From Prolixibacter sp. NT017 (GTDB lineage: Bacteria; Bacteroidota; Bacteroidia; Bacteroidales; Prolixibacteraceae): DNA of 64,000 nt. A program made the position numbers and the translations under genes. Every line of letters starts with the position of its first letter. The stretch's first letter is position 1. Positions 1-64,000 of this stretch are shown in pieces. Under the pieces are notes generated by a model that made no database searches, was not told the origin of the DNA, and saw nothing but the letters and a program-made list of their open reading frames with translations. The stretch is taken from contig NZ_BLAV01000001.1 of NCBI RefSeq assembly GCF_009617875.1, forward strand, positions 992,001 to 1,056,000, written 5' to 3'.

Positions 1-657
1 ATTAGCAAAGTGCGATGTTAAGATGAGTGTCCAGATTATAGTAGCACCTCTGGCATTGAAACTTAAAAGGGCAATGTAACCTAGTATAGACAGTGAGGTT
101 TTATATATTTGTTTTATATTGGATGTCAAAATGAATCCCATGATTATAGAAATGCTTAATGCGTTACTCAGAGGGTGTCCTAAAAATGCAGAACTTCGAA
201 AGCTCCAACTTTCAATTGAAGTATTCCCAGTTATCGTATCTTTATAAGGGAAAACGTTGATCTGAAAGATTCTCTCGTAAATTGCCAGTAGGCATTCGCT
301 TATAAAAAAGAAAAGAACAATATAGGAGACATTCATCTTAGTCTTGAGACCTTGTTCTCTTAATAAAATTGAGAGAAACATTGGAACCATGAGAAAGAAA
401 ATGACACTTCTTATGGCACTTGTATAATTTAGGATAAATTCGATGGTAATTATAATCGATAAGACTATAATTATCGATATTTCGCCTTTCGAAGTATATA
501 ACCAATTTTTATTTTTAAATCCGATTAGCCGATACAAGAATAAAAGGAGCAGCATAATAGATGCGGAGCTACCGACATGCTCGATGCCAAGCTTTGCTGC
601 AACAGTCGTTGTCAGAAATATATAGATAACAATTCCTATGTAGAGGAACACGTTCAT
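1..657 (-). CDS. O-antigen/exopolysaccharide polymerase (Wzy-like), 3' end outside window
   Basis: Reading the minus strand from the ATG at 657-655 gives 219 codons with no stop up to the window edge, so the C-terminus is missing. The product is very hydrophobic, with at least five predicted membrane segments. It carries the stretch RSSAFLGHPLSNA, followed by a membrane segment and then SFNARGA; this resembles the conserved loop of bacterial O-antigen ligase/polymerase (Wzy, VpsF-like) proteins. Such proteins join undecaprenyl-linked repeat units in the periplasmic leaflet of the inner membrane. It follows a glycosyltransferase gene by 62 bp and is the last visible gene of the minus-strand exopolysaccharide cluster. 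Position in a Wzx-containing cluster supports Wzy over an O-antigen ligase, but the two cannot be separated from this fragment. Confidence 0.7.
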   Translation of the reverse strand, partial: MNVFLYIGIVIYIFLTTTVAAKLGIEHVGSSASIMLLLLFLYRLIGFKNKNWLYTSKGEISIIIVLSIIITIEFILNYTSAIRSVIFFLMVPMFLSILLREQGLKTKMNVSYIVLFFFISECLLAIYERIFQINVFPYKDTITGNTSIESWSFRSSAFLGHPLSNALSISIIMGFILTSNIKQIYKTSLSILGYIALLSFNARGATIIWTLILTSHFAN

Positions 658-719
658 TGTTGAAATATTAGTCTACTTGCTTGGTGGTTATTTTCTTTTA
701 CTATATACAACTAGCGAAA

Positions 720-1835
720 TCATTTCCTTATCGTTTTATATAAAGAAACGATTTCTGAGGCATTTCGTTGCATGGAGTAATTACTCATAACATTTTTTAG
801 CGCGTGTTCAGCATACTTTTTTACTACCACTGGATTTTCTTGGTAGTGAATTATTTTTTGCGCAAGTTCCTGAAAATTGGATTCAATAAGCATGTTATTG
901 TTTTCTTCAACAGCCAAATCACGTAGTCCGGGTATATTATACAAAATACAAGGTATTCCGCAGGCCATCGCTTCTAAGGCTGCGTTTCCTAACCCTTCAT
1001 ATTTCGAAGTCATTGTAAATACGTCTGAAGCGATTAAATAATCCCGTACATTCTCTTTTGTACCCAGGAAAAGGATTTGTTTTTCAATTCCCAATTCTTT
1101 TGCAAGGATTTTTTCCTCTTGTTCCAATGATCCATTACCGAGGTGAACGTATAGAAAGTTGGCTTTAGTTTTAATTACTGCCAATGCTTTTATTATGTCA
1201 TTGTGATTTTTTACATGGCTGCAACTACCCGTTGAAATCAGTGCAAATGCGTCCTCCGGAATGCCTAATTCTTTGCGGATAGCAATTTTTTCCTGAGCGT
1301 CTATTACAGGATAAAACTTTTCAGTATCGATCCAGTTGTTTATTCGAACAGAGGGATTTTTGTAGTAATTTAGTTCATTCCTATAAACCGTTTCCCCAAT
1401 GGTTTGGAAAGTTACATCTAATAAATTTCGTGAAATTAATCGACGGACAATGGCAATGGGGAGAGTAAACCACCGGTTTCGGAATGTGCTGTGTTGCGTT
1501 TTTACACATGATATACCGGCCATCCGCGAAACCGCTGCGGCGAAATATAAGTTACTCCTGTGTATATGTAAAATATCAACCTTTTCTCTTTTTATAAATT
1601 TATACAGAGCGATGTAGTATCGAATTCCTTTTAAAGCTAGTGGGTAGAAATTTATTGGCTTGTGCCAGGTTTTAATACCTCTATCTTTAAATACATTAAT
1701 GTAGTTTCCCTCTTCTTTTCCAGTACTAAATGCGTACAAGGTTATATTGTTTTGTTGAAACAATTCCGCAGCATTGCTATACATGATTTCCGCTCCGGAA
1801 AACTCGATTTGATTAAAAAGATGCAGCACTTTCAT
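720..1835 (-). CDS. Glycosyltransferase family 4 (GT-B)
   Basis: A 371-residue cytoplasmic glycosyltransferase that probably adds one sugar to the lipid-linked repeat unit of the exopolysaccharide. The N-terminus begins MKVLHLFNQIEFSGAE, the usual first strand and Gly-rich turn of GT-B enzymes. The C-terminal Rossmann half has SCSHVKNHNDIIKA, then GNGSLEQ, then the EGLGNAALEAMACGIP stretch with the GT4 E-x7-E motif. It overlaps the upstream glycosyltransferase by 4 bp (ATGA), so the two are translationally coupled. Donor and acceptor sugars cannot be read from the sequence. Confidence 0.85.
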   Translation of the reverse strand: MKVLHLFNQIEFSGAEIMYSNAAELFQQNNITLYAFSTGKEEGNYINVFKDRGIKTWHKPINFYPLALKGIRYYIALYKFIKREKVDILHIHRSNLYFAAAVSRMAGISCVKTQHSTFRNRWFTLPIAIVRRLISRNLLDVTFQTIGETVYRNELNYYKNPSVRINNWIDTEKFYPVIDAQEKIAIRKELGIPEDAFALISTGSCSHVKNHNDIIKALAVIKTKANFLYVHLGNGSLEQEEKILAKELGIEKQILFLGTKENVRDYLIASDVFTMTSKYEGLGNAALEAMACGIPCILYNIPGLRDLAVEENNNMLIESNFQELAQKIIHYQENPVVVKKYAEHALKNVMSNYSMQRNASEIVSLYKTIRK

Positions 1836-2998
1836 AGGCCGGTTTTCAAACTTGTATTATACAATGATAGATATTGTTTGGCAATAGTTGTTGGGGTGAA
1901 TCTTTGTAGGACATTTTCTAACCCCTTTTCACTATATTTTTCGTATTCTTTTTGAGAAGTAATCAATATTTTTAAAGCTTTAAAAATTTCATCTGGACTC
2001 TCAACGTCGACCAGCAAACCTGCTTCCCCTTTATTCAAAAGCCATGGGACAGCTCCAGATTTTTTTCCGCCAATGACCGGGATTCCCTGCGCCATCGCTT
2101 CAACAAGACTATTTCCGAAGCTCTCTTCTCTCGATGTGTGCAGTAGAATGTCACAATCATGGAGCATCTTCAAAAGAAGCTCGTGAGATACCTTTCCGTG
2201 AAAATGAATGTCGTTCAGGTTGAATTTTTTTTGCGCAGTTTTATAATTGGAGCCATCTTTTTCATAATCTTGCCCAACCAGATGCAGCTGCATTTGAGCA
2301 ATTTCATTCTTTAGTTTATTGAAACCTGAAATAGCTGCTTCCGGATTTTTTATCTTATTCCATCCGTTGGCAATAAAGAAAATGTGAAAAATGTGATTTT
2401 CTCCTGGATAGGTACGTTTCGTATGAATGCTGTTATTTGATAACGGATTGGGAATGATAAGTCCAGGACGCTTTATCCTATCTTTCAAATATTGTGAGTT
2501 GTAACAGATTGCTCTAGCCTTTTTCCTCACCCAAAAGTCCATGAAAAGCCGGGTGAGCCTGTAGGGATGTTTTGTGAGTTTTAATATCGTTGGTGAATTG
2601 TCTCTAAATGTAACAACATGAGGAATACCAGACCTTATAGCACCGATAGCATATTCATAACTCCAGTGAGCATTGACGATATCCAGATTATTTTTTTCTT
2701 CTGCTATGAAACGTTTAATTTGCGTGTGTTCATGATAGCAGAAATCGAGGGTTTTTTTATTCGATGTTCTGAAGTGACCGATGATTATCTTTAAATTTTT
2801 TCCCTCAATAGCGTATTTTTCCTTGACCCGAGGGTCCAGGGTAAAAACAGTTAATTTGTTTCCTTCTTCTAATAAAGATTTTACTAAAATATTTATAGCT
2901 GTACCGCCCAATCCGAGCTCTAGGTCTCCGTCTTTAAGGTCTTCCAGATAATCCTTTAGCGATGATACTTTAATTGGACCGGCTATGCCAATATTCAT
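1832..2998 (-). CDS. Glycosyltransferase family 4 (GT-B)
   Basis: A 388-residue GT-B enzyme of the exopolysaccharide cluster. The N-terminal domain opens with MNIGIAGPIKVSSL and a Gly-rich loop (LGLGGTAIN) near residues 29-37. The C-terminal domain carries the GT4 signature LLHTSREESFGNSLVEAMAQ with the E-x7-E glutamates, followed by GIPVIGGKKSGAVPWLL. It is likely to work in the cytoplasm on undecaprenyl-linked intermediates. The stop codon overlaps the start of the next glycosyltransferase (ATGA), and the gene starts 60 bp after the preceding one. Its sugar specificity is not predictable here. Confidence 0.85.
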   Translation of the reverse strand: MNIGIAGPIKVSSLKDYLEDLKDGDLELGLGGTAINILVKSLLEEGNKLTVFTLDPRVKEKYAIEGKNLKIIIGHFRTSNKKTLDFCYHEHTQIKRFIAEEKNNLDIVNAHWSYEYAIGAIRSGIPHVVTFRDNSPTILKLTKHPYRLTRLFMDFWVRKKARAICYNSQYLKDRIKRPGLIIPNPLSNNSIHTKRTYPGENHIFHIFFIANGWNKIKNPEAAISGFNKLKNEIAQMQLHLVGQDYEKDGSNYKTAQKKFNLNDIHFHGKVSHELLLKMLHDCDILLHTSREESFGNSLVEAMAQGIPVIGGKKSGAVPWLLNKGEAGLLVDVESPDEIFKALKILITSQKEYEKYSEKGLENVLQRFTPTTIAKQYLSLYNTSLKTGL

Positions 2999-3058
2999 TT
3001 TGTCGATTTTAAAATTCTTTTTAATCAGAGTGATATATCTTTGTTTTGGAAGGTTCTT

Positions 3059-4186
3059 TTATTTTGTTTTAACGGCGAATTGATATTCTTCCGCAAGATT
3101 TACTTCTGGCAGAAAGAATGGAAAACTAACATTTAGTTTGTAGTCATTTTGTATATATCGCTTTGCTGTATCAATTTTAAATCTCATTCGGTGGTACTGA
3201 GTGTGCTTTTCTTCTATATATTGACCGGCTTGGGCAGCTTGGGAATAAAGCTCATTGGGGTCTTTGTCTAGTAGTAGGTCTACTCTTTTTATTAAATCTT
3301 TGAAATTATTTTCGAAATAGACATGATCTCCATCTCTAAATATTTTGTTAAGGCGAGGAACGCTAAGTTCTACGGTTGGAATTCCTGAGGATATTTCAAA
3401 AAATGGTCTGTTTGATGCATAGTAATCGGAATAAGAATAGGGATTGCCGCCGACAATGATACGGCCTTTCATGAAGGTGTGTTGTTGTTTATTAAAAGGA
3501 ACTGGCCCCTGAGATGAAGAATAGTTCCAGCCATTTCCGAATAAGCCAAGTTTATTACCATATCTTTGATGTAGGGCCTTCACTAAGTTCTCTCTTTCGT
3601 TTGCAGCTTTCCAATTTCTTGACATGAAGTTTCTACCTTTATTTCTGCTTCCAATAAATACAACATCGTAGTCAAAATTGTGGTTTTCCGGATTTATTTT
3701 GTGTGCTTTGAAACGTACCTGACACATGCCGTGAGGGATATATACAATATTTTTCGCTCCCCATTTTAGCATTTTGTCTGCAGCTTTTCCGATCTGAGTG
3801 CTGAATGTAATATCTGCCAGTTGCGAAATCTCTTTAAAATCATTAGGGTAGCCAGGGCTCCTCCAATTATCCGAAAAGCCATCTCCGCAGCTCGTTATAA
3901 TGACAGGACGGTTCTGAAGCGCCAGTAATTTTTGTAAACATTTTTTAGGAGACGGTTTACCTCTTAAGTGAAAATAGTGAAAATAAACAAGGTCATAATT
4001 TTCTTGCTTACATTTAGTCACAACTTCGTTGTAAAATGCCTCCCACCCATGATTCTGAGCGTATCCAATATAGGGTAGGTTCGTAAATTCGGATATCTCA
4101 CCCTCTAATTTTAGTTTTTCCAAGGCGTCTTGCCACCCTGGGTGATCTTCGATTTGTTTTCCTTGTGAGAGGAATAATACCTTCAT
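3059..4186 (-). CDS. CgeB-like glycosyltransferase (group 1 family)
   Basis: A 375-residue protein with the layout of CgeB-like GT-B glycosyltransferases. It has an N-terminal Rossmann-like half with YFHYFHLRGKPSPKK, a central VYIPHGM followed by DYDVVFIGSRNKGR, and a C-terminal half with FMKGRIIVGGNPYSYSDYYA and FFEISSGIPTVELSVPR. In this family the last segment corresponds to the nucleotide-sugar binding region. The role in exopolysaccharide repeat-unit assembly is inferred from position: the start is 2 bp after the stop of the Wzx flippase gene, in a run of same-strand glycosyltransferases. It has less family identity than its two GT4 neighbours, and its substrate is unknown. Confidence 0.65.
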   Translation of the reverse strand: MKVLFLSQGKQIEDHPGWQDALEKLKLEGEISEFTNLPYIGYAQNHGWEAFYNEVVTKCKQENYDLVYFHYFHLRGKPSPKKCLQKLLALQNRPVIITSCGDGFSDNWRSPGYPNDFKEISQLADITFSTQIGKAADKMLKWGAKNIVYIPHGMCQVRFKAHKINPENHNFDYDVVFIGSRNKGRNFMSRNWKAANERENLVKALHQRYGNKLGLFGNGWNYSSSQGPVPFNKQQHTFMKGRIIVGGNPYSYSDYYASNRPFFEISSGIPTVELSVPRLNKIFRDGDHVYFENNFKDLIKRVDLLLDKDPNELYSQAAQAGQYIEEKHTQYHRMRFKIDTAKRYIQNDYKLNVSFPFFLPEVNLAEEYQFAVKTK

Positions 4187-4188
4187 AT

Positions 4189-5697
4189 TTAGTATATTTT
4201 TTTTAAAAAGCCTATTAGTAATTCACGAAAATATGTAGATATGGAATAAAAAAATGCAAAGAACAGAAGGGAATAGATAGATGCAGAGATGATTAGTTGA
4301 ACCCATGAAGTGCTATTTAGATGATTTGAGATGTAGTAAGATATGATGGCGATAATAATTGCAGAAGAGATATTTCTGACAACATAATTTAGCTCTTTAT
4401 GAGTCAATATTTCTGTTCTGTAGAATTTCCATAAATAGTACCATCCAGAAGTAAATAAAACAGCCGGAGCAAGCGCTAATAATATTCCATTGATTCCCCA
4501 TAATTTTCCTAAAACTATAACTAATAGCACATATATTAGATTTTGAAAAACGATTGTTTTGCTGCTCCCTTTTATATCCCCCAGCGAAAAGTTAAGGTTT
4601 CCTATTCCGGCAAAGAAGCCTTTTAAAGAAATCCCCAGTATTATGAATAAGCTCAGTAAATTACCGGCAAACATGTCTTTTGATAACCATATGCTGACTA
4701 AATCTTTGTTGAACAGAATAAAGCCCGAAATTACAAAGCAATATGCCCATATCAGATAATGAAAATATTTAATCAATAAGTCATGTAATTTTTCCGGGAC
4801 ATTTTCTCCGTGTAAGTGGGATATTGCAGGAGAAAGAACTACTGATGGTTTATATAGCATGCCCTCGATAATTTTAAATGGTCGCCTAGTCATTTCCACT
4901 ACGGTTACCATTTCCGGACCGATAAAGCGAGCAATGACGATTAAATCAAAATTGCTGGTAAGCGTATTCATTAATCTTGAAAAGAATGTATAAGTAAACT
5001 CCCTAAATAAGTGAAGGGTGTCATTAATATCATATTTAATTTGAATATGTTTTTTTGATGTTGATATAAGCAAGTATATTAAATTTCCAAGGCAAGTTAG
5101 AACTCCGTTTATCAGAAGCATAAAAGCAATTGAATATAAGCCATACCCCTGATATAGCATCAACACGTTTACAACTATTCCTGAGAATGATGAGCTAATT
5201 TCGATGATTCCTGGGATTTTGGTGTTTTGCATCCCAAAATTGATGCCTTTTAAAACAGAAGCTATTAAACTAAAGCATGCTCCAATTGCCCCTAGATTAA
5301 AAGCATTAATGATAAGTTGTTTTTGATCAAAGCTTTCAAAACCAATTAATTTAGGTATTAGGAATGATAGAGAATAAGTTGCAGCTAAAGCTATGCCGCA
5401 AATAATTGTACCTATTATAATGCCGGTGCCAATTAGTTTACTGAGATTTTCAAAATTCTTTTTTCCAAATGCATAGCCAACTTTCTGTTGTAAAACAATG
5501 CCTGCTCCCGGGTCGATAATGTTAATCCAGACCAATATACTACCTGTAGCAAGCCAATATCCATATACTTCTTTATCAATATAGCTTAGATAAATCGGGA
5601 CAATCAAGAATCCTTTGATTATCCCAAGACTAAATGACAGATATTGAAATATTAAATTCCACTTTACTGCTTTTTTTCTGCTTGGATTAGTATTCAA
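4189..5697 (-). CDS. wzx: Wzx-type polysaccharide flippase (MOP superfamily)
   Basis: A 502-residue integral membrane protein with about 12-14 hydrophobic segments and very little soluble sequence, the normal size and layout of Wzx/RfbX flippases. It is expected to move undecaprenyl-diphosphate-linked repeat units to the periplasmic face of the inner membrane. The N-terminal segment around PIYLSYIDKEVYGYWLATGS and the following PGAGIVLQQKVGYAFGKKN resemble the first helices of polysaccharide biosynthesis proteins of this superfamily. It sits between the UDP-sugar dehydrogenase and the glycosyltransferases on the same strand. Wzx sequences diverge strongly, so cargo cannot be inferred. Confidence 0.85.
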   Translation of the reverse strand: MNTNPSRKKAVKWNLIFQYLSFSLGIIKGFLIVPIYLSYIDKEVYGYWLATGSILVWINIIDPGAGIVLQQKVGYAFGKKNFENLSKLIGTGIIIGTIICGIALAATYSLSFLIPKLIGFESFDQKQLIINAFNLGAIGACFSLIASVLKGINFGMQNTKIPGIIEISSSFSGIVVNVLMLYQGYGLYSIAFMLLINGVLTCLGNLIYLLISTSKKHIQIKYDINDTLHLFREFTYTFFSRLMNTLTSNFDLIVIARFIGPEMVTVVEMTRRPFKIIEGMLYKPSVVLSPAISHLHGENVPEKLHDLLIKYFHYLIWAYCFVISGFILFNKDLVSIWLSKDMFAGNLLSLFIILGISLKGFFAGIGNLNFSLGDIKGSSKTIVFQNLIYVLLVIVLGKLWGINGILLALAPAVLFTSGWYYLWKFYRTEILTHKELNYVVRNISSAIIIAIISYYISNHLNSTSWVQLIISASIYSLLFFAFFYSISTYFRELLIGFLKKIY

Positions 5698-5795
5698 GTG
5701 TATTGATTTTTGTGGAACAGTAACTATTTATTTTGTATGAGGCTATAGTGCTTCAGGGAATAACGATATTATTTCTTGGTGATTTTCTAAAATTA

Positions 5796-7106
5796 TTATA
5801 GTTTATATGTTTTCTCATTTGACTCTTTTATCATATTTCTCATGTCAACGATAAGCGGAGCATTTTCTTTGACTTGTTTCATGTCAAAAATCTCGTGATT
5901 GGTTGTTAACACGATACAATCCATCTGCTGAATAAAGTCATCTGTTAGAGCAATGGATTTAAAAGATAGGCCGTTGGGGGTTTTAACATTATTGATATAG
6001 GGGTCGTAGTAATAGACAGTACCTCTCTTGTGCGCTACAATATCCATGATCTCCAGTGCCGGAGATTCGCGTTCATCGTCTATATTGGGTTTGTAGGCAA
6101 CCCCCATAAAGAGAATGTTGCTACCATTGACCGCTTTTTTGTGCTGGTTAAGTGCAGTGGCTATTTTAATATACATGTAATGAGGCATTCGCATATTAAT
6201 ATGGCCGGCAGCATGTATCATACTCAAATCAAAATCATACTTCTTGGCGATGTGCTCAAGATAAAAAGGATCTAGTGGAATACAGTGACCACCAATTCCT
6301 GGTCCCGGATAAAATGCCTGAAATCCGAATGGCTTTGTTTTGGCAGCTTCTATTACTTCCCATATGTTAATATCCATTTTGCCGGCCAGTAGTGCTAATT
6401 CGTTGATGAGGCTAATGTTCACCAGCCGATAGGTGTTCTCCAGAATTTTCACCATCTCTGCTACCCGTGGCGAACTTACGGGGTGAATGTGATCGATGGC
6501 TTTGGTGTACAATGCTTGTCCGATTTCCAATCCTTCATTTGTCATTGCACCTAATACTTTCGGTGTATTTCGGGTATGAAAGTTTTTGTTGCCCGGGTCA
6601 ACCCTTTCAGGACTATAGGCCAGCCAAAAATCTTTTCCGTGTTTGAAATTGCTTTCCCGTTCGATGATTGGAAGCATAAAGTCTTCAGTGGTGGTAGGGT
6701 AGGTGGTGCTTTCCAGGCTGATAAATGTGCCGGGCTTCATGTAACGTCCGATATCAATACAGGCACTTTCGATATAGCTCATATCGGGTTTCCGAAATTT
6801 ATCCAACGGAGTCGGTACGCATATAAGTAATGCATCACACTCTTTAATCCTGCTAAAATCTGTAGTAGCGCTTAGTGTGATATTATCTACTACTTCTCTT
6901 AATACAGCATCTCGGATGTCCTTGATGTAGTTGGTGCCATGGTTGATTTTGTCAACTTTGTCAGGGTTTTTGTCAAAGCCAATAACTTTAATGCCGGCTT
7001 CTGCGAAGTTTACAGCAAGCGGAAGGCCTACATATCCGAGACCGATAATTCCCACAATTTCTTTATTGGAATCAATCTTTTGTAAAATTGGTTGGATGTT
7101 ATTCAT
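5796..7106 (-). CDS. wbpA: UDP-N-acetyl-hexosamine/UDP-sugar 6-dehydrogenase (WbpA-like)
   Basis: A 436-residue NAD-dependent nucleotide-sugar dehydrogenase that oxidises C6 of a UDP-sugar to a uronic acid, supplying an acidic sugar for the polysaccharide. The Rossmann loop IGLGYVGLPLAV lies at residues 21-32, the central-domain motif MVKILENTYR holds the conserved Lys220, and GIGGHCIPLDPFYL holds the catalytic Cys275. The length and the start of the NAD domain near residue 18 fit the UDP-GlcNAc/UDP-ManNAc dehydrogenase branch (WbpA/WecC) better than UDP-glucose dehydrogenase, but the exact substrate is inference. It lies after a ~640 bp repeat-filled gap and is followed by wzx. Confidence 0.85.
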   Translation of the reverse strand: MNNIQPILQKIDSNKEIVGIIGLGYVGLPLAVNFAEAGIKVIGFDKNPDKVDKINHGTNYIKDIRDAVLREVVDNITLSATTDFSRIKECDALLICVPTPLDKFRKPDMSYIESACIDIGRYMKPGTFISLESTTYPTTTEDFMLPIIERESNFKHGKDFWLAYSPERVDPGNKNFHTRNTPKVLGAMTNEGLEIGQALYTKAIDHIHPVSSPRVAEMVKILENTYRLVNISLINELALLAGKMDINIWEVIEAAKTKPFGFQAFYPGPGIGGHCIPLDPFYLEHIAKKYDFDLSMIHAAGHINMRMPHYMYIKIATALNQHKKAVNGSNILFMGVAYKPNIDDERESPALEIMDIVAHKRGTVYYYDPYINNVKTPNGLSFKSIALTDDFIQQMDCIVLTTNHEIFDMKQVKENAPLIVDMRNMIKESNEKTYKL

Positions 7107-7170
7107 TTTATGTTCTGATTCGATATTGTTATTGCCTCTAATTAGGCTTGAGCCTTCTATCTTGAAAGGC

Positions 7171-7510
7171 CAACTTCCTACCTTTGAGGTAGGCTTTTTC
7201 TGTGTTTAACCTGGAATTTTCCTGTTTCAGGGTGCGTCGTCCTACCCTGGAGGTGGAATTTCCTACTCTTAGGGGTTCAACTTCCTACCTTTGAGGTAGG
7301 CTTTTCTATGTTTCAGGTAGCCTTTTCCTGTTTTAGGGTGCGTCGTCCTACCCCGGAGGTAGAATTTCCTACCCTTAGGGGTTCAACTTCCTACCTTTAG
7401 GGTAGTCTTTTCTATGTTTTAGGTAGCCTTTTCCTGTTTTAGGGTGCATCGTCCTACCCCTGAGGTGGAATTTCCTACCCCTGAGGTGGAATTTCCTACC
7501 TTTAGGGGTA
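7171..7510. repeat. Tandem array of ~107 bp units built from CCTACC...GGTAGG palindromes
   Basis: Three head-to-tail copies of a ~107 bp unit begin at 7171, 7278 and 7384, each starting CAACTTCCTACCTTT. Within them are about ten imperfect palindromes of the form CCTACC-(4-6 nt)-GGTAGG or GGGG. The best are the perfect 6+5+6 hairpins at 7177 and 7284. The last copy ends with three copies of a 21 bp module at 7453, 7474 and 7495. The array lies between a small unknown gene and the UDP-sugar dehydrogenase. An open frame on the minus strand crosses part of it (7375-7641), but the other copies carry a stop in that frame, so it is treated as non-coding. The rest of the gap (7511-7750) holds pyrimidine-rich dispersed repeat matter and no gene. 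Confidence 0.85.
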
Positions 7511-7750
7511 CGCTTCGCTGTTACTGTTGTTGTGATGGTTTCGTTCGTTGGATGAATACGTATAAGCCTTGACATCAGTAGATTGCCGCGGTTGCTCACT
7601 GCAGGCTTTTTGACCTTCGACTTTTGTTTCGCTTCGTTCAACTATTTCCTTCGCCTGTGCCTTCGCCTTTTCCCATCGTCACCCATTCTCTGCCCGTTGC
7701 GACAAACCTTCCCGGAGGTTATGCAAAAAACCGGGTCGGTTCAGGTTTAG

Positions 7751-8224
7751 CTATTCGGCCGCTTCATCAGTTGAGCGCGTCCGCCAGCTAAATCGCTGGC
7801 TTAGTTCATCGGCGATGACTTTAGCGCCCGGAACGTTATTTTCGGCTGCCGTTTTAATGATGCTGTAGAATAATAGCGCTGCCTGGTAGGCCTCGGAACC
7901 GGCTGCCATGATGCTGTCGTCGAGTGCCTGCATCAACGGAGCCAGTTGTTGTTCATACCCACGCAGCCGGGTTGTTGCATTCAGGTCGGTTGTGAATTCT
8001 TCGACCGAAAAATAAGGAGGCACCAGTGTATCATTCTGTGCCGTATATTCATTGGCCTTGGTCGTAAAGGCCAGTGTTTTATCACCCATCTTGGGTAACT
8101 CAATGCGCTCCTCTTTGGTTAGTGTAATTAACTTCGGGAGCAGGGTTGCGTTTAATGTGGAGATGGCCTGTTTGATGGCCTCATCCTCTTCTGGCGTTAG
8201 GTTTAACGAAATCAAATTATTCAT
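7751..8224 (-). CDS. Conserved hypothetical helical protein, Bacteroidota-specific
   Basis: A 157-residue soluble, acidic, mostly helical protein with no signal peptide or membrane segment. The middle contains ELPKMGDKTLAF (about residues 43-54), then VPPYFSVEEF, and a C-terminal part with SEAYQAALLFYSIIKTAAEN and PGAKVIADELSQRF. I recall this pattern from a recurrent small protein family of unknown function in Bacteroidota genomes, but I know no activity for it. Here it sits inside the exopolysaccharide cluster between two repeat-rich spacers, on the same strand. It may be co-transcribed with the cluster or be a passenger. Confidence 0.6.
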   Translation of the reverse strand: MNNLISLNLTPEEDEAIKQAISTLNATLLPKLITLTKEERIELPKMGDKTLAFTTKANEYTAQNDTLVPPYFSVEEFTTDLNATTRLRGYEQQLAPLMQALDDSIMAAGSEAYQAALLFYSIIKTAAENNVPGAKVIADELSQRFSWRTRSTDEAAE

Positions 8225-8355
8225 AACACTTAATTTGGTTAAAAATAGTTGTTGGCATAACCTTTTGAATCATTAAGTTAATAAAAATATTCGACTAAAA
8301 TGACTTATTGTTCAAAAAAATGACAGATATAGCGTCCGAAGAGAGGTTGCTGTTA

Positions 8356-8376
8356 TTAGAAAAGTTTTAAGTGTTA
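8356..8376 (+). repeat. Dispersed intergenic repeat, copy 1
   Basis: The core TTAGAAAAGTTTTAAGTGTT and one more base (A) is present here and again, identical over 21 bp, at 9090-9110. A diverged inverted copy (3 mismatches in 22) lies at 14851-14872. Downstream at 8464-8500 is a pyrimidine-rich stretch (CTTCGCCTGTGCC, then CCTTCGCCTTTT) that recurs at about 7649-7680 and, inverted, at about 14600-14640. These repeats fill the 8225-8532 spacer, in which no gene is seen. Confidence 0.7.
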
Positions 8377-8532
8377 AGAAAATCCATGAAACAACAACAG
8401 CGAGAGACTTTTGACTTTCACCCCCGACGCAAGGTCGGGATTTCGCTTCGCTCATTTTTTCCACTTCGCCTGTGCCTGAGCCTTCGCCTTTTCTCCCATC
8501 GCCCACTCACATATTTTCCCTTGCTCACCTTC

Positions 8533-8967
8533 TCATCTTCCCGTCTTCTGCATCATTCTTCCGTACGACGTTTGCCTGTTTGTGACCGGCGACGTGTGGT
8601 CGGGGGCGAAGATGCGTTCGGCCAACAACCTTCGTCCACCAAAGGCCAACAACATTCCGACCGGATACCGGAGCCTTTCGAGCAGATCATACATTTCCAG
8701 ACGGTGCTCGTCATCCAGGTAGTTATGGGGCAACAGGGTGATCACCAGTCTGCCGAAGCAAACGTAATGTATTCCTTTTTCCTGGAAGCTGTTGGTGCGG
8801 CCAGCTTGAAAACTGAGGAGCGAAAAGGGAATTCTGTTTTTTTTCCATTCTGCCTCCAGCGCCTTTGCTATGAGCTGTATGGATAATCTGGTTCCCCGGT
8901 TTTCATGTACCTGCAAAGAGGTTGTCACAATAGCCCGGGTAGGCACCAGGTAATTTTCCGTTGACAT
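8533..8967 (-). CDS. Small protein, possibly GxxExxY-like
   Basis: A 144-residue soluble protein. Near the N-terminus it has IVTTSLQVHENRG, which resembles the IxVHxxLGPG opening of GxxExxY proteins. Near the C-terminus RYPVGMLLAFGGRRLLAERI resembles their closing VGLLINFG segment, and a long hydrophobic strand with DDEHRLEMYDLLERL lies between. The namesake GxxExxY motif itself is not recognisable, so the assignment is weak. GxxExxY proteins are often found in Bacteroidota surface-polysaccharide clusters and have no settled function. It lies between wzc and the 157-residue gene with repeat-rich spacers on both sides (8225-8532 and 8968-9181). Confidence 0.5.
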   Translation of the reverse strand: MSTENYLVPTRAIVTTSLQVHENRGTRLSIQLIAKALEAEWKKNRIPFSLLSFQAGRTNSFQEKGIHYVCFGRLVITLLPHNYLDDEHRLEMYDLLERLRYPVGMLLAFGGRRLLAERIFAPDHTSPVTNRQTSYGRMMQKTGR

Positions 8968-9089
8968 TATTCTGTTGTTGAAAGAGAGTGTTAAGTTGTA
9001 AGATGAAGGATGCCAGATATTAGACGATAGACTTCGGTCATTTCAGTTTACGTGCTTTGCCGTTTCTGTGGTTTCTCTTGTTGCTGTCG

Positions 9090-9110
9090 TTAGAAAAGTT
9101 TTAAGTGTTA
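9090..9110 (+). repeat. Dispersed intergenic repeat, copy 2
   Basis: Second copy of the core starting TTAGAAAAGTTTTAAG, identical over 21 bp to 8356-8376 and also preceded by CTGT. It lies in the 214 bp spacer between wzc and the 144-residue gene. The spacer otherwise shows only short T-rich runs and no gene. Confidence 0.7.
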
Positions 9111-9181
9111 TGTTTTAAGTTTTAAGAAAGACTATCGCCCCGGATGCTACGTTTGGGATATCGCTCCGCCCAGCTTCGCCT

Positions 9182-11725
9182 TTAATTCTCCCGGTTCTGA
9201 TTTTTGTGCCGGGCATCGTTCGATAGCTTGTCCTTCATCCACTTGCTGATCCGCATCTTTCCGTCTTTCCGTTGTTTAGCGCTCGGATCGAATCCGTAAA
9301 CATATTCGTACCCATACCCATACCCGTATCCATAACCATAGCCATTTTTCGTTCGGCTTTGCATAACATCATTGTAGAGGATACCGATATTTTTTAACTG
9401 ATGCCTTTTCAAATCGGTCATTGCTTTTTCCAATGCCGGTTTCCGGGTGAGTCCCTGCCTGACGACAAAGATAAAACCATCTACGCAGGAAGCGTATTGG
9501 AACAGGTCGGCGACCAGCAACGGCGAAGAGTCGATGACAATGCGATCGAAGCGCTCTTTCAGAGTGCTAATGAGTTCGCCCATTTTTTCATCGGCCAGCA
9601 GTTCACCCGGGTTCGGGGGGAATTCTCCGGCCGGTATAATTTTCAGGTTCCGGTGACGGCTGCTGAAGACGATATCATCGATGGCGTCTGTTCCCGCCAG
9701 GTAAGATGAAACGCCTATATGACCTGGCAGATGCAACTCTTTGGCCAGGGTAGAACGGCGCAGGTCGAGATCGAGCACGACGGTGGAGTGCCCCATCAGT
9801 GCAAATGAGGCGGCGGTACTCAGGGCCGAGAATGTTTTTCCTTCTCCGGCGCCGGCGGAGGTGATGGCCAGTACTGTTTTATTCTTTCCTTTGATAAAGT
9901 ACTTCAGTGTTTGTCGCAACGCCCGGTAAGCTTCACCCAAAGGTGAATTGGGGGTGTCGAGTAACGATGTTCTTTTCGTATCGCCATCCGGTGCGTGTGG
10001 AATATTTCCCAGCACGGGGATGTCGCTCATTTTTTTTACTTCTTCTTCGTTGCGGATTTTATCGTCCATCCAATCGCTGATGAGAAGAATGGCGCCCGGC
10101 ACGGCGAGTCCCAGGAACAGCGCCAGCAGGTAATCGATTCGTTTGTTGGGGCTGATGGGAGCACTGCCCGCCAGCATAGCCGGGTCGATGATGGCGTTGT
10201 CGGGTGTATTGGACGCTTTGGCAATTTTGGCTTCTGACAGCTTTTGGAGCAGGAATGTATAGGTATCACTATCGAGGCGGTACTTTCGCTCGATGTTCAC
10301 AAAGTTCCGTTCTACTTCCGGGAGTTTTTCCGTTACGCCGTGGAGTTTGGCCAGTCGTTTGTCGATGTCGCCGATGGCCATATTGGACTGGTGCAGCATG
10401 GTCCGGCTGTTTTCTATCAGTGCCTTTTTCGTTACCTCGATTTGCGAACGCAACTGCTGAAGGGTAGGGTGGTTCTTATCGATGACCGTTGTTTCCAGTG
10501 TGGTTAAGTCCAGTGTTTGTCCGGCCAGTTGCTGCAACAGCGACACCAGCATCGGGTTGTTGATGCCTACTGTAGAGGGAGCTGCAATCTGTTTCAGGTC
10601 GTTGTTCGATTTCAGGTAGTTCAGCAAGTAGGTGTAATATGATTTTTGCGTCGATAATTGCTCTTTCTGTTCCTGAAGGCTGACCATCTGGTCGAGTAGC
10701 TGTTGCGACTGGTACGAAAGATCCAGCAGATTGTTCCGGCTTTGAAATTGTTCGCGGTGCCTTTCCGAAGCGGTCAGCGAGTCGCTGACGCTGCCCAGTT
10801 GCGAAGAGATGAACTGGATGGTACGGGTGGCCATCTCGTTTTTCTTATCGAGGTTTTGTTGTTGGTACACCTCCATCAGTTTGTTCAGGAAACTGATGCT
10901 TTTGGAAGGCGTGGCCGACTCCATTTTGAGATTTAGCAGGGTGGCGTCTTTGTTCACAGTGGCTACTGTCAGGCTATGCCGGAAATAATCGACCAGGGCA
11001 CCGTGGGTGTTAAACCGGAAGCGGTAAGTCCCTTCGGGCAGTGTAGCACCATTGACCGGGATGATCCGGAAAGCGAACTCCGACCTCTCTATCACTTCAT
11101 TTAGGCGTACCGGAAGGGTGACCGAGTAATCGCTGTATTGGTGAATGGCTTGCCGGTGCCGGAAATCCCAGGTTCGAGGCTTTTCCCCGGTCACGTTCAG
11201 GATGAACCTGCCGCTGTGGGGCTGGGCGTCGAATTCGAAAGTAGCGCCAACGAGTTGCTGGTGCCGGGATAACCATTCAATCCGGAAAGGGGCATTGTTG
11301 TACAGCTCTTTTTCCAGCCCCATATCGACTTCGTAATAGGAGACTTCCGCGTTCATCTCGTTAACGGCTTTGCTAACCAGGGTCCATGATTGCAATATCT
11401 GGATTTGGTTCTCGAGGTTCTGTTTGCCCTGGAACAGCCCAAAGCCCTGAAAGACGTCGGAAGCGTTGAGCGATCCACTACCGCCGGAACCTTCCAGCGG
11501 GTTGCTTCCTTTATCCTCGTTGATGAGGAGGGAAGCTGATACCGCATAAAGGGGGTTGGTGAACCGGTGGTATACCCATGCGGCCCCTATGGTGAAAAAC
11601 ACAGCCAGTACAAACCAGTACCAATTCGATAAAAAAAGGAAAAAATATTTTTTGAAATCGATCTTCTCCTCTTGTTCGAAAAATGGCATGAAGACCGGTT
11701 GCGGTTGTGGTTGTTGTTCTTTCAT
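9182..11725 (-). CDS. wzc: Wzc-type polysaccharide co-polymerase and tyrosine autokinase
   Basis: An 847-residue inner-membrane protein that controls chain length and export of the polysaccharide through tyrosine autophosphorylation cycles. A Wzz domain starts after a short N-terminal tail, with a first membrane helix near residues 32-50 (FFLFLSNWYWFVLAVFFTIG). A long periplasmic coiled-coil region follows at about 290-480, then a GNVR-type segment and a second helix near 565-585. The cytoplasmic BY-kinase has a P-loop in SAGAGEGKTFSA, a Walker A' stretch VVLDLDLRRS and a Walker B stretch RIVIDSSPLL. The C-terminal tyrosine cluster is six GY pairs followed by EY and VY (eight tyrosines), then a basic tail. 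It starts 57 bp after wza, the usual order. Confidence 0.95.
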   Translation of the reverse strand: MKEQQPQPQPVFMPFFEQEEKIDFKKYFFLFLSNWYWFVLAVFFTIGAAWVYHRFTNPLYAVSASLLINEDKGSNPLEGSGGSGSLNASDVFQGFGLFQGKQNLENQIQILQSWTLVSKAVNEMNAEVSYYEVDMGLEKELYNNAPFRIEWLSRHQQLVGATFEFDAQPHSGRFILNVTGEKPRTWDFRHRQAIHQYSDYSVTLPVRLNEVIERSEFAFRIIPVNGATLPEGTYRFRFNTHGALVDYFRHSLTVATVNKDATLLNLKMESATPSKSISFLNKLMEVYQQQNLDKKNEMATRTIQFISSQLGSVSDSLTASERHREQFQSRNNLLDLSYQSQQLLDQMVSLQEQKEQLSTQKSYYTYLLNYLKSNNDLKQIAAPSTVGINNPMLVSLLQQLAGQTLDLTTLETTVIDKNHPTLQQLRSQIEVTKKALIENSRTMLHQSNMAIGDIDKRLAKLHGVTEKLPEVERNFVNIERKYRLDSDTYTFLLQKLSEAKIAKASNTPDNAIIDPAMLAGSAPISPNKRIDYLLALFLGLAVPGAILLISDWMDDKIRNEEEVKKMSDIPVLGNIPHAPDGDTKRTSLLDTPNSPLGEAYRALRQTLKYFIKGKNKTVLAITSAGAGEGKTFSALSTAASFALMGHSTVVLDLDLRRSTLAKELHLPGHIGVSSYLAGTDAIDDIVFSSRHRNLKIIPAGEFPPNPGELLADEKMGELISTLKERFDRIVIDSSPLLVADLFQYASCVDGFIFVVRQGLTRKPALEKAMTDLKRHQLKNIGILYNDVMQSRTKNGYGYGYGYGYGYEYVYGFDPSAKQRKDGKMRISKWMKDKLSNDARHKNQNREN

Positions 11726-11782
11726 TGAATGCGAAATATTGAGGAGTCGGCTTTCGGTTGAATAAATGATTGGTGCCTGTTT

Positions 11783-12544
11783 CTATTTCGAGAAAGCGGT
11801 ATATAACAGCACCGCGGTCGATATGGTTGTAAACAGCGTGGTAAACGGTAGCGTTTTGGCTCCAAATACCCGGTGTTTGGGCGGAATGTAAATAACATCG
11901 TTGGGTTGAATACTGTAATTGTTGGATGCGAGCAGGTCTGCATTCGTCAAATCGATGGTGGTCACCTGCTCTTCATCCCCGTTTTTCCGGATGAGCTGTA
12001 CCTTTTTGCGGTTCCCGTAATCATTCAGGTCGCCGGCCAGGCCCAGGGCTTCGAAAACCGTCATGTTGTTTTTCCGCATGGTGTACTGCCCGGGACGATT
12101 CACATCGCCCAGCACGGTTACGGTGCGGTTGACCAGCTTGACCAGCACTGAAGAATTGGCCAGCATGGTATTCACTTTGTCCTGCAGTTCGGTTTGCAGT
12201 TTGTCTACCGTTTTGTCCGCTGCGTGGACTTTCCCTATGTAGGGGAGCACGATGTTCCCGTTGCTGTCGACAATGTAGGTGATGAGTTCGATGGCTGCAT
12301 CGGAGGTGTAAATCTGGTCGGGCTGGGCCAGGTTCAAAAAAGCTGATGCTTTGGGATTATCGCTGATGACATTGATATATAAGTTGTCGTTGGGCCTAAT
12401 CTGGTAAGGTGTTACCCGATGGGTCTGGATAACTGAATCCTGGATCTGAAGGTTGTTCAGGTAGGTAATCTCCCTCAGCGGCGTTGTGCACGAAGCCAGA
12501 ATAAAAAGGCCAGCCGCTGCTATCAATCGGAATACGGTTTTCAT
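11783..12544 (-). CDS. wza: Wza-type polysaccharide export lipoprotein
   Basis: An outer-membrane polysaccharide export protein. From the chosen start at 12544 it begins MKTVFRLIAAAGLFILASC, a lipoprotein signal with lipobox Cys; the open frame extends upstream to 12604, but that would bury the signal peptide. The mature part has the Poly_export region (YQIRPNDNLYINVISDNP), an SLBB-like segment (GNIVLPYIGKVHAADKTVDK and VTVLGDVNRPGQYTM), and PNDVIYIPPKHRVFG. A C-terminal hydrophobic segment (LPFTTLFTTISTAVLLYTAF) is typical of the Bacteroidota form, which is shorter than E. coli Wza. It lies 70 bp after the regulator gene and 57 bp before wzc. Confidence 0.92.
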   Translation of the reverse strand: MKTVFRLIAAAGLFILASCTTPLREITYLNNLQIQDSVIQTHRVTPYQIRPNDNLYINVISDNPKASAFLNLAQPDQIYTSDAAIELITYIVDSNGNIVLPYIGKVHAADKTVDKLQTELQDKVNTMLANSSVLVKLVNRTVTVLGDVNRPGQYTMRKNNMTVFEALGLAGDLNDYGNRKKVQLIRKNGDEEQVTTIDLTNADLLASNNYSIQPNDVIYIPPKHRVFGAKTLPFTTLFTTISTAVLLYTAFSK

Positions 12545-12614
12545 GATCTTCAAATGCTGGTGGATAACGGTTGTTTGAGAATTTTCTTCGTTAATGATAA
12601 ACATAAGTGAATGG

Positions 12615-13412
12615 TTAGTGCTGTCGTTTTTCTAACCCCCCGGGAGCTAAGCGCAGAAGCTGATAATCTTCCAATAGATGATTCAGCCGCCTGGTGTTTT
12701 CCCACGATGGAATGGAAAGCGTATGGGTAAAACGTGCTTCCACCTCATAGATTGCCAGTATGTCCTGTACCTCTACCTTTTGTTTGATTTGGTAAAGGTT
12801 GTCGCTTTGCAACAAAAGAAACTGCTTGTCGCCGGAAATTTTCTTCAACCTTCTGATAAGCAGGCCATGCGAACTCAGAATAATGTAAATCCTGCCAATA
12901 CTCAGTTCTTTGGCCGATTGTCTGCTGCGAATAACCAACCAGTCGTTGTATTGAAGGGTTGGATGCATCATATCTTCGTTGTAGCGAATGCAGATTAAAT
13001 CATCGGAGGGGGAGCCTTCCCATGGAATTTGGAATGTAGGCAGGTTATCGTAGAACTCCTGGTTGTTGTAGTTTTTCATCCACTCGAACGTCTGTAGCTT
13101 TTCAATCAGTCTGATTGTCTGGAGTGACAGATGTGTTGGCAGTGATGTTTGACTGTCCGTGTCCTTAACTTTGTTTTGATTAAAAGGTTTAATATTAAAT
13201 ATTTCTGCCGGATCAATATGATAGGTTATAAATAATTTGCGTAGCACCTCGATAGTTACATCCCGTCGCCCTTTTAATATCTCGTTAAGTGACTGTGGAC
13301 TATACTCTATTGTTTTAGCAAATTGTGTATAAGTATCGATTTGTCCGGTGGCCTTAAGTTTCTTTACTATTTTGGTAAAATTCTGGCTTGTAATGTTTTG
13401 TTTGCCGTTCAT
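12615..13412 (-). CDS. HTH regulator with LexA/S24-like domain lacking the protease dyad
   Basis: A 265-residue probable repressor or activator of the exopolysaccharide operon. Residues about 8-75 form an XRE-type helix-turn-helix (TQFAKTIEYSPQSLNEILKG followed by RRDVTIEVLRKLF). Residues about 125-240 follow the LexA/S24 signal-peptidase-like fold. Where the family has D-S-M-x-P-T, this protein has D147-M148-M149-H150-P151-T152. Where the catalytic Lys lies (VKRL in LexA), it has IRRL with Arg187. Both catalytic residues are therefore replaced and self-cleavage is not expected. It directly precedes wza on the same strand (70 bp), suggesting control of that operon. The long AT-rich region upstream may carry its promoter. 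Confidence 0.75.
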   Translation of the reverse strand: MNGKQNITSQNFTKIVKKLKATGQIDTYTQFAKTIEYSPQSLNEILKGRRDVTIEVLRKLFITYHIDPAEIFNIKPFNQNKVKDTDSQTSLPTHLSLQTIRLIEKLQTFEWMKNYNNQEFYDNLPTFQIPWEGSPSDDLICIRYNEDMMHPTLQYNDWLVIRSRQSAKELSIGRIYIILSSHGLLIRRLKKISGDKQFLLLQSDNLYQIKQKVEVQDILAIYEVEARFTHTLSIPSWENTRRLNHLLEDYQLLRLAPGGLEKRQH

Positions 13413-14273
13413 TGTGGCTGGTATTAAAGTAAGAATAGCAATTTGATTTTGTATTTGGCCGAAGTTGTAAAGCGTTGATAGAATGTGTAAGTGTTTATGA
13501 GATTGAAATGGAGGATAGTGTAATTTATTGCTGATTATAAACTTGTTAGTTGTCTTGTTTTTCCGGTGTTTTAGAATAACAGCGAATACAGCTTCGCCTC
13601 CTCAGTCCCATTTATGAGATAAGCTTCAAAAAACAGAGTCTATACAAAATAGGGAAGTGCTGCCTTGTCAACACTCAAACATTATCTAAAACAAAATTTT
13701 TTATCAAAAATTGTGGAGACAAATTTACTTTATTTGTTAAGTAGATATATTTATAAGCATTTTAAATTGCGTAAATAATGCAAAAATGTATTTTTCATTT
13801 ATTCAAATATGCTTTATGTTGATCGATCAGTTTAATTTATATGCAATATAAAAAACAGATAGGAATAGCGTGTTAAAAGATATCTGCTGAGGTGTGTTCT
13901 CAATTAGGGAGCGGAAATTGCTATTAGATAGAATAGTAGCGTTGGTGTAAATTTTTATCGATATTGCTTTTAAATAAAAGAAGGAAAAAGAAGCCGGATG
14001 GAAGAAAGTGATAACCCCTTGTCAGAATTTGCGTATTGTGGATTCATCAACTGGTATGTTTCTTTATTTCCGGTAAGGAAGTGAACCTAGTCAGCTGAAA
14101 TAGTTTGGAGTCTCAGATTTCAGGTTTATTGGCATCTCCTGTTTTAGATTGACAGAAGACTAGAGGTAGTAAAAGTTAAAGTCGAATAGGTGTAATGGTT
14201 TTTGTGTGAATACCATTTGCCATCCTTACCCTTATTTAGTAAATTTTCGGGTAGAACTTAAAAAAGGACCATT
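13413..14273. other. 860 bp AT-rich intergenic region between divergent genes
   Basis: No gene is supported here. The part from about 13680 to 13870 is strongly AT-rich and contains a 10 bp palindrome TGATCGATCA at 13820-13829. It separates the divergently transcribed exopolysaccharide regulator (minus) and a small unknown gene (plus), so it should hold promoters for both. A 14 bp string, GATTGACAGAAGAC, at 14147-14160 recurs exactly at 16240-16253. Confidence 0.6.
14216..14247 (+). promoter_or_regulatory. Candidate Bacteroidota promoter for the 107-residue gene
   Basis: TTTG at 14216-14219 is followed after 20 bp by TAAATTTT at 14240-14247. The Bacteroidota consensus is TTTG or TTG, 19-21 bp, TAnnTTTG, so the -7 box differs at one position. 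A start about 7 bp further on would give a leader of about 20 nt before the ATG at 14274. Confidence 0.4.
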
Positions 14274-14597
14274 ATGCCCATTATGCCATTAGACGGACAG
14301 CGATTTGACGAAGAGCCCTATGCTTTGGATCGGACACTTTGTGGTTTCAATGCATTGATTGACTATTTGAACCTGGATATGAAGAAAGCGAACGAATCGA
14401 CATCGGCTGAAGTGGCGCGGATGATTCGTGAGTTGACCAATGAAGAATTGGATCCCGGCATCGGAATCGGAGAGCAAAGTAAGCAACTTCAGCAATTGAT
14501 CGACAGCTGCGTAACAGGACCCGAAGAACAAAAAAGGGTTATCGAGCTGGCTGATGAGAAGTTTGAGAAGTTGAGGGTGCATGGAGAGTGGAGTTGA
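14274..14597 (+). CDS. Small hypothetical protein, 107 residues
   Basis: An unrecognised soluble, acidic protein predicted to be mostly helical. It begins MPIMPLDGQRFDEEPYALDR and contains LCGFNALIDYLNL, a Thr/Ser-rich turn, the segment MIRELTNEELDPGIGIGEQS, and a C-terminal helix ending in EKFEKLRVHGEWS. There is no signal peptide or membrane segment. A promoter-like pair of boxes lies just upstream and purine-rich repeat sequence begins right after the stop. The amino-acid composition is protein-like rather than random, but I know no family for it. It could be a truncated remnant of a larger protein. Confidence 0.45.
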   Translation: MPIMPLDGQRFDEEPYALDRTLCGFNALIDYLNLDMKKANESTSAEVARMIRELTNEELDPGIGIGEQSKQLQQLIDSCVTGPEEQKRVIELADEKFEKLRVHGEWS

Positions 14598-14850
14598 GAG
14601 AGGGAGAAAAGACGAAGGCTCAGGCAGAGGCAAAGGCAAAAGGAAATGTTAAAAGGCATAAGGAAAAAGTAGTTCGACATTGTGTTTTACAGCCTGTCCC
14701 GGCACACGTTGGGGAGGAAGCAATCTTGTAATGTCAAAGGTCGAAAGCCATTCTGGAAAATTTATAACAAGAGATTGCCGCAGTCGTTCATTCTTTGCTC
14801 CCTACCAATGACGGCGTTTTATGGATTTTTTTAAGACTTAGCTCATAAGA

Positions 14851-14872
14851 CTTAAAACTCTTTTAACAACAG
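14851..14872 (-). repeat. Dispersed intergenic repeat, inverted diverged copy 3
   Basis: The reverse complement reads CTGTTGTTAAAAGAGTTTTA and two more bases, and differs from the copy at 8351-8372 at three of 22 positions. Confidence 0.5.
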
Positions 14873-14915
14873 AAACGGTACAGCGCGTAGCGCAACCCGT
14901 AAATGTTTACTGTCC

Positions 14916-14935
14916 GGTCACGATATATCGTGACC
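14916..14935. repeat. Perfect 20 bp palindrome
   Basis: GGTCACGATATATCGTGACC is its own reverse complement over all 20 bp. It lies in the repeat mosaic about 260 bp upstream of the dihydrouridine synthase. It could be a protein-binding site or a repeat-element core; nothing in the sequence decides between them. Confidence 0.8.
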
Positions 14936-15124
14936 CTACCAGGTTGGTGCTGACAGAGCCGCATATGTCAGCCATATTCATTGATTCATATTGTGCACCC
15001 AGTGTTTCCTTTGTTTTCCTTGTGTTTACTGAGGCTTCGTTGTTTTGAGCTGCGAACATAGCCCCGTAGGGGGTATAATCTTAGTAGTCCGTAGCCCAAC
15101 CTTTCGCTTCGTTCCCGCTTCCGG

Positions 15125-15155
15125 TTTGCAGTTTCGGGCGGATGGATTATTTTTG
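15125..15155 (+). promoter_or_regulatory. Bacteroidota-type promoter for dus
   Basis: TTTG at 15125-15128 and TATTTTTG at 15148-15155 are separated by 19 bp. This matches the Bacteroidota housekeeping sigma consensus TTTG-N19-TAnnTTTG at every defined position. The expected start is near 15162, giving a leader of about 30 nt before the ATG at 15194. Confidence 0.6.
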
Positions 15156-15193
15156 CATTCCGTTATTAAGATTGATTCTTAGTTTTTCGAGAC

Positions 15194-16204
15194 ATGCAGC
15201 AAGTAGTGGAGAATTTCTGGACCCGGTTTGAGGAGCCCGTATTTTGCCTGGCTCCGATGGAGGATGTGACCGAAACGGTTTTTCGGGAAGTGGTGATGAG
15301 AATGACCGATCCGGGGAAGTTGCATGTGATTTTCACCGAGTTTACTTCGGTCGAAGGCCTGAACCATCCGGTAGGCAGGGAGAGGGTTGGTGAGCGATTG
15401 ATTGTGAATGAATCGGAGCGTGAGTTGCTACGCAGACTCAATATTAAGCTGGTGGCCCAGATTTGGGGAAAAACGCCGGAGATTTACCGCAATATGGCGC
15501 AGTTCATTACCGAAAACTACGATTTCGATGGTCTCGATATCAACATGGGCTGCCCGGTAAAGAATATCGTGAAACAGGGCGCCTGCAGTGCCTTAATCGA
15601 CCAACCTGCGCTGGCGCAGGAAATTGTTCTGGCGGCCAAAGAAGGAACACACCTTCCGGTTAGTGTGAAAACCCGGACCGGGATTCGGCAGCACGAAACA
15701 GAACGTTGGATCAATCAGTTAATCGATACGCATCCGGCAGCGTTGACGTTGCACGGCCGTACGCAAAAACAACAATCGGATGGTGAGGCCGACTGGAACG
15801 AAATAGCCAAAGCGGTTCAGGTACGCAACGAGCGCAACGTAAATATTCCCGTGCTGGGAAACGGAGATGTGAATTCATGGCAGGAGGGAATGGATCGCGT
15901 AGCGCAAACTGGTGTGGATGGCGTGATGATTGGACGCGGAATCTTTCATGATCCCTGGTTCTTTCAACCTGGAAGAACGGTACCGACACCTTCCGAACGG
16001 GTAGATATGCTCCTGTTTCATACCCGTCTTTTCGAGCAAACCTGGGGTGGGAAGAAGAACTTCAATATCCTGAAACGTTTCTATAAAATCTATCTTAATC
16101 ATTTTCCTAATGCGTCGCACATGCGGGCGGCCCTGATGGAAACCAAGGACTATGACGAGGTATATCGTTACTTCGAAGAGCATCCGGTAGCCGAATTTCT
16201 CTAA
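15194..16204 (+). CDS. dus: tRNA-dihydrouridine synthase
   Basis: A 336-residue FMN-dependent enzyme that reduces specific uridines in tRNA D-loops to dihydrouridine using NADPH. The N-terminal TIM-barrel strand has FCLAPMEDVTETVFRE (FMN phosphate region). The motif LDINMGCPVKNIVKQG holds the catalytic Cys120, followed by GACSALI. Later come SVKTRTG, LTLHGRT and GVMIGRGIFHDPWFF, the FMN-binding strands. The length matches the family. A strong promoter lies 39 bp upstream. Which Dus subfamily (A, B or C) it belongs to cannot be settled here. Confidence 0.95.
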   Translation: MQQVVENFWTRFEEPVFCLAPMEDVTETVFREVVMRMTDPGKLHVIFTEFTSVEGLNHPVGRERVGERLIVNESERELLRRLNIKLVAQIWGKTPEIYRNMAQFITENYDFDGLDINMGCPVKNIVKQGACSALIDQPALAQEIVLAAKEGTHLPVSVKTRTGIRQHETERWINQLIDTHPAALTLHGRTQKQQSDGEADWNEIAKAVQVRNERNVNIPVLGNGDVNSWQEGMDRVAQTGVDGVMIGRGIFHDPWFFQPGRTVPTPSERVDMLLFHTRLFEQTWGGKKNFNILKRFYKIYLNHFPNASHMRAALMETKDYDEVYRYFEEHPVAEFL

Positions 16205-16564
16205 TCCCTTTGATAGTACTGATTTTTATGCTTTGTCTTGATTGACAGAAGACAAGGTAAACCTTTCCTGTGTTTTTGTTGTTCATACAAGTTGAAGTCT
16301 CCGGAGAGAAATAAAAGAGAGCAACCGAGGCATGACGATGAGGAGACTTACCCCGTCTGCCGAAGTTCGAATGGCTCTAATTCCCGGAATGTAGCTTAAC
16401 TAGTCTTTGCAGGAAAACGCCAGATACTGCGTTATTCTCGTTTTTGAATCGGTCATTTACCATTAGTAAACTCCCTGAATTCAAAAACTTCGAAAGCCTT
16501 GTCTTTGACATTTTCTTATCAAAGACCTGAAAAATGTGGTTTTCTTGCAGGCACTAACTAAACA
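16205..16564. other. Intergenic region before the aldo/keto reductase gene
   Basis: 360 bp without a recognisable gene. It contains the second copy of GATTGACAGAAGAC (16240-16253; first copy 14147-14160). No convincing promoter or terminator was seen. Confidence 0.5.
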
Positions 16565-16591
16565 TTGTTCAAAAACAACTTAAACTTGTTC

Positions 16592-18109
16592 ATGATGGCA
16601 GCAAAATCAACCAAAAACATTTCCCGCCGCCGTTTTATCCGTACTTCAGCAACAGCCGCTTTTGGTATTTCCATGATTCCTTATATCAGTCGGGGCAGTC
16701 TGGCTGTCGAGAATCCGATGAAGCGGGTATTCGGGCGTACGGGCTTTGAAGTTACCACCCTTGGTTTGGGCGGTCAGGCATCCATTCAGTGGACGCCGTC
16801 GGATGTCGATCCGGTCGCTATTATTCTGAAAGCACACAAACTGGGCGTGAATTATTACGATACATCGAATGTATATGGCCCAAGCCAGATGAATTATGGA
16901 AAAGCTTTCCGCAAGCTGGATATGGTTCCCGGTTTGCCCGGATACCGGGAAAGGGCTCGCCGGAATATCTTTCTGACGTCCAAAACACACCTTCGTTATG
17001 CAAAAGGTGGCGATAACGTGGAAGGTGTCCGGAGTGGTACCAATGGCCCCGATGGTTCAAAAACACTGGATGACGTCCGTCGTTCGCTCTCGCAGATGTT
17101 TGGCGATGGAAAAGGCAATTATCCGAAAGGTGCTTACCTCGATATGGTGTTGATTCATAGCTTATCGACCTGGCAGGAATTGGATGCGGTGTATGAAGGC
17201 CTCGATAATCCGGACCCGGATGCAGAACGGATTGGAGCTTTAGCCGCTTTACGCGATGTGCGGGATGGTACCAACCTGACGGGGCTGAATCCGAAAGAAG
17301 AGCGGTTGATTCGCCACATCGGTTTCTCGGGCCACTACGATGCTGCTTTGATGATGGCCATGATACAGCGGGATAAATACGAACTGCTGGACGGTATGTT
17401 GGTGGCCATCAATGCTAACGACAAGCTGAATTTCAACATGCAGAACAATGTGATTCCGGTGGCAGCAGCCAAAAATATGGGAATCATTGCTATGAAAGTT
17501 TTTGCGGATGGTGCTATGTATACAAAGCCTGCTACCTGGTCGAACAAACCGGAACATGTGGTTCGGACTGTAGGAAGTGCGTCGCTGCCCAGCACTCCAC
17601 TGGTTCAGTATTCGCTCACAACTCCCGGCATTCATACAGCCATTATCGGAATCGGTCACATCAGTGAAGAGCACCGCGATTGTCAGTTGACGCAAAATCT
17701 GGCTTCTGCCCAGGTCGAGCCAGACAGCTTGTCGGAATCCGACCGGGAAAAGATTGAAAAGATGGCGAATGTGGTGAAAAATGGTGAAACTAACTATTTT
17801 CAGATGAATCAAAAACCGCTGTCGGCTCCGCGTGAAGTGGCTCTTGAGCAACGAAATGAAGGGAGTACCCGAAAGGCGGTTTTGACCTGGCAAACGGCCT
17901 ATGCCGGTGCGTCGCCGCTCGATCGGTATGAAATATGGCGTGATGGCGAAAAAGTGGGACAAATGCCTTACCGTCCGCAAACAACTATGGAACCTTTTGT
18001 TTATGAGGACGTAGTAGAAGATAACGCAGCGCATAGTTATATTATGAAGAGCGTTGACAAGCAGGGGGAATCAGCTTCCTCCGAAGCGGTTACCATGCAA
18101 GCAGTCTGA
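16592..18109 (+). CDS. Tat-exported aldo/keto reductase with C-terminal Fn3-like domain
   Basis: Counting from the ATG at 16592 (the frame extends to 16565), the N-terminus is a Tat signal with SRRRFIRTSA followed by a hydrophobic stretch. The mature part begins VENPMKRVFGRTGFEVTTLG, the usual aldo/keto reductase opening. Catalytic tetrad positions appear as YYDTSNVYG (Asp, Tyr), FLTSKTH (Lys) and MVLIHSL (His). After the barrel, about 90 C-terminal residues (from APREVALEQRNEG to the end) look like a fibronectin type III domain, with AVLTWQTAYA and DRYEIWRDGEKVG. Tat export would allow the folded, cofactor-loaded enzyme to leave the cytoplasm. It is followed by two more exported sugar-type enzymes. 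The substrate is unknown; sugar or keto-sugar oxidoreduction is an inference. Confidence 0.85.
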   Translation: MMAAKSTKNISRRRFIRTSATAAFGISMIPYISRGSLAVENPMKRVFGRTGFEVTTLGLGGQASIQWTPSDVDPVAIILKAHKLGVNYYDTSNVYGPSQMNYGKAFRKLDMVPGLPGYRERARRNIFLTSKTHLRYAKGGDNVEGVRSGTNGPDGSKTLDDVRRSLSQMFGDGKGNYPKGAYLDMVLIHSLSTWQELDAVYEGLDNPDPDAERIGALAALRDVRDGTNLTGLNPKEERLIRHIGFSGHYDAALMMAMIQRDKYELLDGMLVAINANDKLNFNMQNNVIPVAAAKNMGIIAMKVFADGAMYTKPATWSNKPEHVVRTVGSASLPSTPLVQYSLTTPGIHTAIIGIGHISEEHRDCQLTQNLASAQVEPDSLSESDREKIEKMANVVKNGETNYFQMNQKPLSAPREVALEQRNEGSTRKAVLTWQTAYAGASPLDRYEIWRDGEKVGQMPYRPQTTMEPFVYEDVVEDNAAHSYIMKSVDKQGESASSEAVTMQAV

Positions 18110-18140
18110 AGGAGTTAAGTAGTCATTTTGTTATATTGTG

Positions 18141-18178
18141 AAAAGCAATTATTTCGTACCCGGAATAATTGCTTTTTT
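18141..18178 (+). terminator. Intrinsic terminator after the aldo/keto reductase gene
   Basis: AAAAGCAATTATT pairs with AATAATTGCTTTT across a short loop (a 13 bp stem extended by a few inner pairs), followed by T6 at 18172-18178. The flanking A and T runs could make it work in both directions. Confidence 0.8.
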
Positions 18179-18276
18179 GCTTCATGGTAAATGAAAAAAT
18201 CGTTTCGGAGACTGGAAAACGATGATTTTCTGTTATTTTCGTTTCCATCTAACCAATCAACTAACAAACCAAACAC

Positions 18277-19659
18277 ATGAGAACACGCACATTTTTTTTC
18301 CTGCTTCTTTGTTTGATATCTGCGCCGGCTTTCGCCGGAAATGGTCACTGGCAGAGTCTTTTCAATGGTAACGATTTATCCGGTTGGAAACAGATAAACG
18401 GTACAGCTCCCTTTGAAATAGTTAACGGGGAAATTATCGGAACCACGATTACCGGCTCACCCAACTCCTTTTTAGCTACGCAAAAGAATTATGGCGACTT
18501 TATCCTCGAATACGAAATGAAAATGGATGAAGGCCTGAATTCGGGTGTCCAGATTCGCAGTTTGAGTACGCCGGATTATCAGAATGGCCGCGTACATGGC
18601 TACCAGGTAGAGTGTGATGACTCGGATCGGGCATGGTCAGCTGGTATTTATGACGAGGCCCGTCGTGGCTGGCTCTATCCGATGGAGTATAATCCGAAAG
18701 GAAAAACCGCTTTCAAAAAGGGAGAATGGAACAAATACCGGGTCGAAGCCATTGGGAACACCATCCGGACCTGGTTAAACGGTGTGCCTTGTGCCAATCT
18801 GGTGGATGACATGACTCCGGAAGGTTTTATCGCTTTGCAGGTACATTCCATTGGCGATGATAAGACGCGTGCCGGCAAACAAATTCGCTGGCGGAACATT
18901 CGCATCATGACGGATAACCTGGAAGCGGAACGTGAACCCATGCCTGATGTGCGACAGGTGAGCTACCTGAACAATCAGCTCACTGAATGGGAAAAAGCGC
19001 ATGGCTGGCAATTGCTGTGGGATGGTAAAACCACAGATGGCTGGCGAAGTGCCCGTGGTGAAGATTTTCCTGATAAGGGTTGGTCCATTGCGGATGGAGT
19101 TTTGACAGTTAATGCATCGGATGGAAAAGAATCGGCTAATGGCGGCGATATTATTACGAGCCAACGTTATCGGAACTTCGTGCTGGAAGTGGATTTCAAA
19201 CTTACCGAAGGAGCCAATTCCGGCATCAAGTATTTTGTGCAGACCGGTTTGAATAAAGGGCTGGGGTCATCGATAGGATGTGAATATCAGTTGTTGGACG
19301 ACCAGCGGCATCCCGACGCTAAGCTGGGAGTTGATGGCAACCGGACACTGGCCTCTTTGTACGATTTGATTCCGGCCAATGCTCAGTGTTTTGATCCGGC
19401 CCAGATGGTGAAGCGTTTCAACGGAATTGGTGCCTGGAACCGAGCAAGAATAGAAGTTCACGGTGATACAGTGAAGCATTTCTTAAATGGGGTAAAAGAA
19501 GTAGAATATGTCAGGAATAACCAGATGTGGAATGCGCTGGTCGCCTACAGTAAATACAAAAAATACAAGAACTTCGGGAACTTTCAGGATGGGCATATCC
19601 TGTTGCAGGACCATGGGAACGAGGTACATTTTCGGAATATAAAGATCAAGCCGTTGTAA
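18277..19659 (+). CDS. Exported tandem DUF1080 (3-keto-glycoside hydrolase-like) protein
   Basis: A 460-residue protein with a signal peptide ([20 protein letters not shown]). It has two DUF1080 (3-keto-disaccharide hydrolase, PF06439) domains of concanavalin-like fold. Domain 1 spans about residues 24-213 ([15 protein letters not shown], then [18 protein letters not shown], then WRNIRIMT). Domain 2 spans about 240-459 ([15 protein letters not shown], then [18 protein letters not shown], then [10 protein letters not shown]). Members of this family cleave 3-keto-glycosides made by sugar oxidoreductases. It starts 167 bp after the aldo/keto reductase gene, beyond a terminator, so it probably has its own promoter. 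Its stop touches the ancestral end of the broken SRAP gene on the other strand. Confidence 0.9.
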
Positions 19660-20364
19660 TCAGTTTTTGTTTTCGGACAGGAGTCTCGGGCCTGCAGGAT
19701 GTATCAATCCGGGATCGTCTGCCTGTGGATTTTTAATGGTAGGAGCGATGGGGTAGGCATTCATGTGCTCGGCCGGAAAGGGTTGTAACATGGCCATTAT
19801 TTCGGTTAACGGAGTGGATGGATTGAGTCAGGCTTTCTCTTGTTCATGAAGGAGGATGACCGGCGCCCGATCGCACGGAAGTCTTCGGAGTAATTCATTG
19901 GCGGTTGTGGTGATGATGGCGAATGAATGAATCAGTTCACCAGTTATCTCATCCAGCCAGGTGTCATAGATTCCTGCGAAAGCAAAAGGACGAGCCTTCT
20001 TCCGGAGATAAACCAGAAATGGTTTGCTTAAACCATGTCCCTTAGTTCCCTGGATATAAGCATCGGCTGGAACGAGGCAACGCTGTTGCTGAATGAGGTA
20101 TCGGATGGAAGTGTTAGGTGCAGGCAATTCCAGATCTTTTGCGTCAATATGGCTGACGAATAGGTTTTTGTCTTTTGTGGGAAACGGCACAGAGCCCCAA
20201 ATGTAGTGTAGTAGCGTTTCCGGTTGCTGAGAAATGATGACCGGGGCGTACTTTCCGGGAGCGATGTTGTAGGATGGTGTCCATTGTATATTTTCGGGTA
20301 CGAAAACCTGAAACCGTTTCCGGATAACGCCTGCCTTTTGCACGAAAATATATCGGTCGCACAT
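19660..20364 (-). pseudogene. SRAP-family (YedK/HMCES-like) gene interrupted by an in-frame TGA
   Basis: The intact frame from 20364 gives 178 residues starting MCDRY (Cys2, the DNA-crosslinking position) and ending at TGA 19830-19828. Beyond that stop the same frame stays open for 55 codons to a TGA at 19662-19660. Those codons encode the family's C-terminal region: LNPSTPLTEIMAML, PFPAEHMNAYP, IKNP and LIHPAGPRLL. The full length would be 234 residues, normal for SRAP proteins. The TGA sits where the family has the Trp of a WL pair, so TGG to TGA is the simplest explanation. Motifs seen are SYNIAPG, RCLVPADAYIQGT and PCDRAPVIL. The usual active-site Glu and His are Gln105 and Cys164, so the protein may already be inactive. 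A sequencing error cannot be excluded. Confidence 0.8.
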
Positions 20365-20442
20365 GGTTTGGATTTGAGATGATAATATAAGTTACAAAAA
20401 TTATAAACAGAAGACTATCAGGGAATATGATTCTGGCATTGA

Positions 20443-20473
20443 TTGGAACTTGTTCTGTTTTATGATAATTTTA
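20443..20473 (+). promoter_or_regulatory. Weak candidate promoter for the Gfo/Idh gene
   Basis: TTG at 20443-20445 and TAATTTTA at 20466-20473 are separated by 20 bp. The second box differs from TAnnTTTG at the last position. The ATG follows 70 bp later. Confidence 0.3.
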
Positions 20474-20543
20474 TGAAGCTCATCTCCGGCGATATCATTC
20501 CGGAAACAATACTAACAACCGAATTGTAACTAAACCTGATACA

Positions 20544-21950
20544 ATGAAAAAAAATGTTTTTAAATGGATTGGAGCGGCTGCTTTGGTAGCATTGTATGCC
20601 TGTGGTGGCTCTACACAGAAAGAGAAGAAACAGGAGAGTGCCTTTACCGGTGCTGCCGGAGAAGTGAAGCTTTTGGTGCTCGATCCCGGCCACTTCCATG
20701 CCGGCCTGGTACAAAAGACCATGTACAAGCAAATCTCGCCCGACGTTCATGTGTTTGCACCCGAGGGGAGTGACGTTCAGGCTTACCTGTCTCAGGTGGA
20801 AGGCTATAATAACCGGGCTGAAAATCCAACTTCGTGGAATGAGATCGTTTTCACCGGATCGGACTTTCTGCAGAAAATGCTGGCAGAAAAACCGGGAAAT
20901 GTGGTTGTTCTGGCCGGGAATAATCAGGCAAAAACAGAATACATCAGTCAATCGGTTGGTGCCGGTTTAAATGTGTTGGCCGACAAACCGATGGTCATCT
21001 CGCCGCAGAAATTTTCGGAGTTAAAAGCTGCTTTCAAAAAAGCGGAAGAGAAGGGCGTGTTGTTATACGATATCATGACCGAACGGTACGAAGTTACGAC
21101 GCGACTGCAAAAAGAACTGTCTCGCCTTCCAGATATTTTTGGGGAACTTCAGAAGGGAACTCCTGATGAACCTGCCGTAGTGGAGGAGAGCGTTCATCAT
21201 TTTTACAAGCGCGTTTCCGGGAAACCGGTGCAACGGCCAGCCTGGTTTTTTGATGTAGAGCAGCAGGGAGAAGGCTTGGTTGATGTGGGAACGCATTTGG
21301 TCGATTTGGTACAGTGGACCTGTTTCCCCAATCAGGCATTAAAGTCTGAAGACGTACAGATATTAAAGTCAAGCCATTGGCCGACGCAGCTTACAGCGGA
21401 TGAATTTGAAAAAGTGACCGGTATGCCGGATTTTCCTTCTTACCTCGAAAAGTACATGGTGGAGAACCAATTGGAGGTAATGGCCAACGGCGAAATGACC
21501 TATCAGCTGAAAGACGTCAACGTGCGGGTGAAAGTAGAATGGAACTACGAGGCGCCCGAAGGAGGAGGTGACACACATTATTCGTTTATGCGGGGTAAGC
21601 TTTGCGATTTGGTTATCCGGCAGGGTGAAGAAGAAAATTATCAGCCAACCTTGTATGTTGAGGCTCACGCAGATGTCGATTTGGGAACCTTTGCCGGTAA
21701 TTTGGAAAAAGCTGTGATTCAGGATATGCCGATAACCGGTTTGTCGTTGGAGAAAACCGGAGACCGTTCCTGGAAAGTGGTTATTCCGGACCAATATCGG
21801 GTTGGGCATGAAGCTCATTTTGCCCAGGTAACCGAAAAATATTTGCAATATCTGCTGAAGGGAAAGTTACCTTCTTGGGAAGTTCCGAATATGATTACAA
21901 AATATTACACAACAACGGAAGGCCTGAAAATGGCCAGAAAAATTGAATAG
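20544..21950 (+). CDS. Lipoprotein Gfo/Idh/MocA-family oxidoreductase
   Basis: A 468-residue NAD(P)-type sugar oxidoreductase predicted to be an exported lipoprotein: MKKNVFKWIGAAALVALYAC ends in a lipobox Cys. The Rossmann domain is unusual at its start (VKLLVLDPGHFHAGLVQKTM instead of a G-x-G-x-x-G loop). VVLAGNNQAK and the DKPM motif (the EKP equivalent) follow at about residues 120-155. The substrate domain carries DVGTHLVDLVQW, the usual site of the catalytic His-containing helix. The length and C-terminal part match the long Bacteroidota group annotated as putative oxidoreductases. Exported enzymes of this fold usually hold their cofactor tightly. Neighbouring exported aldo/keto reductase and DUF1080 proteins suggest a shared keto-sugar role. 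Confidence 0.85.
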   Translation: MKKNVFKWIGAAALVALYACGGSTQKEKKQESAFTGAAGEVKLLVLDPGHFHAGLVQKTMYKQISPDVHVFAPEGSDVQAYLSQVEGYNNRAENPTSWNEIVFTGSDFLQKMLAEKPGNVVVLAGNNQAKTEYISQSVGAGLNVLADKPMVISPQKFSELKAAFKKAEEKGVLLYDIMTERYEVTTRLQKELSRLPDIFGELQKGTPDEPAVVEESVHHFYKRVSGKPVQRPAWFFDVEQQGEGLVDVGTHLVDLVQWTCFPNQALKSEDVQILKSSHWPTQLTADEFEKVTGMPDFPSYLEKYMVENQLEVMANGEMTYQLKDVNVRVKVEWNYEAPEGGGDTHYSFMRGKLCDLVIRQGEEENYQPTLYVEAHADVDLGTFAGNLEKAVIQDMPITGLSLEKTGDRSWKVVIPDQYRVGHEAHFAQVTEKYLQYLLKGKLPSWEVPNMITKYYTTTEGLKMARKIE

Positions 21951-21973
21951 TGATTCGTTGAAGAATATAACAG

Positions 21974-22000
21974 AGGGCATCCGAAACGGTGCCCTTTTTT
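21974..22000 (+). terminator. Intrinsic terminator between convergent genes
   Basis: AGGGCA pairs with TGCCCT around an inner CCG-AAA-CGG hairpin, followed by T6 at 21995-22000. It overlaps the last codons of the converging sensor kinase gene. Confidence 0.8.
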
Positions 22001-24437
22001 AGTCGTTACGGGTGGTCACCAGGAAGCGAACCAATTTGGCATAGAGTTCCGCCGGGTTGATAGGTTTCGTCATAAAGTCATTCATTCCAACACTCTGTGC
22101 TTTACGCCGGGTTTCGTCCATCGTAGCGGCCGACAGTGCGATAATCGGAATCTTCTGAATTTTTTCATCCGATAGTTTCCGGATGTGTAGTGTTGCTTCC
22201 AGGCCATCCATTTCCGGCATTTGAATATCCATCAGAATCAAATCGTATGTATTGCGACTGATCTTTTTCAGTGCCACCAGGCCGTTTTCTGCCCGGTCGA
22301 TGGTGAGGTTCCATTTTTTGAAAAGCTGAGTGGTGAGGTAATAATTAATGTCATTGTCTTCCACCATCAACACTCTTTTATCTGAAAAATCGACTGCCTC
22401 TGCTGTGTCCGCCTGGCGTTTCTTTCGTTTATCCTGCATGACGAGTTCCGGCGGCACTTTTTCGAATCGTAGTGTGAACTGGAAGTCCGAACCTTCGCCT
22501 TCTTTGCTTTTGACAGCTATATTGCCACCCATTAAATCGACTAAGCGCTTGCAAATGGATAAGCCCAGTCCTGTACCTCCGTAATTTCTCTGCGTGCTGA
22601 CATCGGCCTGGGTGTACAGCTTGAATATTTCCCTTATTTTATTTTCCGGAATACCGATACCTGTGTCCTTCACCGAAAAGTTCAGATGAACGTAGTGCTC
22701 GGTCTGTTTTTCGGTTGTAATCGAAATTTGGACCGACCCTTGTTCTGTGAATTTCACCGCGTTGCTGGTCAGGTTATTCAATACCTGTGTTAACCGGGTT
22801 TTATCACCTTTGATCCAGCGGGGAACATCTTCACCGATTTCGGATAATAGTTCCACCTCTTTCGGCTTGGCTGATGGCCCGAAAGCGCCTGTCAAATCTT
22901 CCACCAGACCAGGAAGGTCGATAATGGTTTTCTCCAGTTTAATTTTTCCTGCCTCTATCTTGTTGAAATCAAGCAGATCGTTAATGAGGAACAGGAGATT
23001 TTCCGCTGAAAACTTGAGTGTATGCAGGTTCTTCAGCTGCGATTTGCTGGGCTTTTGATCGAGGAGTAAGTCTGTCAATCCGATGACTGATGTGAGTGGT
23101 GTGCGTATTTCATGTCCCATGATGGACATGAATTCTGCTTTTTCCTGCATAGCTTGTTCCGCTTGTTGTTTGGCTATCCGAAGATGCTCGTTCAGTGCCA
23201 GCTGCTGCAGTATGATGCTGGCCTGGTGGAGTAAGGGTTCAATCAACTCTCGCTCGAGTGGAGCTGCGCTTTCCTGTTTCAGAAAATGAATACCGCCGTA
23301 TATCGAGCCTTGTTGTACAATTCCTGCCGAGTACACATCGGTAATGGACAGTTTTTGTTCCAGTTTACTGGCTAGTTCCTCCGGAAGATTCTGCCGGGTG
23401 ATGGACGACCAGCCATCTTTGTGTTTTTGTACCCGGCTGTGGGATAGAAAATTCTGAATGTCGCGTGTCAGATCAAATTTCTTCTGAAACAGATTTTCTC
23501 CAAGTTCTTCACTTACATTGTCAATCACTCTGTCGGGGATGCCGGTAATGGCATGAATGTTATAACTTTTGTCTTTCTGGTCAACTTTTAAATATACAGC
23601 AATATATCCCGGAAGGTGAGGTTTCAGCATACTTTCCAGGTAATTGAATACTTCATCTGTGTTGTTCAGTCGGATGAAATGCATCGCCGTACGTGCCAGT
23701 ACAGTTATCTTTTCGCGGATAGCACCAACGCGGCGTTCACTCTTTTTCTGGTAAGAAATATCGAACAGGATGCTCAGAAAATTTCCTTTTTCACCGATTA
23801 CCTCACTCAGCAAATGTGAATGGGCCAGCACCGGAATGATACCCCCGTTTTGGTGAATAAATTCCAACTCAACAGGACAGAATTCCTGTCCCCTGGCCAT
23901 TGCTTTTAATCGGCAGTGTAGTTTTTGTTTGCTTTTGTCGGTAAGCAGATCGAATACGTTTAACTGCTGTATGGGATAATTCGGGGAGACCGCCAGCTTT
24001 TTGTATCCCATCTTATTCAAATGAACAAGCTTTCCTTCAGCAGTATATTGCATGTAGATCTCCGGAAAATCTTCCAGCAAGTCAATTATTGAAGGCTTTT
24101 GGGGTGTTGTTTGTGACTTGGGGGTAAAAGGTTCAATACTAAGAAGGTTCAAGTCATTGTACCTGATTCCCTGAATTAGCAATATCTTATTTTCAGTTGA
24201 GCGAATCAGCTGTTTAGCTTGACCATTATCTTCCAACTGATTGGAAAAATGCTCGTAATCGGCCGGAGTGGCAAAAAAAAGATCGACCTTTTCGGGAATT
24301 TCTCCGAAAAGTTGGCGGACCTGCGGCGTATACTCAACAATTTCTCCCTGCCAGGTTTCAATCAGCAAGCCGATTTGTGTATGCGGGGTGCCATTTACTC
24401 TTTGTCCGGGGGAGACATTCTTCTGTTGATTTTTCAT
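21999..24437 (-). CDS. Hybrid sensor histidine kinase/response regulator (PAS-GAF-HisKA-HATPase-REC)
   Basis: An 812-residue protein without clear membrane segments, so probably cytoplasmic. Residues about 20-95 form a short divergent sensor region. A PAS domain follows at about 100-235 (LEDFPEIYMQYTAEGKLVHL), then a GAF-like region at about 245-415. The HisKA helix has MGHEIRTPLTSV with His442, the HATPase_c domain has TGIGIPENKI and GGTGLGLSICKRL, and the C-terminal receiver has LILMDIQMPEMDG with Asp737 and the Lys in MTKPINP. No DNA-binding output is attached, so signals probably pass on through a phosphorelay. It lies downstream of an exported deacetylase gene on the same strand, separated by a terminator. 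Confidence 0.92.
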   Translation of the reverse strand: MKNQQKNVSPGQRVNGTPHTQIGLLIETWQGEIVEYTPQVRQLFGEIPEKVDLFFATPADYEHFSNQLEDNGQAKQLIRSTENKILLIQGIRYNDLNLLSIEPFTPKSQTTPQKPSIIDLLEDFPEIYMQYTAEGKLVHLNKMGYKKLAVSPNYPIQQLNVFDLLTDKSKQKLHCRLKAMARGQEFCPVELEFIHQNGGIIPVLAHSHLLSEVIGEKGNFLSILFDISYQKKSERRVGAIREKITVLARTAMHFIRLNNTDEVFNYLESMLKPHLPGYIAVYLKVDQKDKSYNIHAITGIPDRVIDNVSEELGENLFQKKFDLTRDIQNFLSHSRVQKHKDGWSSITRQNLPEELASKLEQKLSITDVYSAGIVQQGSIYGGIHFLKQESAAPLERELIEPLLHQASIILQQLALNEHLRIAKQQAEQAMQEKAEFMSIMGHEIRTPLTSVIGLTDLLLDQKPSKSQLKNLHTLKFSAENLLFLINDLLDFNKIEAGKIKLEKTIIDLPGLVEDLTGAFGPSAKPKEVELLSEIGEDVPRWIKGDKTRLTQVLNNLTSNAVKFTEQGSVQISITTEKQTEHYVHLNFSVKDTGIGIPENKIREIFKLYTQADVSTQRNYGGTGLGLSICKRLVDLMGGNIAVKSKEGEGSDFQFTLRFEKVPPELVMQDKRKKRQADTAEAVDFSDKRVLMVEDNDINYYLTTQLFKKWNLTIDRAENGLVALKKISRNTYDLILMDIQMPEMDGLEATLHIRKLSDEKIQKIPIIALSAATMDETRRKAQSVGMNDFMTKPINPAELYAKLVRFLVTTRND

Positions 24438-24642
24438 CGCTATTTAGTTCGGTATAATAATTTACAAAATGTTTCCGACCTGTAAATGCGACAGTTACAG
24501 AATTATCCGGACAAGTGTGTTGATAACCTTTATTCCCGTAAAGTTGAAATTTGAAGAGGTGTTTGGCAATCTGTTGATATTCAGAAGTAAGAAGGAGAGG
24601 GGAGTATCTGGAAACGTAATGAAAACAGAATCCGACCTGTTT

Positions 24643-24687
24643 AAAAAAAGCAGATCAAAAGAAACTTATTATTCTCCTGATCTGCTT
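24643..24687 (-). terminator. Intrinsic terminator after the deacetylase gene
   Basis: On the minus strand AAGCAGATCA and TGATCTGCTT form a perfect 10 bp stem with a 20 nt loop, followed by a run of seven T. It lies just beyond the stop at 24698 and separates that gene from the hybrid kinase. Confidence 0.85.
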
Positions 24688-24697
24688 GGAAAGGCTT

Positions 24698-25648
24698 TTA
24701 TTGTTCACTATCCGGATACATGACATTTTGGATTTGACGCCATGTAACCAGTTTGATATTGTTTTCTTCGAGAAGAGCTTTCATCTCGTCACTGGTCATC
24801 AGGTCATAATCGTTTTGTCTCCACTTCGCACCAAAGTCATCATGATGGATCATGACTGCCCGGCTCTCATCGTTGTCGTATGCCAGATGGACGATGATTT
24901 GATTAAGGCCCGGCTGCATATTTTCAATAAACTCCCGGTAGGGCTGTAGCCAGTTCCCTTCTGCAGGCGCTTGATTCAGCATGAATAAATGGTCGACCAT
25001 GATATTCTCTTTGGCAATCTGTTCCAGAAATTGCGGAGCTGCTGCGTGCAACATATCTTTGGGAATTAGCACAGGAATTCGGTATTCGTGTCCCAACTTA
25101 ATTAGTATCTGATAAAAAGCAGGGTTTACCATAACCGAACCCATATGATTATCGAGATGAGTAGGGTGGATTCCGAAAACTATCGCACGGTCGATTTGGG
25201 CACGCATTTCTTTCTCCACTTCCTCTGGTTTGGCATTTGTTTCAAATGCTTCAACCGTCGGATAAAAGTAGCCTTCTTTATTTTGTAAACTCGGTACCAA
25301 ATCGTTCGATGTTACAGGTCCGAATTTGAAATTTTCCCATTCGGACGTTAGCGTGAGATGGATGCCAATATCTACTTTGGGATTGTTTTTCGCGAAAGCG
25401 GCTATTCCCGGGAACCACGGACAGGGGACCATAATGCTTCCCGAGGTAATTCCTTTCTTTTCAAACGCACTGATGACTGCGGCGTTGGTGCTGTGAGACA
25501 AGCCCAGGTCATCGGCATGGATGATTAGCAATTTGGCATTTTTGTCGTAGCCCAGTTTTTCGGCCAGATTTGGAGTTGATTGTGCGAAGGTTCCGGATGT
25601 GCTCACGAAAAGCATGAGCAAACCACCCAGCAGTGTCGTTAGTTTCAT
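24698..25648 (-). CDS. Exported ChbG/HpnK (YdjC-like) carbohydrate deacetylase
   Basis: A 316-residue protein with a signal peptide (MKLTTLLGGLLMLFVSTSGT, cleaved near FAQ). The YdjC-fold metal site is visible as LIIHADDLGLS (Asp46-Asp47), IGIHLTLTSEW (His97) and HPTHLDNHMG. The family removes N-acetyl groups from chitobiose-like amino sugars or related compounds; E. coli ChbG is cytoplasmic, so export here is notable. It lies between two sensor kinases and upstream of a GH20 hexosaminidase on the same strand, which fits use of amino-sugar glycans, though this is inference. It is followed by a strong terminator. Confidence 0.88.
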   Translation of the reverse strand: MKLTTLLGGLLMLFVSTSGTFAQSTPNLAEKLGYDKNAKLLIIHADDLGLSHSTNAAVISAFEKKGITSGSIMVPCPWFPGIAAFAKNNPKVDIGIHLTLTSEWENFKFGPVTSNDLVPSLQNKEGYFYPTVEAFETNAKPEEVEKEMRAQIDRAIVFGIHPTHLDNHMGSVMVNPAFYQILIKLGHEYRIPVLIPKDMLHAAAPQFLEQIAKENIMVDHLFMLNQAPAEGNWLQPYREFIENMQPGLNQIIVHLAYDNDESRAVMIHHDDFGAKWRQNDYDLMTSDEMKALLEENNIKLVTWRQIQNVMYPDSEQ

Positions 25649-25753
25649 GATGTTGTTCGTTAGTTTTCGGTTCTGAAATTACAAAAAGGGAAAGGAATTT
25701 TGACAGTATTTATGGAGAAACCAGCATGTTTGTTTTCCGGAGGTACGGTGATT

Positions 25754-28462
25754 TTAAATCAGATCACCGCTCTCGTACGGAAGATTGAAAAAGAATAAGG
25801 CGCCATCCTCGTTATTCCTTTCCAGCCAAATCTCTCCACCAAGCATTTCAACATATGCTTTCGATATGGCCAATCCGAGACCAGCTCCTTCGTGGTTTTT
25901 GGTGCGGGTTTGTTCAGCCTGGATGAAGCGTTCAAAAATTTCGTCCTGCATTTCTTTTGGAATACCAATGCCGGTGTCCTTCACGTAGAAAATTATCCGG
26001 TTGTCTTTAATGGTGTAACCAAAGTTAATTTCGCCCTCATGGGTAAATTTAAGGGCGTTTTTAATCAGGTTGGTTAAAATCTGGTATAACTTCAGTTTAT
26101 CGGTGTTAATTTGAATGGAAGAATCATTTTTCCGGTCGCTGGTATAATTGATTTTAAGGCCCTTCTTTTCGGCTTCGGGCACAAAGAAATCGAGCAGCTC
26201 TTTCATCACCTCTTCTACGTCGACCTGCTGCTTGTAAATGGTCACCTCTCCGGCTTCAATTTTGGAGATATCGATCAGGTCACTGATGATGGTCATCAGG
26301 CGGGTTCCACTTTCGTGAATAATCCGAATGTATTCGAGGCGTTCGCTGTTGGTTTCCGATTCCTGCAACAGCTCCGAAAATCCGAGAATCCCGTTCATGG
26401 GAGTCCTGATTTCATGGGACATATTCGCCAGGAAGGCGCTTTTCAATCGGTCGCTTTCTTCGGCTTTGTCCTTTGCCAGCTTGAGATCGCGGTTGTATTG
26501 TTCAATTTGTTTGTGGCTGCGGGCCAGTTCCAGTTCGGCTTGTTTGCGCTGCGTTATGTCGATAATTGTTCCGATATAACCCACCAGTTTCTGGTGCATG
26601 TTGTATTCCGGGATGGTCATTCCCATTACCCAGACAACTTTCCCATTAGGCCTGACGAAGCGGTATTCTGCCTGTGAGGGTTGTTGGTTTTCGACACTGA
26701 TATTCCAGTTGTATTTTACCGTTTGAATATCCTCAGGCATAACCGCCTTCAACCAGCCGTATCCTAAAGCTGATTGCTTGTCGATACCGGAGAGCTTGCA
26801 CCACTGTGGATTGACATAGATGGTTTTTCCCTCTGCATCGGTGCGAAAAATACCTACCGGCGAATGATTGACCAGTGTATGGAATAGTCGTTCGCTTTCC
26901 AGTAGTTTCACCTCCATTTCCAGATGTTCGGTAATATCGTTAGCGAGAATCAGTTCTGACGGACGATGCGAAAACTCGATTCTTCGTGTGAAGGTTTCCA
27001 TAAAAGCCACTTGGCCGCTTTTCAGCAAGAAAGGACGGATGTGCACATGGTGAAATTTCGAATACTTTTTCGAGGTTTCTTCCATAATGCCTGCCGAATT
27101 GTCTTTCGGTTCCAGGTCCGCTATCGTAAGTTGAGAAAATTCCTTTTTGGAATAGCCGAATGTTTTGATGGCAGCATCGTTGGCGGCTGTAATTTTTTGG
27201 GTTTCGAGGTCGTACAGAAATACCGGTTGCGGGTTTTCTTCAAACAGTAGCTGGTAATTATTTCCGATTTCTACGATTTGTTCCTCGGTTTCTTTAAGCT
27301 GGGTGACATTCGTGGCGGTTACTAAAATAGCTGATTTTTCCTGCCAGGTAAAATCACTTAGCGACAATTCCAGCCAGACTTGCTTTCCTGATTTGCTGAT
27401 GCTCTTGACAATCGTCCGCGTTTCGATATCATTTTTGTCGAAGTTTTCTACAATATCCGACAAACACCGGTATTCAGTTTGCTTCTTTCGGGCTACTTTA
27501 ATGCACTCGGTTTTCGACATCAGTTGTTTCCGGGAGAACCCCAGGACTTCTTCCAGGGCATGGTTGGCATAAACCACTCGTTCACCGGCGATGATGATAA
27601 TTCCGGACGTCGTGGTTTCCAATAAGGCAACGAAACGTTTTTCCGATTCCTGCAGTTTCCGGGTACGCTGGTTGACCCTTATTTTCAGGAATATGGAAAT
27701 GAGCAGAACAATGACGCCCAGGCCTGAAACCAATAACAGAATATTGAGATAGAAGTCGGCATTGTGTTGAACGATTTGGATATCGCTGTTACTTCGCACC
27801 CATATTTCATAGTTTTGGTCTTGAAGAGGGCTGTCGTCCCGCTGCGCCACAATACCGGTAATCTCGATAACGTCGCCTTTTCTGAAGTGTTCGACCAGCG
27901 ATTTGTTGAAGTCGCTGCTGAATACCTTTATCTGTTGTTTTCCATTGTCGTATTCCAGTATCAAAAAATCTCCCCGGTTACCTCGTCCTTCGTTGACGAT
28001 GCGAGCTTTCAGGTTGACAAGCCTCCCCTCCATTTGTTCGAGTGACTGAGTTACCAGTTTCATCGGCTGTAAGATTCTTCGATGTAGCGAATCGAGCATG
28101 GTAACTTTGGATGAATCTATCTCGGTTAGTCCCCAATAATGACCTATTTTTCCATACACAGCAATGCTGTCGCCTTCTTTTACCGGAAAATCAGGGAAGT
28201 TGCGGTTGTAGACAACTATTCCACCGGTGGAATCCTGGAGGGCAATGATCATCTGGCTTTTCATGAGTAGTCCGGAAGGAATCGTAACGCGCCCCCTTAC
28301 TTCGACCCACTGTCCGAGACGATCAGGGATGAAGTTGCTGTCTCGGTCGGCTCTGGCTTCACCAATGGACATAGCTTTTCGTTCAGTTTGTGAAACTGCC
28401 GGCTCAGAGTAGACGGTGAATGTCAAAAGCAGATAAACTAATATCAGAAGCCTGTTTTTCAA
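25754..28462 (-). CDS. Membrane sensor histidine kinase with periplasmic OB-fold-like region and three PAS domains
   Basis: A 902-residue protein. It starts with a signal-like helix (LLILVYLLLTFTVYSEPAVS). About 205 periplasmic residues follow that look like two OB-fold-type modules: GQWVEVRGRVTIPSG with VKEGDSIAVYGKIG, then MEGRLVNLKARIVNEG with FRKGDVIEITGIV. A membrane helix lies at about 235-260 (NILLLVSGLGVIVLLISIFL). Three PAS domains fill about 275-660 (starts near FVALLETTTSGIIII, YQLLFEENPQPVFLY and FHTLVNHSPVGIFRT). HisKA has MSHEIRTPMNG with His683, and the ATPase has GIGIPKEMQ and GAGLGLAISKAY. There is no receiver domain. OB-folds are rare as periplasmic sensors; the ligand is unknown. 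Confidence 0.9.
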   Translation of the reverse strand: MKNRLLILVYLLLTFTVYSEPAVSQTERKAMSIGEARADRDSNFIPDRLGQWVEVRGRVTIPSGLLMKSQMIIALQDSTGGIVVYNRNFPDFPVKEGDSIAVYGKIGHYWGLTEIDSSKVTMLDSLHRRILQPMKLVTQSLEQMEGRLVNLKARIVNEGRGNRGDFLILEYDNGKQQIKVFSSDFNKSLVEHFRKGDVIEITGIVAQRDDSPLQDQNYEIWVRSNSDIQIVQHNADFYLNILLLVSGLGVIVLLISIFLKIRVNQRTRKLQESEKRFVALLETTTSGIIIIAGERVVYANHALEEVLGFSRKQLMSKTECIKVARKKQTEYRCLSDIVENFDKNDIETRTIVKSISKSGKQVWLELSLSDFTWQEKSAILVTATNVTQLKETEEQIVEIGNNYQLLFEENPQPVFLYDLETQKITAANDAAIKTFGYSKKEFSQLTIADLEPKDNSAGIMEETSKKYSKFHHVHIRPFLLKSGQVAFMETFTRRIEFSHRPSELILANDITEHLEMEVKLLESERLFHTLVNHSPVGIFRTDAEGKTIYVNPQWCKLSGIDKQSALGYGWLKAVMPEDIQTVKYNWNISVENQQPSQAEYRFVRPNGKVVWVMGMTIPEYNMHQKLVGYIGTIIDITQRKQAELELARSHKQIEQYNRDLKLAKDKAEESDRLKSAFLANMSHEIRTPMNGILGFSELLQESETNSERLEYIRIIHESGTRLMTIISDLIDISKIEAGEVTIYKQQVDVEEVMKELLDFFVPEAEKKGLKINYTSDRKNDSSIQINTDKLKLYQILTNLIKNALKFTHEGEINFGYTIKDNRIIFYVKDTGIGIPKEMQDEIFERFIQAEQTRTKNHEGAGLGLAISKAYVEMLGGEIWLERNNEDGALFFFNLPYESGDLI

Positions 28463-28655
28463 GTACTAATGGAATTTCGGTAGAGGTTTGCTATTGTTTT
28501 CCCGCTTCGTTAACGGGTAATGGCTTTTAAATGTTTAGTTCCAGTGATTTTTGTACCAATGGTTGTGCTTCGTTTTTCGGGTTATGTTTTATAAGTTATG
28601 TATAATAACGGAATGTCAAAGTAGTTTATTATCTGTTGTAACAACAATTTGTCTT

Positions 28656-28697
28656 AAAAAATAAGGGTTACAGCGCGCAATGGCTACTGCAACCCTT
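28656..28697 (-). terminator. Intrinsic terminator after the GH20 gene
   Basis: On the minus strand AAGGGTTGCAG pairs with CTGTAACCCTT (11 bp, one G-U pair) over a 13 nt loop, followed by ATTTTTT. It lies 26 bp beyond the stop of the hexosaminidase. Confidence 0.85.
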
Positions 28698-28722
28698 TGT
28701 TCAATTTTGTTGAGTTTGTTAT

Positions 28723-30612
28723 TTATTTTCCGGCACGTTCTTCCAACTGTTTTCTCTTCAGTGTGATGAGATGACCGATGGGTTTTTCGTTCCGGTAGGT
28801 GACTACCCGCAAAGTAATTGGGCCATTCGGTAGTTCAACGGGACCGGTATATTTCGGACAGAAATTGTCAGGCATGGTATCGTCGATGGTGTAGTAAATT
28901 ATCAGGTCCGGTATTTCAGTGCTCATTACCAACATCAATTTGCCGTTTTCTTTTTGGGTGGTGATTTCAGCATCATAAACCGCTTTGGAATAATTCACTT
29001 CAGCAACATCGGAACGCGAAAACTGGTTCTCCATACGTCGGGCAAAATCGTTCCAGTTTTTGGCTGATTTGGGAGACCAAAAAACTTCAGATAATGCCCA
29101 GGCACGAGGGTATGTCATGTAATCCACATACCGGAAGGTCGGGGTTTGTTCTGTCCACAAATTACCTTGCCCTCCAAGAATATACTTGGGATCGACGCCA
29201 TCCGGCACCGGCTCGAAGCTGTAAGCTTTCGATACACGCAGATTGGCGTAAATGGGCGGGTCAACGGTTGGGTCTCCCTGGCAGTAATCAAGATAGGCGT
29301 AGGTGGTAGGAGTCATCACCACTTCGTGTCCCATTTTGGCTGCTTCGATGCCGCCTTTCATTCCACGCCAGCTCATTACGGTAGCATTGGGGGTAATTCC
29401 GCCTTCGAGGATTTCGTCCCAACCTAACAGACGTTTTCCTTTCGATTCGAGGATTTTCTCCACACGGTTCATGAAATACCCCTGAAGTTTTTCCACATCG
29501 GTAGTCTTCAGCTTTTTCATGAGTGCCTGACAGCCCGGATCTTTCTCCCAAAAACCCTTATAACACTCGTCGCCGCCAACATGAATGTATTGATTGGGAA
29601 AGAGTTCAGCTACTTCGGTGAAAACTTTGTCCAGGAATTTGTAAACATCTTCGTTTGCCGGGTCCAATGTATTGTCGACAAACATTTTGAACGTTCCGTC
29701 ATCGTACCATTTGGCAAAACTTGAGCCCGGATTTACTTTAACACTGGTGTCTTTTGTACAAGAAAGTTCCGGGTAGGAAGCAATGGCCGCCATACTGTGG
29801 CCGGGGACATCTATTTCCGGAATAATGGTTACGTAGCGGTCTTTGGCATATTGGATGATGTCACGGATGTCATCCTGGGTATAAAAACCGCCTTCGGTTG
29901 CTTTTTCTCCGGGTTTGGGCGCTTCACGATCGCCGAAGTGTCCGTAACGTTTTACCCGCCAAGCACCCACTTCGGTGAGTTTGGGCAGCGATTTGATTTC
30001 GATTCGCCATCCGTTGTCATCGGTCAGGTGCCAGTGGAACGTGTTGTATTTGAACCGGGCCATCTGGTCGATGTATTCTTCGACTTCTTTCTTGGTAAAG
30101 AAATGACGGCTGACATCGAGCATTAAACCACGCCAGGCAAACCGTGGGTAGTCGGTGATAGAAACAGCTGGAACATTCCAGTCGGCATTTGTTTTTACTT
30201 TGCTTTCAATTTCTTTCGGGAAGAGTTGCAGCAGGGTTTGCATTCCATAGAACAGTCCGGCCGGTTTATTGGCGGAAATGACTATATCTTTAGGGGTTAC
30301 ATTCAAAGTGTAACCTTCATCACCCAATGTTTTATCTGCTTTTTTGTTCAGATTGAATTGGATCGTCCCATTGCTGCCTTTTTCTTCTTTCAGGTCGAAA
30401 CCGGTTGGAGTGTTTAGTTTTGATACCAACATGTTGGCTACATGTTTTGCATCATCGGCATTGTAGGAAACGGAAGAGCCGGGTGTTAGGGCATAAAATC
30501 CGTCCGCAGGAACCACGTCAACCGGTTCCGGGATCAGGTTCAGACTGTTAGTCTGTCCGTTGACCGTCGCAACAGTCCAGACAAGCACCAGGAAAAGCAA
30601 GTTTTTCATCAT
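28723..30612 (-). CDS. Beta-N-acetylhexosaminidase, GH20
   Basis: A 629-residue exported glycoside hydrolase that removes terminal beta-linked GlcNAc or GalNAc by substrate-assisted catalysis. It has a signal peptide (MMKNLLFLVLVWTVATVNGQ), then the GH20 N-terminal alpha/beta domain at about 25-150. The TIM barrel follows from PRFAWRGLMLDVSRH, with FHWHLTDDNGWRIEI and the catalytic pair Asp348-Glu349 in HVGGDECYKGFW. A C-terminal tail of about 90 residues (from DAEITTQKENGK) resembles a small beta-sandwich. A pair of direct repeats lies in its presumed promoter. No SusC/SusD pair is visible nearby. Confidence 0.93.
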   Translation of the reverse strand: MMKNLLFLVLVWTVATVNGQTNSLNLIPEPVDVVPADGFYALTPGSSVSYNADDAKHVANMLVSKLNTPTGFDLKEEKGSNGTIQFNLNKKADKTLGDEGYTLNVTPKDIVISANKPAGLFYGMQTLLQLFPKEIESKVKTNADWNVPAVSITDYPRFAWRGLMLDVSRHFFTKKEVEEYIDQMARFKYNTFHWHLTDDNGWRIEIKSLPKLTEVGAWRVKRYGHFGDREAPKPGEKATEGGFYTQDDIRDIIQYAKDRYVTIIPEIDVPGHSMAAIASYPELSCTKDTSVKVNPGSSFAKWYDDGTFKMFVDNTLDPANEDVYKFLDKVFTEVAELFPNQYIHVGGDECYKGFWEKDPGCQALMKKLKTTDVEKLQGYFMNRVEKILESKGKRLLGWDEILEGGITPNATVMSWRGMKGGIEAAKMGHEVVMTPTTYAYLDYCQGDPTVDPPIYANLRVSKAYSFEPVPDGVDPKYILGGQGNLWTEQTPTFRYVDYMTYPRAWALSEVFWSPKSAKNWNDFARRMENQFSRSDVAEVNYSKAVYDAEITTQKENGKLMLVMSTEIPDLIIYYTIDDTMPDNFCPKYTGPVELPNGPITLRVVTYRNEKPIGHLITLKRKQLEERAGK

Positions 30613-30653
30613 TTTTATTTAATGGATTAATATTCAGTTGAAGATTAGGTCTG

Positions 30654-30681
30654 CGTTGCCGAAACGTGACAACGTTGCCGA
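30654..30681. promoter_or_regulatory. Candidate operator upstream of the GH20 gene: two CGTTGCCGA repeats
   Basis: CGTTGCCGA occurs at 30654-30662 and 30673-30681, starts 19 bp apart, with AACGTGACAACG between. On the minus strand a TATATTTA box lies directly upstream (30681-30690 region), so the repeats would overlap the transcription start of the hexosaminidase gene. This placement fits a repressor site. The rest of the 30613-30933 spacer between the divergent hexosaminidase and uppP genes is AT-rich with no gene. Confidence 0.4.
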
Positions 30682-30933
30682 TAAATATAGAAAATGTTCA
30701 TAACGATCATAAAGGTTTTAGAAAGGTTCTTGTTATTCCGACAATTTTCAAAAAAAGCAATTGACGCAAATTGTTCTAATGGTTTGGCCTTAAATCTTTC
30801 CTAAATTTTGGGCCGGGTAACTTATCTTTTCTTCCAGTTTTGTATTTTAGGCGGCGCTTTGGGTGGTCTTCCATTCGGTAAGCTGTTTTTTCGGGTAACC
30901 GGAAATAGTTACAAATGAAAAATTTCGTTTTCC

Positions 30934-31731
30934 ATGACAGATATTATTAAATCCATTATCCTCGGAATCATTGAAGGGATTACCGAATTTCTGCCAATCT
31001 CGTCTACCGGGCATCTCATTATTGCGAATCAGTTCGTAACATTCGAGGAGAGTTTCACCAACATGTTCGATGTGGTGATTCAGTTGGGTGCCATCCTCTC
31101 AGTTATCTACTATTTCCGGAAGGAGATTATTCCCAAAAGCCTTAATATATCAGAGAACAAACGCATTTTTGATATTTGGTTCCGGGCTGTTGCCGGCGTG
31201 GTGCCAGCCCTGATTTTGGGTGCCGCATTTGGTTCCTACCTCGAAGAAAAGTTGTTCAATCCGGTTGTGGTTTCAACGATGCTGATTATTGGAGGTCTTG
31301 TCCTGATTTTTATTGACCGGAAAGACCGGCCTTCCCGTTTTCATGATGTCGCTACGATGGATTACAAAACGGTTTTGCTCATTGGTTTGATTCAGTGTAT
31401 GGCCATGATTCCCGGAACATCCCGTTCGGCGGCCACCATCATTGGTGCCATGTTGCTGGGAGCTGACCGGAAAACGGCAGCTGAGTTCTCTTTTTTCCTG
31501 GCCATCCCGACCATGATTGCTGCGTCCGGTTACTCGTTGCTGAAGCATCATGCTTCGTTAAATAGCCACGACTTGCTTGTGTTGGGAGTTGGTTTTGTCG
31601 TTTCCTTTATTGTGGCATTGCTGGTCATCGCTTTCCTGATGAACTTTATTCGGAAACACACTTTCCAGAGTTTCGGTTACTACCGGATTGTGCTCGGAGT
31701 AGTCATCCTGGCCTGGATTTTTCTCTGGTAA
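30934..31731 (+). CDS. uppP: Undecaprenyl-diphosphatase
   Basis: A 265-residue polytopic membrane enzyme (BacA/UppP) that dephosphorylates undecaprenyl diphosphate so the lipid carrier can be reused for peptidoglycan and exopolysaccharide. The two signature regions are present: GIIEGITEFLPISSTGHLI near the N-terminus and PGTSRSAATIIGAMLLGADR in the second half, holding the active-site Glu, Ser and Arg positions. About eight hydrophobic segments fit the family. It is divergent from the GH20 gene and followed by a 360 bp gap. Overproduction confers bacitracin resistance in other species. Confidence 0.96.
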   Translation: MTDIIKSIILGIIEGITEFLPISSTGHLIIANQFVTFEESFTNMFDVVIQLGAILSVIYYFRKEIIPKSLNISENKRIFDIWFRAVAGVVPALILGAAFGSYLEEKLFNPVVVSTMLIIGGLVLIFIDRKDRPSRFHDVATMDYKTVLLIGLIQCMAMIPGTSRSAATIIGAMLLGADRKTAAEFSFFLAIPTMIAASGYSLLKHHASLNSHDLLVLGVGFVVSFIVALLVIAFLMNFIRKHTFQSFGYYRIVLGVVILAWIFLW

Positions 31732-32092
31732 ATCAAACTTCTTTTTCAACTAAAATATTCACCCCGTTTCCTTTTCATTTTTGATGGGGGATTCGGGGTA
31801 TTTTATTTCTTTTTCGTTTCTTCAATTTTTATTGGAATTTGGTTCCAATTGGGCCGAAAATCCTCTGATTTTTGAAAAAATTTCAATTCCGGTAACCTGC
31901 TCGCAACGATACCTCTACAGCAATTTCCTGCCTCTCCAAACGGCGCTGCTTATGGCTAACTGCCGAATTATTAGTAAATTTGCATTGTTTTTATTCAATT
32001 GACCGGTTGAAAATCGACCAAATTACCGGATTCAAAATTGCCTTTCATCAGTGCATGAGTATTGCATTCAGAAATAAGAAAATCTAAAATTT
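31732..32092. other. Intergenic region between uppP and argB
   Basis: Holds a weak hairpin (ACCCCG at about 31761 with CGGGGT near 31795, then T-rich sequence) that may end uppP transcription, and the argB promoter -7 box at 31975. A short open frame at 31781-32002 has no protein-like features and is not called. Confidence 0.5.
31975..31982 (+). promoter_or_regulatory. -7 box TAAATTTG, likely promoter of the arg operon
   Basis: TAAATTTG matches the Bacteroidota TAnnTTTG box exactly. The expected -33 TTG is poor (TATGG at 31951-31955). The leader before argB would be about 100 nt, long enough for post-transcriptional control, but no arginine-related structure was recognised. Confidence 0.4.
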
Positions 32093-32923
32093 ATGATCAA
32101 AAGGAAAAAGCCTCTGATTCTGTTTAAGTACGGCGGAAATGCTATGACCGATGATGAACTGAAGAAGCAGGTGCTGGAGCACATGTGTTCATTGACGAAA
32201 AAGGGCTATCATGTGGTCATCGTTCACGGCGGAGGACCTTTTATTAAAGACATTCTGGGTAAAGTGGGCGTTGAGTCGGAGTTCATCGACGGTCACCGCA
32301 AAACCACTCCCGAAGCCCTCAAATATGTTGAAATGGCTTTGAAGGGCGAAGTGAATGGAAGCCTGGTCAGTCTGGTCAATCGTTTGGGATACAAAGCGGT
32401 TGGCCTCTCCGGAAAGGACGGAAAGATGGCCATTGCGACCAAACGCCTTCACCGGAAGATGGTTGATGGAAAATGGAATAGTTTCGATTTGGGGCAAGTG
32501 GGAGATGTAAAACATATCAATCCGCAGTTGCCCGAACAGTTGCTGAATGAAGGGTACATCCCGGTTGTTACCTGTATTGCGTCGGATGAAGAGGGAAACG
32601 ACTACAACATCAACGCCGATATGTTTGCCGGTCACCTGGCCGGGGCATTACATGCTGAGCAGTACATCGTGTTGACAGACGTGGACGGTTTACGGATGGA
32701 CAAAGACAAACCGGAAACGCTTATCGACAAACTGCATGTGGCGGAAATTCCGTCATTGGTTGAGGATGGTGTTATTCAGGGAGGAATGCTTCCGAAGATG
32801 GACGCCTGTCGCATTGCACTGGCTGACGGAGCCGGTTCAGCACGTATTATTAACGGAACCCAACCCGAACAGATATCAGACCTAATCGGGAAAAACCCGG
32901 TTGGCACAACTATAATCAAATAA
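32093..32923 (+). CDS. argB: Acetylglutamate kinase
   Basis: A 276-residue amino-acid kinase that phosphorylates N-acetyl-L-glutamate, the second step of arginine synthesis. It starts with ILFKYGGNAM (the conserved Lys and Gly-Gly of the ATP site), then VVIVHGGGPFIKDIL (acetylglutamate-binding glycines). A second nucleotide region is YIVLTDVDGLR, and GGMLPKMDAC holds the conserved catalytic Lys region. No N-terminal arginine-sensing helix extension is seen, so it may not be the arginine-inhibited hexameric type. It is the first gene of the operon, 2 bp from argD. Confidence 0.95.
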   Translation: MIKRKKPLILFKYGGNAMTDDELKKQVLEHMCSLTKKGYHVVIVHGGGPFIKDILGKVGVESEFIDGHRKTTPEALKYVEMALKGEVNGSLVSLVNRLGYKAVGLSGKDGKMAIATKRLHRKMVDGKWNSFDLGQVGDVKHINPQLPEQLLNEGYIPVVTCIASDEEGNDYNINADMFAGHLAGALHAEQYIVLTDVDGLRMDKDKPETLIDKLHVAEIPSLVEDGVIQGGMLPKMDACRIALADGAGSARIINGTQPEQISDLIGKNPVGTTIIK

Positions 32924-32925
32924 TC

Positions 32926-34122
32926 ATGACGTTAAAAAACAATCAGGCGTATCATGACGTCGATCAGAAGTATTATTTACAAACTTTCAGACGATATCCG
33001 ATTGTTCTAGAGAAAGGAGACGGGGCAACCGTCTGGGACGTGGAAGGTAACCGCTATGTGGATGCTTTGGCTGGCATCGCGGTGAACAACGTTGGACACA
33101 ATCATCCCAACGTGGTGAATGCCATTCGCGAACAGGCCGGGAAACTCATTCACATCTCCAATTTCTACCTGAGCCGGCCACAAGCGGAGCTTTCGCAGAG
33201 GCTGGTAGAAATGTCCGGCCTCGATCGCGTGTTTTTTAGCAACAGCGGTGCCGAGTCGGTAGAAGGAGCGATTAAAATTGCCCGAAAATATGCTCATAGC
33301 AAGGGACATGGCGGAACAGTTATTTCCATGAGCGGTTCATTTCATGGCCGGACACTGGCCACCATTGCCACGGGTAAAAAGGCGATGCAGGAAGGATTCG
33401 AACCCATCCCGCAAGGTTTTACTCAGGCCACTTTCAATGATATTGAGTCGGTTAAAAAGCTGGTGGATAACGAAGCCGCTGCGATTATCGTCGAACCCAT
33501 CCAGGGAGAAGGTGGAATCAACGTAGCCGAAAAGCAGTTTATTACGGATTTGCGCGCCTTGTGTGACGAAAAAGATCTGGTTCTCATCTTCGATGAAATC
33601 CAGTGTGGAATGGGACGGACAGGCCGTTGGTTCGCGAAAGACTATTTTGGCGTACAGCCCGATATTATGACACTGGCCAAAGGACTTGGCGGCGGTGTTC
33701 CGGTAGGAGCCATCCTCTCGAATGAAAAAGTGAGCCAGGCGCTGAACTATGGTGACCACGGAACCACGTTCGGTGGAAACCCGTTGGCTTGTGCCGCTGC
33801 CCTGGCGACCATTCAGACCATCGAAGAAGAGAACCTGTTGAAAGCAGCCGTGGAAAAAGGAAAATGGCTGAACGATAAACTGTCGGAATTGAATGAACCT
33901 TCCATTAAGCAAATCAAAGGAAAAGGGTTGATGGTTGGTGTTGAATTTGATTTCGAAACGAAGCCGCTCGTGGCTGAAATGCTGAAGAATGGTGTGCTGG
34001 CGAACGCCACCGCCGGAAATATTCTGCGTTTGGTACCGCCGTTGAACATTACTTATCCGGAGCTCGAAGAGGTGCTCAGGGTGTTGAAGATTTCGTTAAA
34101 AAACTTGAGAGAGCATGGGTAA
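32926..34122 (+). CDS. argD: Acetylornithine aminotransferase
   Basis: A 398-residue class III PLP aminotransferase that converts N-acetylglutamate semialdehyde to N-acetylornithine. SNSGAESVEGAIKIAR is the cofactor phosphate site, SFHGRT follows, FDEIQCGMGRTGRWFA holds the PLP ring-binding Asp, and LAKGLGGGVPVGAI holds the Schiff-base Lys252. The length is typical. The start is 2 bp after argB, and the end overlaps argC by 8 bp. Related enzymes also act on succinylornithine, but the argJ gene downstream supports the acetyl route. Confidence 0.94.
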   Translation: MTLKNNQAYHDVDQKYYLQTFRRYPIVLEKGDGATVWDVEGNRYVDALAGIAVNNVGHNHPNVVNAIREQAGKLIHISNFYLSRPQAELSQRLVEMSGLDRVFFSNSGAESVEGAIKIARKYAHSKGHGGTVISMSGSFHGRTLATIATGKKAMQEGFEPIPQGFTQATFNDIESVKKLVDNEAAAIIVEPIQGEGGINVAEKQFITDLRALCDEKDLVLIFDEIQCGMGRTGRWFAKDYFGVQPDIMTLAKGLGGGVPVGAILSNEKVSQALNYGDHGTTFGGNPLACAAALATIQTIEEENLLKAAVEKGKWLNDKLSELNEPSIKQIKGKGLMVGVEFDFETKPLVAEMLKNGVLANATAGNILRLVPPLNITYPELEEVLRVLKISLKNLREHG

Positions 34123-35152
34123 GAAAAAAATAGGTATCATAGGAGCCACCGGATATACCGGCTCCGAACTCGTCCGCATTCTCGTTAACCATCCGGAGGT
34201 TGAGATTGCGTTGATTACTTCCGAAAGCCGCGCCGGCGAAAAATTCTCAGATATTCATACTTCCTTTCGGGGAATTGTTGATATCGTACTGCAACCCGCT
34301 TCGCAATTGGAAAAGACTGACCTTGACCTGGTTTTTCTGGCATTACCGCATGGTGTTTCCATGGATTTTGTCAAAAAATATCATCAGAAGCCTTTCAAAA
34401 TCGTAGACCTGTCAGGTGACTTCCGGCTCGATTCCCCCGAGGTGTACCATGAATGGTACCAGAAGGAGCATGTTTATCATGAGGGCTTCGACAGCGCCGT
34501 ATTTGGTTTACCGGAATTGAATCGTGAAAACATTAAACAATCCGAATTGGTGGCCAATCCGGGATGTTTCCCCACGACGGCCATTTTGGGACTGGCTCCG
34601 CTACTGAGCGAAGGAATGATTGAAAGCCGAGGAATTATAGTGGACTCCAAGACCGGCGTTACCGGGGCAGGAGTGAAGCCGAAAGAGGTGACGCATTTCC
34701 CGAATGTAAATGATAATTTCAAGGCTTATGGCCTGAAGAAACATCGCCACACCATTGAGATTCAGGATACACTGAATAAACTTTCTTCGGAAGAGGTTAG
34801 CCTGCAGTTCACACCGCATCTGCTGCCGGTCGACCGGGGAATTTTATCGACCATTTACGCGCGTCCGTTTAAGGAGATGACGACAGCCGATCTGAATGCA
34901 TTGTATCTGCGGTATTACAAAGGTCATCCTTTTGTGCGGATTACACCGGAAGCACCGTCCATTAAAGATGTGCGGGCATCGAATTATTGCAATATTTTCA
35001 TAACTTTCGATGAGCGAACCGGCAACATCATTGTTTTAAGTGCGATTGATAATCTGGTGAAAGGAGCTGCGGGCCAGGCAATCCAAAACATGAATCTCAT
35101 GTTAGGACTGGACGAAACTGCTGGACTGAAGCAAGTTCCTGTAAATCCGTAA
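34115..35152 (+). CDS. argC: N-acetyl-gamma-glutamyl-phosphate reductase
   Basis: A 345-residue NADPH-dependent reductase for the third arginine step. The Rossmann loop is IGIIGATGYTGSELVRIL at residues 6-23. FLALPHGVSM and VDLSGDFRL follow, and VANPGCFPTTAILGLAPL holds the catalytic Cys151. The His of the family HRH-type region is seen in KKHRHTIEI. Its first 8 bp overlap the end of argD, indicating translational coupling. A 76 bp spacer separates it from argJ. Confidence 0.95.
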   Translation: MGKKKIGIIGATGYTGSELVRILVNHPEVEIALITSESRAGEKFSDIHTSFRGIVDIVLQPASQLEKTDLDLVFLALPHGVSMDFVKKYHQKPFKIVDLSGDFRLDSPEVYHEWYQKEHVYHEGFDSAVFGLPELNRENIKQSELVANPGCFPTTAILGLAPLLSEGMIESRGIIVDSKTGVTGAGVKPKEVTHFPNVNDNFKAYGLKKHRHTIEIQDTLNKLSSEEVSLQFTPHLLPVDRGILSTIYARPFKEMTTADLNALYLRYYKGHPFVRITPEAPSIKDVRASNYCNIFITFDERTGNIIVLSAIDNLVKGAAGQAIQNMNLMLGLDETAGLKQVPVNP

Positions 35153-35228
35153 TGAATCTTTTAAATCAATTAATCTAAAATCTTTTCAGGCATCTGTTGA
35201 AAACTAGTGCCAAAAGAAAAAACATAAG

Positions 35229-36464
35229 ATGGAGTCAAAACAACGAAACACAATGATTAAGAATATTACGAATGTAAGGGGAATCAAGTGTTGGGGGGCG
35301 CACATCGGTGTGAAGTCGATGCGGCGTGACCTGGCCCTTATTTATTCGGAAGTGCCTGCCAGCGCAGCTGCGGTTTTTACGCAGAATCAGGTGGTTGCCG
35401 AGCCTATTAAGGTATCGCGCAAACATATTGCCGACGGCAAGGCGCAAGCCATTGTGGTAAATGCTGGAAATGCCAATGCCTGTACCGGTGAGCAAGGTCT
35501 TGCCGGTGCTGAAGCCATGGCTGAAACCTATGCTAACGAACTGGGAATCGACAAGGATTTGGTACTTGTTGCATCGACCGGAATTATTGGCGAACCTTTC
35601 CCGACCGATGATATTGTGGAAGGGATTAAAGAAAACGTCGACAAGTTGACGAATAAGTCGAATGCCGGCTCTTTTGTAGCTAATGCCATCCTGACAACGG
35701 ACACCTTTGCCAAAGAGGGGTTTATCGAGTTCGATGTAAATGGTTATGAAGTCAATCTGGGGGGTATCGCCAAAGGTTCGGGTATGATTCATCCGAACAT
35801 GGGGACCATGCTGTCATTTTTGGTAACCGATGTGGCTATTGAACCTAAGCTATTGAAGCGCCTGGTGAAAAAAGCGGTCGATCGTTCATTTAATATGATC
35901 ACTGTTGATGGCGATACTTCGACCAATGACATGGTTGCTGTATTGGCTAACGGAATGGCTGGAAACGAGATGCTGACCAAAGAGAAAGATCCGGGTTGTA
36001 AGGTATTTTACGAACATTTGGAAAACATGATGATTCACCTTGCCAAGCTGATTGTTTCGGATGGAGAGGGCTCATCGAAGTTTGTGCAGTACCAGGTTAC
36101 GCATGCTCCTGATGAGTTGATAGCCCGGAAGTTGGTTAGGACGATTTCGGACTCATCCCTGGTAAAAGCAGCGATGTTTGGTCGCGACCCAAACTGGGGA
36201 CGGATTATTTGCGCAGCAGGAAATGCAGGTGTTCCTTTCGATTATGAGAAAGTGGATCTTTACCTGGGAGACGAAGAAACGCAGATTAAGGTATTGGAGA
36301 AAGGCGCTCCACAGGATTATGATCGCCATTATATGAAGAAACTTCTGCGGGAATCACACATCTATGTTAAGCTTGACCTGAACGACGGACGTGCTACCGC
36401 AACTGGTTGGGGAAGTGATTTGACCACAGATTATGTATTATTCAACTCAGTATATACAACCTAA
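35229..36464 (+). CDS. argJ: Bifunctional ornithine acetyltransferase/N-acetylglutamate synthase
   Basis: A 411-residue ArgJ that transfers the acetyl group of N-acetylornithine to glutamate, closing the acetyl cycle. ArgJ proteins self-cleave before a Thr nucleophile; here the site is SGMIHPNMGTML with Thr193 as the new N-terminus of the beta chain. NAGNANACTG near residue 80 and GRDPNWGRI in the C-terminal half are family hallmarks. The ATG at 35253 (MIKNITNVRG) is an alternative start that removes eight residues. Whether it also uses acetyl-CoA cannot be told from sequence alone. A terminator follows. Confidence 0.95.
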   Translation: MESKQRNTMIKNITNVRGIKCWGAHIGVKSMRRDLALIYSEVPASAAAVFTQNQVVAEPIKVSRKHIADGKAQAIVVNAGNANACTGEQGLAGAEAMAETYANELGIDKDLVLVASTGIIGEPFPTDDIVEGIKENVDKLTNKSNAGSFVANAILTTDTFAKEGFIEFDVNGYEVNLGGIAKGSGMIHPNMGTMLSFLVTDVAIEPKLLKRLVKKAVDRSFNMITVDGDTSTNDMVAVLANGMAGNEMLTKEKDPGCKVFYEHLENMMIHLAKLIVSDGEGSSKFVQYQVTHAPDELIARKLVRTISDSSLVKAAMFGRDPNWGRIICAAGNAGVPFDYEKVDLYLGDEETQIKVLEKGAPQDYDRHYMKKLLRESHIYVKLDLNDGRATATGWGSDLTTDYVLFNSVYTT

Positions 36465-36502
36465 TCGAGAAAAGGCAATCCGTTACATATAAACAAGACT
36501 TT

Positions 36503-36534
36503 CCCTCTGGCATTTCTGTCAGGGGGATTTTTTT
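36503..36534 (+). terminator. Intrinsic terminator of the arg operon
   Basis: CCCTCTG and CAGGGGG form a 7 bp stem (one G-U) with a 10 nt loop, followed by ATTTTTTT. It ends at the stop codon of the convergent TauE/SafE gene. Confidence 0.75.
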
Positions 36535-37321
36535 AGCTGGTTTGTACCTGGATCGTCAGCATCAGGATTCCTAACACAAGATAGACGATGCTCATCAGTC
36601 TCGATAAAGATTTTTCACTGATTTTACTTGCCTGACGGGCGCAGAAGATGCCCGTGAAGATAGCGGCCATCGCAATGGTCATTCCTGCCGAAATGTTAAC
36701 GTTACCCATGCTGGCATGACCAATAACTCCTGACGCAGCTGTTAAAGACATAATCAGAATAGACGTTCCCAGTGCTTTGTGAATCGGAAATCTGTTGACA
36801 AACAGTAATATCAGCAGAATATTGGTTCCGCCGCCTGCACCCATAAAGCCAGTCATGAAACCGCTGCCACCTGCCAATAACACTCCTGCTATGCTTCGCC
36901 AAAGCGGAATGTCAGGAATTTCGGAATCTTGTCCGTCACTGTCGTCCTGGTGACGATCGCGACGAATACCATTGATCCAAATAACGATAGCAAGAATAAT
37001 CAACAGGGACGCAAAAGAGGAACCTAACCCATGGTCAGGGATTTTATCGGAGAAACGTGCCCCTACCAATGCCATGATAATGGAAGCCAGCGCTACAAAA
37101 CCACCCGACTTCATATCGATATTACCATTCTTGTAAAAAGTGTAAGCAATGGCCAATGGTGTCAGCACATCTACCACGAGACTGGTACCAATCGCTTCGT
37201 GGATGGTAAATTTCAAAAGGAGGTGGATGAGAGGAACCACAACCATAACGCCTGAGGCTCCGGTGAGGCCGGTAACAAGACCGGTAAAAATGCCGATGAT
37301 GATCAGAAAAGCAATATCCAT
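36533..37321 (-). CDS. Sulfite exporter TauE/SafE family membrane protein (TSUP)
   Basis: A polytopic inner-membrane protein of about 262 residues with eight hydrophobic segments. The start at 37321 (MDIAFLIIIGIFTGLVTGLT) begins directly with the first TSUP membrane helix and the G-x-x-T-G-L-x-G-A pattern. The frame extends upstream to 37435, but those 38 residues are polar and unlike the family. The second half repeats the pattern in FMTGFMGAGGGTNILLI. A cytoplasmic polar loop with many Asp and Arg residues lies between the halves. Family members move sulfite, sulfoacetate or other small anions; nothing nearby indicates the substrate. Confidence 0.85.
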   Translation of the reverse strand: MDIAFLIIIGIFTGLVTGLTGASGVMVVVPLIHLLLKFTIHEAIGTSLVVDVLTPLAIAYTFYKNGNIDMKSGGFVALASIIMALVGARFSDKIPDHGLGSSFASLLIILAIVIWINGIRRDRHQDDSDGQDSEIPDIPLWRSIAGVLLAGGSGFMTGFMGAGGGTNILLILLFVNRFPIHKALGTSILIMSLTAASGVIGHASMGNVNISAGMTIAMAAIFTGIFCARQASKISEKSLSRLMSIVYLVLGILMLTIQVQTS

Positions 37322-37467
37322 CAGATACTTATAGGTCAAAGAGACATTCGTATGCTCTGTAAACATAAGCATTCTGTCAGGTAAATAAAAATCGGAATGA
37401 TGGATTGTATGGCTAAAACCTTGAGCCTTACCCAATGAATGCTTAAATTTGACGAAAACGGATTGTT

Positions 37468-38040
37468 ATGAAGCTTCGGGAATTAATGATGAGGAATCGC
37501 AGCTACCGGCGATTTGTTGAGGAGTTCCGGATCGACCGGAAAGTATTGCTTGATCTGGTTGAGCTAACACGGTATGCCGCTTCCGGAAGGAATGCACAGC
37601 CATTGAAATATAAGCTTTGCCATGAACCTGAAGTGAACGAAAAGGTTTTCGAACACCTGGCATGGGCTAGTTATCTGACGGATTGGCCTGGCCCAAAAAA
37701 AGGAGAGCGTCCATCAGCTTATATTATTGTGTTACTCGACCGGGAAATTGCAGAGCAGTGTTTTTGTGATGATGGCATTGCCATGCAGAATATCCTACTC
37801 GGTGCTGTCGATAAAGGATTGGGCGGATGTGTCCTAAGAGCTGTTCACAAACCGGCATTGCGCGAACTCTTTCGAATTCCCGAACGGTATGACATCATGG
37901 ATGTTGTTGCACTCGGAAAGCCCGCAGAGGTTATACAGATTGAAGATGTAGGAGAAGACAACGATACACGTTACTACCGTGATGAAGACGGCGTACACCA
38001 TGTTCCGAAACGTTCACTGTCGGATCTGGTAATCGACTAG
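37468..38040 (+). CDS. Nitroreductase family flavoprotein
   Basis: A 190-residue single-domain flavin reductase. MMRNRSYRRFVEE near the N-terminus is the FMN phosphate-binding Arg region, TRYAASGRNAQPLKY the second conserved block, and AMQNILLGAVDKGLGGCVLRA the C-terminal FMN-binding helix. An acidic tail (EDVGEDNDTRYYRDEDGVHH) extends beyond the core and resembles that of anaerobe nitroreductases acting as NAD(P)H oxidoreductases. It is convergent with msrA, 11 bp apart, without a clear terminator. Physiological substrate unknown. Confidence 0.88.
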   Translation: MKLRELMMRNRSYRRFVEEFRIDRKVLLDLVELTRYAASGRNAQPLKYKLCHEPEVNEKVFEHLAWASYLTDWPGPKKGERPSAYIIVLLDREIAEQCFCDDGIAMQNILLGAVDKGLGGCVLRAVHKPALRELFRIPERYDIMDVVALGKPAEVIQIEDVGEDNDTRYYRDEDGVHHVPKRSLSDLVID

Positions 38041-38051
38041 GCAGTAAAATT

Positions 38052-38717
38052 CTATTTCAATTTATCCTTGAAAACTTTTCGGAATTTTTCCAGTTTTGGA
38101 GTAATAACGAGCTGACAATAAGGTTGATTGGTGTTGTTTTCGTAATAATCCTGGTGATAATTCTCTGCTGGGTAAAATGACTCGAACTTTGTGATTTCTG
38201 TTACAATCGGGTTATCCCAAATACCGGCACTGTTCAGCTCTTGCTTGTATTCTTCGGCCAACTCTTTCTGTTTTTCGTTGTGATAGAAAATAACCGATCG
38301 GTATTGTGTTCCCACGTCGTGCCCCTGGCGATTCAGCGTAGTTGGATCATGTGTTTCCCAGAAGACTTTGAGTAATTCCGGGTACGAAATGACCTTGGGA
38401 TTATAGATAACCTGAACACATTCTGCATGCCCGGTTTTCCCGGTACAAACTTCCCGGTAACTTGGGTTCTTAACCGTACCTCCTGAATAGCCGGAAGTGG
38501 CTTTCTTCACACCTTTCAGTTCGCTGAAAATTGCTTCGCTACACCAAAAACAACCTTCACCAAATGTCGCAGTATCGTATTCAGCTTTTTCATTCATATC
38601 CGATGCTTTCTTTTGGGGCTGTTTGCTATGATTTTCATTTTTTGGAAATGAAAATGAAGCAATGATTCCCGCTAAAACGATAACGGGAATAAACCGTATG
38701 TAACGTGACGTTTTCAT
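38052..38717 (-). CDS. msrA: Peptide methionine-S-sulfoxide reductase MsrA, membrane-anchored or exported
   Basis: A 221-residue MsrA that repairs methionine-S-sulfoxide in proteins. The catalytic motif is FGEGCFWC with Cys56 as nucleophile, followed by SGYSGG, EVCTGKTGHAE and FWETHDPTTLNRQG, all family hallmarks. The first ~24 residues (MKTSRYIRFIPVIVLAGIIA and following) form a signal or anchor helix, so the enzyme should act in the cell envelope. It lies 20 bp after the adenine deaminase-like gene on the same strand. No MsrB domain is fused. Confidence 0.95.
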   Translation of the reverse strand: MKTSRYIRFIPVIVLAGIIASFSFPKNENHSKQPQKKASDMNEKAEYDTATFGEGCFWCSEAIFSELKGVKKATSGYSGGTVKNPSYREVCTGKTGHAECVQVIYNPKVISYPELLKVFWETHDPTTLNRQGHDVGTQYRSVIFYHNEKQKELAEEYKQELNSAGIWDNPIVTEITKFESFYPAENYHQDYYENNTNQPYCQLVITPKLEKFRKVFKDKLK

Positions 38718-38737
38718 GTACCGGATTGTACGATGCT

Positions 38738-40400
<1,663 letters not shown>

Positions 40401-41105
40401 ATGACGCGATTGAAGTATCAATTTACGCTGGATGATATGCCCCTGGTAGCTGAGTATATTTATCAGACTTATCAGCGGGACCATGATGACTTTGAGCATT
40501 ATTCGTCCGATTTTAATCAGGAGTTTGAGGAAGCACTTGAAGAAAGGATAAATGCCATTCGGGAGTTGCCGGATTTGGATTTGTTTGACAGAAAAGTGGC
40601 TGAAAAGCAGAAGAAGTTATTGATAATGACCGGACACCTTCGTCCGTTGCTTAATATTACAGAGATGTATTTGCGTTCATCAAATGATGTTAGCAAAGAG
40701 CACGATGACGAATATGGTAACATCAGTTTGTTACGTGACGGAATATCTGAGAAACGTTTTTGGGAAGTTCAATCAGGAATTTCCCGGTTGATCCGGTATA
40801 TCAATCTGCATTTGCCTGAACTAACAGAACGTGGATTTCCGGGCCGAATTGTTGACGACTTCCGGTTGTTGTCTGAAAACCTGCAACGTATGGAGGTCGA
40901 TTTGGCCGAAACCATTCATGAAAAAGAGGTTAGTACAAGCGAAAGCGTTCGTGCCGAAAATGATTTATGGGAGGCGCTGGAGGATATTTGGAATGCGTGC
41001 CCAGAGGTGTTTGCGAAAGTTCATCCCGAAAAGGCGAGAGATTATCTGCCGGAAGAGATCAAGCGTCACATTCATCCCAGATCATCGCGGAGGATTATAC
41101 AATAG
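40401..41105 (+). CDS. Hypothetical helical protein, 234 residues
   Basis: I do not recognise this protein. From the ATG at 40401 (a GTG lies one codon upstream) it is soluble, strongly charged and predicted almost wholly helical, with no signal peptide. It opens MTRLKYQFTLDDMPLVAEYI, is rich in Asp and Glu through residues 20-65, and has a central part with GHLRPLLNITEMYLRSSN and LIRYINLHLPELTERGF. A late helix with WEALEDIWNACPEVF and a basic tail (HIHPRSSRRIIQ) follow. Codon use looks like the neighbours. It stands alone on its strand with a terminator 25 bp after the stop. Confidence 0.6.
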   Translation: MTRLKYQFTLDDMPLVAEYIYQTYQRDHDDFEHYSSDFNQEFEEALEERINAIRELPDLDLFDRKVAEKQKKLLIMTGHLRPLLNITEMYLRSSNDVSKEHDDEYGNISLLRDGISEKRFWEVQSGISRLIRYINLHLPELTERGFPGRIVDDFRLLSENLQRMEVDLAETIHEKEVSTSESVRAENDLWEALEDIWNACPEVFAKVHPEKARDYLPEEIKRHIHPRSSRRIIQ

Positions 41106-41128
41106 AAACTTTAAGAATAACAAGGAAC

Positions 41129-41157
41129 AAGGCTGTCTGGAAAGGCAGCTTTTTTTC
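41129..41157 (+). terminator. Intrinsic terminator between convergent genes
   Basis: AAGGCTGTCT pairs with AGGCAGCTTT-side bases (about 10 bp with two G-U pairs) over a tiny loop, followed by a long T run broken by one C (41151-41160). Confidence 0.7.
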
Positions 41158-41160
41158 TTT

Positions 41161-42378
41161 TTATACTTTCAGTTCTTCTCCTTCCGATTTGGCGATAATG
41201 ACCGCACCGCACGAGTCACTCCAAACATTGGTTGCGGTTCGGAACATATCCAGTATCCGGTCGACCGGAAGAACCAACGCAATCAGTTCAAAAGGCAATC
41301 CCAGGACATTCAGCAAGATCGTGATAATCACAAGGCTGCCCATTGGGATGGCAGCCGTGCCAATACTGGCCAGCAGAGCCGTGATTAGAATAATGAACTG
41401 TTCTTTTAAGCCCATGGCGGCTCCCTGTGCCTGCGCGATAAACATGACGACGGCGGCGATGTAGATGGCAGTGCCATCCATGTTGACCGTGGCACCAATC
41501 GGCAGCGTGAAATTGGTAATCTTTTCCGAAACACCCGAATTTTCGTGGGTGTCGTTCATATTCAAAGGCAGCGCAGCAGCCGATGAAGCAGTGGAAAAAG
41601 CCGTCAACAAAGGTGTCGTCACATTTTTCATGTGCTTAAACGGCTTTGCCCGCCCCACAAATTTAACCAGTAGTGGCAGCGTGATAAAAGCGTGAATGAA
41701 CAGCGCGACGAGGACGGTCAGCATAAAGGCTCCGAGCCGGTATACCAAATCGCCAAAATCTTTTTGGTCTGCAACTACTTTTACAATCAAACCAAACACT
41801 CCGTAAGGGGCCAGCTTAATGATGAACATGGTAATCTTCATGAACAGCTCGAAGCCGGAAGTAAACAGGTCGACCAACAGTTGCCGGTGCTGACTTCCCA
41901 GTTTGGCCAGGAATATCCCAATGATGATGGCAACAAAAATGATGGACAACAATTCGTTGTCGACCATTGCTTTGAAAATATTGTCAGGAACAATGTCAAT
42001 GAGCGTTTCGCTGAAACTTTTGTGCTGAATCTGCAGCTTGTCAACATTCTCAATCGCTGTAATATCTACACCGATACCCGGTTTTACCAGATTGACCAGG
42101 ATTAAACCGGTCGAAATAGCCAACATACTTGTTACTACATAATATGCAATGGTTTTTAAACCAAGTCGGCCAAAATTTCCATGCCCGCCAATGCTGGATA
42201 TCCCCGAAATAATGGAGGTGAGAATCAGTGGGATGACAATCATTTTCAGTAACCTGAGAAAAATATCACCCATCCAGCTCACATAGGGAACTACGGGTTT
42301 GAAAAATATACCAACGATAACTGCAAGTACAAGAGCAATCAGAATTTGCCAGTGGAGGTCTATCTTTATTTTTTTCAT
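41161..42378 (-). CDS. Dicarboxylate/amino acid:cation symporter (DAACS, GltP-like)
   Basis: A 405-residue secondary transporter of the glutamate/aspartate/dicarboxylate family. The Ser-rich re-entrant loop HP1 is STASSAAALPLNM, the cation site is ATVNMDGTAIY in helix 7, and HP2 is ALLASIGTAAIPMGSLV. Helix 8 has LPVDRILDMFRTATNVWSDS; most relatives have a Gly in place of the Ser in NVxGD. The substrate-binding Arg and Asp of helix 8 are present. Sodium or proton coupling cannot be told from sequence. It is 119 bp downstream of corA on the same strand. Confidence 0.92.
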   Translation of the reverse strand: MKKIKIDLHWQILIALVLAVIVGIFFKPVVPYVSWMGDIFLRLLKMIVIPLILTSIISGISSIGGHGNFGRLGLKTIAYYVVTSMLAISTGLILVNLVKPGIGVDITAIENVDKLQIQHKSFSETLIDIVPDNIFKAMVDNELLSIIFVAIIIGIFLAKLGSQHRQLLVDLFTSGFELFMKITMFIIKLAPYGVFGLIVKVVADQKDFGDLVYRLGAFMLTVLVALFIHAFITLPLLVKFVGRAKPFKHMKNVTTPLLTAFSTASSAAALPLNMNDTHENSGVSEKITNFTLPIGATVNMDGTAIYIAAVVMFIAQAQGAAMGLKEQFIILITALLASIGTAAIPMGSLVIITILLNVLGLPFELIALVLPVDRILDMFRTATNVWSDSCGAVIIAKSEGEELKV

Positions 42379-42497
42379 AAACTACAGGTTATGCACAGCG
42401 ATAGGCGCGGCACCGAATATAGCGAGAATTATAGAATCAGCAAAAATCAACGAATCCCGGAGATGAAAGCCATTTTAATATGCGTTCGACTCAATTG

Positions 42498-43586
42498 CTA
42501 AATCCACTTTTTCTTTTTGAAATACCAAAAGAGAATAACCACAATACTGATCATGATGCCCCATAGCACGAAATAGGCGTACTTCCAGTGAAGTTCAGGC
42601 ATGTTTTCGAAATTCATTCCGTAAACACCTACCAGGAATGTGAGCGGGATGAAGATGGTAGCAATAATGGTGAGCACCTGCATCACTTTGTTCATCCGAT
42701 AACTGATGCTTGACAGATACAAATCTTTCAGCCCGGAAACAACTTCCCGGTAGGACTCAATGGTTTCGATAATTTGAACGATGTGCTCGTAAATGTCGGT
42801 GAAATATTTGCGGGTTTTGTCTTCAATTAAATCAATATCATCGTTTTCCAGCTTTCGCATCGATTCGCGAATCGGATAGGTTATTTTCCTGAGCTGTAGT
42901 AAATCGCTCTTGATGCGATGAATTTCCTGCAGGGCATCTTCTCCCGGGTGGTTAAAAATTCGCTCTTCCAGTTTTTCCAACTGGTTCCCGATATTCTCAA
43001 TAATGGTGAAATAGTTGTCGACGATTACATCGGTCAACGAATAAAACAGGTAATCAGCTCCACGCGAACGGATGCTTCCTTTGGAAGACGAAAGGCGGTT
43101 GATGATCGGTTCAAAAATATTGTCGGGCTTTTCCCTAAAACTGATAACATAATTTTTGCCGAGAATGAGACTGACCTGGTCAGTTGTTAGGTTGTCAGTT
43201 TGTTCTTCGTATTGAAGCATTTTCAAACTCAGCATCACATACTCATCTTCATCTTCTACTTTCGGACGCAAATCTGTATTCAGGATGTCTTCCATCAAAA
43301 GAGGATGTATCTCATAATGGCTACCCAATTTTTCCATCAGTTCCACATCGTGCAGCTGGTCGATGTTAATCCAACTAACCGGATTGGTCTCTTTCCGCAT
43401 CAATGCATCTTGCAGGGTAGCTTTGGTATTTACTTCATACTTCGAAGCGTCATAATCGATGATGGTTAGTTCGGGGGCTTCTTCGTGTTTGTCACCAATA
43501 AAAACCATGCTGCCAGGTGGAAGACCGGCTTTTTGAGAGACTTTCTTTTTTCGGGTATTGCGCTTTTTGATGTGTGGATTTTTCAT
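42498..43586 (-). CDS. corA: CorA-family magnesium/cobalt transporter
   Basis: A 362-residue protein. The large cytoplasmic N-terminal domain has YEVNTKATLQDALMRKETNP, PLLMEDILNTDLRPKVEDE and the long stalk helix. Two C-terminal membrane helices follow, with the selectivity loop YGMNFENMPEL (GMN motif) between them and a basic tail (WYFKKKKW). It forms a pentameric channel for Mg2+ and sometimes Co2+ or Ni2+. A strongly basic N-terminal tail (KKRNTRKKKVSQK) precedes the domain. Confidence 0.95.
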   Translation of the reverse strand: MKNPHIKKRNTRKKKVSQKAGLPPGSMVFIGDKHEEAPELTIIDYDASKYEVNTKATLQDALMRKETNPVSWINIDQLHDVELMEKLGSHYEIHPLLMEDILNTDLRPKVEDEDEYVMLSLKMLQYEEQTDNLTTDQVSLILGKNYVISFREKPDNIFEPIINRLSSSKGSIRSRGADYLFYSLTDVIVDNYFTIIENIGNQLEKLEERIFNHPGEDALQEIHRIKSDLLQLRKITYPIRESMRKLENDDIDLIEDKTRKYFTDIYEHIVQIIETIESYREVVSGLKDLYLSSISYRMNKVMQVLTIIATIFIPLTFLVGVYGMNFENMPELHWKYAYFVLWGIMISIVVILFWYFKKKKWI

Positions 43587-44312
43587 ACCTGTTGGCTCTT
43601 AAACTTTTGTCGATGTCAGAAACAATAAATTATCGAAGTGGTTTAACTGCTTATGACTGCAAGTATGTAGTTTGGATGTGCTTGCTTTTGCAGTTTCCGA
43701 TTTATTATTCACCTAAATTAAGCAAAACATTTGGTATGACTATCATGATACTGAGGGCGGAGGACTGGCAATTTTATCTCAATGCAGCTATTTTATTTTG
43801 CTGTAATCAGTCTACATAAGCCTGAGCTCTTGTATTGTTATGCTAAATTTTTTAACTTTTGGTTCAATAGTTTCTAAACCTAACAACCCTCTTCCTTATT
43901 TGATTTGTTTAATTGAGTAGTTGAAACTTGACCAAACGAATGCTAATAATGAAAGAATTTTGCCCGGAATTAAAGCAAATCAGGAAGCTGGTTTTTAGCA
44001 ATGAACTATTTGTTTGCGCCACAGGAACTCCAGAATGTAAATTATTAATTTTCTATTGACTGTGCTTGTTTTCAATTGTTTGTCATGAAAAATGCAAATG
44101 TGAAAACATGTACGTGTTTTGTTTGACTAAAACTGGACTTTAACCTAAAACTGCAATGAGGTCTGATATGATCAGCTCTCATAACCAAAGGCTGCTTGTT
44201 GGCTTGAATCCTTTTCCGGAAGCTAACTTTGATAGCGACAAGTTGAAGAAGATGAACGTTTCGTCAAAGCAGTCGAATAATTGTTTGTGAAATTAGCCTA
44301 ACAGATGTTCCT
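43587..44312. other. Intergenic region upstream of the metal efflux genes
   Basis: 725 bp between divergent genes. No convincing gene was found. A short open frame at 44156-44290 (44 residues, starting MRSDMISSHNQRLLVG) ends 22 bp before the RND gene; it could be a small leader peptide but has no recognised relatives. No metal-regulator gene or clear operator was identified. Confidence 0.4.
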
Positions 44313-47300
44313 ATGCTTGATAGAATTATTGAATTTTCCATCAGAAATAAGTTGGTCATCGGATTATTGACCCTTGCTCTGATTGGATTGGGGATTTACA
44401 ACTTTACCAAATTACCCATAGACGCCGTTCCTGACATCACCAATAATCAGGTGCAGGTAACAACGGTTTCTCCCTCATTGGCACCCCAGGAGGTTGAGCA
44501 GTTTATCACGTTCCCCATCGAGGTAGTGATGGCCAATATTCAGGGTGTGAAGGAGATTCGTTCCATTTCGCGTTTTGGCCTTTCGGTGGTAACCATCGTA
44601 TTCGAAGATCGAATCAATACGCACATTGCCCGCCAGATGGTGAGTGAGCAAATCAAAAGGGCCGAACAGGATATTCCTACCGGATATGGCACCCCGGAGA
44701 TGATGCCCATTACCACCGGACTCGGTGAGATATTTCAGTATGTTTTGGTTCCTGATAAAGGGTATGAGAAGGCATTTGATCCGATGAAAATCCGTACAGT
44801 TCAGGATTGGATCGTGAAACGGCAACTGGCCGGAATCCCTGGAATCGTTGAAATCAGCAGTTTTGGTGGTGAGGTAAAACAGTATGAGGTCGCCGTGAAG
44901 CCTCGCGATTTGGTAGGAATGAATGTAACCATCACCGAGATTTACAACGCGCTGGTGCGGAATAACGAAAATACAGGTGGAAGTTATATCGAGAAGGGAC
45001 CGCACCGGTATTACATCCGTGCCGAGGGGCTGGTGCGCGACGAGAAAGACATAGGCAACATTCTTATCAAGAATGTTAATGGTTATCCGCTGTTTATTAG
45101 GGATGTGGCTGTCGTAAAACTTTCATCACCTCCGCGCTTTGGCGCAATGACTAAAGATGGTAAGGGAGAAACAGTCGGTGGTATCACTTTAATGCTCAAA
45201 GGAGCCAACACTTCCCAGGTAATCAAAGAGGTTCGGAAACGAATAACCCAGGTTCAGAAAAGCCTTCCCGAAGGATTGAAAATCGAGCCATATCTCGACC
45301 GTTCGCAATTTATTGCCAAAACGATTGATACCGTCAAGCAAAATCTGTTGGAAGGAGGTATCATCGTCATATTCATTCTGATTTTATTGCTTGGAAATTA
45401 CCGTTCCGGACTTATCGTGGCGTCGGTTATCCCACTTTCCATGTTGTTTGCGTTCATTATGATGAACATTTTCGGGGTGACAGCCAACCTGATGAGCCTG
45501 GGGGCCATCGACTTTGGTCTCATTGTCGACGGTGCCGTTATTGTGGTAGAAGGAATTGTCTACTTACTACATCAGCGATTTAACGGCAAAATACTCAAGG
45601 CCGCCGAAATGGACGACACTGTTTCGACGGCCACGCACCGGGTTGGACGTTCAGCTGCTTTTGGCGTTTTCATTATTCTGATTGTTTACCTGCCGATTCT
45701 TGCTTTTACCGGCATTGAAGGAAAGAACTTTAAGCCGATGGCGCAAACGGTCAGTTTTGCATTGCTGGGAGCATTGATATTGTCGTTGACTTATGTGCCG
45801 ATGATTAGCGCTGTTTTTCTTTCCCGGAAGGTTAAAGAAGAACATAGCCTGGCCGACCGGATCATTGATTTTTTGAACCGTTCACATCAGCCGGTATTGA
45901 AATGGGCGTTGAGACACAAAGTGATGGTTTTGTTGGTAACCATCGTTTTGTTTGTGGCAACCATGTTCTCATTTTCACAGTTAGGGGGTGAATTTATGCC
46001 TACACTGGAAGAGGGCGATTTGGCCTGCCAGATGACCATTGCGCCGGGGGCTTCACTGGGACAAAGCATCAAAACTACTACGCAGGTTGAAAAGATTCTT
46101 CTGAATCAATTTCCGGAGGTGAAAACCGTAGTATCGAAAATTGGAACAGCAGAGATTCCAACTGACCCGATGGCGGTAGAAGATGCCGATATCATGATCA
46201 TTTTAAAGGACAAGAAGGAATGGGTGAGTGCCGATAATCGGGAAGAATTGGTGGCCAAAATGAAGAAAGCACTGGATGTAATTCCCGGAGCCTCATTCGA
46301 TTTTTCTCAACCCATTCAGTTGCGATTTAATGAGTTGATGACCGGTGTAAAAGCAGATGTGGCTGTGAAAATCTACGGAGATGACATGAATCTGCTTTTC
46401 GAGAAAGCAAACGAAGCTGCGACGATAATTCAGAATGTGCAGGGAGCCGGCGACGTACGTGTGGAACAAGTAACCGGGCTTCCGCAAATGATGGTTCGTT
46501 TTGATCGGGATAAACTGGCCCGTTACAGCCTCGATATTACTGATGTGAATAATGTCATACGGACTGCATTTGCGGGCGAAAAAGCCGGTTTGGTATTTGA
46601 AGGTGAGCGAAGATTTGATCTGGTTATTCGTTTGGACGAAGCTTACCGAAAAGATATCAGGGCTTTGGAGCGTTTGCGGATTAATAAGCCGGGGGGCGAA
46701 TTAATTCTGCTTAGTCAGGTCGCAACCGTAACCATGGAGAACGGCCCGATGCAAATTAGTCGTGACAACACTCATCGCCGGATTGTAATTGGTATCAATG
46801 TCCGGAACCGCGATGTGGAGTCGTTTGTCAACGAAATTAATAACAAACTGCAGGCCGGAGTTAAGTTGCCGCCGGGTTATTATTTCAGCTACGGTGGTCA
46901 GTTCGAAAACCTGCAATCGGCAAAGAAGAGTTCATCGATTGCTGTGCCGGTCGCACTGGTGCTGATTTTCATCCTGCTTTATTTTGCTTTTAGCTCATTG
47001 AAACAGGCAACTCTGATTTTCACAGCCATTCCGCTGGCGATTATGGGAGGTGTTTGGACTTTGTTCCTTCGTGGAATGCCTTTTAGTATTTCGGCTGGTG
47101 TCGGTTTCATTGCCCTGTTCGGAATTGTGGTGTTGAACGGTATCGTTTTGATATCCTACTACAACCAATTGGAACAGGAAGGCGTAACCGATATTTATGA
47201 GCGTGTACTGAAAGGAACGAGTATGCGTTTGCGTCCGGTATTGCTGACGGCTTCAACTGATGCATTGGGTTTCTTACCGATGGCGGTTTCTACAGCTGCG

Positions 47301-48653
47301 GGGGCCGAGGTTCAAAGGCCGCTGGCTACCGTTGTAATCGGAGGTTTGATCACCTCCACATTCCTGACATTGGTGATTCTTCCGGTTATTTATTACCTGT
47401 TTCATTCAGGCGAGTGGAAGAAGCTTTTAAAACGGAAAAAGAAACCGGTGGTTACGGTTGTTCTGCTGCTCTTACTTTTCCCGGTAGGTAAAAGCTGGGC
47501 ACAGGAGCCGACCCAAACGGTTACGCTGGACCAGGCAGTGGAGATGGCGCTGAATAATAACCTTTCGGTGAAAGCGCAGTCGATGATGGTGAAACGGGCG
47601 CAAGCGATGAAGAAATCATCTTTTTCACTGGATCCGGTTATGCTTCAGTATGACAAGGGAAAGATAAATACCAATTATAACGACTACAATTTTCAGGTGC
47701 GGCAACGCTTTGAATTTCCAACGATGTACGGGGCCAATGCCCGCCTGGCAAACGAAAATATCCGTCAAAGTGAACTAGCGCTCGGAAGAGAAAAATCGAT
47801 GCTGACAACGCAGGTGAAGATGCTATACTCTCGCAGCCAGATTGCGGGAGAGAAACTTCGGTTGCTTCGCCGACGTGACAGCTTGTTTGGAGCGCTTGAA
47901 AAAGCTGCTGACAGGCAATTGAAAAGTGGCGCCATTGGCCTCAGCGAGTATAACCTGTTAAAAGCCGAAGCATTGCGGTACAGGCAAGAGTTGTTGGCCG
48001 TCGAAACAAATTTTGAAACACAGCTGGGACAGTTGCAGGTCTTGTTGTACTCCGAAGAACGGATTTTGCCTGTAACTGCTGAATTGGAGCATTTTCAGCC
48101 TGTTGGTCTGTTGCCCGATACGGCTTCGACATCATGGGAGTATCGCATGATGTTGCAGAATGTGTCCTTGAAAAATGCGGAAGTCAAGGTTGCCGGGAAC
48201 AACTGGGCTCCGGCTTTCTCTGTCGGGTATTTCGATCAGAGTTTCGATGGAAACAAAGGATATGACGGCTGGAGTGTCGGCCTCGAGATTCCTATCTGGT
48301 TTTGGTCGCAAACGTCGAAGACCAAAGCACTGAAGCTGGAGCGTGAGTCACTGACGTATCAGGCAGCCCAGCAACAGCAACAAGACTGGGCGCTTCAAAA
48401 GCAGCTGATTATGCAATTGCAGCAGCTGTCCAAAAGCGTGAATATGTATGAATCAGAGATTGTTCCCCGAGCCCGGGAACTGCTGAAAGCTGCTGTCAAG
48501 AGTCGGGAGTTGGGGCAAACCGATTATGTCGGATTTTCTAAAATGGCTGGCGAAGCTTTTCTGTCGCATTTCAATTATCTCAATATCCTTCAGCAATACA
48601 ATGAGACGGTTTTACAATTGAATTTAGTAATGGGTTCCCCGGAAACAAAATAG
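44313..48653 (+). CDS. czcA: CzcA-type heavy-metal RND pump fused to a TolC-like outer-membrane factor
   Basis: A 1446-residue fusion. Residues 1 to about 1040 are a complete RND inner-membrane pump: helix 1 near residues 12-30, the large periplasmic loop, and helix 4 with AIDFGLIVDGAVIVVE (Asp400, Asp406, Glu413). That signature matches the divalent-cation CzcA group (Zn, Co, Cd, Ni), not CusA. A basic linker (KRKKKP) leads into an internal signal-like helix ending KSWA-QEP near residue 1063. About 383 residues of TolC/OEP repeats follow (VTLDQAVEMALNNNLSVKAQ, then LLRRRDSLFGALEKAADRQL). Cleavage at the internal signal could release the outer-membrane part. The adaptor gene follows by 2 bp. 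This layout occurs in other Bacteroidota. Confidence 0.95.
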   Translation: MLDRIIEFSIRNKLVIGLLTLALIGLGIYNFTKLPIDAVPDITNNQVQVTTVSPSLAPQEVEQFITFPIEVVMANIQGVKEIRSISRFGLSVVTIVFEDRINTHIARQMVSEQIKRAEQDIPTGYGTPEMMPITTGLGEIFQYVLVPDKGYEKAFDPMKIRTVQDWIVKRQLAGIPGIVEISSFGGEVKQYEVAVKPRDLVGMNVTITEIYNALVRNNENTGGSYIEKGPHRYYIRAEGLVRDEKDIGNILIKNVNGYPLFIRDVAVVKLSSPPRFGAMTKDGKGETVGGITLMLKGANTSQVIKEVRKRITQVQKSLPEGLKIEPYLDRSQFIAKTIDTVKQNLLEGGIIVIFILILLLGNYRSGLIVASVIPLSMLFAFIMMNIFGVTANLMSLGAIDFGLIVDGAVIVVEGIVYLLHQRFNGKILKAAEMDDTVSTATHRVGRSAAFGVFIILIVYLPILAFTGIEGKNFKPMAQTVSFALLGALILSLTYVPMISAVFLSRKVKEEHSLADRIIDFLNRSHQPVLKWALRHKVMVLLVTIVLFVATMFSFSQLGGEFMPTLEEGDLACQMTIAPGASLGQSIKTTTQVEKILLNQFPEVKTVVSKIGTAEIPTDPMAVEDADIMIILKDKKEWVSADNREELVAKMKKALDVIPGASFDFSQPIQLRFNELMTGVKADVAVKIYGDDMNLLFEKANEAATIIQNVQGAGDVRVEQVTGLPQMMVRFDRDKLARYSLDITDVNNVIRTAFAGEKAGLVFEGERRFDLVIRLDEAYRKDIRALERLRINKPGGELILLSQVATVTMENGPMQISRDNTHRRIVIGINVRNRDVESFVNEINNKLQAGVKLPPGYYFSYGGQFENLQSAKKSSSIAVPVALVLIFILLYFAFSSLKQATLIFTAIPLAIMGGVWTLFLRGMPFSISAGVGFIALFGIVVLNGIVLISYYNQLEQEGVTDIYERVLKGTSMRLRPVLLTASTDALGFLPMAVSTAAGAEVQRPLATVVIGGLITSTFLTLVILPVIYYLFHSGEWKKLLKRKKKPVVTVVLLLLLFPVGKSWAQEPTQTVTLDQAVEMALNNNLSVKAQSMMVKRAQAMKKSSFSLDPVMLQYDKGKINTNYNDYNFQVRQRFEFPTMYGANARLANENIRQSELALGREKSMLTTQVKMLYSRSQIAGEKLRLLRRRDSLFGALEKAADRQLKSGAIGLSEYNLLKAEALRYRQELLAVETNFETQLGQLQVLLYSEERILPVTAELEHFQPVGLLPDTASTSWEYRMMLQNVSLKNAEVKVAGNNWAPAFSVGYFDQSFDGNKGYDGWSVGLEIPIWFWSQTSKTKALKLERESLTYQAAQQQQQDWALQKQLIMQLQQLSKSVNMYESEIVPRARELLKAAVKSRELGQTDYVGFSKMAGEAFLSHFNYLNILQQYNETVLQLNLVMGSPETK

Positions 48654-48655
48654 CC

Positions 48656-49810
48656 ATGAGAAATCAACTTTTTATCATCCTTGCCACAGTCGTGCTGATT
48701 TTTACAGCCTGTGGCCGAAATAAAAACGGTAACAACAAGGAAGCCGGCGCTTCCGGACAGTTGCAGTTGAGTCGTGAACAGATTGCCCATACCAATATAA
48801 CGTTTGGTCAGCCGATGGAGAAAAATATGTCGGACGTGATTCCGGCCAGGGGAATGGTGGCGTTACCCCCAGATGGACTGGCACGAATCAATTCCTTTTC
48901 ATCGGGCAGTGTGAAACGCATTCATGTAAAAATGGGGCAGAAAGTCAAGCGTGGACAGGTGTTGGCTATGCTGACCGGCCCGGAGTTGATCACGATGCAG
49001 GAGAATTACCTGAAAAGTGTTTACTCCCTGGAGATGCTGGAAAAAGAATATCAGCGTCTGCAGCAACTGGAAGTCGATAATATTTCTTCGCGGAAGCAGT
49101 TGGAACAAGCGAAAGCTTCTTATCTGTCGGAAAAGGCAACCGCGCAATCGCTGCACGAGCGTTTGCGTTTGTTACGCATTGAGCCTGAGAAATTGATGAA
49201 TGATGGTATTCAGAGTGAAATCCCGGTTGTTAGTCCGATTGATGGGATAATCAATCAAATTAATTTCTCTGTCGGGCAAATCCTTTCACCCGATCAGATG
49301 CTATTCGAAGTGTTGGATTTAAGCCGGTTGGTGTTGAAGATTTCGGTTTTGGAGAAGGATATTCCCCAAATCTCAGTGGGACAGAATGTCATGTTCATTC
49401 CTTCTAATTTGGGCGATAAGCCTTATGCTGCAAAGGTGACGGCAATTGGTGGGATGGTCGAACAAACAGCCAAAGTGGTAAACGTAATACTCCAACCTGT
49501 TGAGTTGCCGGATAAACTTTTGCCGGGCATGTTTGTCGCTGCCATGATTCGGGTGGACGCTCATATGGCAAAATGTGTTCCGGAGGCTGCTTTGATTTAT
49601 GACGAAAACAACAATTCAATACTGTTCTATACTGAAGATGATCCGGAAAAGTCAGGGAGTGTTACTTTCGGGCACATTCAGGTTGAACCGGGATATCGGA
49701 ATAATGGTTTCGTCGAGGTTGCCGGTCTTGAACAATTACCTGCTAATGCCCACGTTGTTTTCGACGGTGGGTATTATCTCTATTCAGAACTGTTAAAAAT
49801 GCAGGAATAA
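48656..49810 (+). CDS. czcB: RND efflux periplasmic adaptor lipoprotein (CzcB-like)
   Basis: A 384-residue membrane fusion protein. The signal peptide MRNQLFIILATVVLIFTAC ends at a lipobox Cys. A lipoyl/barrel half-motif (IHVKMGQKVKRGQVLAML) and an alpha-helical hairpin at about 115-185 (LEMLEKEYQRLQQLEVDNIS) come next. The second lipoyl half is IDGIINQINFSVGQILSPD, followed by the beta-barrel and membrane-proximal regions (LPGMFVAAMIRVD). It bridges the CzcA pump to the outer-membrane factor. The start is 2 bp after the pump gene and the operon ends in a strong terminator. Confidence 0.93.
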   Translation: MRNQLFIILATVVLIFTACGRNKNGNNKEAGASGQLQLSREQIAHTNITFGQPMEKNMSDVIPARGMVALPPDGLARINSFSSGSVKRIHVKMGQKVKRGQVLAMLTGPELITMQENYLKSVYSLEMLEKEYQRLQQLEVDNISSRKQLEQAKASYLSEKATAQSLHERLRLLRIEPEKLMNDGIQSEIPVVSPIDGIINQINFSVGQILSPDQMLFEVLDLSRLVLKISVLEKDIPQISVGQNVMFIPSNLGDKPYAAKVTAIGGMVEQTAKVVNVILQPVELPDKLLPGMFVAAMIRVDAHMAKCVPEAALIYDENNNSILFYTEDDPEKSGSVTFGHIQVEPGYRNNGFVEVAGLEQLPANAHVVFDGGYYLYSELLKMQE

Positions 49811-49883
49811 AAAGCTGAAAATCTTCTGTTTTTAATGTCCCTAAGAATTTTTGTTAAAAAAAATAATTGTCATTAGCATTAAA

Positions 49884-49919
49884 AATACCCGGGAGAGTTG
49901 ATTTCCCGGGTATTATTTT
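49884..49919 (+). terminator. Intrinsic terminator after the metal efflux operon
   Basis: AATACCCGGGA and TCCCGGGTATT form a perfect 11 bp stem with a 9 nt loop, followed by ATTTTG. The T run is short, but the stem is very stable. Confidence 0.75.
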
Positions 49920-49945
49920 GTTATTTTGGGATGATTTAGAGCGCA

Positions 49946-49974
49946 TTGAGGCATTTAAAGGCTGAACATATTTG
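49946..49974 (+). promoter_or_regulatory. Candidate promoter of the exported thioredoxin gene
   Basis: TTG at 49946-49948 and CATATTTG at 49967-49974 are 18 bp apart; the second box differs from TAnnTTTG at its first base. The ATG lies about 95 bp downstream. Confidence 0.35.
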
Positions 49975-50069
49975 GCATGATAAATGTATTAATGTAGATA
50001 TGTAAAACAATATTGGAAGCGATTGAGACGTTTCTGAATGAGAAAGTAAGATATTAAGTTCGAAGTATT

Positions 50070-50552
50070 ATGAAGAAAATTTTTGTGTTAGTTGCGTTGG
50101 TTGCCTTTATGGCTCAGGGAGTGATGGCAGCAGTACCTGGTAACGGGAAGGGTGACGCAGATGTTCAGCCAGTCAAGCTGACCAAAGCCATGTTCCTGGA
50201 GAAGGTGATGAACTATGAGAAAAATCCGAATGAATGGAAATACGAAGGAAGCAAACCTTGCATCATCGATTTTTACGCCGATTGGTGTGGACCGTGTAAG
50301 CAAGCTTCTCCTATTCTGGATGAACTGGCAAAGAAATATGCCGGTAAAGTACAGTTTTACAAAGTCGATACCCAGGTAGAACAGGAGTTGGCTGCTGTAT
50401 TTGGTATCCGTGGTATTCCTGCATTTTTGTGGGTCCCGATGGATGGTAAACCGACCATGACGAGCGGGATTGCTCGCAGCAAAGAGGAAACCAAGGCTAT
50501 GTTCGAGAAATTGATTAACCAGATTTTATTGGGAAATAAACCAGCTGAGTAA
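50070..50552 (+). CDS. Exported thioredoxin-fold protein
   Basis: A 160-residue protein with a signal peptide (MKKIFVLVALVAFMAQGVMA). A short linker precedes the thioredoxin fold from about residue 35. The redox motif is FYADWCGPCKQ with Cys73 and Cys76; the strand IRGIPAFLWV holds the cis-Pro. It probably works in the periplasm as a thiol-disulfide exchange partner. It is a stand-alone gene between two terminators. The redox direction cannot be read from sequence; WCGPC is the classical thioredoxin motif. Confidence 0.92.
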   Translation: MKKIFVLVALVAFMAQGVMAAVPGNGKGDADVQPVKLTKAMFLEKVMNYEKNPNEWKYEGSKPCIIDFYADWCGPCKQASPILDELAKKYAGKVQFYKVDTQVEQELAAVFGIRGIPAFLWVPMDGKPTMTSGIARSKEETKAMFEKLINQILLGNKPAE

Positions 50553-50578
50553 CTGAACAGCATATAACGATTAAAGAA

Positions 50579-50610
50579 AGAGGCTTTCCAGATGCGGAAA
50601 GCCTCTTTTT
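50579..50610. terminator. Bidirectional intrinsic terminator between convergent genes
   Basis: AGAGGCTTTCC and GGAAAGCCTCT form a perfect 11 bp stem with a 6 nt loop, flanked by an A-rich run on the left and T5 on the right. It can stop both the thioredoxin gene and the GH29 gene. Confidence 0.9.
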
Positions 50611-50629
50611 GTTTCATATGTATGCTTTT

Positions 50630-51931
50630 TCAAATTTCCATGACGAGAATGGTATCGTAAGGTTTTCTTTTGTTTTGCGGAATACTGAGCGTTGTTCCGA
50701 ATTTGTTCTGCTGAAAGTTTACCGGCGTGTTGTCATCGAAGAAATAGACTTTTTTCACCTTCTTACCAAAATCCGGGAGCAGGAGGTTAGTATCCTGCAT
50801 ATCGAGAATATGTACAAAAACCTTGTTGTCTTTCACGGTAGTTACACCCCAGCTATGTGGCGAAACAGGACCTCCCCGGGTTCCGTATATCGTTGTGCTG
50901 TACCGGTCCATCCATTTCCCGATTTCCCCAAGTGTTTTCACGAATTCCGGTTGTATTTTCCCGTTAGGCATCGGGCCTACATTTAATAGGAAGTTGGAAT
51001 TGTATCCGGCAGCTTTTACCAGGTAATGAACGAGGTCTTTCGTTGATTTGTAATTATTGTCCTGTAGGTTGAACCCCCATGAATGATTCATCGTTTCGCA
51101 TGTTTCCAATGGCAATTGTCCAATTTCCGACTCGCCGCTAAAACCGGTTGTGTTGTGGCCGGGCAAATCTTTTTCGAACATCTGGAAATCTTCTCCCGGT
51201 TTCGGCGCCTGATGATGATTACTACCAATGAGACATGACGGTTGTAGTTTGTGAATGAGGCTGTATGTTTTATTTAGCCGCCAGTCAGCATCCTGTTTAT
51301 CCCACCAGCCATCGAACCAAATACCGGCAATGTCACCGTAATTGGACAGCAATTCGGTCAACTGACCGTCCATGTAATCGAGGTAAGCATACCAATCGCC
51401 TTTTTCCGGCCGACCGGAATAATGACCGGTATTTCCCCTGGGGTAATAGTTATTTTGGTACCAGTCGAGCTGGGAATAGTAGAAGAAAAGTTTAATGCCC
51501 TGTTTGTGGCATTCATCCGCCAGTTGCTTTAGTACATCTTTTCCGTATGGTGTTCGGTCGACGATGTTCCAATCGGTCAGCTTCGTGTCCCACATGCAGA
51601 ATCCATCGTGGTGCTTGGACGTGATCGTGATGTACTTCATCCCGGCTTCTTTGGCTATTCTTACCCATTCGGCAGCATCGAAGGCGATGGGATTGAAAAA
51701 AGCCGGAAGCTTTTCGTACGTCTTCTTATCGATATGCTGGTTGTTCATCACCCATTCGCCGTCACCCAACACGGAATAAACGCCCCAATGGATGAACATT
51801 CCGAATTTGGCATTCTGGAACCATTGACGGGCTTCCAGGTTGCCGGGCGTGGGTTGATAATCTTTTTGTGCCATAACGAATGACGAAAACAATGAGAGCA
51901 GAACAACGCCTGCCATTTTTCTGAAATGCAT
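50630..51931 (-). CDS. Alpha-L-fucosidase, GH29
   Basis: A 433-residue exported glycoside hydrolase. The signal peptide (FRKMAGVVLLSLFSSFVMAQ) is followed by the GH29 barrel opening WFQNAKFGMFIHWGVYS. KYITITSKHHDGFCMWDTKL holds the conserved His pair, and YGDIAGIWFDGWWD holds the nucleophile Asp207. The C-terminal ~90 residues look like the usual small beta-sandwich. It would remove terminal fucose from glycans. It ends at a shared terminator and has no polysaccharide-utilisation partners beside it. The acid/base residue is not assignable from motif alone. Confidence 0.92.
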   Translation of the reverse strand: MHFRKMAGVVLLSLFSSFVMAQKDYQPTPGNLEARQWFQNAKFGMFIHWGVYSVLGDGEWVMNNQHIDKKTYEKLPAFFNPIAFDAAEWVRIAKEAGMKYITITSKHHDGFCMWDTKLTDWNIVDRTPYGKDVLKQLADECHKQGIKLFFYYSQLDWYQNNYYPRGNTGHYSGRPEKGDWYAYLDYMDGQLTELLSNYGDIAGIWFDGWWDKQDADWRLNKTYSLIHKLQPSCLIGSNHHQAPKPGEDFQMFEKDLPGHNTTGFSGESEIGQLPLETCETMNHSWGFNLQDNNYKSTKDLVHYLVKAAGYNSNFLLNVGPMPNGKIQPEFVKTLGEIGKWMDRYSTTIYGTRGGPVSPHSWGVTTVKDNKVFVHILDMQDTNLLLPDFGKKVKKVYFFDDNTPVNFQQNKFGTTLSIPQNKRKPYDTILVMEI

Positions 51932-51996
51932 GGTGTATTGGTTTAGTTATGATGAGACTAAGTTAGTCGAAACTTTCCGGAAATGCTGTGAGAATA

Positions 51997-52572
51997 TCAG
52001 AGCTCTCCGCGAAGTCCGAGTGCATCGGCTTCTTTTTGCATTCCGGCAATGGTTTCGGCCATCAGTTCTTCCAATGGCATGCCCAGCATTTCGGCTCCCT
52101 GCATGATGACTTCGCGGTTGGCGCCGGCAGCAAACGATTTGGTTTTCCACTTTTTCTTTACCGATTTGACGGTCAGGTCGAGAATGCTGCGTGATGGGCG
52201 AACATAAACTGCGGCGGTAATCAGTCCGGTCAGTTCGTCGGTGGCGTACAGCACTTTTTCCATGGGGAGTTCCGGTTTATCATCGGTGCACATTCCCCAG
52301 GCATGGCTCATGATGGCTCGAATGTAATCTTCCGGCCATTCGTGTTCTTCCAGAATTTGGCGCGTCATGGTGCAATGTTGCTCCGGATATTTTTCGTAGT
52401 CCAAATCGTGGACTAAGCCAATGATGCCCCATTTTTCCTGGTCTTCACCCATCTTTTCGGCAAAATGTTTCATCACGGCTTCTACGGCCATTCCGTGCCG
52501 GACCAGGCTGTCCGAATCGTTATACTGCTTCAGCAACTCCATTGCTTCTTCGCGTGTAGGTATTTTCGACAT
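51997..52572 (-). CDS. HD-domain hydrolase
   Basis: A 191-residue cytoplasmic metal-dependent phosphohydrolase-like protein. The HD motif is IIGLVHDLDYEKYPEQH with His55-Asp56, preceded by VRHGMAVEAVMKHFA (first His) and followed by IRAIMSHAWG and LYATDELTGLITAAV (second Asp), the full HDIG-type set. Family members act on nucleotides or phosphorylated compounds; the substrate here is unknown. It precedes the GH29 gene by 65 bp on the same strand but has no evident functional link to it. Confidence 0.85.
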   Translation of the reverse strand: MSKIPTREEAMELLKQYNDSDSLVRHGMAVEAVMKHFAEKMGEDQEKWGIIGLVHDLDYEKYPEQHCTMTRQILEEHEWPEDYIRAIMSHAWGMCTDDKPELPMEKVLYATDELTGLITAAVYVRPSRSILDLTVKSVKKKWKTKSFAAGANREVIMQGAEMLGMPLEELMAETIAGMQKEADALGLRGEL

Positions 52573-52768
52573 CTGCTTTTATTTTTTTGATCAGCTTTAA
52601 ATTTAACAAGAGATTATCGTTCACCCAAGATTCGATACAGTTTTTCCGATTAGTGATTTTTCACCAAAAAAAGGGTGGGGGAATATCAGCTTTTTCCCTG
52701 TAAAGAGACTGTTTAGAAACAGATGAAAATCCTTTACGGGAAAGGTGAATCAGCTAATTTAGCATTTC

Positions 52769-53692
52769 ATGACGCACATCGATTTACAGGCTATACTGAG
52801 CGAAATTGCCAGCGAGGTAGAACCGTTTTATGGCAAGGGCAACGTCGCCGATTATATTCCGGCTTTGGCCAAAGTTCCCGCCCGGCAGTTTGGTATGTCG
52901 GTTTCGCTGTTGAACGGCCAGGAATATGTTATTGGTGACGCAGATGTGCCGTTTTCTATTCAGAGTATCTCCAAGGTATTTACGCTGGTCATGGCTTTTC
53001 GCGAAAAAGGCGATGAGGTATGGAAACGGGTCGGACGTGAGCCTTCCGGGACACCGTTTAACTCGCTTACCCAGCTGGAAACTACAGGCGGTTATCCCCG
53101 TAATCCGTTCATCAATGCCGGAGCACACGTGGTTTCGGATATGTTGATGGATTTTCTGCCCAATCCACGCCAGTCGCTGCTCGGGTTTGTGCGCATGCTA
53201 ACGCTGAATGACGCGATTGATTACGATGCCGAAGTAGCCGAATCGGAACGGATTCACGGTGACCGGAACCGGGCTTTGGCCTACTACATGAAGAGCTTTG
53301 GCAATATTCATCATGAAGTGGATCAGCTGCTGGACATTTATTTTCACCAGTGTGCGCTATCGATGAGTTGCCGCGACCTTTCGCGCAGCCTGCTGTTTTT
53401 GGCCAATCATGGTATTGTTCCTCACTCCGGAGAACAGATCCTGAACGAAAGTCGCTCCAAACGTTTGGCATCCTTAATGCTCACCTGCGGTTTGTACGAC
53501 GAGGCCGGAGAGTTTGCTTTTCGCGTTGGTCTTCCTGGTAAAAGTGGTGTAGGCGGCGGAATTGTTGGGATCATTCCCGGGTTACTGAGTGTTGCCGTCT
53601 GGAGCCCCGAACTGGATGTGTCGGGCAATTCGGTGCTGGCCATGGAGGCGCTGGAACGTTTTACGACCAAACTGGGCATCTCTGTTTTTTAA
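52769..53692 (+). CDS. glsA: Glutaminase
   Basis: A 307-residue beta-lactamase-fold glutaminase that hydrolyses glutamine to glutamate and ammonia. The catalytic motif is PFSIQSISKVF with Ser66 and Lys69. NPFINAGAHV, the Tyr/Lys region ALAYYMKSFGNI and the late GLPGKSGVGGGIVGI loop are family hallmarks. The length is typical, so the stop at 53690-53692 is the normal end. A 42 bp tandem repeat begins 9 bp after the stop and stays in the same reading frame; see the separate entry. Confidence 0.95.
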   Translation: MTHIDLQAILSEIASEVEPFYGKGNVADYIPALAKVPARQFGMSVSLLNGQEYVIGDADVPFSIQSISKVFTLVMAFREKGDEVWKRVGREPSGTPFNSLTQLETTGGYPRNPFINAGAHVVSDMLMDFLPNPRQSLLGFVRMLTLNDAIDYDAEVAESERIHGDRNRALAYYMKSFGNIHHEVDQLLDIYFHQCALSMSCRDLSRSLLFLANHGIVPHSGEQILNESRSKRLASLMLTCGLYDEAGEFAFRVGLPGKSGVGGGIVGIIPGLLSVAVWSPELDVSGNSVLAMEALERFTTKLGISVF

Positions 53693-53701
53693 GCAAGTAA
53701 C

Positions 53702-53947
53702 TTCGAAGCTCGTTTGCACAAGGCGGAAGCTCTACCGGCGAAGTCCGAAGCTCATTTGCTCAAGGCGGAAGCTCAACCGGCGAAGTTCGAAGCTCATTTG
53801 CTCAAGGCGGAAGCTCTACCGACTAAGTTCAAAGCTCATTTGATCGAGGCGGAAGCTCTACCGACTAAGTTCAAAGCTCATTTGATCGAGGCGGAAGCTC
53901 AACCAACCAAGTTCGAAGGTCATTTGATCAGGTTCGAAACTTACCCC
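53702..53947. repeat. 42 bp minisatellite, about 5.9 copies
   Basis: Units start at 53702, 53744, 53786, 53828, 53870 and 53912 (the last partial). A typical unit begins TTCGAAGCTCATTTG and continues CTCAAGGCGGAAGCTC. Each unit has two related 21 bp halves that both start GAAGCTCA. Units 4 and 5 are nearly identical, indicating recent duplication. The 42 bp length keeps all three plus-strand frames open. In the glutaminase frame the unit reads as a 14-residue repeat (EAHLLKAEAQPAKF-like) that ends with a stop at 53959. With no start codon other than TTG and no reading-frame bias visible, it is treated as a DNA repeat. Confidence 0.85.
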
Positions 53948-54043
53948 TGCTACACCTAAGCTAAGGTATCCCCAATAGTTGGTGATTGGCCCTGGTATTT
54001 TCATGGTAAAAATTCCTTACTTTCGTTATAAAATATCATTTCC

Positions 54044-54466
54044 ATGGGTATTCAACGTAAAGATTTTCTGGTGCGCCAGTTTGAAGAGCTTGGCCGGGTG
54101 ATTGCTGCTTTGCTGGGATTTCGCGATAAAGGCGAAAGCGAAAGAGCACTGCATTACGCGACCGACTCCTTGAAAGGCATGCTGGATAATGATCCGGATT
54201 ATTATCTCTCTTTTTCAGACAATGAATTCCGAAAGAATCTTCAGGAGCTGTGGAAGCCCGGTATTGCCGGAATGGAAATCCTGTCGGAAATGTTATATCA
54301 GCTTGGCTGGATTTATGATGATTTGGGAAAACCGGACGTTGCCTCCAATTGTTTCCGAAAAGTGAAGATTACCTGGGAAGTGCTGGCAGAAGAGCAGGGA
54401 ACGTTCAATATGGAGCGTAACATGAAGCAGGAAGTGCTGGACAAATATATCTCGAATCATGCCTAG
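54044..54466 (+). CDS. Hypothetical helical protein, possibly DUF6483-like
   Basis: A 140-residue soluble protein predicted to be all helical. The N-terminus MGIQRKDFLVRQFEELGRVI resembles the opening of small DUF6483 proteins, which is a weak recollection. The C-terminal half has a TPR-like pair of helices: MLYQLGWIYDDLGKPDVASN followed by CFRKVKITWEVLAEEQG. It starts the plus-strand group with the next two genes (54 bp and then 34 bp spacing). Function unknown; the TPR-like part suggests protein binding. Confidence 0.6.
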   Translation: MGIQRKDFLVRQFEELGRVIAALLGFRDKGESERALHYATDSLKGMLDNDPDYYLSFSDNEFRKNLQELWKPGIAGMEILSEMLYQLGWIYDDLGKPDVASNCFRKVKITWEVLAEEQGTFNMERNMKQEVLDKYISNHA

Positions 54467-54520
54467 AGCGAAGTAGCTCACCTCGGCTGAGAAGGTTGTA
54501 GTTTTAAAAAAAAGATTCCT

Positions 54521-55177
54521 ATGCCACTAAATATCAGAAAGAATTACCGCGAGCGAAAAATCAGGGAAGCCTGGCAGTTGTATCACGATGGTAAACGCGA
54601 GGAGGCTTTCAGTAAAGTTCGTTTGTTGCTCAAATCGACCAACAAAGAAGTTCGGCTGGAAGCTTTGCAGATTGCCGGGATGGCGATGTATAAACTGAAG
54701 CGGTTTGATCAGGCTATCAACTATTTTCAAAAAGCCTGTAAGCTGGCCAATGCCCGTCACGACTGGTTCAACCTGGCCATGGCCTACGCCAAATCCAAAC
54801 ATGTATTGGAAGCAGAGGCTGCCTTTAATATGATTAACGGAGCGTCGACTAAACATTCATACCAGTATGCCATCTCGCAGCCGCAGATGTTGTATCAGTA
54901 TTTCCGCGTATTGCGTGATTCGGGGTTTACGCGTGAAGCTTTTGGTCGAATTAATGAACTAAAAGCGATGTATTGTGCATTGTATAAGTCAGAAGAGGAT
55001 TACCTGGCTTCCAAAGGAATGCCCGGACTTTCGTTGATGATGCGGGAAGCTCTCCCTGTCCTGCAATCACTGGCGGCTGAAAGAGACATGGTTTCCTGGC
55101 TGGAGGATTTCGGGAAAAGAATAAAAGAACCTGGTAGTCAGGTTTTGAAGGATTACGTGACGCTGTTGGACGTATAG
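54521..55177 (+). CDS. Hypothetical TPR-like repeat protein
   Basis: A 218-residue soluble protein with helical repeats. It begins MPLNIRKNYRERKIREAWQL and has repeat-like helices: LYHDGKREEAFSKVRLLLK, IAGMAMYKLKRFDQAINYF with QKACKLANA, and FNLAMAYAKSKHVLEAEAAF. The Gly/Ala/Tyr/Pro positions of TPR units are recognisable in at least two repeats. No catalytic motif is seen. It lies between another TPR-like gene and a SLOG-fold gene with short spacers, so the three may form one transcript. Function unknown. Confidence 0.65.
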   Translation: MPLNIRKNYRERKIREAWQLYHDGKREEAFSKVRLLLKSTNKEVRLEALQIAGMAMYKLKRFDQAINYFQKACKLANARHDWFNLAMAYAKSKHVLEAEAAFNMINGASTKHSYQYAISQPQMLYQYFRVLRDSGFTREAFGRINELKAMYCALYKSEEDYLASKGMPGLSLMMREALPVLQSLAAERDMVSWLEDFGKRIKEPGSQVLKDYVTLLDV

Positions 55178-55211
55178 TTTTTTCTGTCTGCTGGTATCAA
55201 AAAATAATTCA

Positions 55212-55706
55212 GTGAAAACGATTATCGGAATTATGGGACCCGGCGAATCGGCCGGAAAAGAGGTCTGTGCTTTCGCAGAAGCAACCGGTGCGGCTCTAGC
55301 TAAAGCTGGTTACGTTGTATTGTCAGGTGGCCGGGCGGAAGGAGTCATGCAAGCCGCAATGAAAGGCGCTGCCAAAGCTGGCGGATTAACCGTTGGTATC
55401 CTTCCGGGAAGTGATAAAAAGGGAATGTCTGAATATGTCGAAATTCCGGTTTTTACCGGCATCGGTCACGCTCGGAATGCTGTTAACGTGCTTTCGTCGG
55501 AGGTGGTTGTTGCTATCGGACTAGGCCCCGGAACATCGTCGGAAGTGAGCATGGCTATCAAAATGAAAAAGCCCGTCATTCTCGCATGCATGGATGAGCC
55601 GGACGTGCAGTTTTTTAGTCGTTTAGGAGAAGTGGTTGCAGCCGGCACGCCGGAAGATATCGTAACTTTTATCAGGTATAAGTGCAACCAAAATGCTCAT
55701 ATTTAA
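55212..55706 (+). CDS. TIGR00725/SLOG-fold nucleotide-binding protein
   Basis: A 164-residue Rossmann-like protein starting at GTG. The N-terminus is IIGIMGPGESAGKEVCAFAE, then VLSGGRAEGVMQAAMKGAA, a SLOG phosphate loop of the GGxxGxM type with Ala-Glu in place of the usual Gly. VGILPGSDK and VVVAIGLGPGTSSEVSMAI follow, corresponding to the PGGxGTxxE motif of LOG phosphoribohydrolases, here GPGTSSE. The LOG catalytic Arg-Glu arrangement is only partly preserved, so binding of a nucleotide or related ligand is safer than enzymatic activity. It is the last gene of a three-gene plus-strand group. Confidence 0.8.
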   Translation: MKTIIGIMGPGESAGKEVCAFAEATGAALAKAGYVVLSGGRAEGVMQAAMKGAAKAGGLTVGILPGSDKKGMSEYVEIPVFTGIGHARNAVNVLSSEVVVAIGLGPGTSSEVSMAIKMKKPVILACMDEPDVQFFSRLGEVVAAGTPEDIVTFIRYKCNQNAHI

Positions 55707-55762
55707 TATTGTTCCAAGTAAAAATTATTCTATCTTCGGAGCCGGATAAATAAATATGGGCG

Positions 55763-55857
55763 ACCTAACCTCGTGTTCCCGTTTGGGGGAGGATTAGGTG
55801 AAAAAATCCATTCCGGACCTAACCGAGTATATGGGGCTGTGCACACCTGCAGCCCCA
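55763..55857 (+). other. Possible structured RNA or terminator region with competing hairpins
   Basis: ACCTAA at 55763-55768 can pair with TTAGGT at 55794-55799 (extended by CCTC/GAGG with one bulge). The same TTAGGT can instead pair with a second ACCTAA at 55817-55822. An 8 bp stem TGGGGCTG/CAGCCCCA at 55832-55857 follows with a 10 nt loop and no T run. It lies between the convergent SLOG and PsiE genes. It may be a terminator complex or a small RNA; no known RNA family was recognised. Confidence 0.4.
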
Positions 55858-55861
55858 CTAC

Positions 55862-56326
55862 TTACACGTCTTTCTTTCCATTTTTGATTCTGTTCCCTTT
55901 TTTCAATAAATAATAGCCGGTTGCCAGAGACAGAATAATAAAGCCAATTCCCAGCATGGTTAGGCCTTTTGTGTCTGAGTAATCGAGCAACACGACTTTT
56001 CGGGCAACCGCAATGATAGCTACGAGCAGGATAATCTCGGCGTGGAAAATATTGTCTTTCAGGTAAACTTTCACTGTTTCAAATAATTCCAGTCCAATCA
56101 GGATGCTGAAAAATAAGCCAAAAACTGAATCGAGATGGTTGATGTCGAAAGCGATAGCATTCTCATGTGGTTCAATGAAAATTACTTTGAAAATCAGGAC
56201 AGCGAACTCGAATACCGAGACGATGACGACGATTCCGAGAAGAAGAAGCATCGCCCAGATGACAAACCGTTCAAATTTTTCAATCAGTTGATTCATATTC
56301 AGTTTGTTTTCAGATGGGGTAGACAT
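55862..56326 (-). CDS. PsiE-family membrane protein
   Basis: A 154-residue inner-membrane protein with four hydrophobic helices. The first is about residues 19-40 (VIWAMLLLLGIVVIVSVFEF). LFFSILIGLELFETVKVYLK and EIILLVAIIAVARKVVLLDY match the conserved core of the phosphate-starvation-inducible PsiE family. The tail is strongly basic (KKGNRIKNGKKD). The family's molecular role is not established. It stands on the minus strand convergent to the SLOG gene. Confidence 0.8.
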   Translation of the reverse strand: MSTPSENKLNMNQLIEKFERFVIWAMLLLLGIVVIVSVFEFAVLIFKVIFIEPHENAIAFDINHLDSVFGLFFSILIGLELFETVKVYLKDNIFHAEIILLVAIIAVARKVVLLDYSDTKGLTMLGIGFIILSLATGYYLLKKGNRIKNGKKDV

Positions 56327-56412
56327 CGTTCACACAACAATTTTGGATAATTGGTAACTACATCGTTAAAGATAATGTTTTTAAACTGAGCTTTTTCTCC
56401 CTAAATATAGGT

Positions 56413-57066
56413 TTATACAACCTGTTCGGTAAAAAACACGCCCAATCCACAGGTGAAGAGCCATACGCCGTAAAGAGAATGTTCAATAATGCTGGCGACC
56501 AGTGATTTGGTTTCAATGTATCGTTTGGTGAAGAGAATGCCGCCGATAAACGTGAGAACAACGGCCAACCAGTTGTGAAAGATGATGTGGCCAAAGGCAA
56601 ACATGGTGGCACTGGCCAGAATAATGGTGCTGTTGCTTTGAAACAGTTTCCGGTAGCGGTGAACAAAGAAAGCGCGGAAAGCAATATTTTGCGGAATGAC
56701 AGAGAAAAGCGGGTAGGACACGAGTAGCCCTAACCAGAGCCACGGGTGATTTCTCGGTAGGTAAAACAGGTGATCCGGTTCCCAGAAATAGACGACCAAC
56801 GTCATGAGTAATGCCACCGGAACAAAGTAGAGAAGGATGCGTCCGATAGACTTTCTGGCTTTTCCCCAGTTCCATAGTCGCTTAAGACGAAAAGATGGAT
56901 CGCGGATGAGTTGAATCATAAAAATAATTGCTCCCAGAAGAAGTATAGGGAAAAAGGAGACGTCGATGACCTTTGTAAACAACAAAATCGGAACAATCAA
57001 AAAAATTACCAGGAACTCTGTTATCCTGAGAATGCGTTTGCGGTAAAATGAAATGAATCCTCTCAT
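56413..57066 (-). CDS. CPBP (Abi/Rce1-like) family membrane protein lacking the catalytic glutamates
   Basis: A 217-residue polytopic protein resembling CPBP intramembrane proteases. The core from PQNIAFRAFFVHRYRKLF through FAFGHIIFHNWLAVVLTFIGG to IIEHSLYGVWLFTCGLG aligns by eye with a Bacteroidota CPBP group that reads QEIIYRxFFFxRY. Motif 1 (E-E-x-x-x-R) is here Gln126-Asn127-x-x-x-Arg131, so neither glutamate remains. Motif 2 keeps Phe157 and His160, and His196 of motif 3 is present. It may be a non-proteolytic relative. The first two helices span about residues 13-52. Confidence 0.75.
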   Translation of the reverse strand: MRGFISFYRKRILRITEFLVIFLIVPILLFTKVIDVSFFPILLLGAIIFMIQLIRDPSFRLKRLWNWGKARKSIGRILLYFVPVALLMTLVVYFWEPDHLFYLPRNHPWLWLGLLVSYPLFSVIPQNIAFRAFFVHRYRKLFQSNSTIILASATMFAFGHIIFHNWLAVVLTFIGGILFTKRYIETKSLVASIIEHSLYGVWLFTCGLGVFFTEQVV

Positions 57067-57191
57067 AAGTGAATATTGTAACGTGGATTATTGAAGGGGG
57101 TACTATTATATACGTTACAATGAGAGATATAGTTCAAAATAAACTGAAATTTCCGGATTTGGACATTCGTTTTTTTTCCTGTCAAAATTGT

Positions 57192-57671
57192 TCAGGACCA
57201 GAAAAGTCCTTTAAAGAACAGGAAAAACATCGTGCCTGAAATCAGAATTTTGATGAAAGTGGCTACCAGGAATCCGATGAACGAACCAAATCCTGCCCGA
57301 AACATTTCTTTGGAGCGCTTTCCTGCGTACATTTCGCCGACGATGGCTCCGGCAAATGGACCGAGAATGAAGCCGATTGGTGGGAAAAATAGTCCAACGA
57401 ACAGTCCGATGATGCTGCCCCAGACTCCGTATTTACTACCGCCGAATCGTTTGGTTCCCCAGATAGGAATCACATAGTCGAGAATGGTAACCACCAGGGC
57501 AACAATTCCCCAGATGATGAAAAACCGAGTGGAAAAGGTTACCCTGTCGGAAAAACTGAGGACAACCAGGCCCAGATAGGAAAGGGTGGGACCGGGTAAT
57601 GCAGGCAGAATGCAACCTATCAGGCCAACCAACATCAGGATGGCACTGATAGTGATAAGAACATAGTCCAT
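57192..57671 (-). CDS. DUF456 domain membrane protein
   Basis: A 159-residue membrane protein with about four helices. It has the DUF456 pattern: ILMLVGLIGCILPALPGPTL near the N-terminus, DYVIPIWGTKRFGGSKYGVW in the middle, and Gly-rich re-entrant-like segments GLFVGLFFPPIGFILGPFAG and AGFGSFIGFLVATFIK. Function of the family is unknown. It starts 12 bp after the secreted hypothetical gene upstream on the same strand, so the two are probably co-transcribed. Confidence 0.88.
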   Translation of the reverse strand: MDYVLITISAILMLVGLIGCILPALPGPTLSYLGLVVLSFSDRVTFSTRFFIIWGIVALVVTILDYVIPIWGTKRFGGSKYGVWGSIIGLFVGLFFPPIGFILGPFAGAIVGEMYAGKRSKEMFRAGFGSFIGFLVATFIKILISGTMFFLFFKGLFWS

Positions 57672-57683
57672 TAATCGGGCGTA

Positions 57684-58385
57684 TTAGTTCAGGGAATTGT
57701 AATAATTAACCAGCTTTATCAAATCCTCTTTGTCTTTGGGTGACAGTTTGTTGGATTTGTAATACTCTGCCACTTCTTTCTTGTGTTTCGGGAAAACTCC
57801 CAGCAAATTCTTTTTCTTGGTGACATGTTGAGCGGGAAAAGTGCCTACCTGAATATAAAAATCCTCCATAGGCCAGTCAAAACGGGCTGGTTTTGGATCA
57901 ACGTAGGGTTTCTCCTTTTCTTTGTCGAAGAACTTGATGGTGTGCTGTGCCAGGAGTCTGACATTACCGTCGGCCAAAATCTCGAAGTATCCCTCTTTTG
58001 TTTTATTACCAGTGAACTGGTAACTGGTATATGTGAATGTTCGGTCACCAAATTCGGCTCTTTTTACGATACTCTTTGGAGAAAATGTCATTGGCTTTCC
58101 GTCCTTCTCAAACTGGAGTTCATCTTGGTATTGGTCATATCGCATCGGTACGTCAACGTATTTGTCTCCTTTGGTTGTGACGACGGTCCCCTTTACAAAC
58201 TGGTCGTTTAGAAAGGGAGAGCCCTGAATGTCTTTCAATGAAAGATTCTGAAGACCGAAACGTTCTCCGTGTATCATTTTTGAAAAACGTACATCGTCGA
58301 TAGTTTTCAATACTACGTTTTGTGATTTGCCAATCAGTGGTAATATAACAAGGAGTGCAATAATCAGTCGTTTTAATTGTTTCAT
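57684..58385 (-). CDS. Exported hypothetical protein, 233 residues
   Basis: A protein with a clear signal peptide (MKQLKRLIIALLVILPLIGK, cleaved near SQN) and a soluble, beta-rich mature part. Distinct stretches are FVKGTVVTTKGDKYVDVPMR, YDQYQDELQFEKDGKPMTFS and YFEILADGNVRLLAQ, typical of a Bacteroidota periplasmic or outer-membrane-associated family without assigned function. The C-terminus has a Lys-rich segment (VTKKKNLLGVFPKHKKEVAE) and a helix ending LVNYYNSLN. It precedes the DUF456 gene by 12 bp. Confidence 0.7.
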   Translation of the reverse strand: MKQLKRLIIALLVILPLIGKSQNVVLKTIDDVRFSKMIHGERFGLQNLSLKDIQGSPFLNDQFVKGTVVTTKGDKYVDVPMRYDQYQDELQFEKDGKPMTFSPKSIVKRAEFGDRTFTYTSYQFTGNKTKEGYFEILADGNVRLLAQHTIKFFDKEKEKPYVDPKPARFDWPMEDFYIQVGTFPAQHVTKKKNLLGVFPKHKKEVAEYYKSNKLSPKDKEDLIKLVNYYNSLN

Positions 58386-58672
58386 GGATTTCAGGTTTGA
58401 GTTTGTTTTAATTGTCTGAAAATAGAAAAAATCGAAGGATTATGCATGGTTCTTTTGAAGTTTTCCCAAGCTCGGTTTTTCACTTTCGTTGAAGTTTTCA
58501 GCATGGAAAAATTTTTAAGTCTCAGTTGCAAATTTCATGCTAATCTATAAACTTTTTCACCCCCGTTACGTTACAGATAATGAGTACAGTAGTTTTTTCT
58601 ATGGTTTGTTAAGTTAGGTTAGTTGGTTTAATTCTTGATTGATTTCCTTTGCGTTGGTGTTTTAAGGGTTAC

Positions 58673-58703
58673 AACCCCGGTTCGATGGAACCGGGGTTTT
58701 TTT
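58673..58703 (+). terminator. Strong intrinsic terminator 15 bp before the CDF gene
   Basis: AACCCCGGTTC and GAACCGGGGTT form a perfect 11 bp stem with the 4 nt loop GATG, followed by T7. No upstream plus-strand gene ends here: the neighbour at 57684-58385 is on the other strand. It could end a short leader or small RNA transcribed from the 58386-58672 stretch, in which no gene is seen, and so act as an attenuator for the CDF gene. Confidence 0.8.
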
Positions 58704-58710
58704 AAATTTG
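58703..58710 (+). promoter_or_regulatory. -7-like box TAAATTTG directly before the CDF gene
   Basis: TAAATTTG matches TAnnTTTG exactly and ends 7 bp before the ATG at 58718, so a transcript from it would be nearly leaderless. The sequence 19-20 bp upstream is TTCG, one base from TTTG, and lies inside the terminator stem. Confidence 0.3.
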
Positions 58711-58717
58711 CATTCAT

Positions 58718-59656
58718 ATGAGTTCACATCATCATAGCCATCATCACCATGAGCAAGCTTCGGTTGATAATATGACCGGGAAGAAGCTTTTTTTGACGAT
58801 TATTTTGAATTTTCTCATAACAGCTGCTCAGATTGTGGGAGGAATTCTTTCTAACAGTTTAGCGCTGATTTCGGACGCATTGCACAATTTGAGTGATGGT
58901 GTGGCTGTGTTGCTTGCGTGGATTGCTTACCGACTTGGAAAAAAGCCGGGTACTCCCCGTCAGACGTTTGGCTTTCGGCGAAGCGAAATATTGGCGGCGT
59001 TCATCAATTCAGTGGCCCTGATTGCGATTTCGGTTTACCTGATCGTGGAAGCAGCTCAGCGTTTTGCTGACACGACTCCTGTGGATGGTGGCATTATGTT
59101 GTGGCTCGGAATTATTGGATTGATAGCGAATACCATTTCAGTGCTTCTTCTGCAAAAAGACAAAGGAAGTAACATTAACGTTCGGGCTGCTTATTTGCAT
59201 TTGTTAGGCGATGCGCTTACCTCGCTGGCTGTTATTATTGGTGCCATTGTGATTGAGGTTTGGCAGATTTACTGGATCGACCCGTTGGTGACAGTCATCA
59301 TCAGTGTATATATTTTGTACCATACCATAGGGTTGCTGAAAGAGTCGACCTCCGTGCTGATGCAGTTTACGCCTTCGGAAGTTGATTTGGTGGAAGCAAA
59401 GCAGAAACTGGAAACGTTGCCGGAAATAAATAACGTGCATCATCTTCATTCCTGGGCGTTATCCGAAGGCAGTCTGTATTTTGAAGCGCATGTCAATCTG
59501 CAAAATGATCTTCCAACCAGCCAAACCATTGAAGTACGACATACAATCGAAGAACTGCTGCATCATGAATATGGCATCGAGCATGTCACATTGCAGTTTG
59601 AATACAACAGCCGTCACCATCCGGGAGTATTGGCAGGAGGAAATGGCTGTTGTTAG
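58718..59656 (+). CDS. Cation diffusion facilitator, Zn-type (CzcD/ZitB-like)
   Basis: A 312-residue CDF exporter with six membrane helices. It has a His-rich cytoplasmic N-terminus (MSSHHHSHHHHEQ), a likely metal-sensing tail. Metal site residues are His56 and Asp60 in SDALHNLSDG (helix 2) and His161 and Asp165 in HLLGDALTSL (helix 5). The HxxxD/HxxxD set is typical of zinc-selective CDFs. The C-terminal cytoplasmic domain has the ferredoxin-like pattern EINNVHHLHSWALSEGSLYF, and the end is HHPGVLAGGNGCC. It is expected to export Zn2+ in exchange for protons. It sits behind a terminator that may regulate it. Confidence 0.94.
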   Translation: MSSHHHSHHHHEQASVDNMTGKKLFLTIILNFLITAAQIVGGILSNSLALISDALHNLSDGVAVLLAWIAYRLGKKPGTPRQTFGFRRSEILAAFINSVALIAISVYLIVEAAQRFADTTPVDGGIMLWLGIIGLIANTISVLLLQKDKGSNINVRAAYLHLLGDALTSLAVIIGAIVIEVWQIYWIDPLVTVIISVYILYHTIGLLKESTSVLMQFTPSEVDLVEAKQKLETLPEINNVHHLHSWALSEGSLYFEAHVNLQNDLPTSQTIEVRHTIEELLHHEYGIEHVTLQFEYNSRHHPGVLAGGNGCC

Positions 59657-59681
59657 TTCTGGTTGCGATTGTTTCGCCGGC

Positions 59682-60743
59682 TTATTTTACCTCCACAACA
59701 AATTCTTTCGGTTCGGTTAAAACGCCGAAAGCCTCCAACTGCATTCCATATCGCTCGGTCACTTCATGAAATTTATCCCGGTGGACCGGATCAACCGCGA
59801 CCAAAAGTCCTCCACTGGTTTGTGGGTCGCACAGCACTACTTTTTGCTCTTCCGTCAGACGAGAAATCTTGTGCCCGTAGCTATCGAAATTCCGAAATGT
59901 TCCTCCCGGGAAGGTTTTATGTTTGATATAGAAATCAAGATTATTCAGCACCGGGACTTTAGCCAATTCTACAGTGGCACTCAGATTACTTCCTTCACAA
60001 ATTTCAGAGAGGTGTCCCAGTAATCCGAATCCGGTTACGTCGGTAATGGCCGTAACTCCCTCCAATTCCCCCAGTTCCTGACCAATCTTGTTCAGCGTAA
60101 TCATCGAGTTGCGGGCGACGTCCAAATCTTCTTCTTTCAGAAGACCTTGTTTTTGTGCAGTCGTTAAAATGCCAACGCCCAATGGTTTGGTAAGGTACAG
60201 TTCACATCCGGCTTTCGCTGAACTGTTCTTTTTAACGTGGTCACGCGAAGCGATTCCGGTTACGGCCAATCCAAAGACAGGCTCCGGGCCATCGATGCTG
60301 TGACCGCCGGCAATGGCAATACCAGCTTGTGCACAGGCTCGTTTGGCTCCTTCGAGAACTTTGCCCGCTGTTTCGGCAGGAAGCTTGTCTACCGGCCAAA
60401 CCAAAATGGCAATGGCCATCAAAGGTTTGCCACCCATGGCGTAAATGTCGCTGATCGCATTCACCGATGCAATGCCGCCAAAATCGTAGGGATCGTCAAC
60501 GATAGGCGTAAAGAAATCGGTGGTAGATATGAGCACTTTTTCATCATCGATGGCATACACCGCCGCATCGTCAAGTGTTCCGTTGCCAACCAACAGATTG
60601 GGATCGTCAACTTCGGTTTTCGTCTCGGCTAGAATGTTCCGAAGAACCTTTGGAGAAATCTTGCAACCACATCCCGCTCCATGCGAATATTGAGTGAGCC
60701 TAAGGGGTTCAACTGGTATTTTGTTATCTGAACCTTTTTCCAT
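59682..60743 (-). CDS. selD: Selenide, water dikinase
   Basis: A 353-residue enzyme that makes monoselenophosphate from selenide and ATP. The active site is [13 protein letters not shown], with Cys25 and Lys28, so this is the cysteine form and needs no selenocysteine itself. [20 protein letters not shown] supplies ATP/Mg ligands; [16 protein letters not shown] and [12 protein letters not shown] are further family hallmarks. It starts 7 bp after mnmH, which uses its product, so the two are one operon. No selA, selB or selC is seen in the window. Confidence 0.96.
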
Positions 60744-60750
60744 TTTCCTT

Positions 60751-61776
60751 CTATAATTTTAATTCGTTTGCTTTCTTCACCAGCTTCGTGGCATCTTCAC
60801 GAATATTTTTTCCGCTCAAATCGATGCTTGCGTAGCTCTTTTTGTATTTATCCCGGCTGTATCGGTAGGCTTTATCGTAGTAGTTGAGCAACATCGCAGC
60901 CACCTGTTCCAACTGATTCGTTTGATACAACTCGAGAATGAGATTTGTCCGTTCTTCTCCCAGACGTTTATGCAGTGAGTTAATGGCGTTTGTCATTCTG
61001 GATCTTTCCAGTTGTCCGTAGTCCTTGACAACTCGTTTAATGCGCTGTTCCACCGGAACCTCTATTTCAATGATTCGGGCCTGATTCATCGCTTTCCAGA
61101 AGGGATCAGGTAAAAACACGTGCCCGATGCTTTTGCTTTCGCCCTCGACCCAAATGCGTTTTTCGCAGTTGAGTTTTCGCAAAGCTGCTAGTAAATCGTT
61201 TTGAAATTGTTGAGTGGTAGGCTGGTCGGCTTGTCCAACGCCGCCAAAAACCGAACCCCGGTGGTTGGCCAACCCTTCCAGATCGAGAATCTGCTCGCCC
61301 TGGCGGGCCAGTTCCTGTATCATTTCCGTTTTCCCACTACCAGTAAATCCCTCCAGTACAATTAAGTTTGGAATTGCGGCGAATTCATCCAGCAGTAGAT
61401 TGCGATATGCCTTATAGCCTCCTTTCAATGTAAAACACTGAATGCCCATGCGCTCAAACAGCCAGGCCATACTTTCCGAACGCATGCCGCCACGCCAGCA
61501 ATGAACCAACAATTCTCCATTACCCGCTAACGCTTGAGCCTCCTTCACAAACCCGGACATCTTCGGTCCAACAATGTCCAAACCGCGCTCAATGGCTTCC
61601 GTTCTTCCCTGTTGCTTGTAAATTGTTCCAATTTCGGCTCGTTCTTCATTCCCAAAAAGGGCAATGTTTACCGCTCCCGGAATGTGTCCCTCGGCGTATT
61701 CGGCCGGAGAGCGAACGTCAACTACCGGAGTATTTTCTGCTTTGTCAAGAAATTCGTTGGGAGACAGTATTTGCAT
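60751..61776 (-). CDS. mnmH: tRNA 2-selenouridine synthase
   Basis: A 341-residue enzyme (SelU/YbbB) that replaces sulfur by selenium in 2-thiouridine at the tRNA wobble position, via geranylation. The rhodanese domain has [20 protein letters not shown] at about residues 18-37 and the catalytic Cys93 in [14 protein letters not shown]. The second domain has a P-loop [11 protein letters not shown] at about 143-153. Further conserved stretches are [16 protein letters not shown] and [12 protein letters not shown]. It forms a two-gene operon with selD, 7 bp apart. The presence of both genes predicts mnm5Se2U in tRNA of this organism. Confidence 0.95.
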
Positions 61777-61882
61777 CGAGTGAAATTTGGCACAAAATTA
61801 TGCTTTTCGGAGTGGAAAACAAGGGGATGATGTATGAAGAGAAATCAAAATGAGTTAAAAGGAGAGCGATGATTTTTGTTTG

Positions 61883-62326
61883 CTAAAGTTTATAGTTGCT
61901 TCTAACAGGTGGTAGAAGAGCGACAAACAGAATGGTTACAGCATATAGCATATAAAATGTGTGCAACCAATGAACTGACTGGATGATTACCATTTCCACC
62001 TGTATCCATACTATGAGTGCAAAGCCAGTATATATGCTGAATGACCATGCCCAGTGCATGTCGGTGAAGAAATTAATTTTGGAGGCCAGGGATGATTTGG
62101 GTTTTTTCACCAGAGCGAAGGCGAGCAAAAGTGGGAAGACCCCAAGTATGGAAAGTAGTATGATTCCGGGGATGAGAAAGCTGTGAAAAGGTGAATTTTC
62201 CAAAATTGATAATGGCAATTCGAGTAATTGACCAGATGGTGAAATAATCAATGCGAAGCCGCCGGCGATGGCACCAATGCCCAGAAATATCATTAGTGAA
62301 ATCAACAGGTTTCGCATGGTATTCAT
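61883..62326 (-). CDS. Hypothetical membrane protein, four helices
   Basis: A 147-residue protein with four hydrophobic segments at about 6-30, 47-73, 93-113 and 118-139. The first (ISLMIFLGIGAIAGGFALII) is followed by a short periplasmic-type loop ending ENSPFHSFLIPGIILL, a pattern I recall from a Bacteroidota family of unknown function. No signal peptide distinct from helix 1 and no catalytic motif is visible. It lies 79 bp downstream of the LytTR regulator gene region's start side and on the same strand, between mnmH and lytT-like genes, without clear linkage. Confidence 0.65.
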   Translation of the reverse strand: MNTMRNLLISLMIFLGIGAIAGGFALIISPSGQLLELPLSILENSPFHSFLIPGIILLSILGVFPLLLAFALVKKPKSSLASKINFFTDMHWAWSFSIYTGFALIVWIQVEMVIIQSVHWLHTFYMLYAVTILFVALLPPVRSNYKL

Positions 62327-62405
62327 GATTAGGAGTTCGTAAGAAAGTTTATCGTTCTACTAAGGTAGAATGTTGATTTGTAAACGTCAAGATGATATAT
62401 GTTTT

Positions 62406-63131
62406 CTATTTCGCAATAATGTGTTGGACTGAAGCTTTGTAACTTCTTCCGATAGGGACTTTCAAAATATCTGTTTCGATATGATGATAGGTCATTGCCC
62501 TGATGTGCCGAATGTTAATGATGAAGGAACGGTGACAGCGAATGAAGATGCCGGAAGGTAAACGCTCTTCCAGTTGACTGATGCTTTGATAAACCAGGTG
62601 ATTCTCTTTTGCTGTGTAGATTTTCACATAATGCCCCTGGCTTTCGGCCGCGATGATGTCGGCTAGCATAAGACGAACCATTTTGTTTTCCACTTTGAAA
62701 TAGGCAAAGCTCTCGTCTGCTTGAGCGACGGATTCTTTTGCTTCTTCCATTTCCTTTAAGCTGTTATCATTCCTGGAAAGCCATTTGACGGCTTTATTGA
62801 CTGCACGAACAAAACGATTGAAGGTAATGGGTTTAACGAGGTAATCGACGGCATCCAGCTCAAAACCTTCCAATGCATGTTCTGAATAAGCCGTCGTAAA
62901 AATCAGCGTCGGCATTTCCTTGATTTGTTTGGCCAATTCAATCCCTGACATGACCGGCATATTGATGTCGAGAAAGACCAGGTCGATTCCTCCTTTCAGT
63001 ATTTCAGAAGTGGCTTCCAGTGCATTTCGGCATTCACCCGCGAGTTCGAGAAAATCGATTTTCCTGATGTGATCGCGGAGCACTGCACGGGCTAGCGGTT
63101 CGTCGTCTACTATGAGGCATCTGATCTTCAT
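62406..63131 (-). CDS. LytTR-family response regulator
   Basis: A 241-residue two-component regulator. The receiver domain (residues 1 to about 120) has the acidic pair in CLIVDDEPLAR, the phosphoacceptor Asp55 in LVFLDINMPVMSG, and KPITFNRF with the conserved Lys. The LytTR DNA-binding domain covers about 145-241, with ADIIAAESQGHYVKIYTAKE, ISQLEERLPSGIFIRCHRSF and IINIRHIRAM. It binds DNA as a beta-sheet element and probably responds to the kinase encoded 11 bp upstream. Targets are unknown; the LytTR/LytS pair is the common envelope-type pair of Bacteroidota. Confidence 0.95.
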   Translation of the reverse strand: MKIRCLIVDDEPLARAVLRDHIRKIDFLELAGECRNALEATSEILKGGIDLVFLDINMPVMSGIELAKQIKEMPTLIFTTAYSEHALEGFELDAVDYLVKPITFNRFVRAVNKAVKWLSRNDNSLKEMEEAKESVAQADESFAYFKVENKMVRLMLADIIAAESQGHYVKIYTAKENHLVYQSISQLEERLPSGIFIRCHRSFIINIRHIRAMTYHHIETDILKVPIGRSYKASVQHIIAK

Positions 63132-63142
63132 TCACTGGTAAT

Positions 63143-64000
63143 TTACAATTTCGGTTGGGGGTGAGAAAGTTCCTTGTCAGTAATGCTTAGCATAGCGTAG
63201 TGAACTTCGTCTTCCTGCTTTAGCGAAAGTTCATAGTGATTCGGGTAAAGCAGTTCCAGTCTTTTCTTCAGGTTACTGATACCTATACCACCATTTTCTT
63301 TTTTGACGGAGACATTGCCAGCGCTGTTTTCCACCAGAAGTTTCATTCGTTCGTTGCTCAACTCCATTTGGATGACAATCCATGGTTTTTCTGCTCCGAA
63401 AGCCTTCAGGTGTTTGAAAGCATTCTCGATGAGTGGGATAAAGAGTAGCGGAGGAATTGTTCCCGTGCGATCATTTACCATAGAAAAAGAAATATCAACC
63501 TCTTCGTTTAACCTGATTTTTTCAAACTCGATATAACTTTTGATGAATTCCACTTCGTTGTCAATGCTCACTCTCGGGGCGTCTGCTTCATAAATTAGGT
63601 AACGCATAATTTCCGACAGCCGGGCAATCGTATCTGAAGTCAGTTCTGATTTCATCAGCGAAAGCGCATAAATACTGTTTAAAGAATTGAATAAGAAGTG
63701 AGGATTGACCTGTGTCCTTAGAAATTTTAGCTCTGCCTGGAGCTTTTCTTTTTCCAGTCGACTGCTTTTCTGTTGCTGAAACAGCCAGTATTCAGTTAGT
63801 TTGATGCCAAAGGGGATGACCATCGCTGTATTGAGGGTCAGAATAATATTCAGCTGATCGGTCAGCCGGAGCATGCTGTGTGGGCGCTCGGGGAAATAAA
63901 TGGACTCGATGAAAAAGTACCAGGTGAATTTTACCAGGATACTTAAAGAAGCCAGAATCAGCAAATAATATAAAATGAAGAGTAGATAGCGCTGACGTTC
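63143..64000 (-). CDS. LytS-type sensor histidine kinase, 5' end outside window
   Basis: The frame stays open to the right edge (the last visible residues at the edge read ERQRYLLFILYYLLI), so the start lies outside; a TTG at 63964 is not a credible start. Two membrane helices are visible (LILASLSILVKFTWYFF and LNIILTLNTAMVIPFGIKL). The His_kinase domain follows, with the phosphoacceptor His in LRTQVNPHFLFNSLNS. The ATPase has the N-box PLIENAFKHL and the glycine box GGIGISNLKKRLELLY. This PF06580-type kinase pairs with the LytTR regulator gene 11 bp downstream. The missing N-terminus should contain further helices. Confidence 0.93.
   Translation of the reverse strand, partial: ERQRYLLFILYYLLILASLSILVKFTWYFFIESIYFPERPHSMLRLTDQLNIILTLNTAMVIPFGIKLTEYWLFQQQKSSRLEKEKLQAELKFLRTQVNPHFLFNSLNSIYALSLMKSELTSDTIARLSEIMRYLIYEADAPRVSIDNEVEFIKSYIEFEKIRLNEEVDISFSMVNDRTGTIPPLLFIPLIENAFKHLKAFGAEKPWIVIQMELSNERMKLLVENSAGNVSVKKENGGIGISNLKKRLELLYPNHYELSLKQEDEVHYAMLSITDKELSHPQPKL

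Follow-up and report, generated by a model that had tools for sequence, protein, structure and literature searches.

Introduction

The closest described relatives of the gene considered here are YedK of Escherichia coli and the SRAP domain of human HMCES, with which this gene and its nearest homologs have the PF02586 domain and an N-terminal Met-Cys in common; proteins of this kind protect damaged sites in DNA. The second residue of this pair, Cys2, is the crosslinking nucleophile of the family, and YedK additionally has Glu105, Asn75/Arg77, and His160. One biochemical report (PMC9436759) provides a yardstick for most of these residues. Replacement of Glu105 by Gln severely impairs crosslinking: the fast phase that remains is short and slowed at least 2.5-fold, the slow phase is slowed at least 1000-fold, both relative to wild type, and the crosslink shows no exchange within 24 h (PMC9436759). 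In the same report, replacement of His160 by Ala or Gln costs about 10-fold, the effect of Asn75 to Ala is very modest, and the crosslinking rate is 0.09 per min for a bare 15-residue N-terminal peptide versus 19.7 per min for YedK.

We analyzed a stretch of 64,000 nucleotides (hereafter the window) from Prolixibacter sp. NT017 in which, unlike in YedK and HMCES, a SRAP gene is interrupted by an in-frame TGA. We consider it likely that a recent nonsense mutation inactivated the only SRAP gene of this genome, and that the gene had previously encoded a SRAP pseudoenzyme of a Prolixibacter type.

Results and Discussion

The interrupted SRAP gene

The open part of the SRAP frame encodes 178 residues that begin with MCDRY (Table 1) and scores 111.7 bits against PF02586 (cut-off 27.1). 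A stop-tolerant search of the whole genome extended the match to profile positions 1–213 with 132.6 bits and ‘1 TGA’ inside; both the 178-residue part and the read-through thus belong to the SRAP family by sequence, since each scores above the Pfam cut-off. The 55-codon tail searched alone against Pfam returned no match. The stop-tolerant search revealed a single PF02586 match in the genome, which comprises one 5.14-Mb contig that is 99.18% complete; no second SRAP copy that could make this one redundant was found.

Table 1. Positions of the SRAP gene, its parts, and its surroundings in the window.
Feature	Position	Strand	Remarks
SRAP-family gene with one in-frame TGA inside	19660..20364	-	234 codons; final stop at 19660-19662
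ORF actually open (178 aa + stop)	19828..20364	-	PF02586 profile positions 1-176 of 214
In-frame TGA at Trp position	19828..19830	-	from homolog alignment
55 post-stop codons, SRAP C-terminal region	19663..19827	-	omega 0.052 versus P. denitrificans
Codon 164, Cys for catalytic His (His160 of YedK)	19873..19875	-	common to P. denitrificans; coordinate from residue number
Degenerate active-site block, residues 58-112	20029..20193	-	Asn-x-Arg gone, 11 residues deleted, Gln at 105; coordinates from residue numbers
Cys2, family crosslinking nucleophile, kept	20359..20361	-	coordinate calculated
Region upstream of SRAP	20365..20543	-	mostly conserved in NT017, P. denitrificans, and P. bellariivorans
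DUF1080/3-keto-disaccharide hydrolase (PF06439), convergent neighbor	18277..19659	+	

Homologs were sought with the 234-residue read-through protein carrying X at the stop, which yielded 984 matches at E <= 0.001; the analysis covered the 120 matches that were listed. All 234 positions of the query align to intact proteins, and the best homolog is the ortholog of P. denitrificans (P0001), with 91% identity over the full length. Uninterrupted SRAP genes flanked by the same neighbors were identified in P. bellariivorans ATCC BAA-1284 (G001) and P. denitrificans DSM 27267 (G002). Trp occupies the stopped position in both of these congeners and in each of the 120 matches listed. An earlier, sequence-only reading of the window had proposed that a TGA splits a SRAP gene at a conserved Trp and that the next stop touches the convergent DUF1080 gene, and had suggested comparing the read-through product with PF02586 and the locus with that of sister strains. 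Comparison with the profile and with two sister species bears out the proposal: homology runs on for 55 codons past the stop, two sister species have the intact gene with Trp in place, and the second TGA of the frame directly adjoins the 3′ end of the DUF1080 gene.

Loss of active-site residues in the clade

The catalytic Glu105 is replaced by Gln in NT017 and in P0001–P0005, its five nearest homologs among the matches listed. Gln occurs at this position in 6 of 121 alignment rows, which are exactly these six sequences (hereafter the clade), and the NT017 residue is also paired with Glu105 of YedK in the phmmer alignment. A further set of 61 rows, comprising family and order loci and nearest homologs and sharing part of its clade genes, fetched as loci, with the first set, has Gln105 in nine rows, all from this clade, and Glu in the other 52. 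The Asn75-x-Arg77 motif is likewise missing from NT017 and P0001–P0005, with 11 residues deleted nearby, although P0004 has kept an Asn without the Arg. The residues opposite the motif in NT017 are Ser-His-Ile in the MAFFT alignment or Asp-Ala-Lys in that of phmmer, and the motif is found in neither; because the alignment is not unique here, the loss could be milder in the NT017 species than the MAFFT alignment implies. His160 is replaced by Cys in NT017 and P. denitrificans and is His in P0002–P0005 and P. bellariivorans; this column is unreliable for distant rows of the 61-row set, where His can sit one place later, as seen for the structure 2f20. Cys2 is kept in all six clade sequences.

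The full Cys-Asn-Arg-Glu-His set was identified in 102 of the 121 rows, and three further rows are cut at the N-terminus. Ten rows outside of the clade also depart from it, two with Val for Glu105 and eight elsewhere, such that partial loss of the active site is not unique to the clade. In P0024 and P0072, Val replaces the catalytic Glu, and the His160 column holds a residue other than His.

Measured against the residues of active SRAP proteins of the YedK/HMCES type, NT017 therefore has Cys2 and lacks Glu105, Asn75/Arg77, and His160. The proposal of the sequence-only reading that the gene functions in repair of abasic-site DNA-protein crosslinks is for this reason not supported. Since P0001–P0005 share the Glu and Asn-x-Arg losses yet carry no stop, these losses most simply preceded the stop. 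By the standard of the YedK mutants of PMC9436759, the Prolixibacter SRAP should not be a fast, reversible abasic-site crosslinker.

Predicted fold and the truncated product

An AlphaFold2 model of the intact P. denitrificans protein (pLDDT 89.6; pTM 0.89) predicts that this ortholog has the SRAP fold, with weaker stretches at residues 61–70 and 81–90, both within the degenerate block, and at the last four residues. A Foldseek search with this model returned 21 matches at E <= 0.001, all of them structures of YedK, HMCES, or other members of the SRAP superfamily, the assignment of the latter being taken from PMC3765255. The fold predicted for the ortholog is the same as that of YedK and HMCES, with TM-scores normalized by query of 0.72–0.79. 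The nearest solved structure is BT_1218 of Bacteroides thetaiotaomicron (2f20), which is both the best sequence match of the 178-residue part (E = 8.3e-14) and the best fold match of the intact ortholog (E = 1.8e-17). BT_1218 has Glu where the clade has Gln, and it has a His next to the Arg.

It is conceivable that the stop represents an adaptive truncation and that the shortened 178-residue protein is functional, given that it retains Cys2 and most of the PF02586 profile (Table 1). However, the strongly conserved MNAYPI and IKNP segments, to which the final strand of the modeled ortholog belongs, are lost, and no homolog shorter than 232 residues was present among the 120 of 984 matches listed. 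We consider a functional truncation very improbable. Because the last strand and last helices of the modeled fold are missing, the 178-residue product is probably dead.

Selection on the gene and age of the stop

Comparison of NT017 and P. denitrificans by codon alignment yielded an omega of 0.114 over 233 codons, 0.141 before the stop, and 0.052 after it. P. denitrificans and P. bellariivorans, whose protein aligns with a 4-residue gap, yielded 0.126 for the whole gene and 0.160 for the degenerate block. In each of three species pairs, which have branches in common, 2000 neutral simulations produced no case as conservative as the whole gene, and 0 or 1 case as conservative as the block. Six neighboring genes have omega values of 0.027–0.100 between NT017 and P. 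denitrificans. With omega values of 0.11–0.13 among the three species, the SRAP gene is under purifying selection and is constrained a little less than its neighbors; because its omega is somewhat above those of all six, some relaxation before the stop is possible.

In the deeper comparisons, constraint has shifted along the gene. NT017 and P0004 are 66% identical N-terminally, 44% across the block, and 81% C-terminally, and the block is the least conserved part in comparisons with P0003, P0004, and P0005. This is not the case in closer comparisons, where the corresponding values are 91, 93, and 92% with P. denitrificans and 86, 82, and 76% with P. bellariivorans. In the canonical pair P0006 and P0010, the values are 61, 70, and 63%. 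This pattern, albeit in a small sample, would be consistent with an active site that was lost early and a gene that later came under constraint again.

These results bear on whether the clade protein, before the stop arose, still worked as a SRAP through a rearranged active site, in which Cys2 and other residues would crosslink abasic sites at a useful rate and perhaps irreversibly, a scenario that is compatible with a recent stop. Retention of Cys2 throughout the clade and strong selection on the gene favor this scenario, as do the observations that the Glu-to-Gln variant of YedK still reacts, in a fast and a slow phase and without exchange in 24 h, and that even a bare N-terminal peptide crosslinks at 0.09 per min (PMC9436759). 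Nevertheless, the slow phase of that variant is at least 1000-fold below wild type (PMC9436759), and the active-site block is the part least conserved in the deeper, although not the closer, comparisons. We regard a rearranged but useful crosslinker as unlikely, if with a real chance of being correct.

The 55 codons past the stop differ between NT017 and P. denitrificans by 13 synonymous and 3 nonsynonymous changes, the latter confined to codons 229, 230, and 232 of 234, and 2000 neutral simulations yielded no outcome this conservative. Since these codons still appear to be under selection, they fit a young mutation or, equally, an assembly error. According to a Poisson calculation over six rate settings, the stop would be no older than roughly the final quarter of the branch that follows the split of the two species (5% level); this bound is only rough because, in one of the six settings, zero age itself falls just below 5% (0.036). 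As expected of a recent pseudogene, the orthologs at the same locus are intact and no decay is evident past the stop. The suggestion of the sequence-only reading that a single, apparently recent nonsense change is involved is supported by the intact genes of the two sister species and by this post-stop conservation; a strain polymorphism or a sequencing error, which it named alongside, may instead account for the TGA.

Sequence quality and decoding of TGA

The same two observations, intact orthologs in two congeners and a lack of decay beyond the stop, would also be expected if the TGA were an error of base calling or assembly and the organism itself had an intact gene. Against this stand the assembly of the genome as a single 5.14-Mb contig (99.18% complete) and a comparison of 380 kb of the genome (about 7%) with P. 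denitrificans. Among 215 P. denitrificans ORFs with a match of at least 75% identity in this region, three were flagged and SRAP was the sole clear mid-gene stop; of the remaining two, one is a gene with its end 11 codons earlier and one is a 105-residue ORF that is in overlapping pieces. In the reverse direction, 5 of 212 were flagged. Widespread poor sequence quality was hence not seen over the 380 kb compared. In addition, the change at the TGA is a substitution and not an indel, the error type that is typical of long reads. We consider a sequence error quite unlikely. Outside of the window, NT017 encodes a 1038-residue ORF (G000:C1:982021-985137), the P. denitrificans counterpart of which carries one in-frame stop.

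The strong conservation past the stop could also be accounted for if the TGA were decoded, as Trp by read-through or as selenocysteine by recoding, such that the full-length protein is made. However, the position is Trp in 120 of the 120 matches listed, and TGA terminates 6 of the 36 stop-to-stop frames of at least 250 codons in the window, shadow frames included. No tRNA-Sec was detected at the cut-off (47 bits) in any of the four genomes of the genus; weaker matches were present in each, the best with 45 bits. In 14 control genomes, matches at E <= 0.001 were found in all and matches above the cut-off in five. The best tRNA-Sec-like place in the NT017 genome, the one locus checked in this manner, is a tRNA-Ser according to ARAGORN and lies beside a tRNA-Trp with anticodon CCA. 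Selenocysteine or suppressor decoding is unlikely given the lack of a tRNA-Sec at the cut-off and the identification of the best candidate as tRNA-Ser, and we assign only a minimal probability to production of a full-length protein by any decoding of this TGA.

Probable exchange of gene halves and distribution among relatives

In the pairs that were compared, the C-terminal parts of the canonical homologs P0006, P0007, and P0010, which unlike the clade have the complete Cys-Asn-Arg-Glu-His set, are 62–97% identical to those of NT017, P. denitrificans, or another member of the clade. P0006, a metagenomic sequence with a canonical active site, is 94–97% identical in its C-terminal part to P. bellariivorans (L103) and P0002, whereas identity to both is only 40–41% in the block and 62% in the N-terminal part. 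Trees of the N- and C-terminal parts were reconstructed from 26 of the 61 rows, with distant, partial, and duplicate rows left out. In the N-terminal tree, the seven degenerate rows form one group (100/100 support). In the C-terminal tree, P0006 is nested with P0002 and P. bellariivorans (99/97), and the degenerate rows formed one group in 0% of 200 bootstrap trees. Because the halves of P0006 differ in both identity and placement, it is most likely that canonical and degenerate versions of SRAP have swapped halves by recombination within the gene in this lineage, although the P0006 mosaic may instead stem from a chimeric metagenome assembly.

No SRAP gene was found in the third congener (G003), nor was the neighboring oxidoreductase gene. 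Beside its DUF1080 gene (L050 9117-9173), an 18-codon stretch resembles the SRAP C-terminus and ends at the corresponding stop. The protein match is weak (E = 0.24), but DNA similarity continues from DUF1080 to window position 19712, which supports identification of this stub as a SRAP remnant. Accordingly, two of the four genomes of the genus have an intact SRAP gene, one has the gene with a stop, and one has a stub. Since one congener keeps only the stub, loss of SRAP seems to be tolerated. SRAP is also patchy across the family, with matches to P0006 in 77 of 140 genomes, a few of which contain internal stops. Single in-frame stops were observed in the SRAP matches G162:C228, G127:C326, and G064:C79 of relatives; two are TGA and one is TAG.

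Implications for the SRAP family

We envision the following history for the gene. The ancestral gene would have encoded a SRAP-folded protein that retained Cys2 but had Gln in place of Glu105 and no Asn75-x-Arg77 motif, and the ancestral protein of the NT017 species and P. denitrificans would in addition have been without His160. Fast, reversible crosslinking of abasic sites may thereby have been lost, and what remained was probably a non-catalytic protein that bound abasic sites or single-stranded DNA, or a slow crosslinker acting through Cys2. The stop would then have cut off the final strand and helices of the fold, leaving a non-functional product. The decay event itself is ordinary and apparently recent; what appears unusual is the gene, which represents a conserved SRAP lineage without the known active site.

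More tentatively, and with the odds somewhat against it in our estimation, Prolixibacter may have a selected, natural SRAP pseudoenzyme, or a natural ‘locked’ SRAP with the Glu-to-Gln change known from the laboratory, that serves as a cap for abasic or single-stranded DNA; its gene would swap halves with canonical copies by recombination and be dispensable in some strains. Such a protein would have kept Cys2 and the fold and lost reversible acid-base catalysis, and would be either non-catalytic or slow and irreversible.

The stop codon alone is a case of ordinary gene decay, and the clade is more useful. Its intact members are SRAP proteins under selection in which the key inactivating change made in the laboratory (Glu to Gln) occurs naturally, Asn-x-Arg is absent, and Cys2 is kept. 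These proteins also call for caution in annotation, in that family membership alone is insufficient to designate them as abasic-site processing enzymes. Study of the clade could reveal a role for SRAP that is independent of fast, reversible crosslinking.
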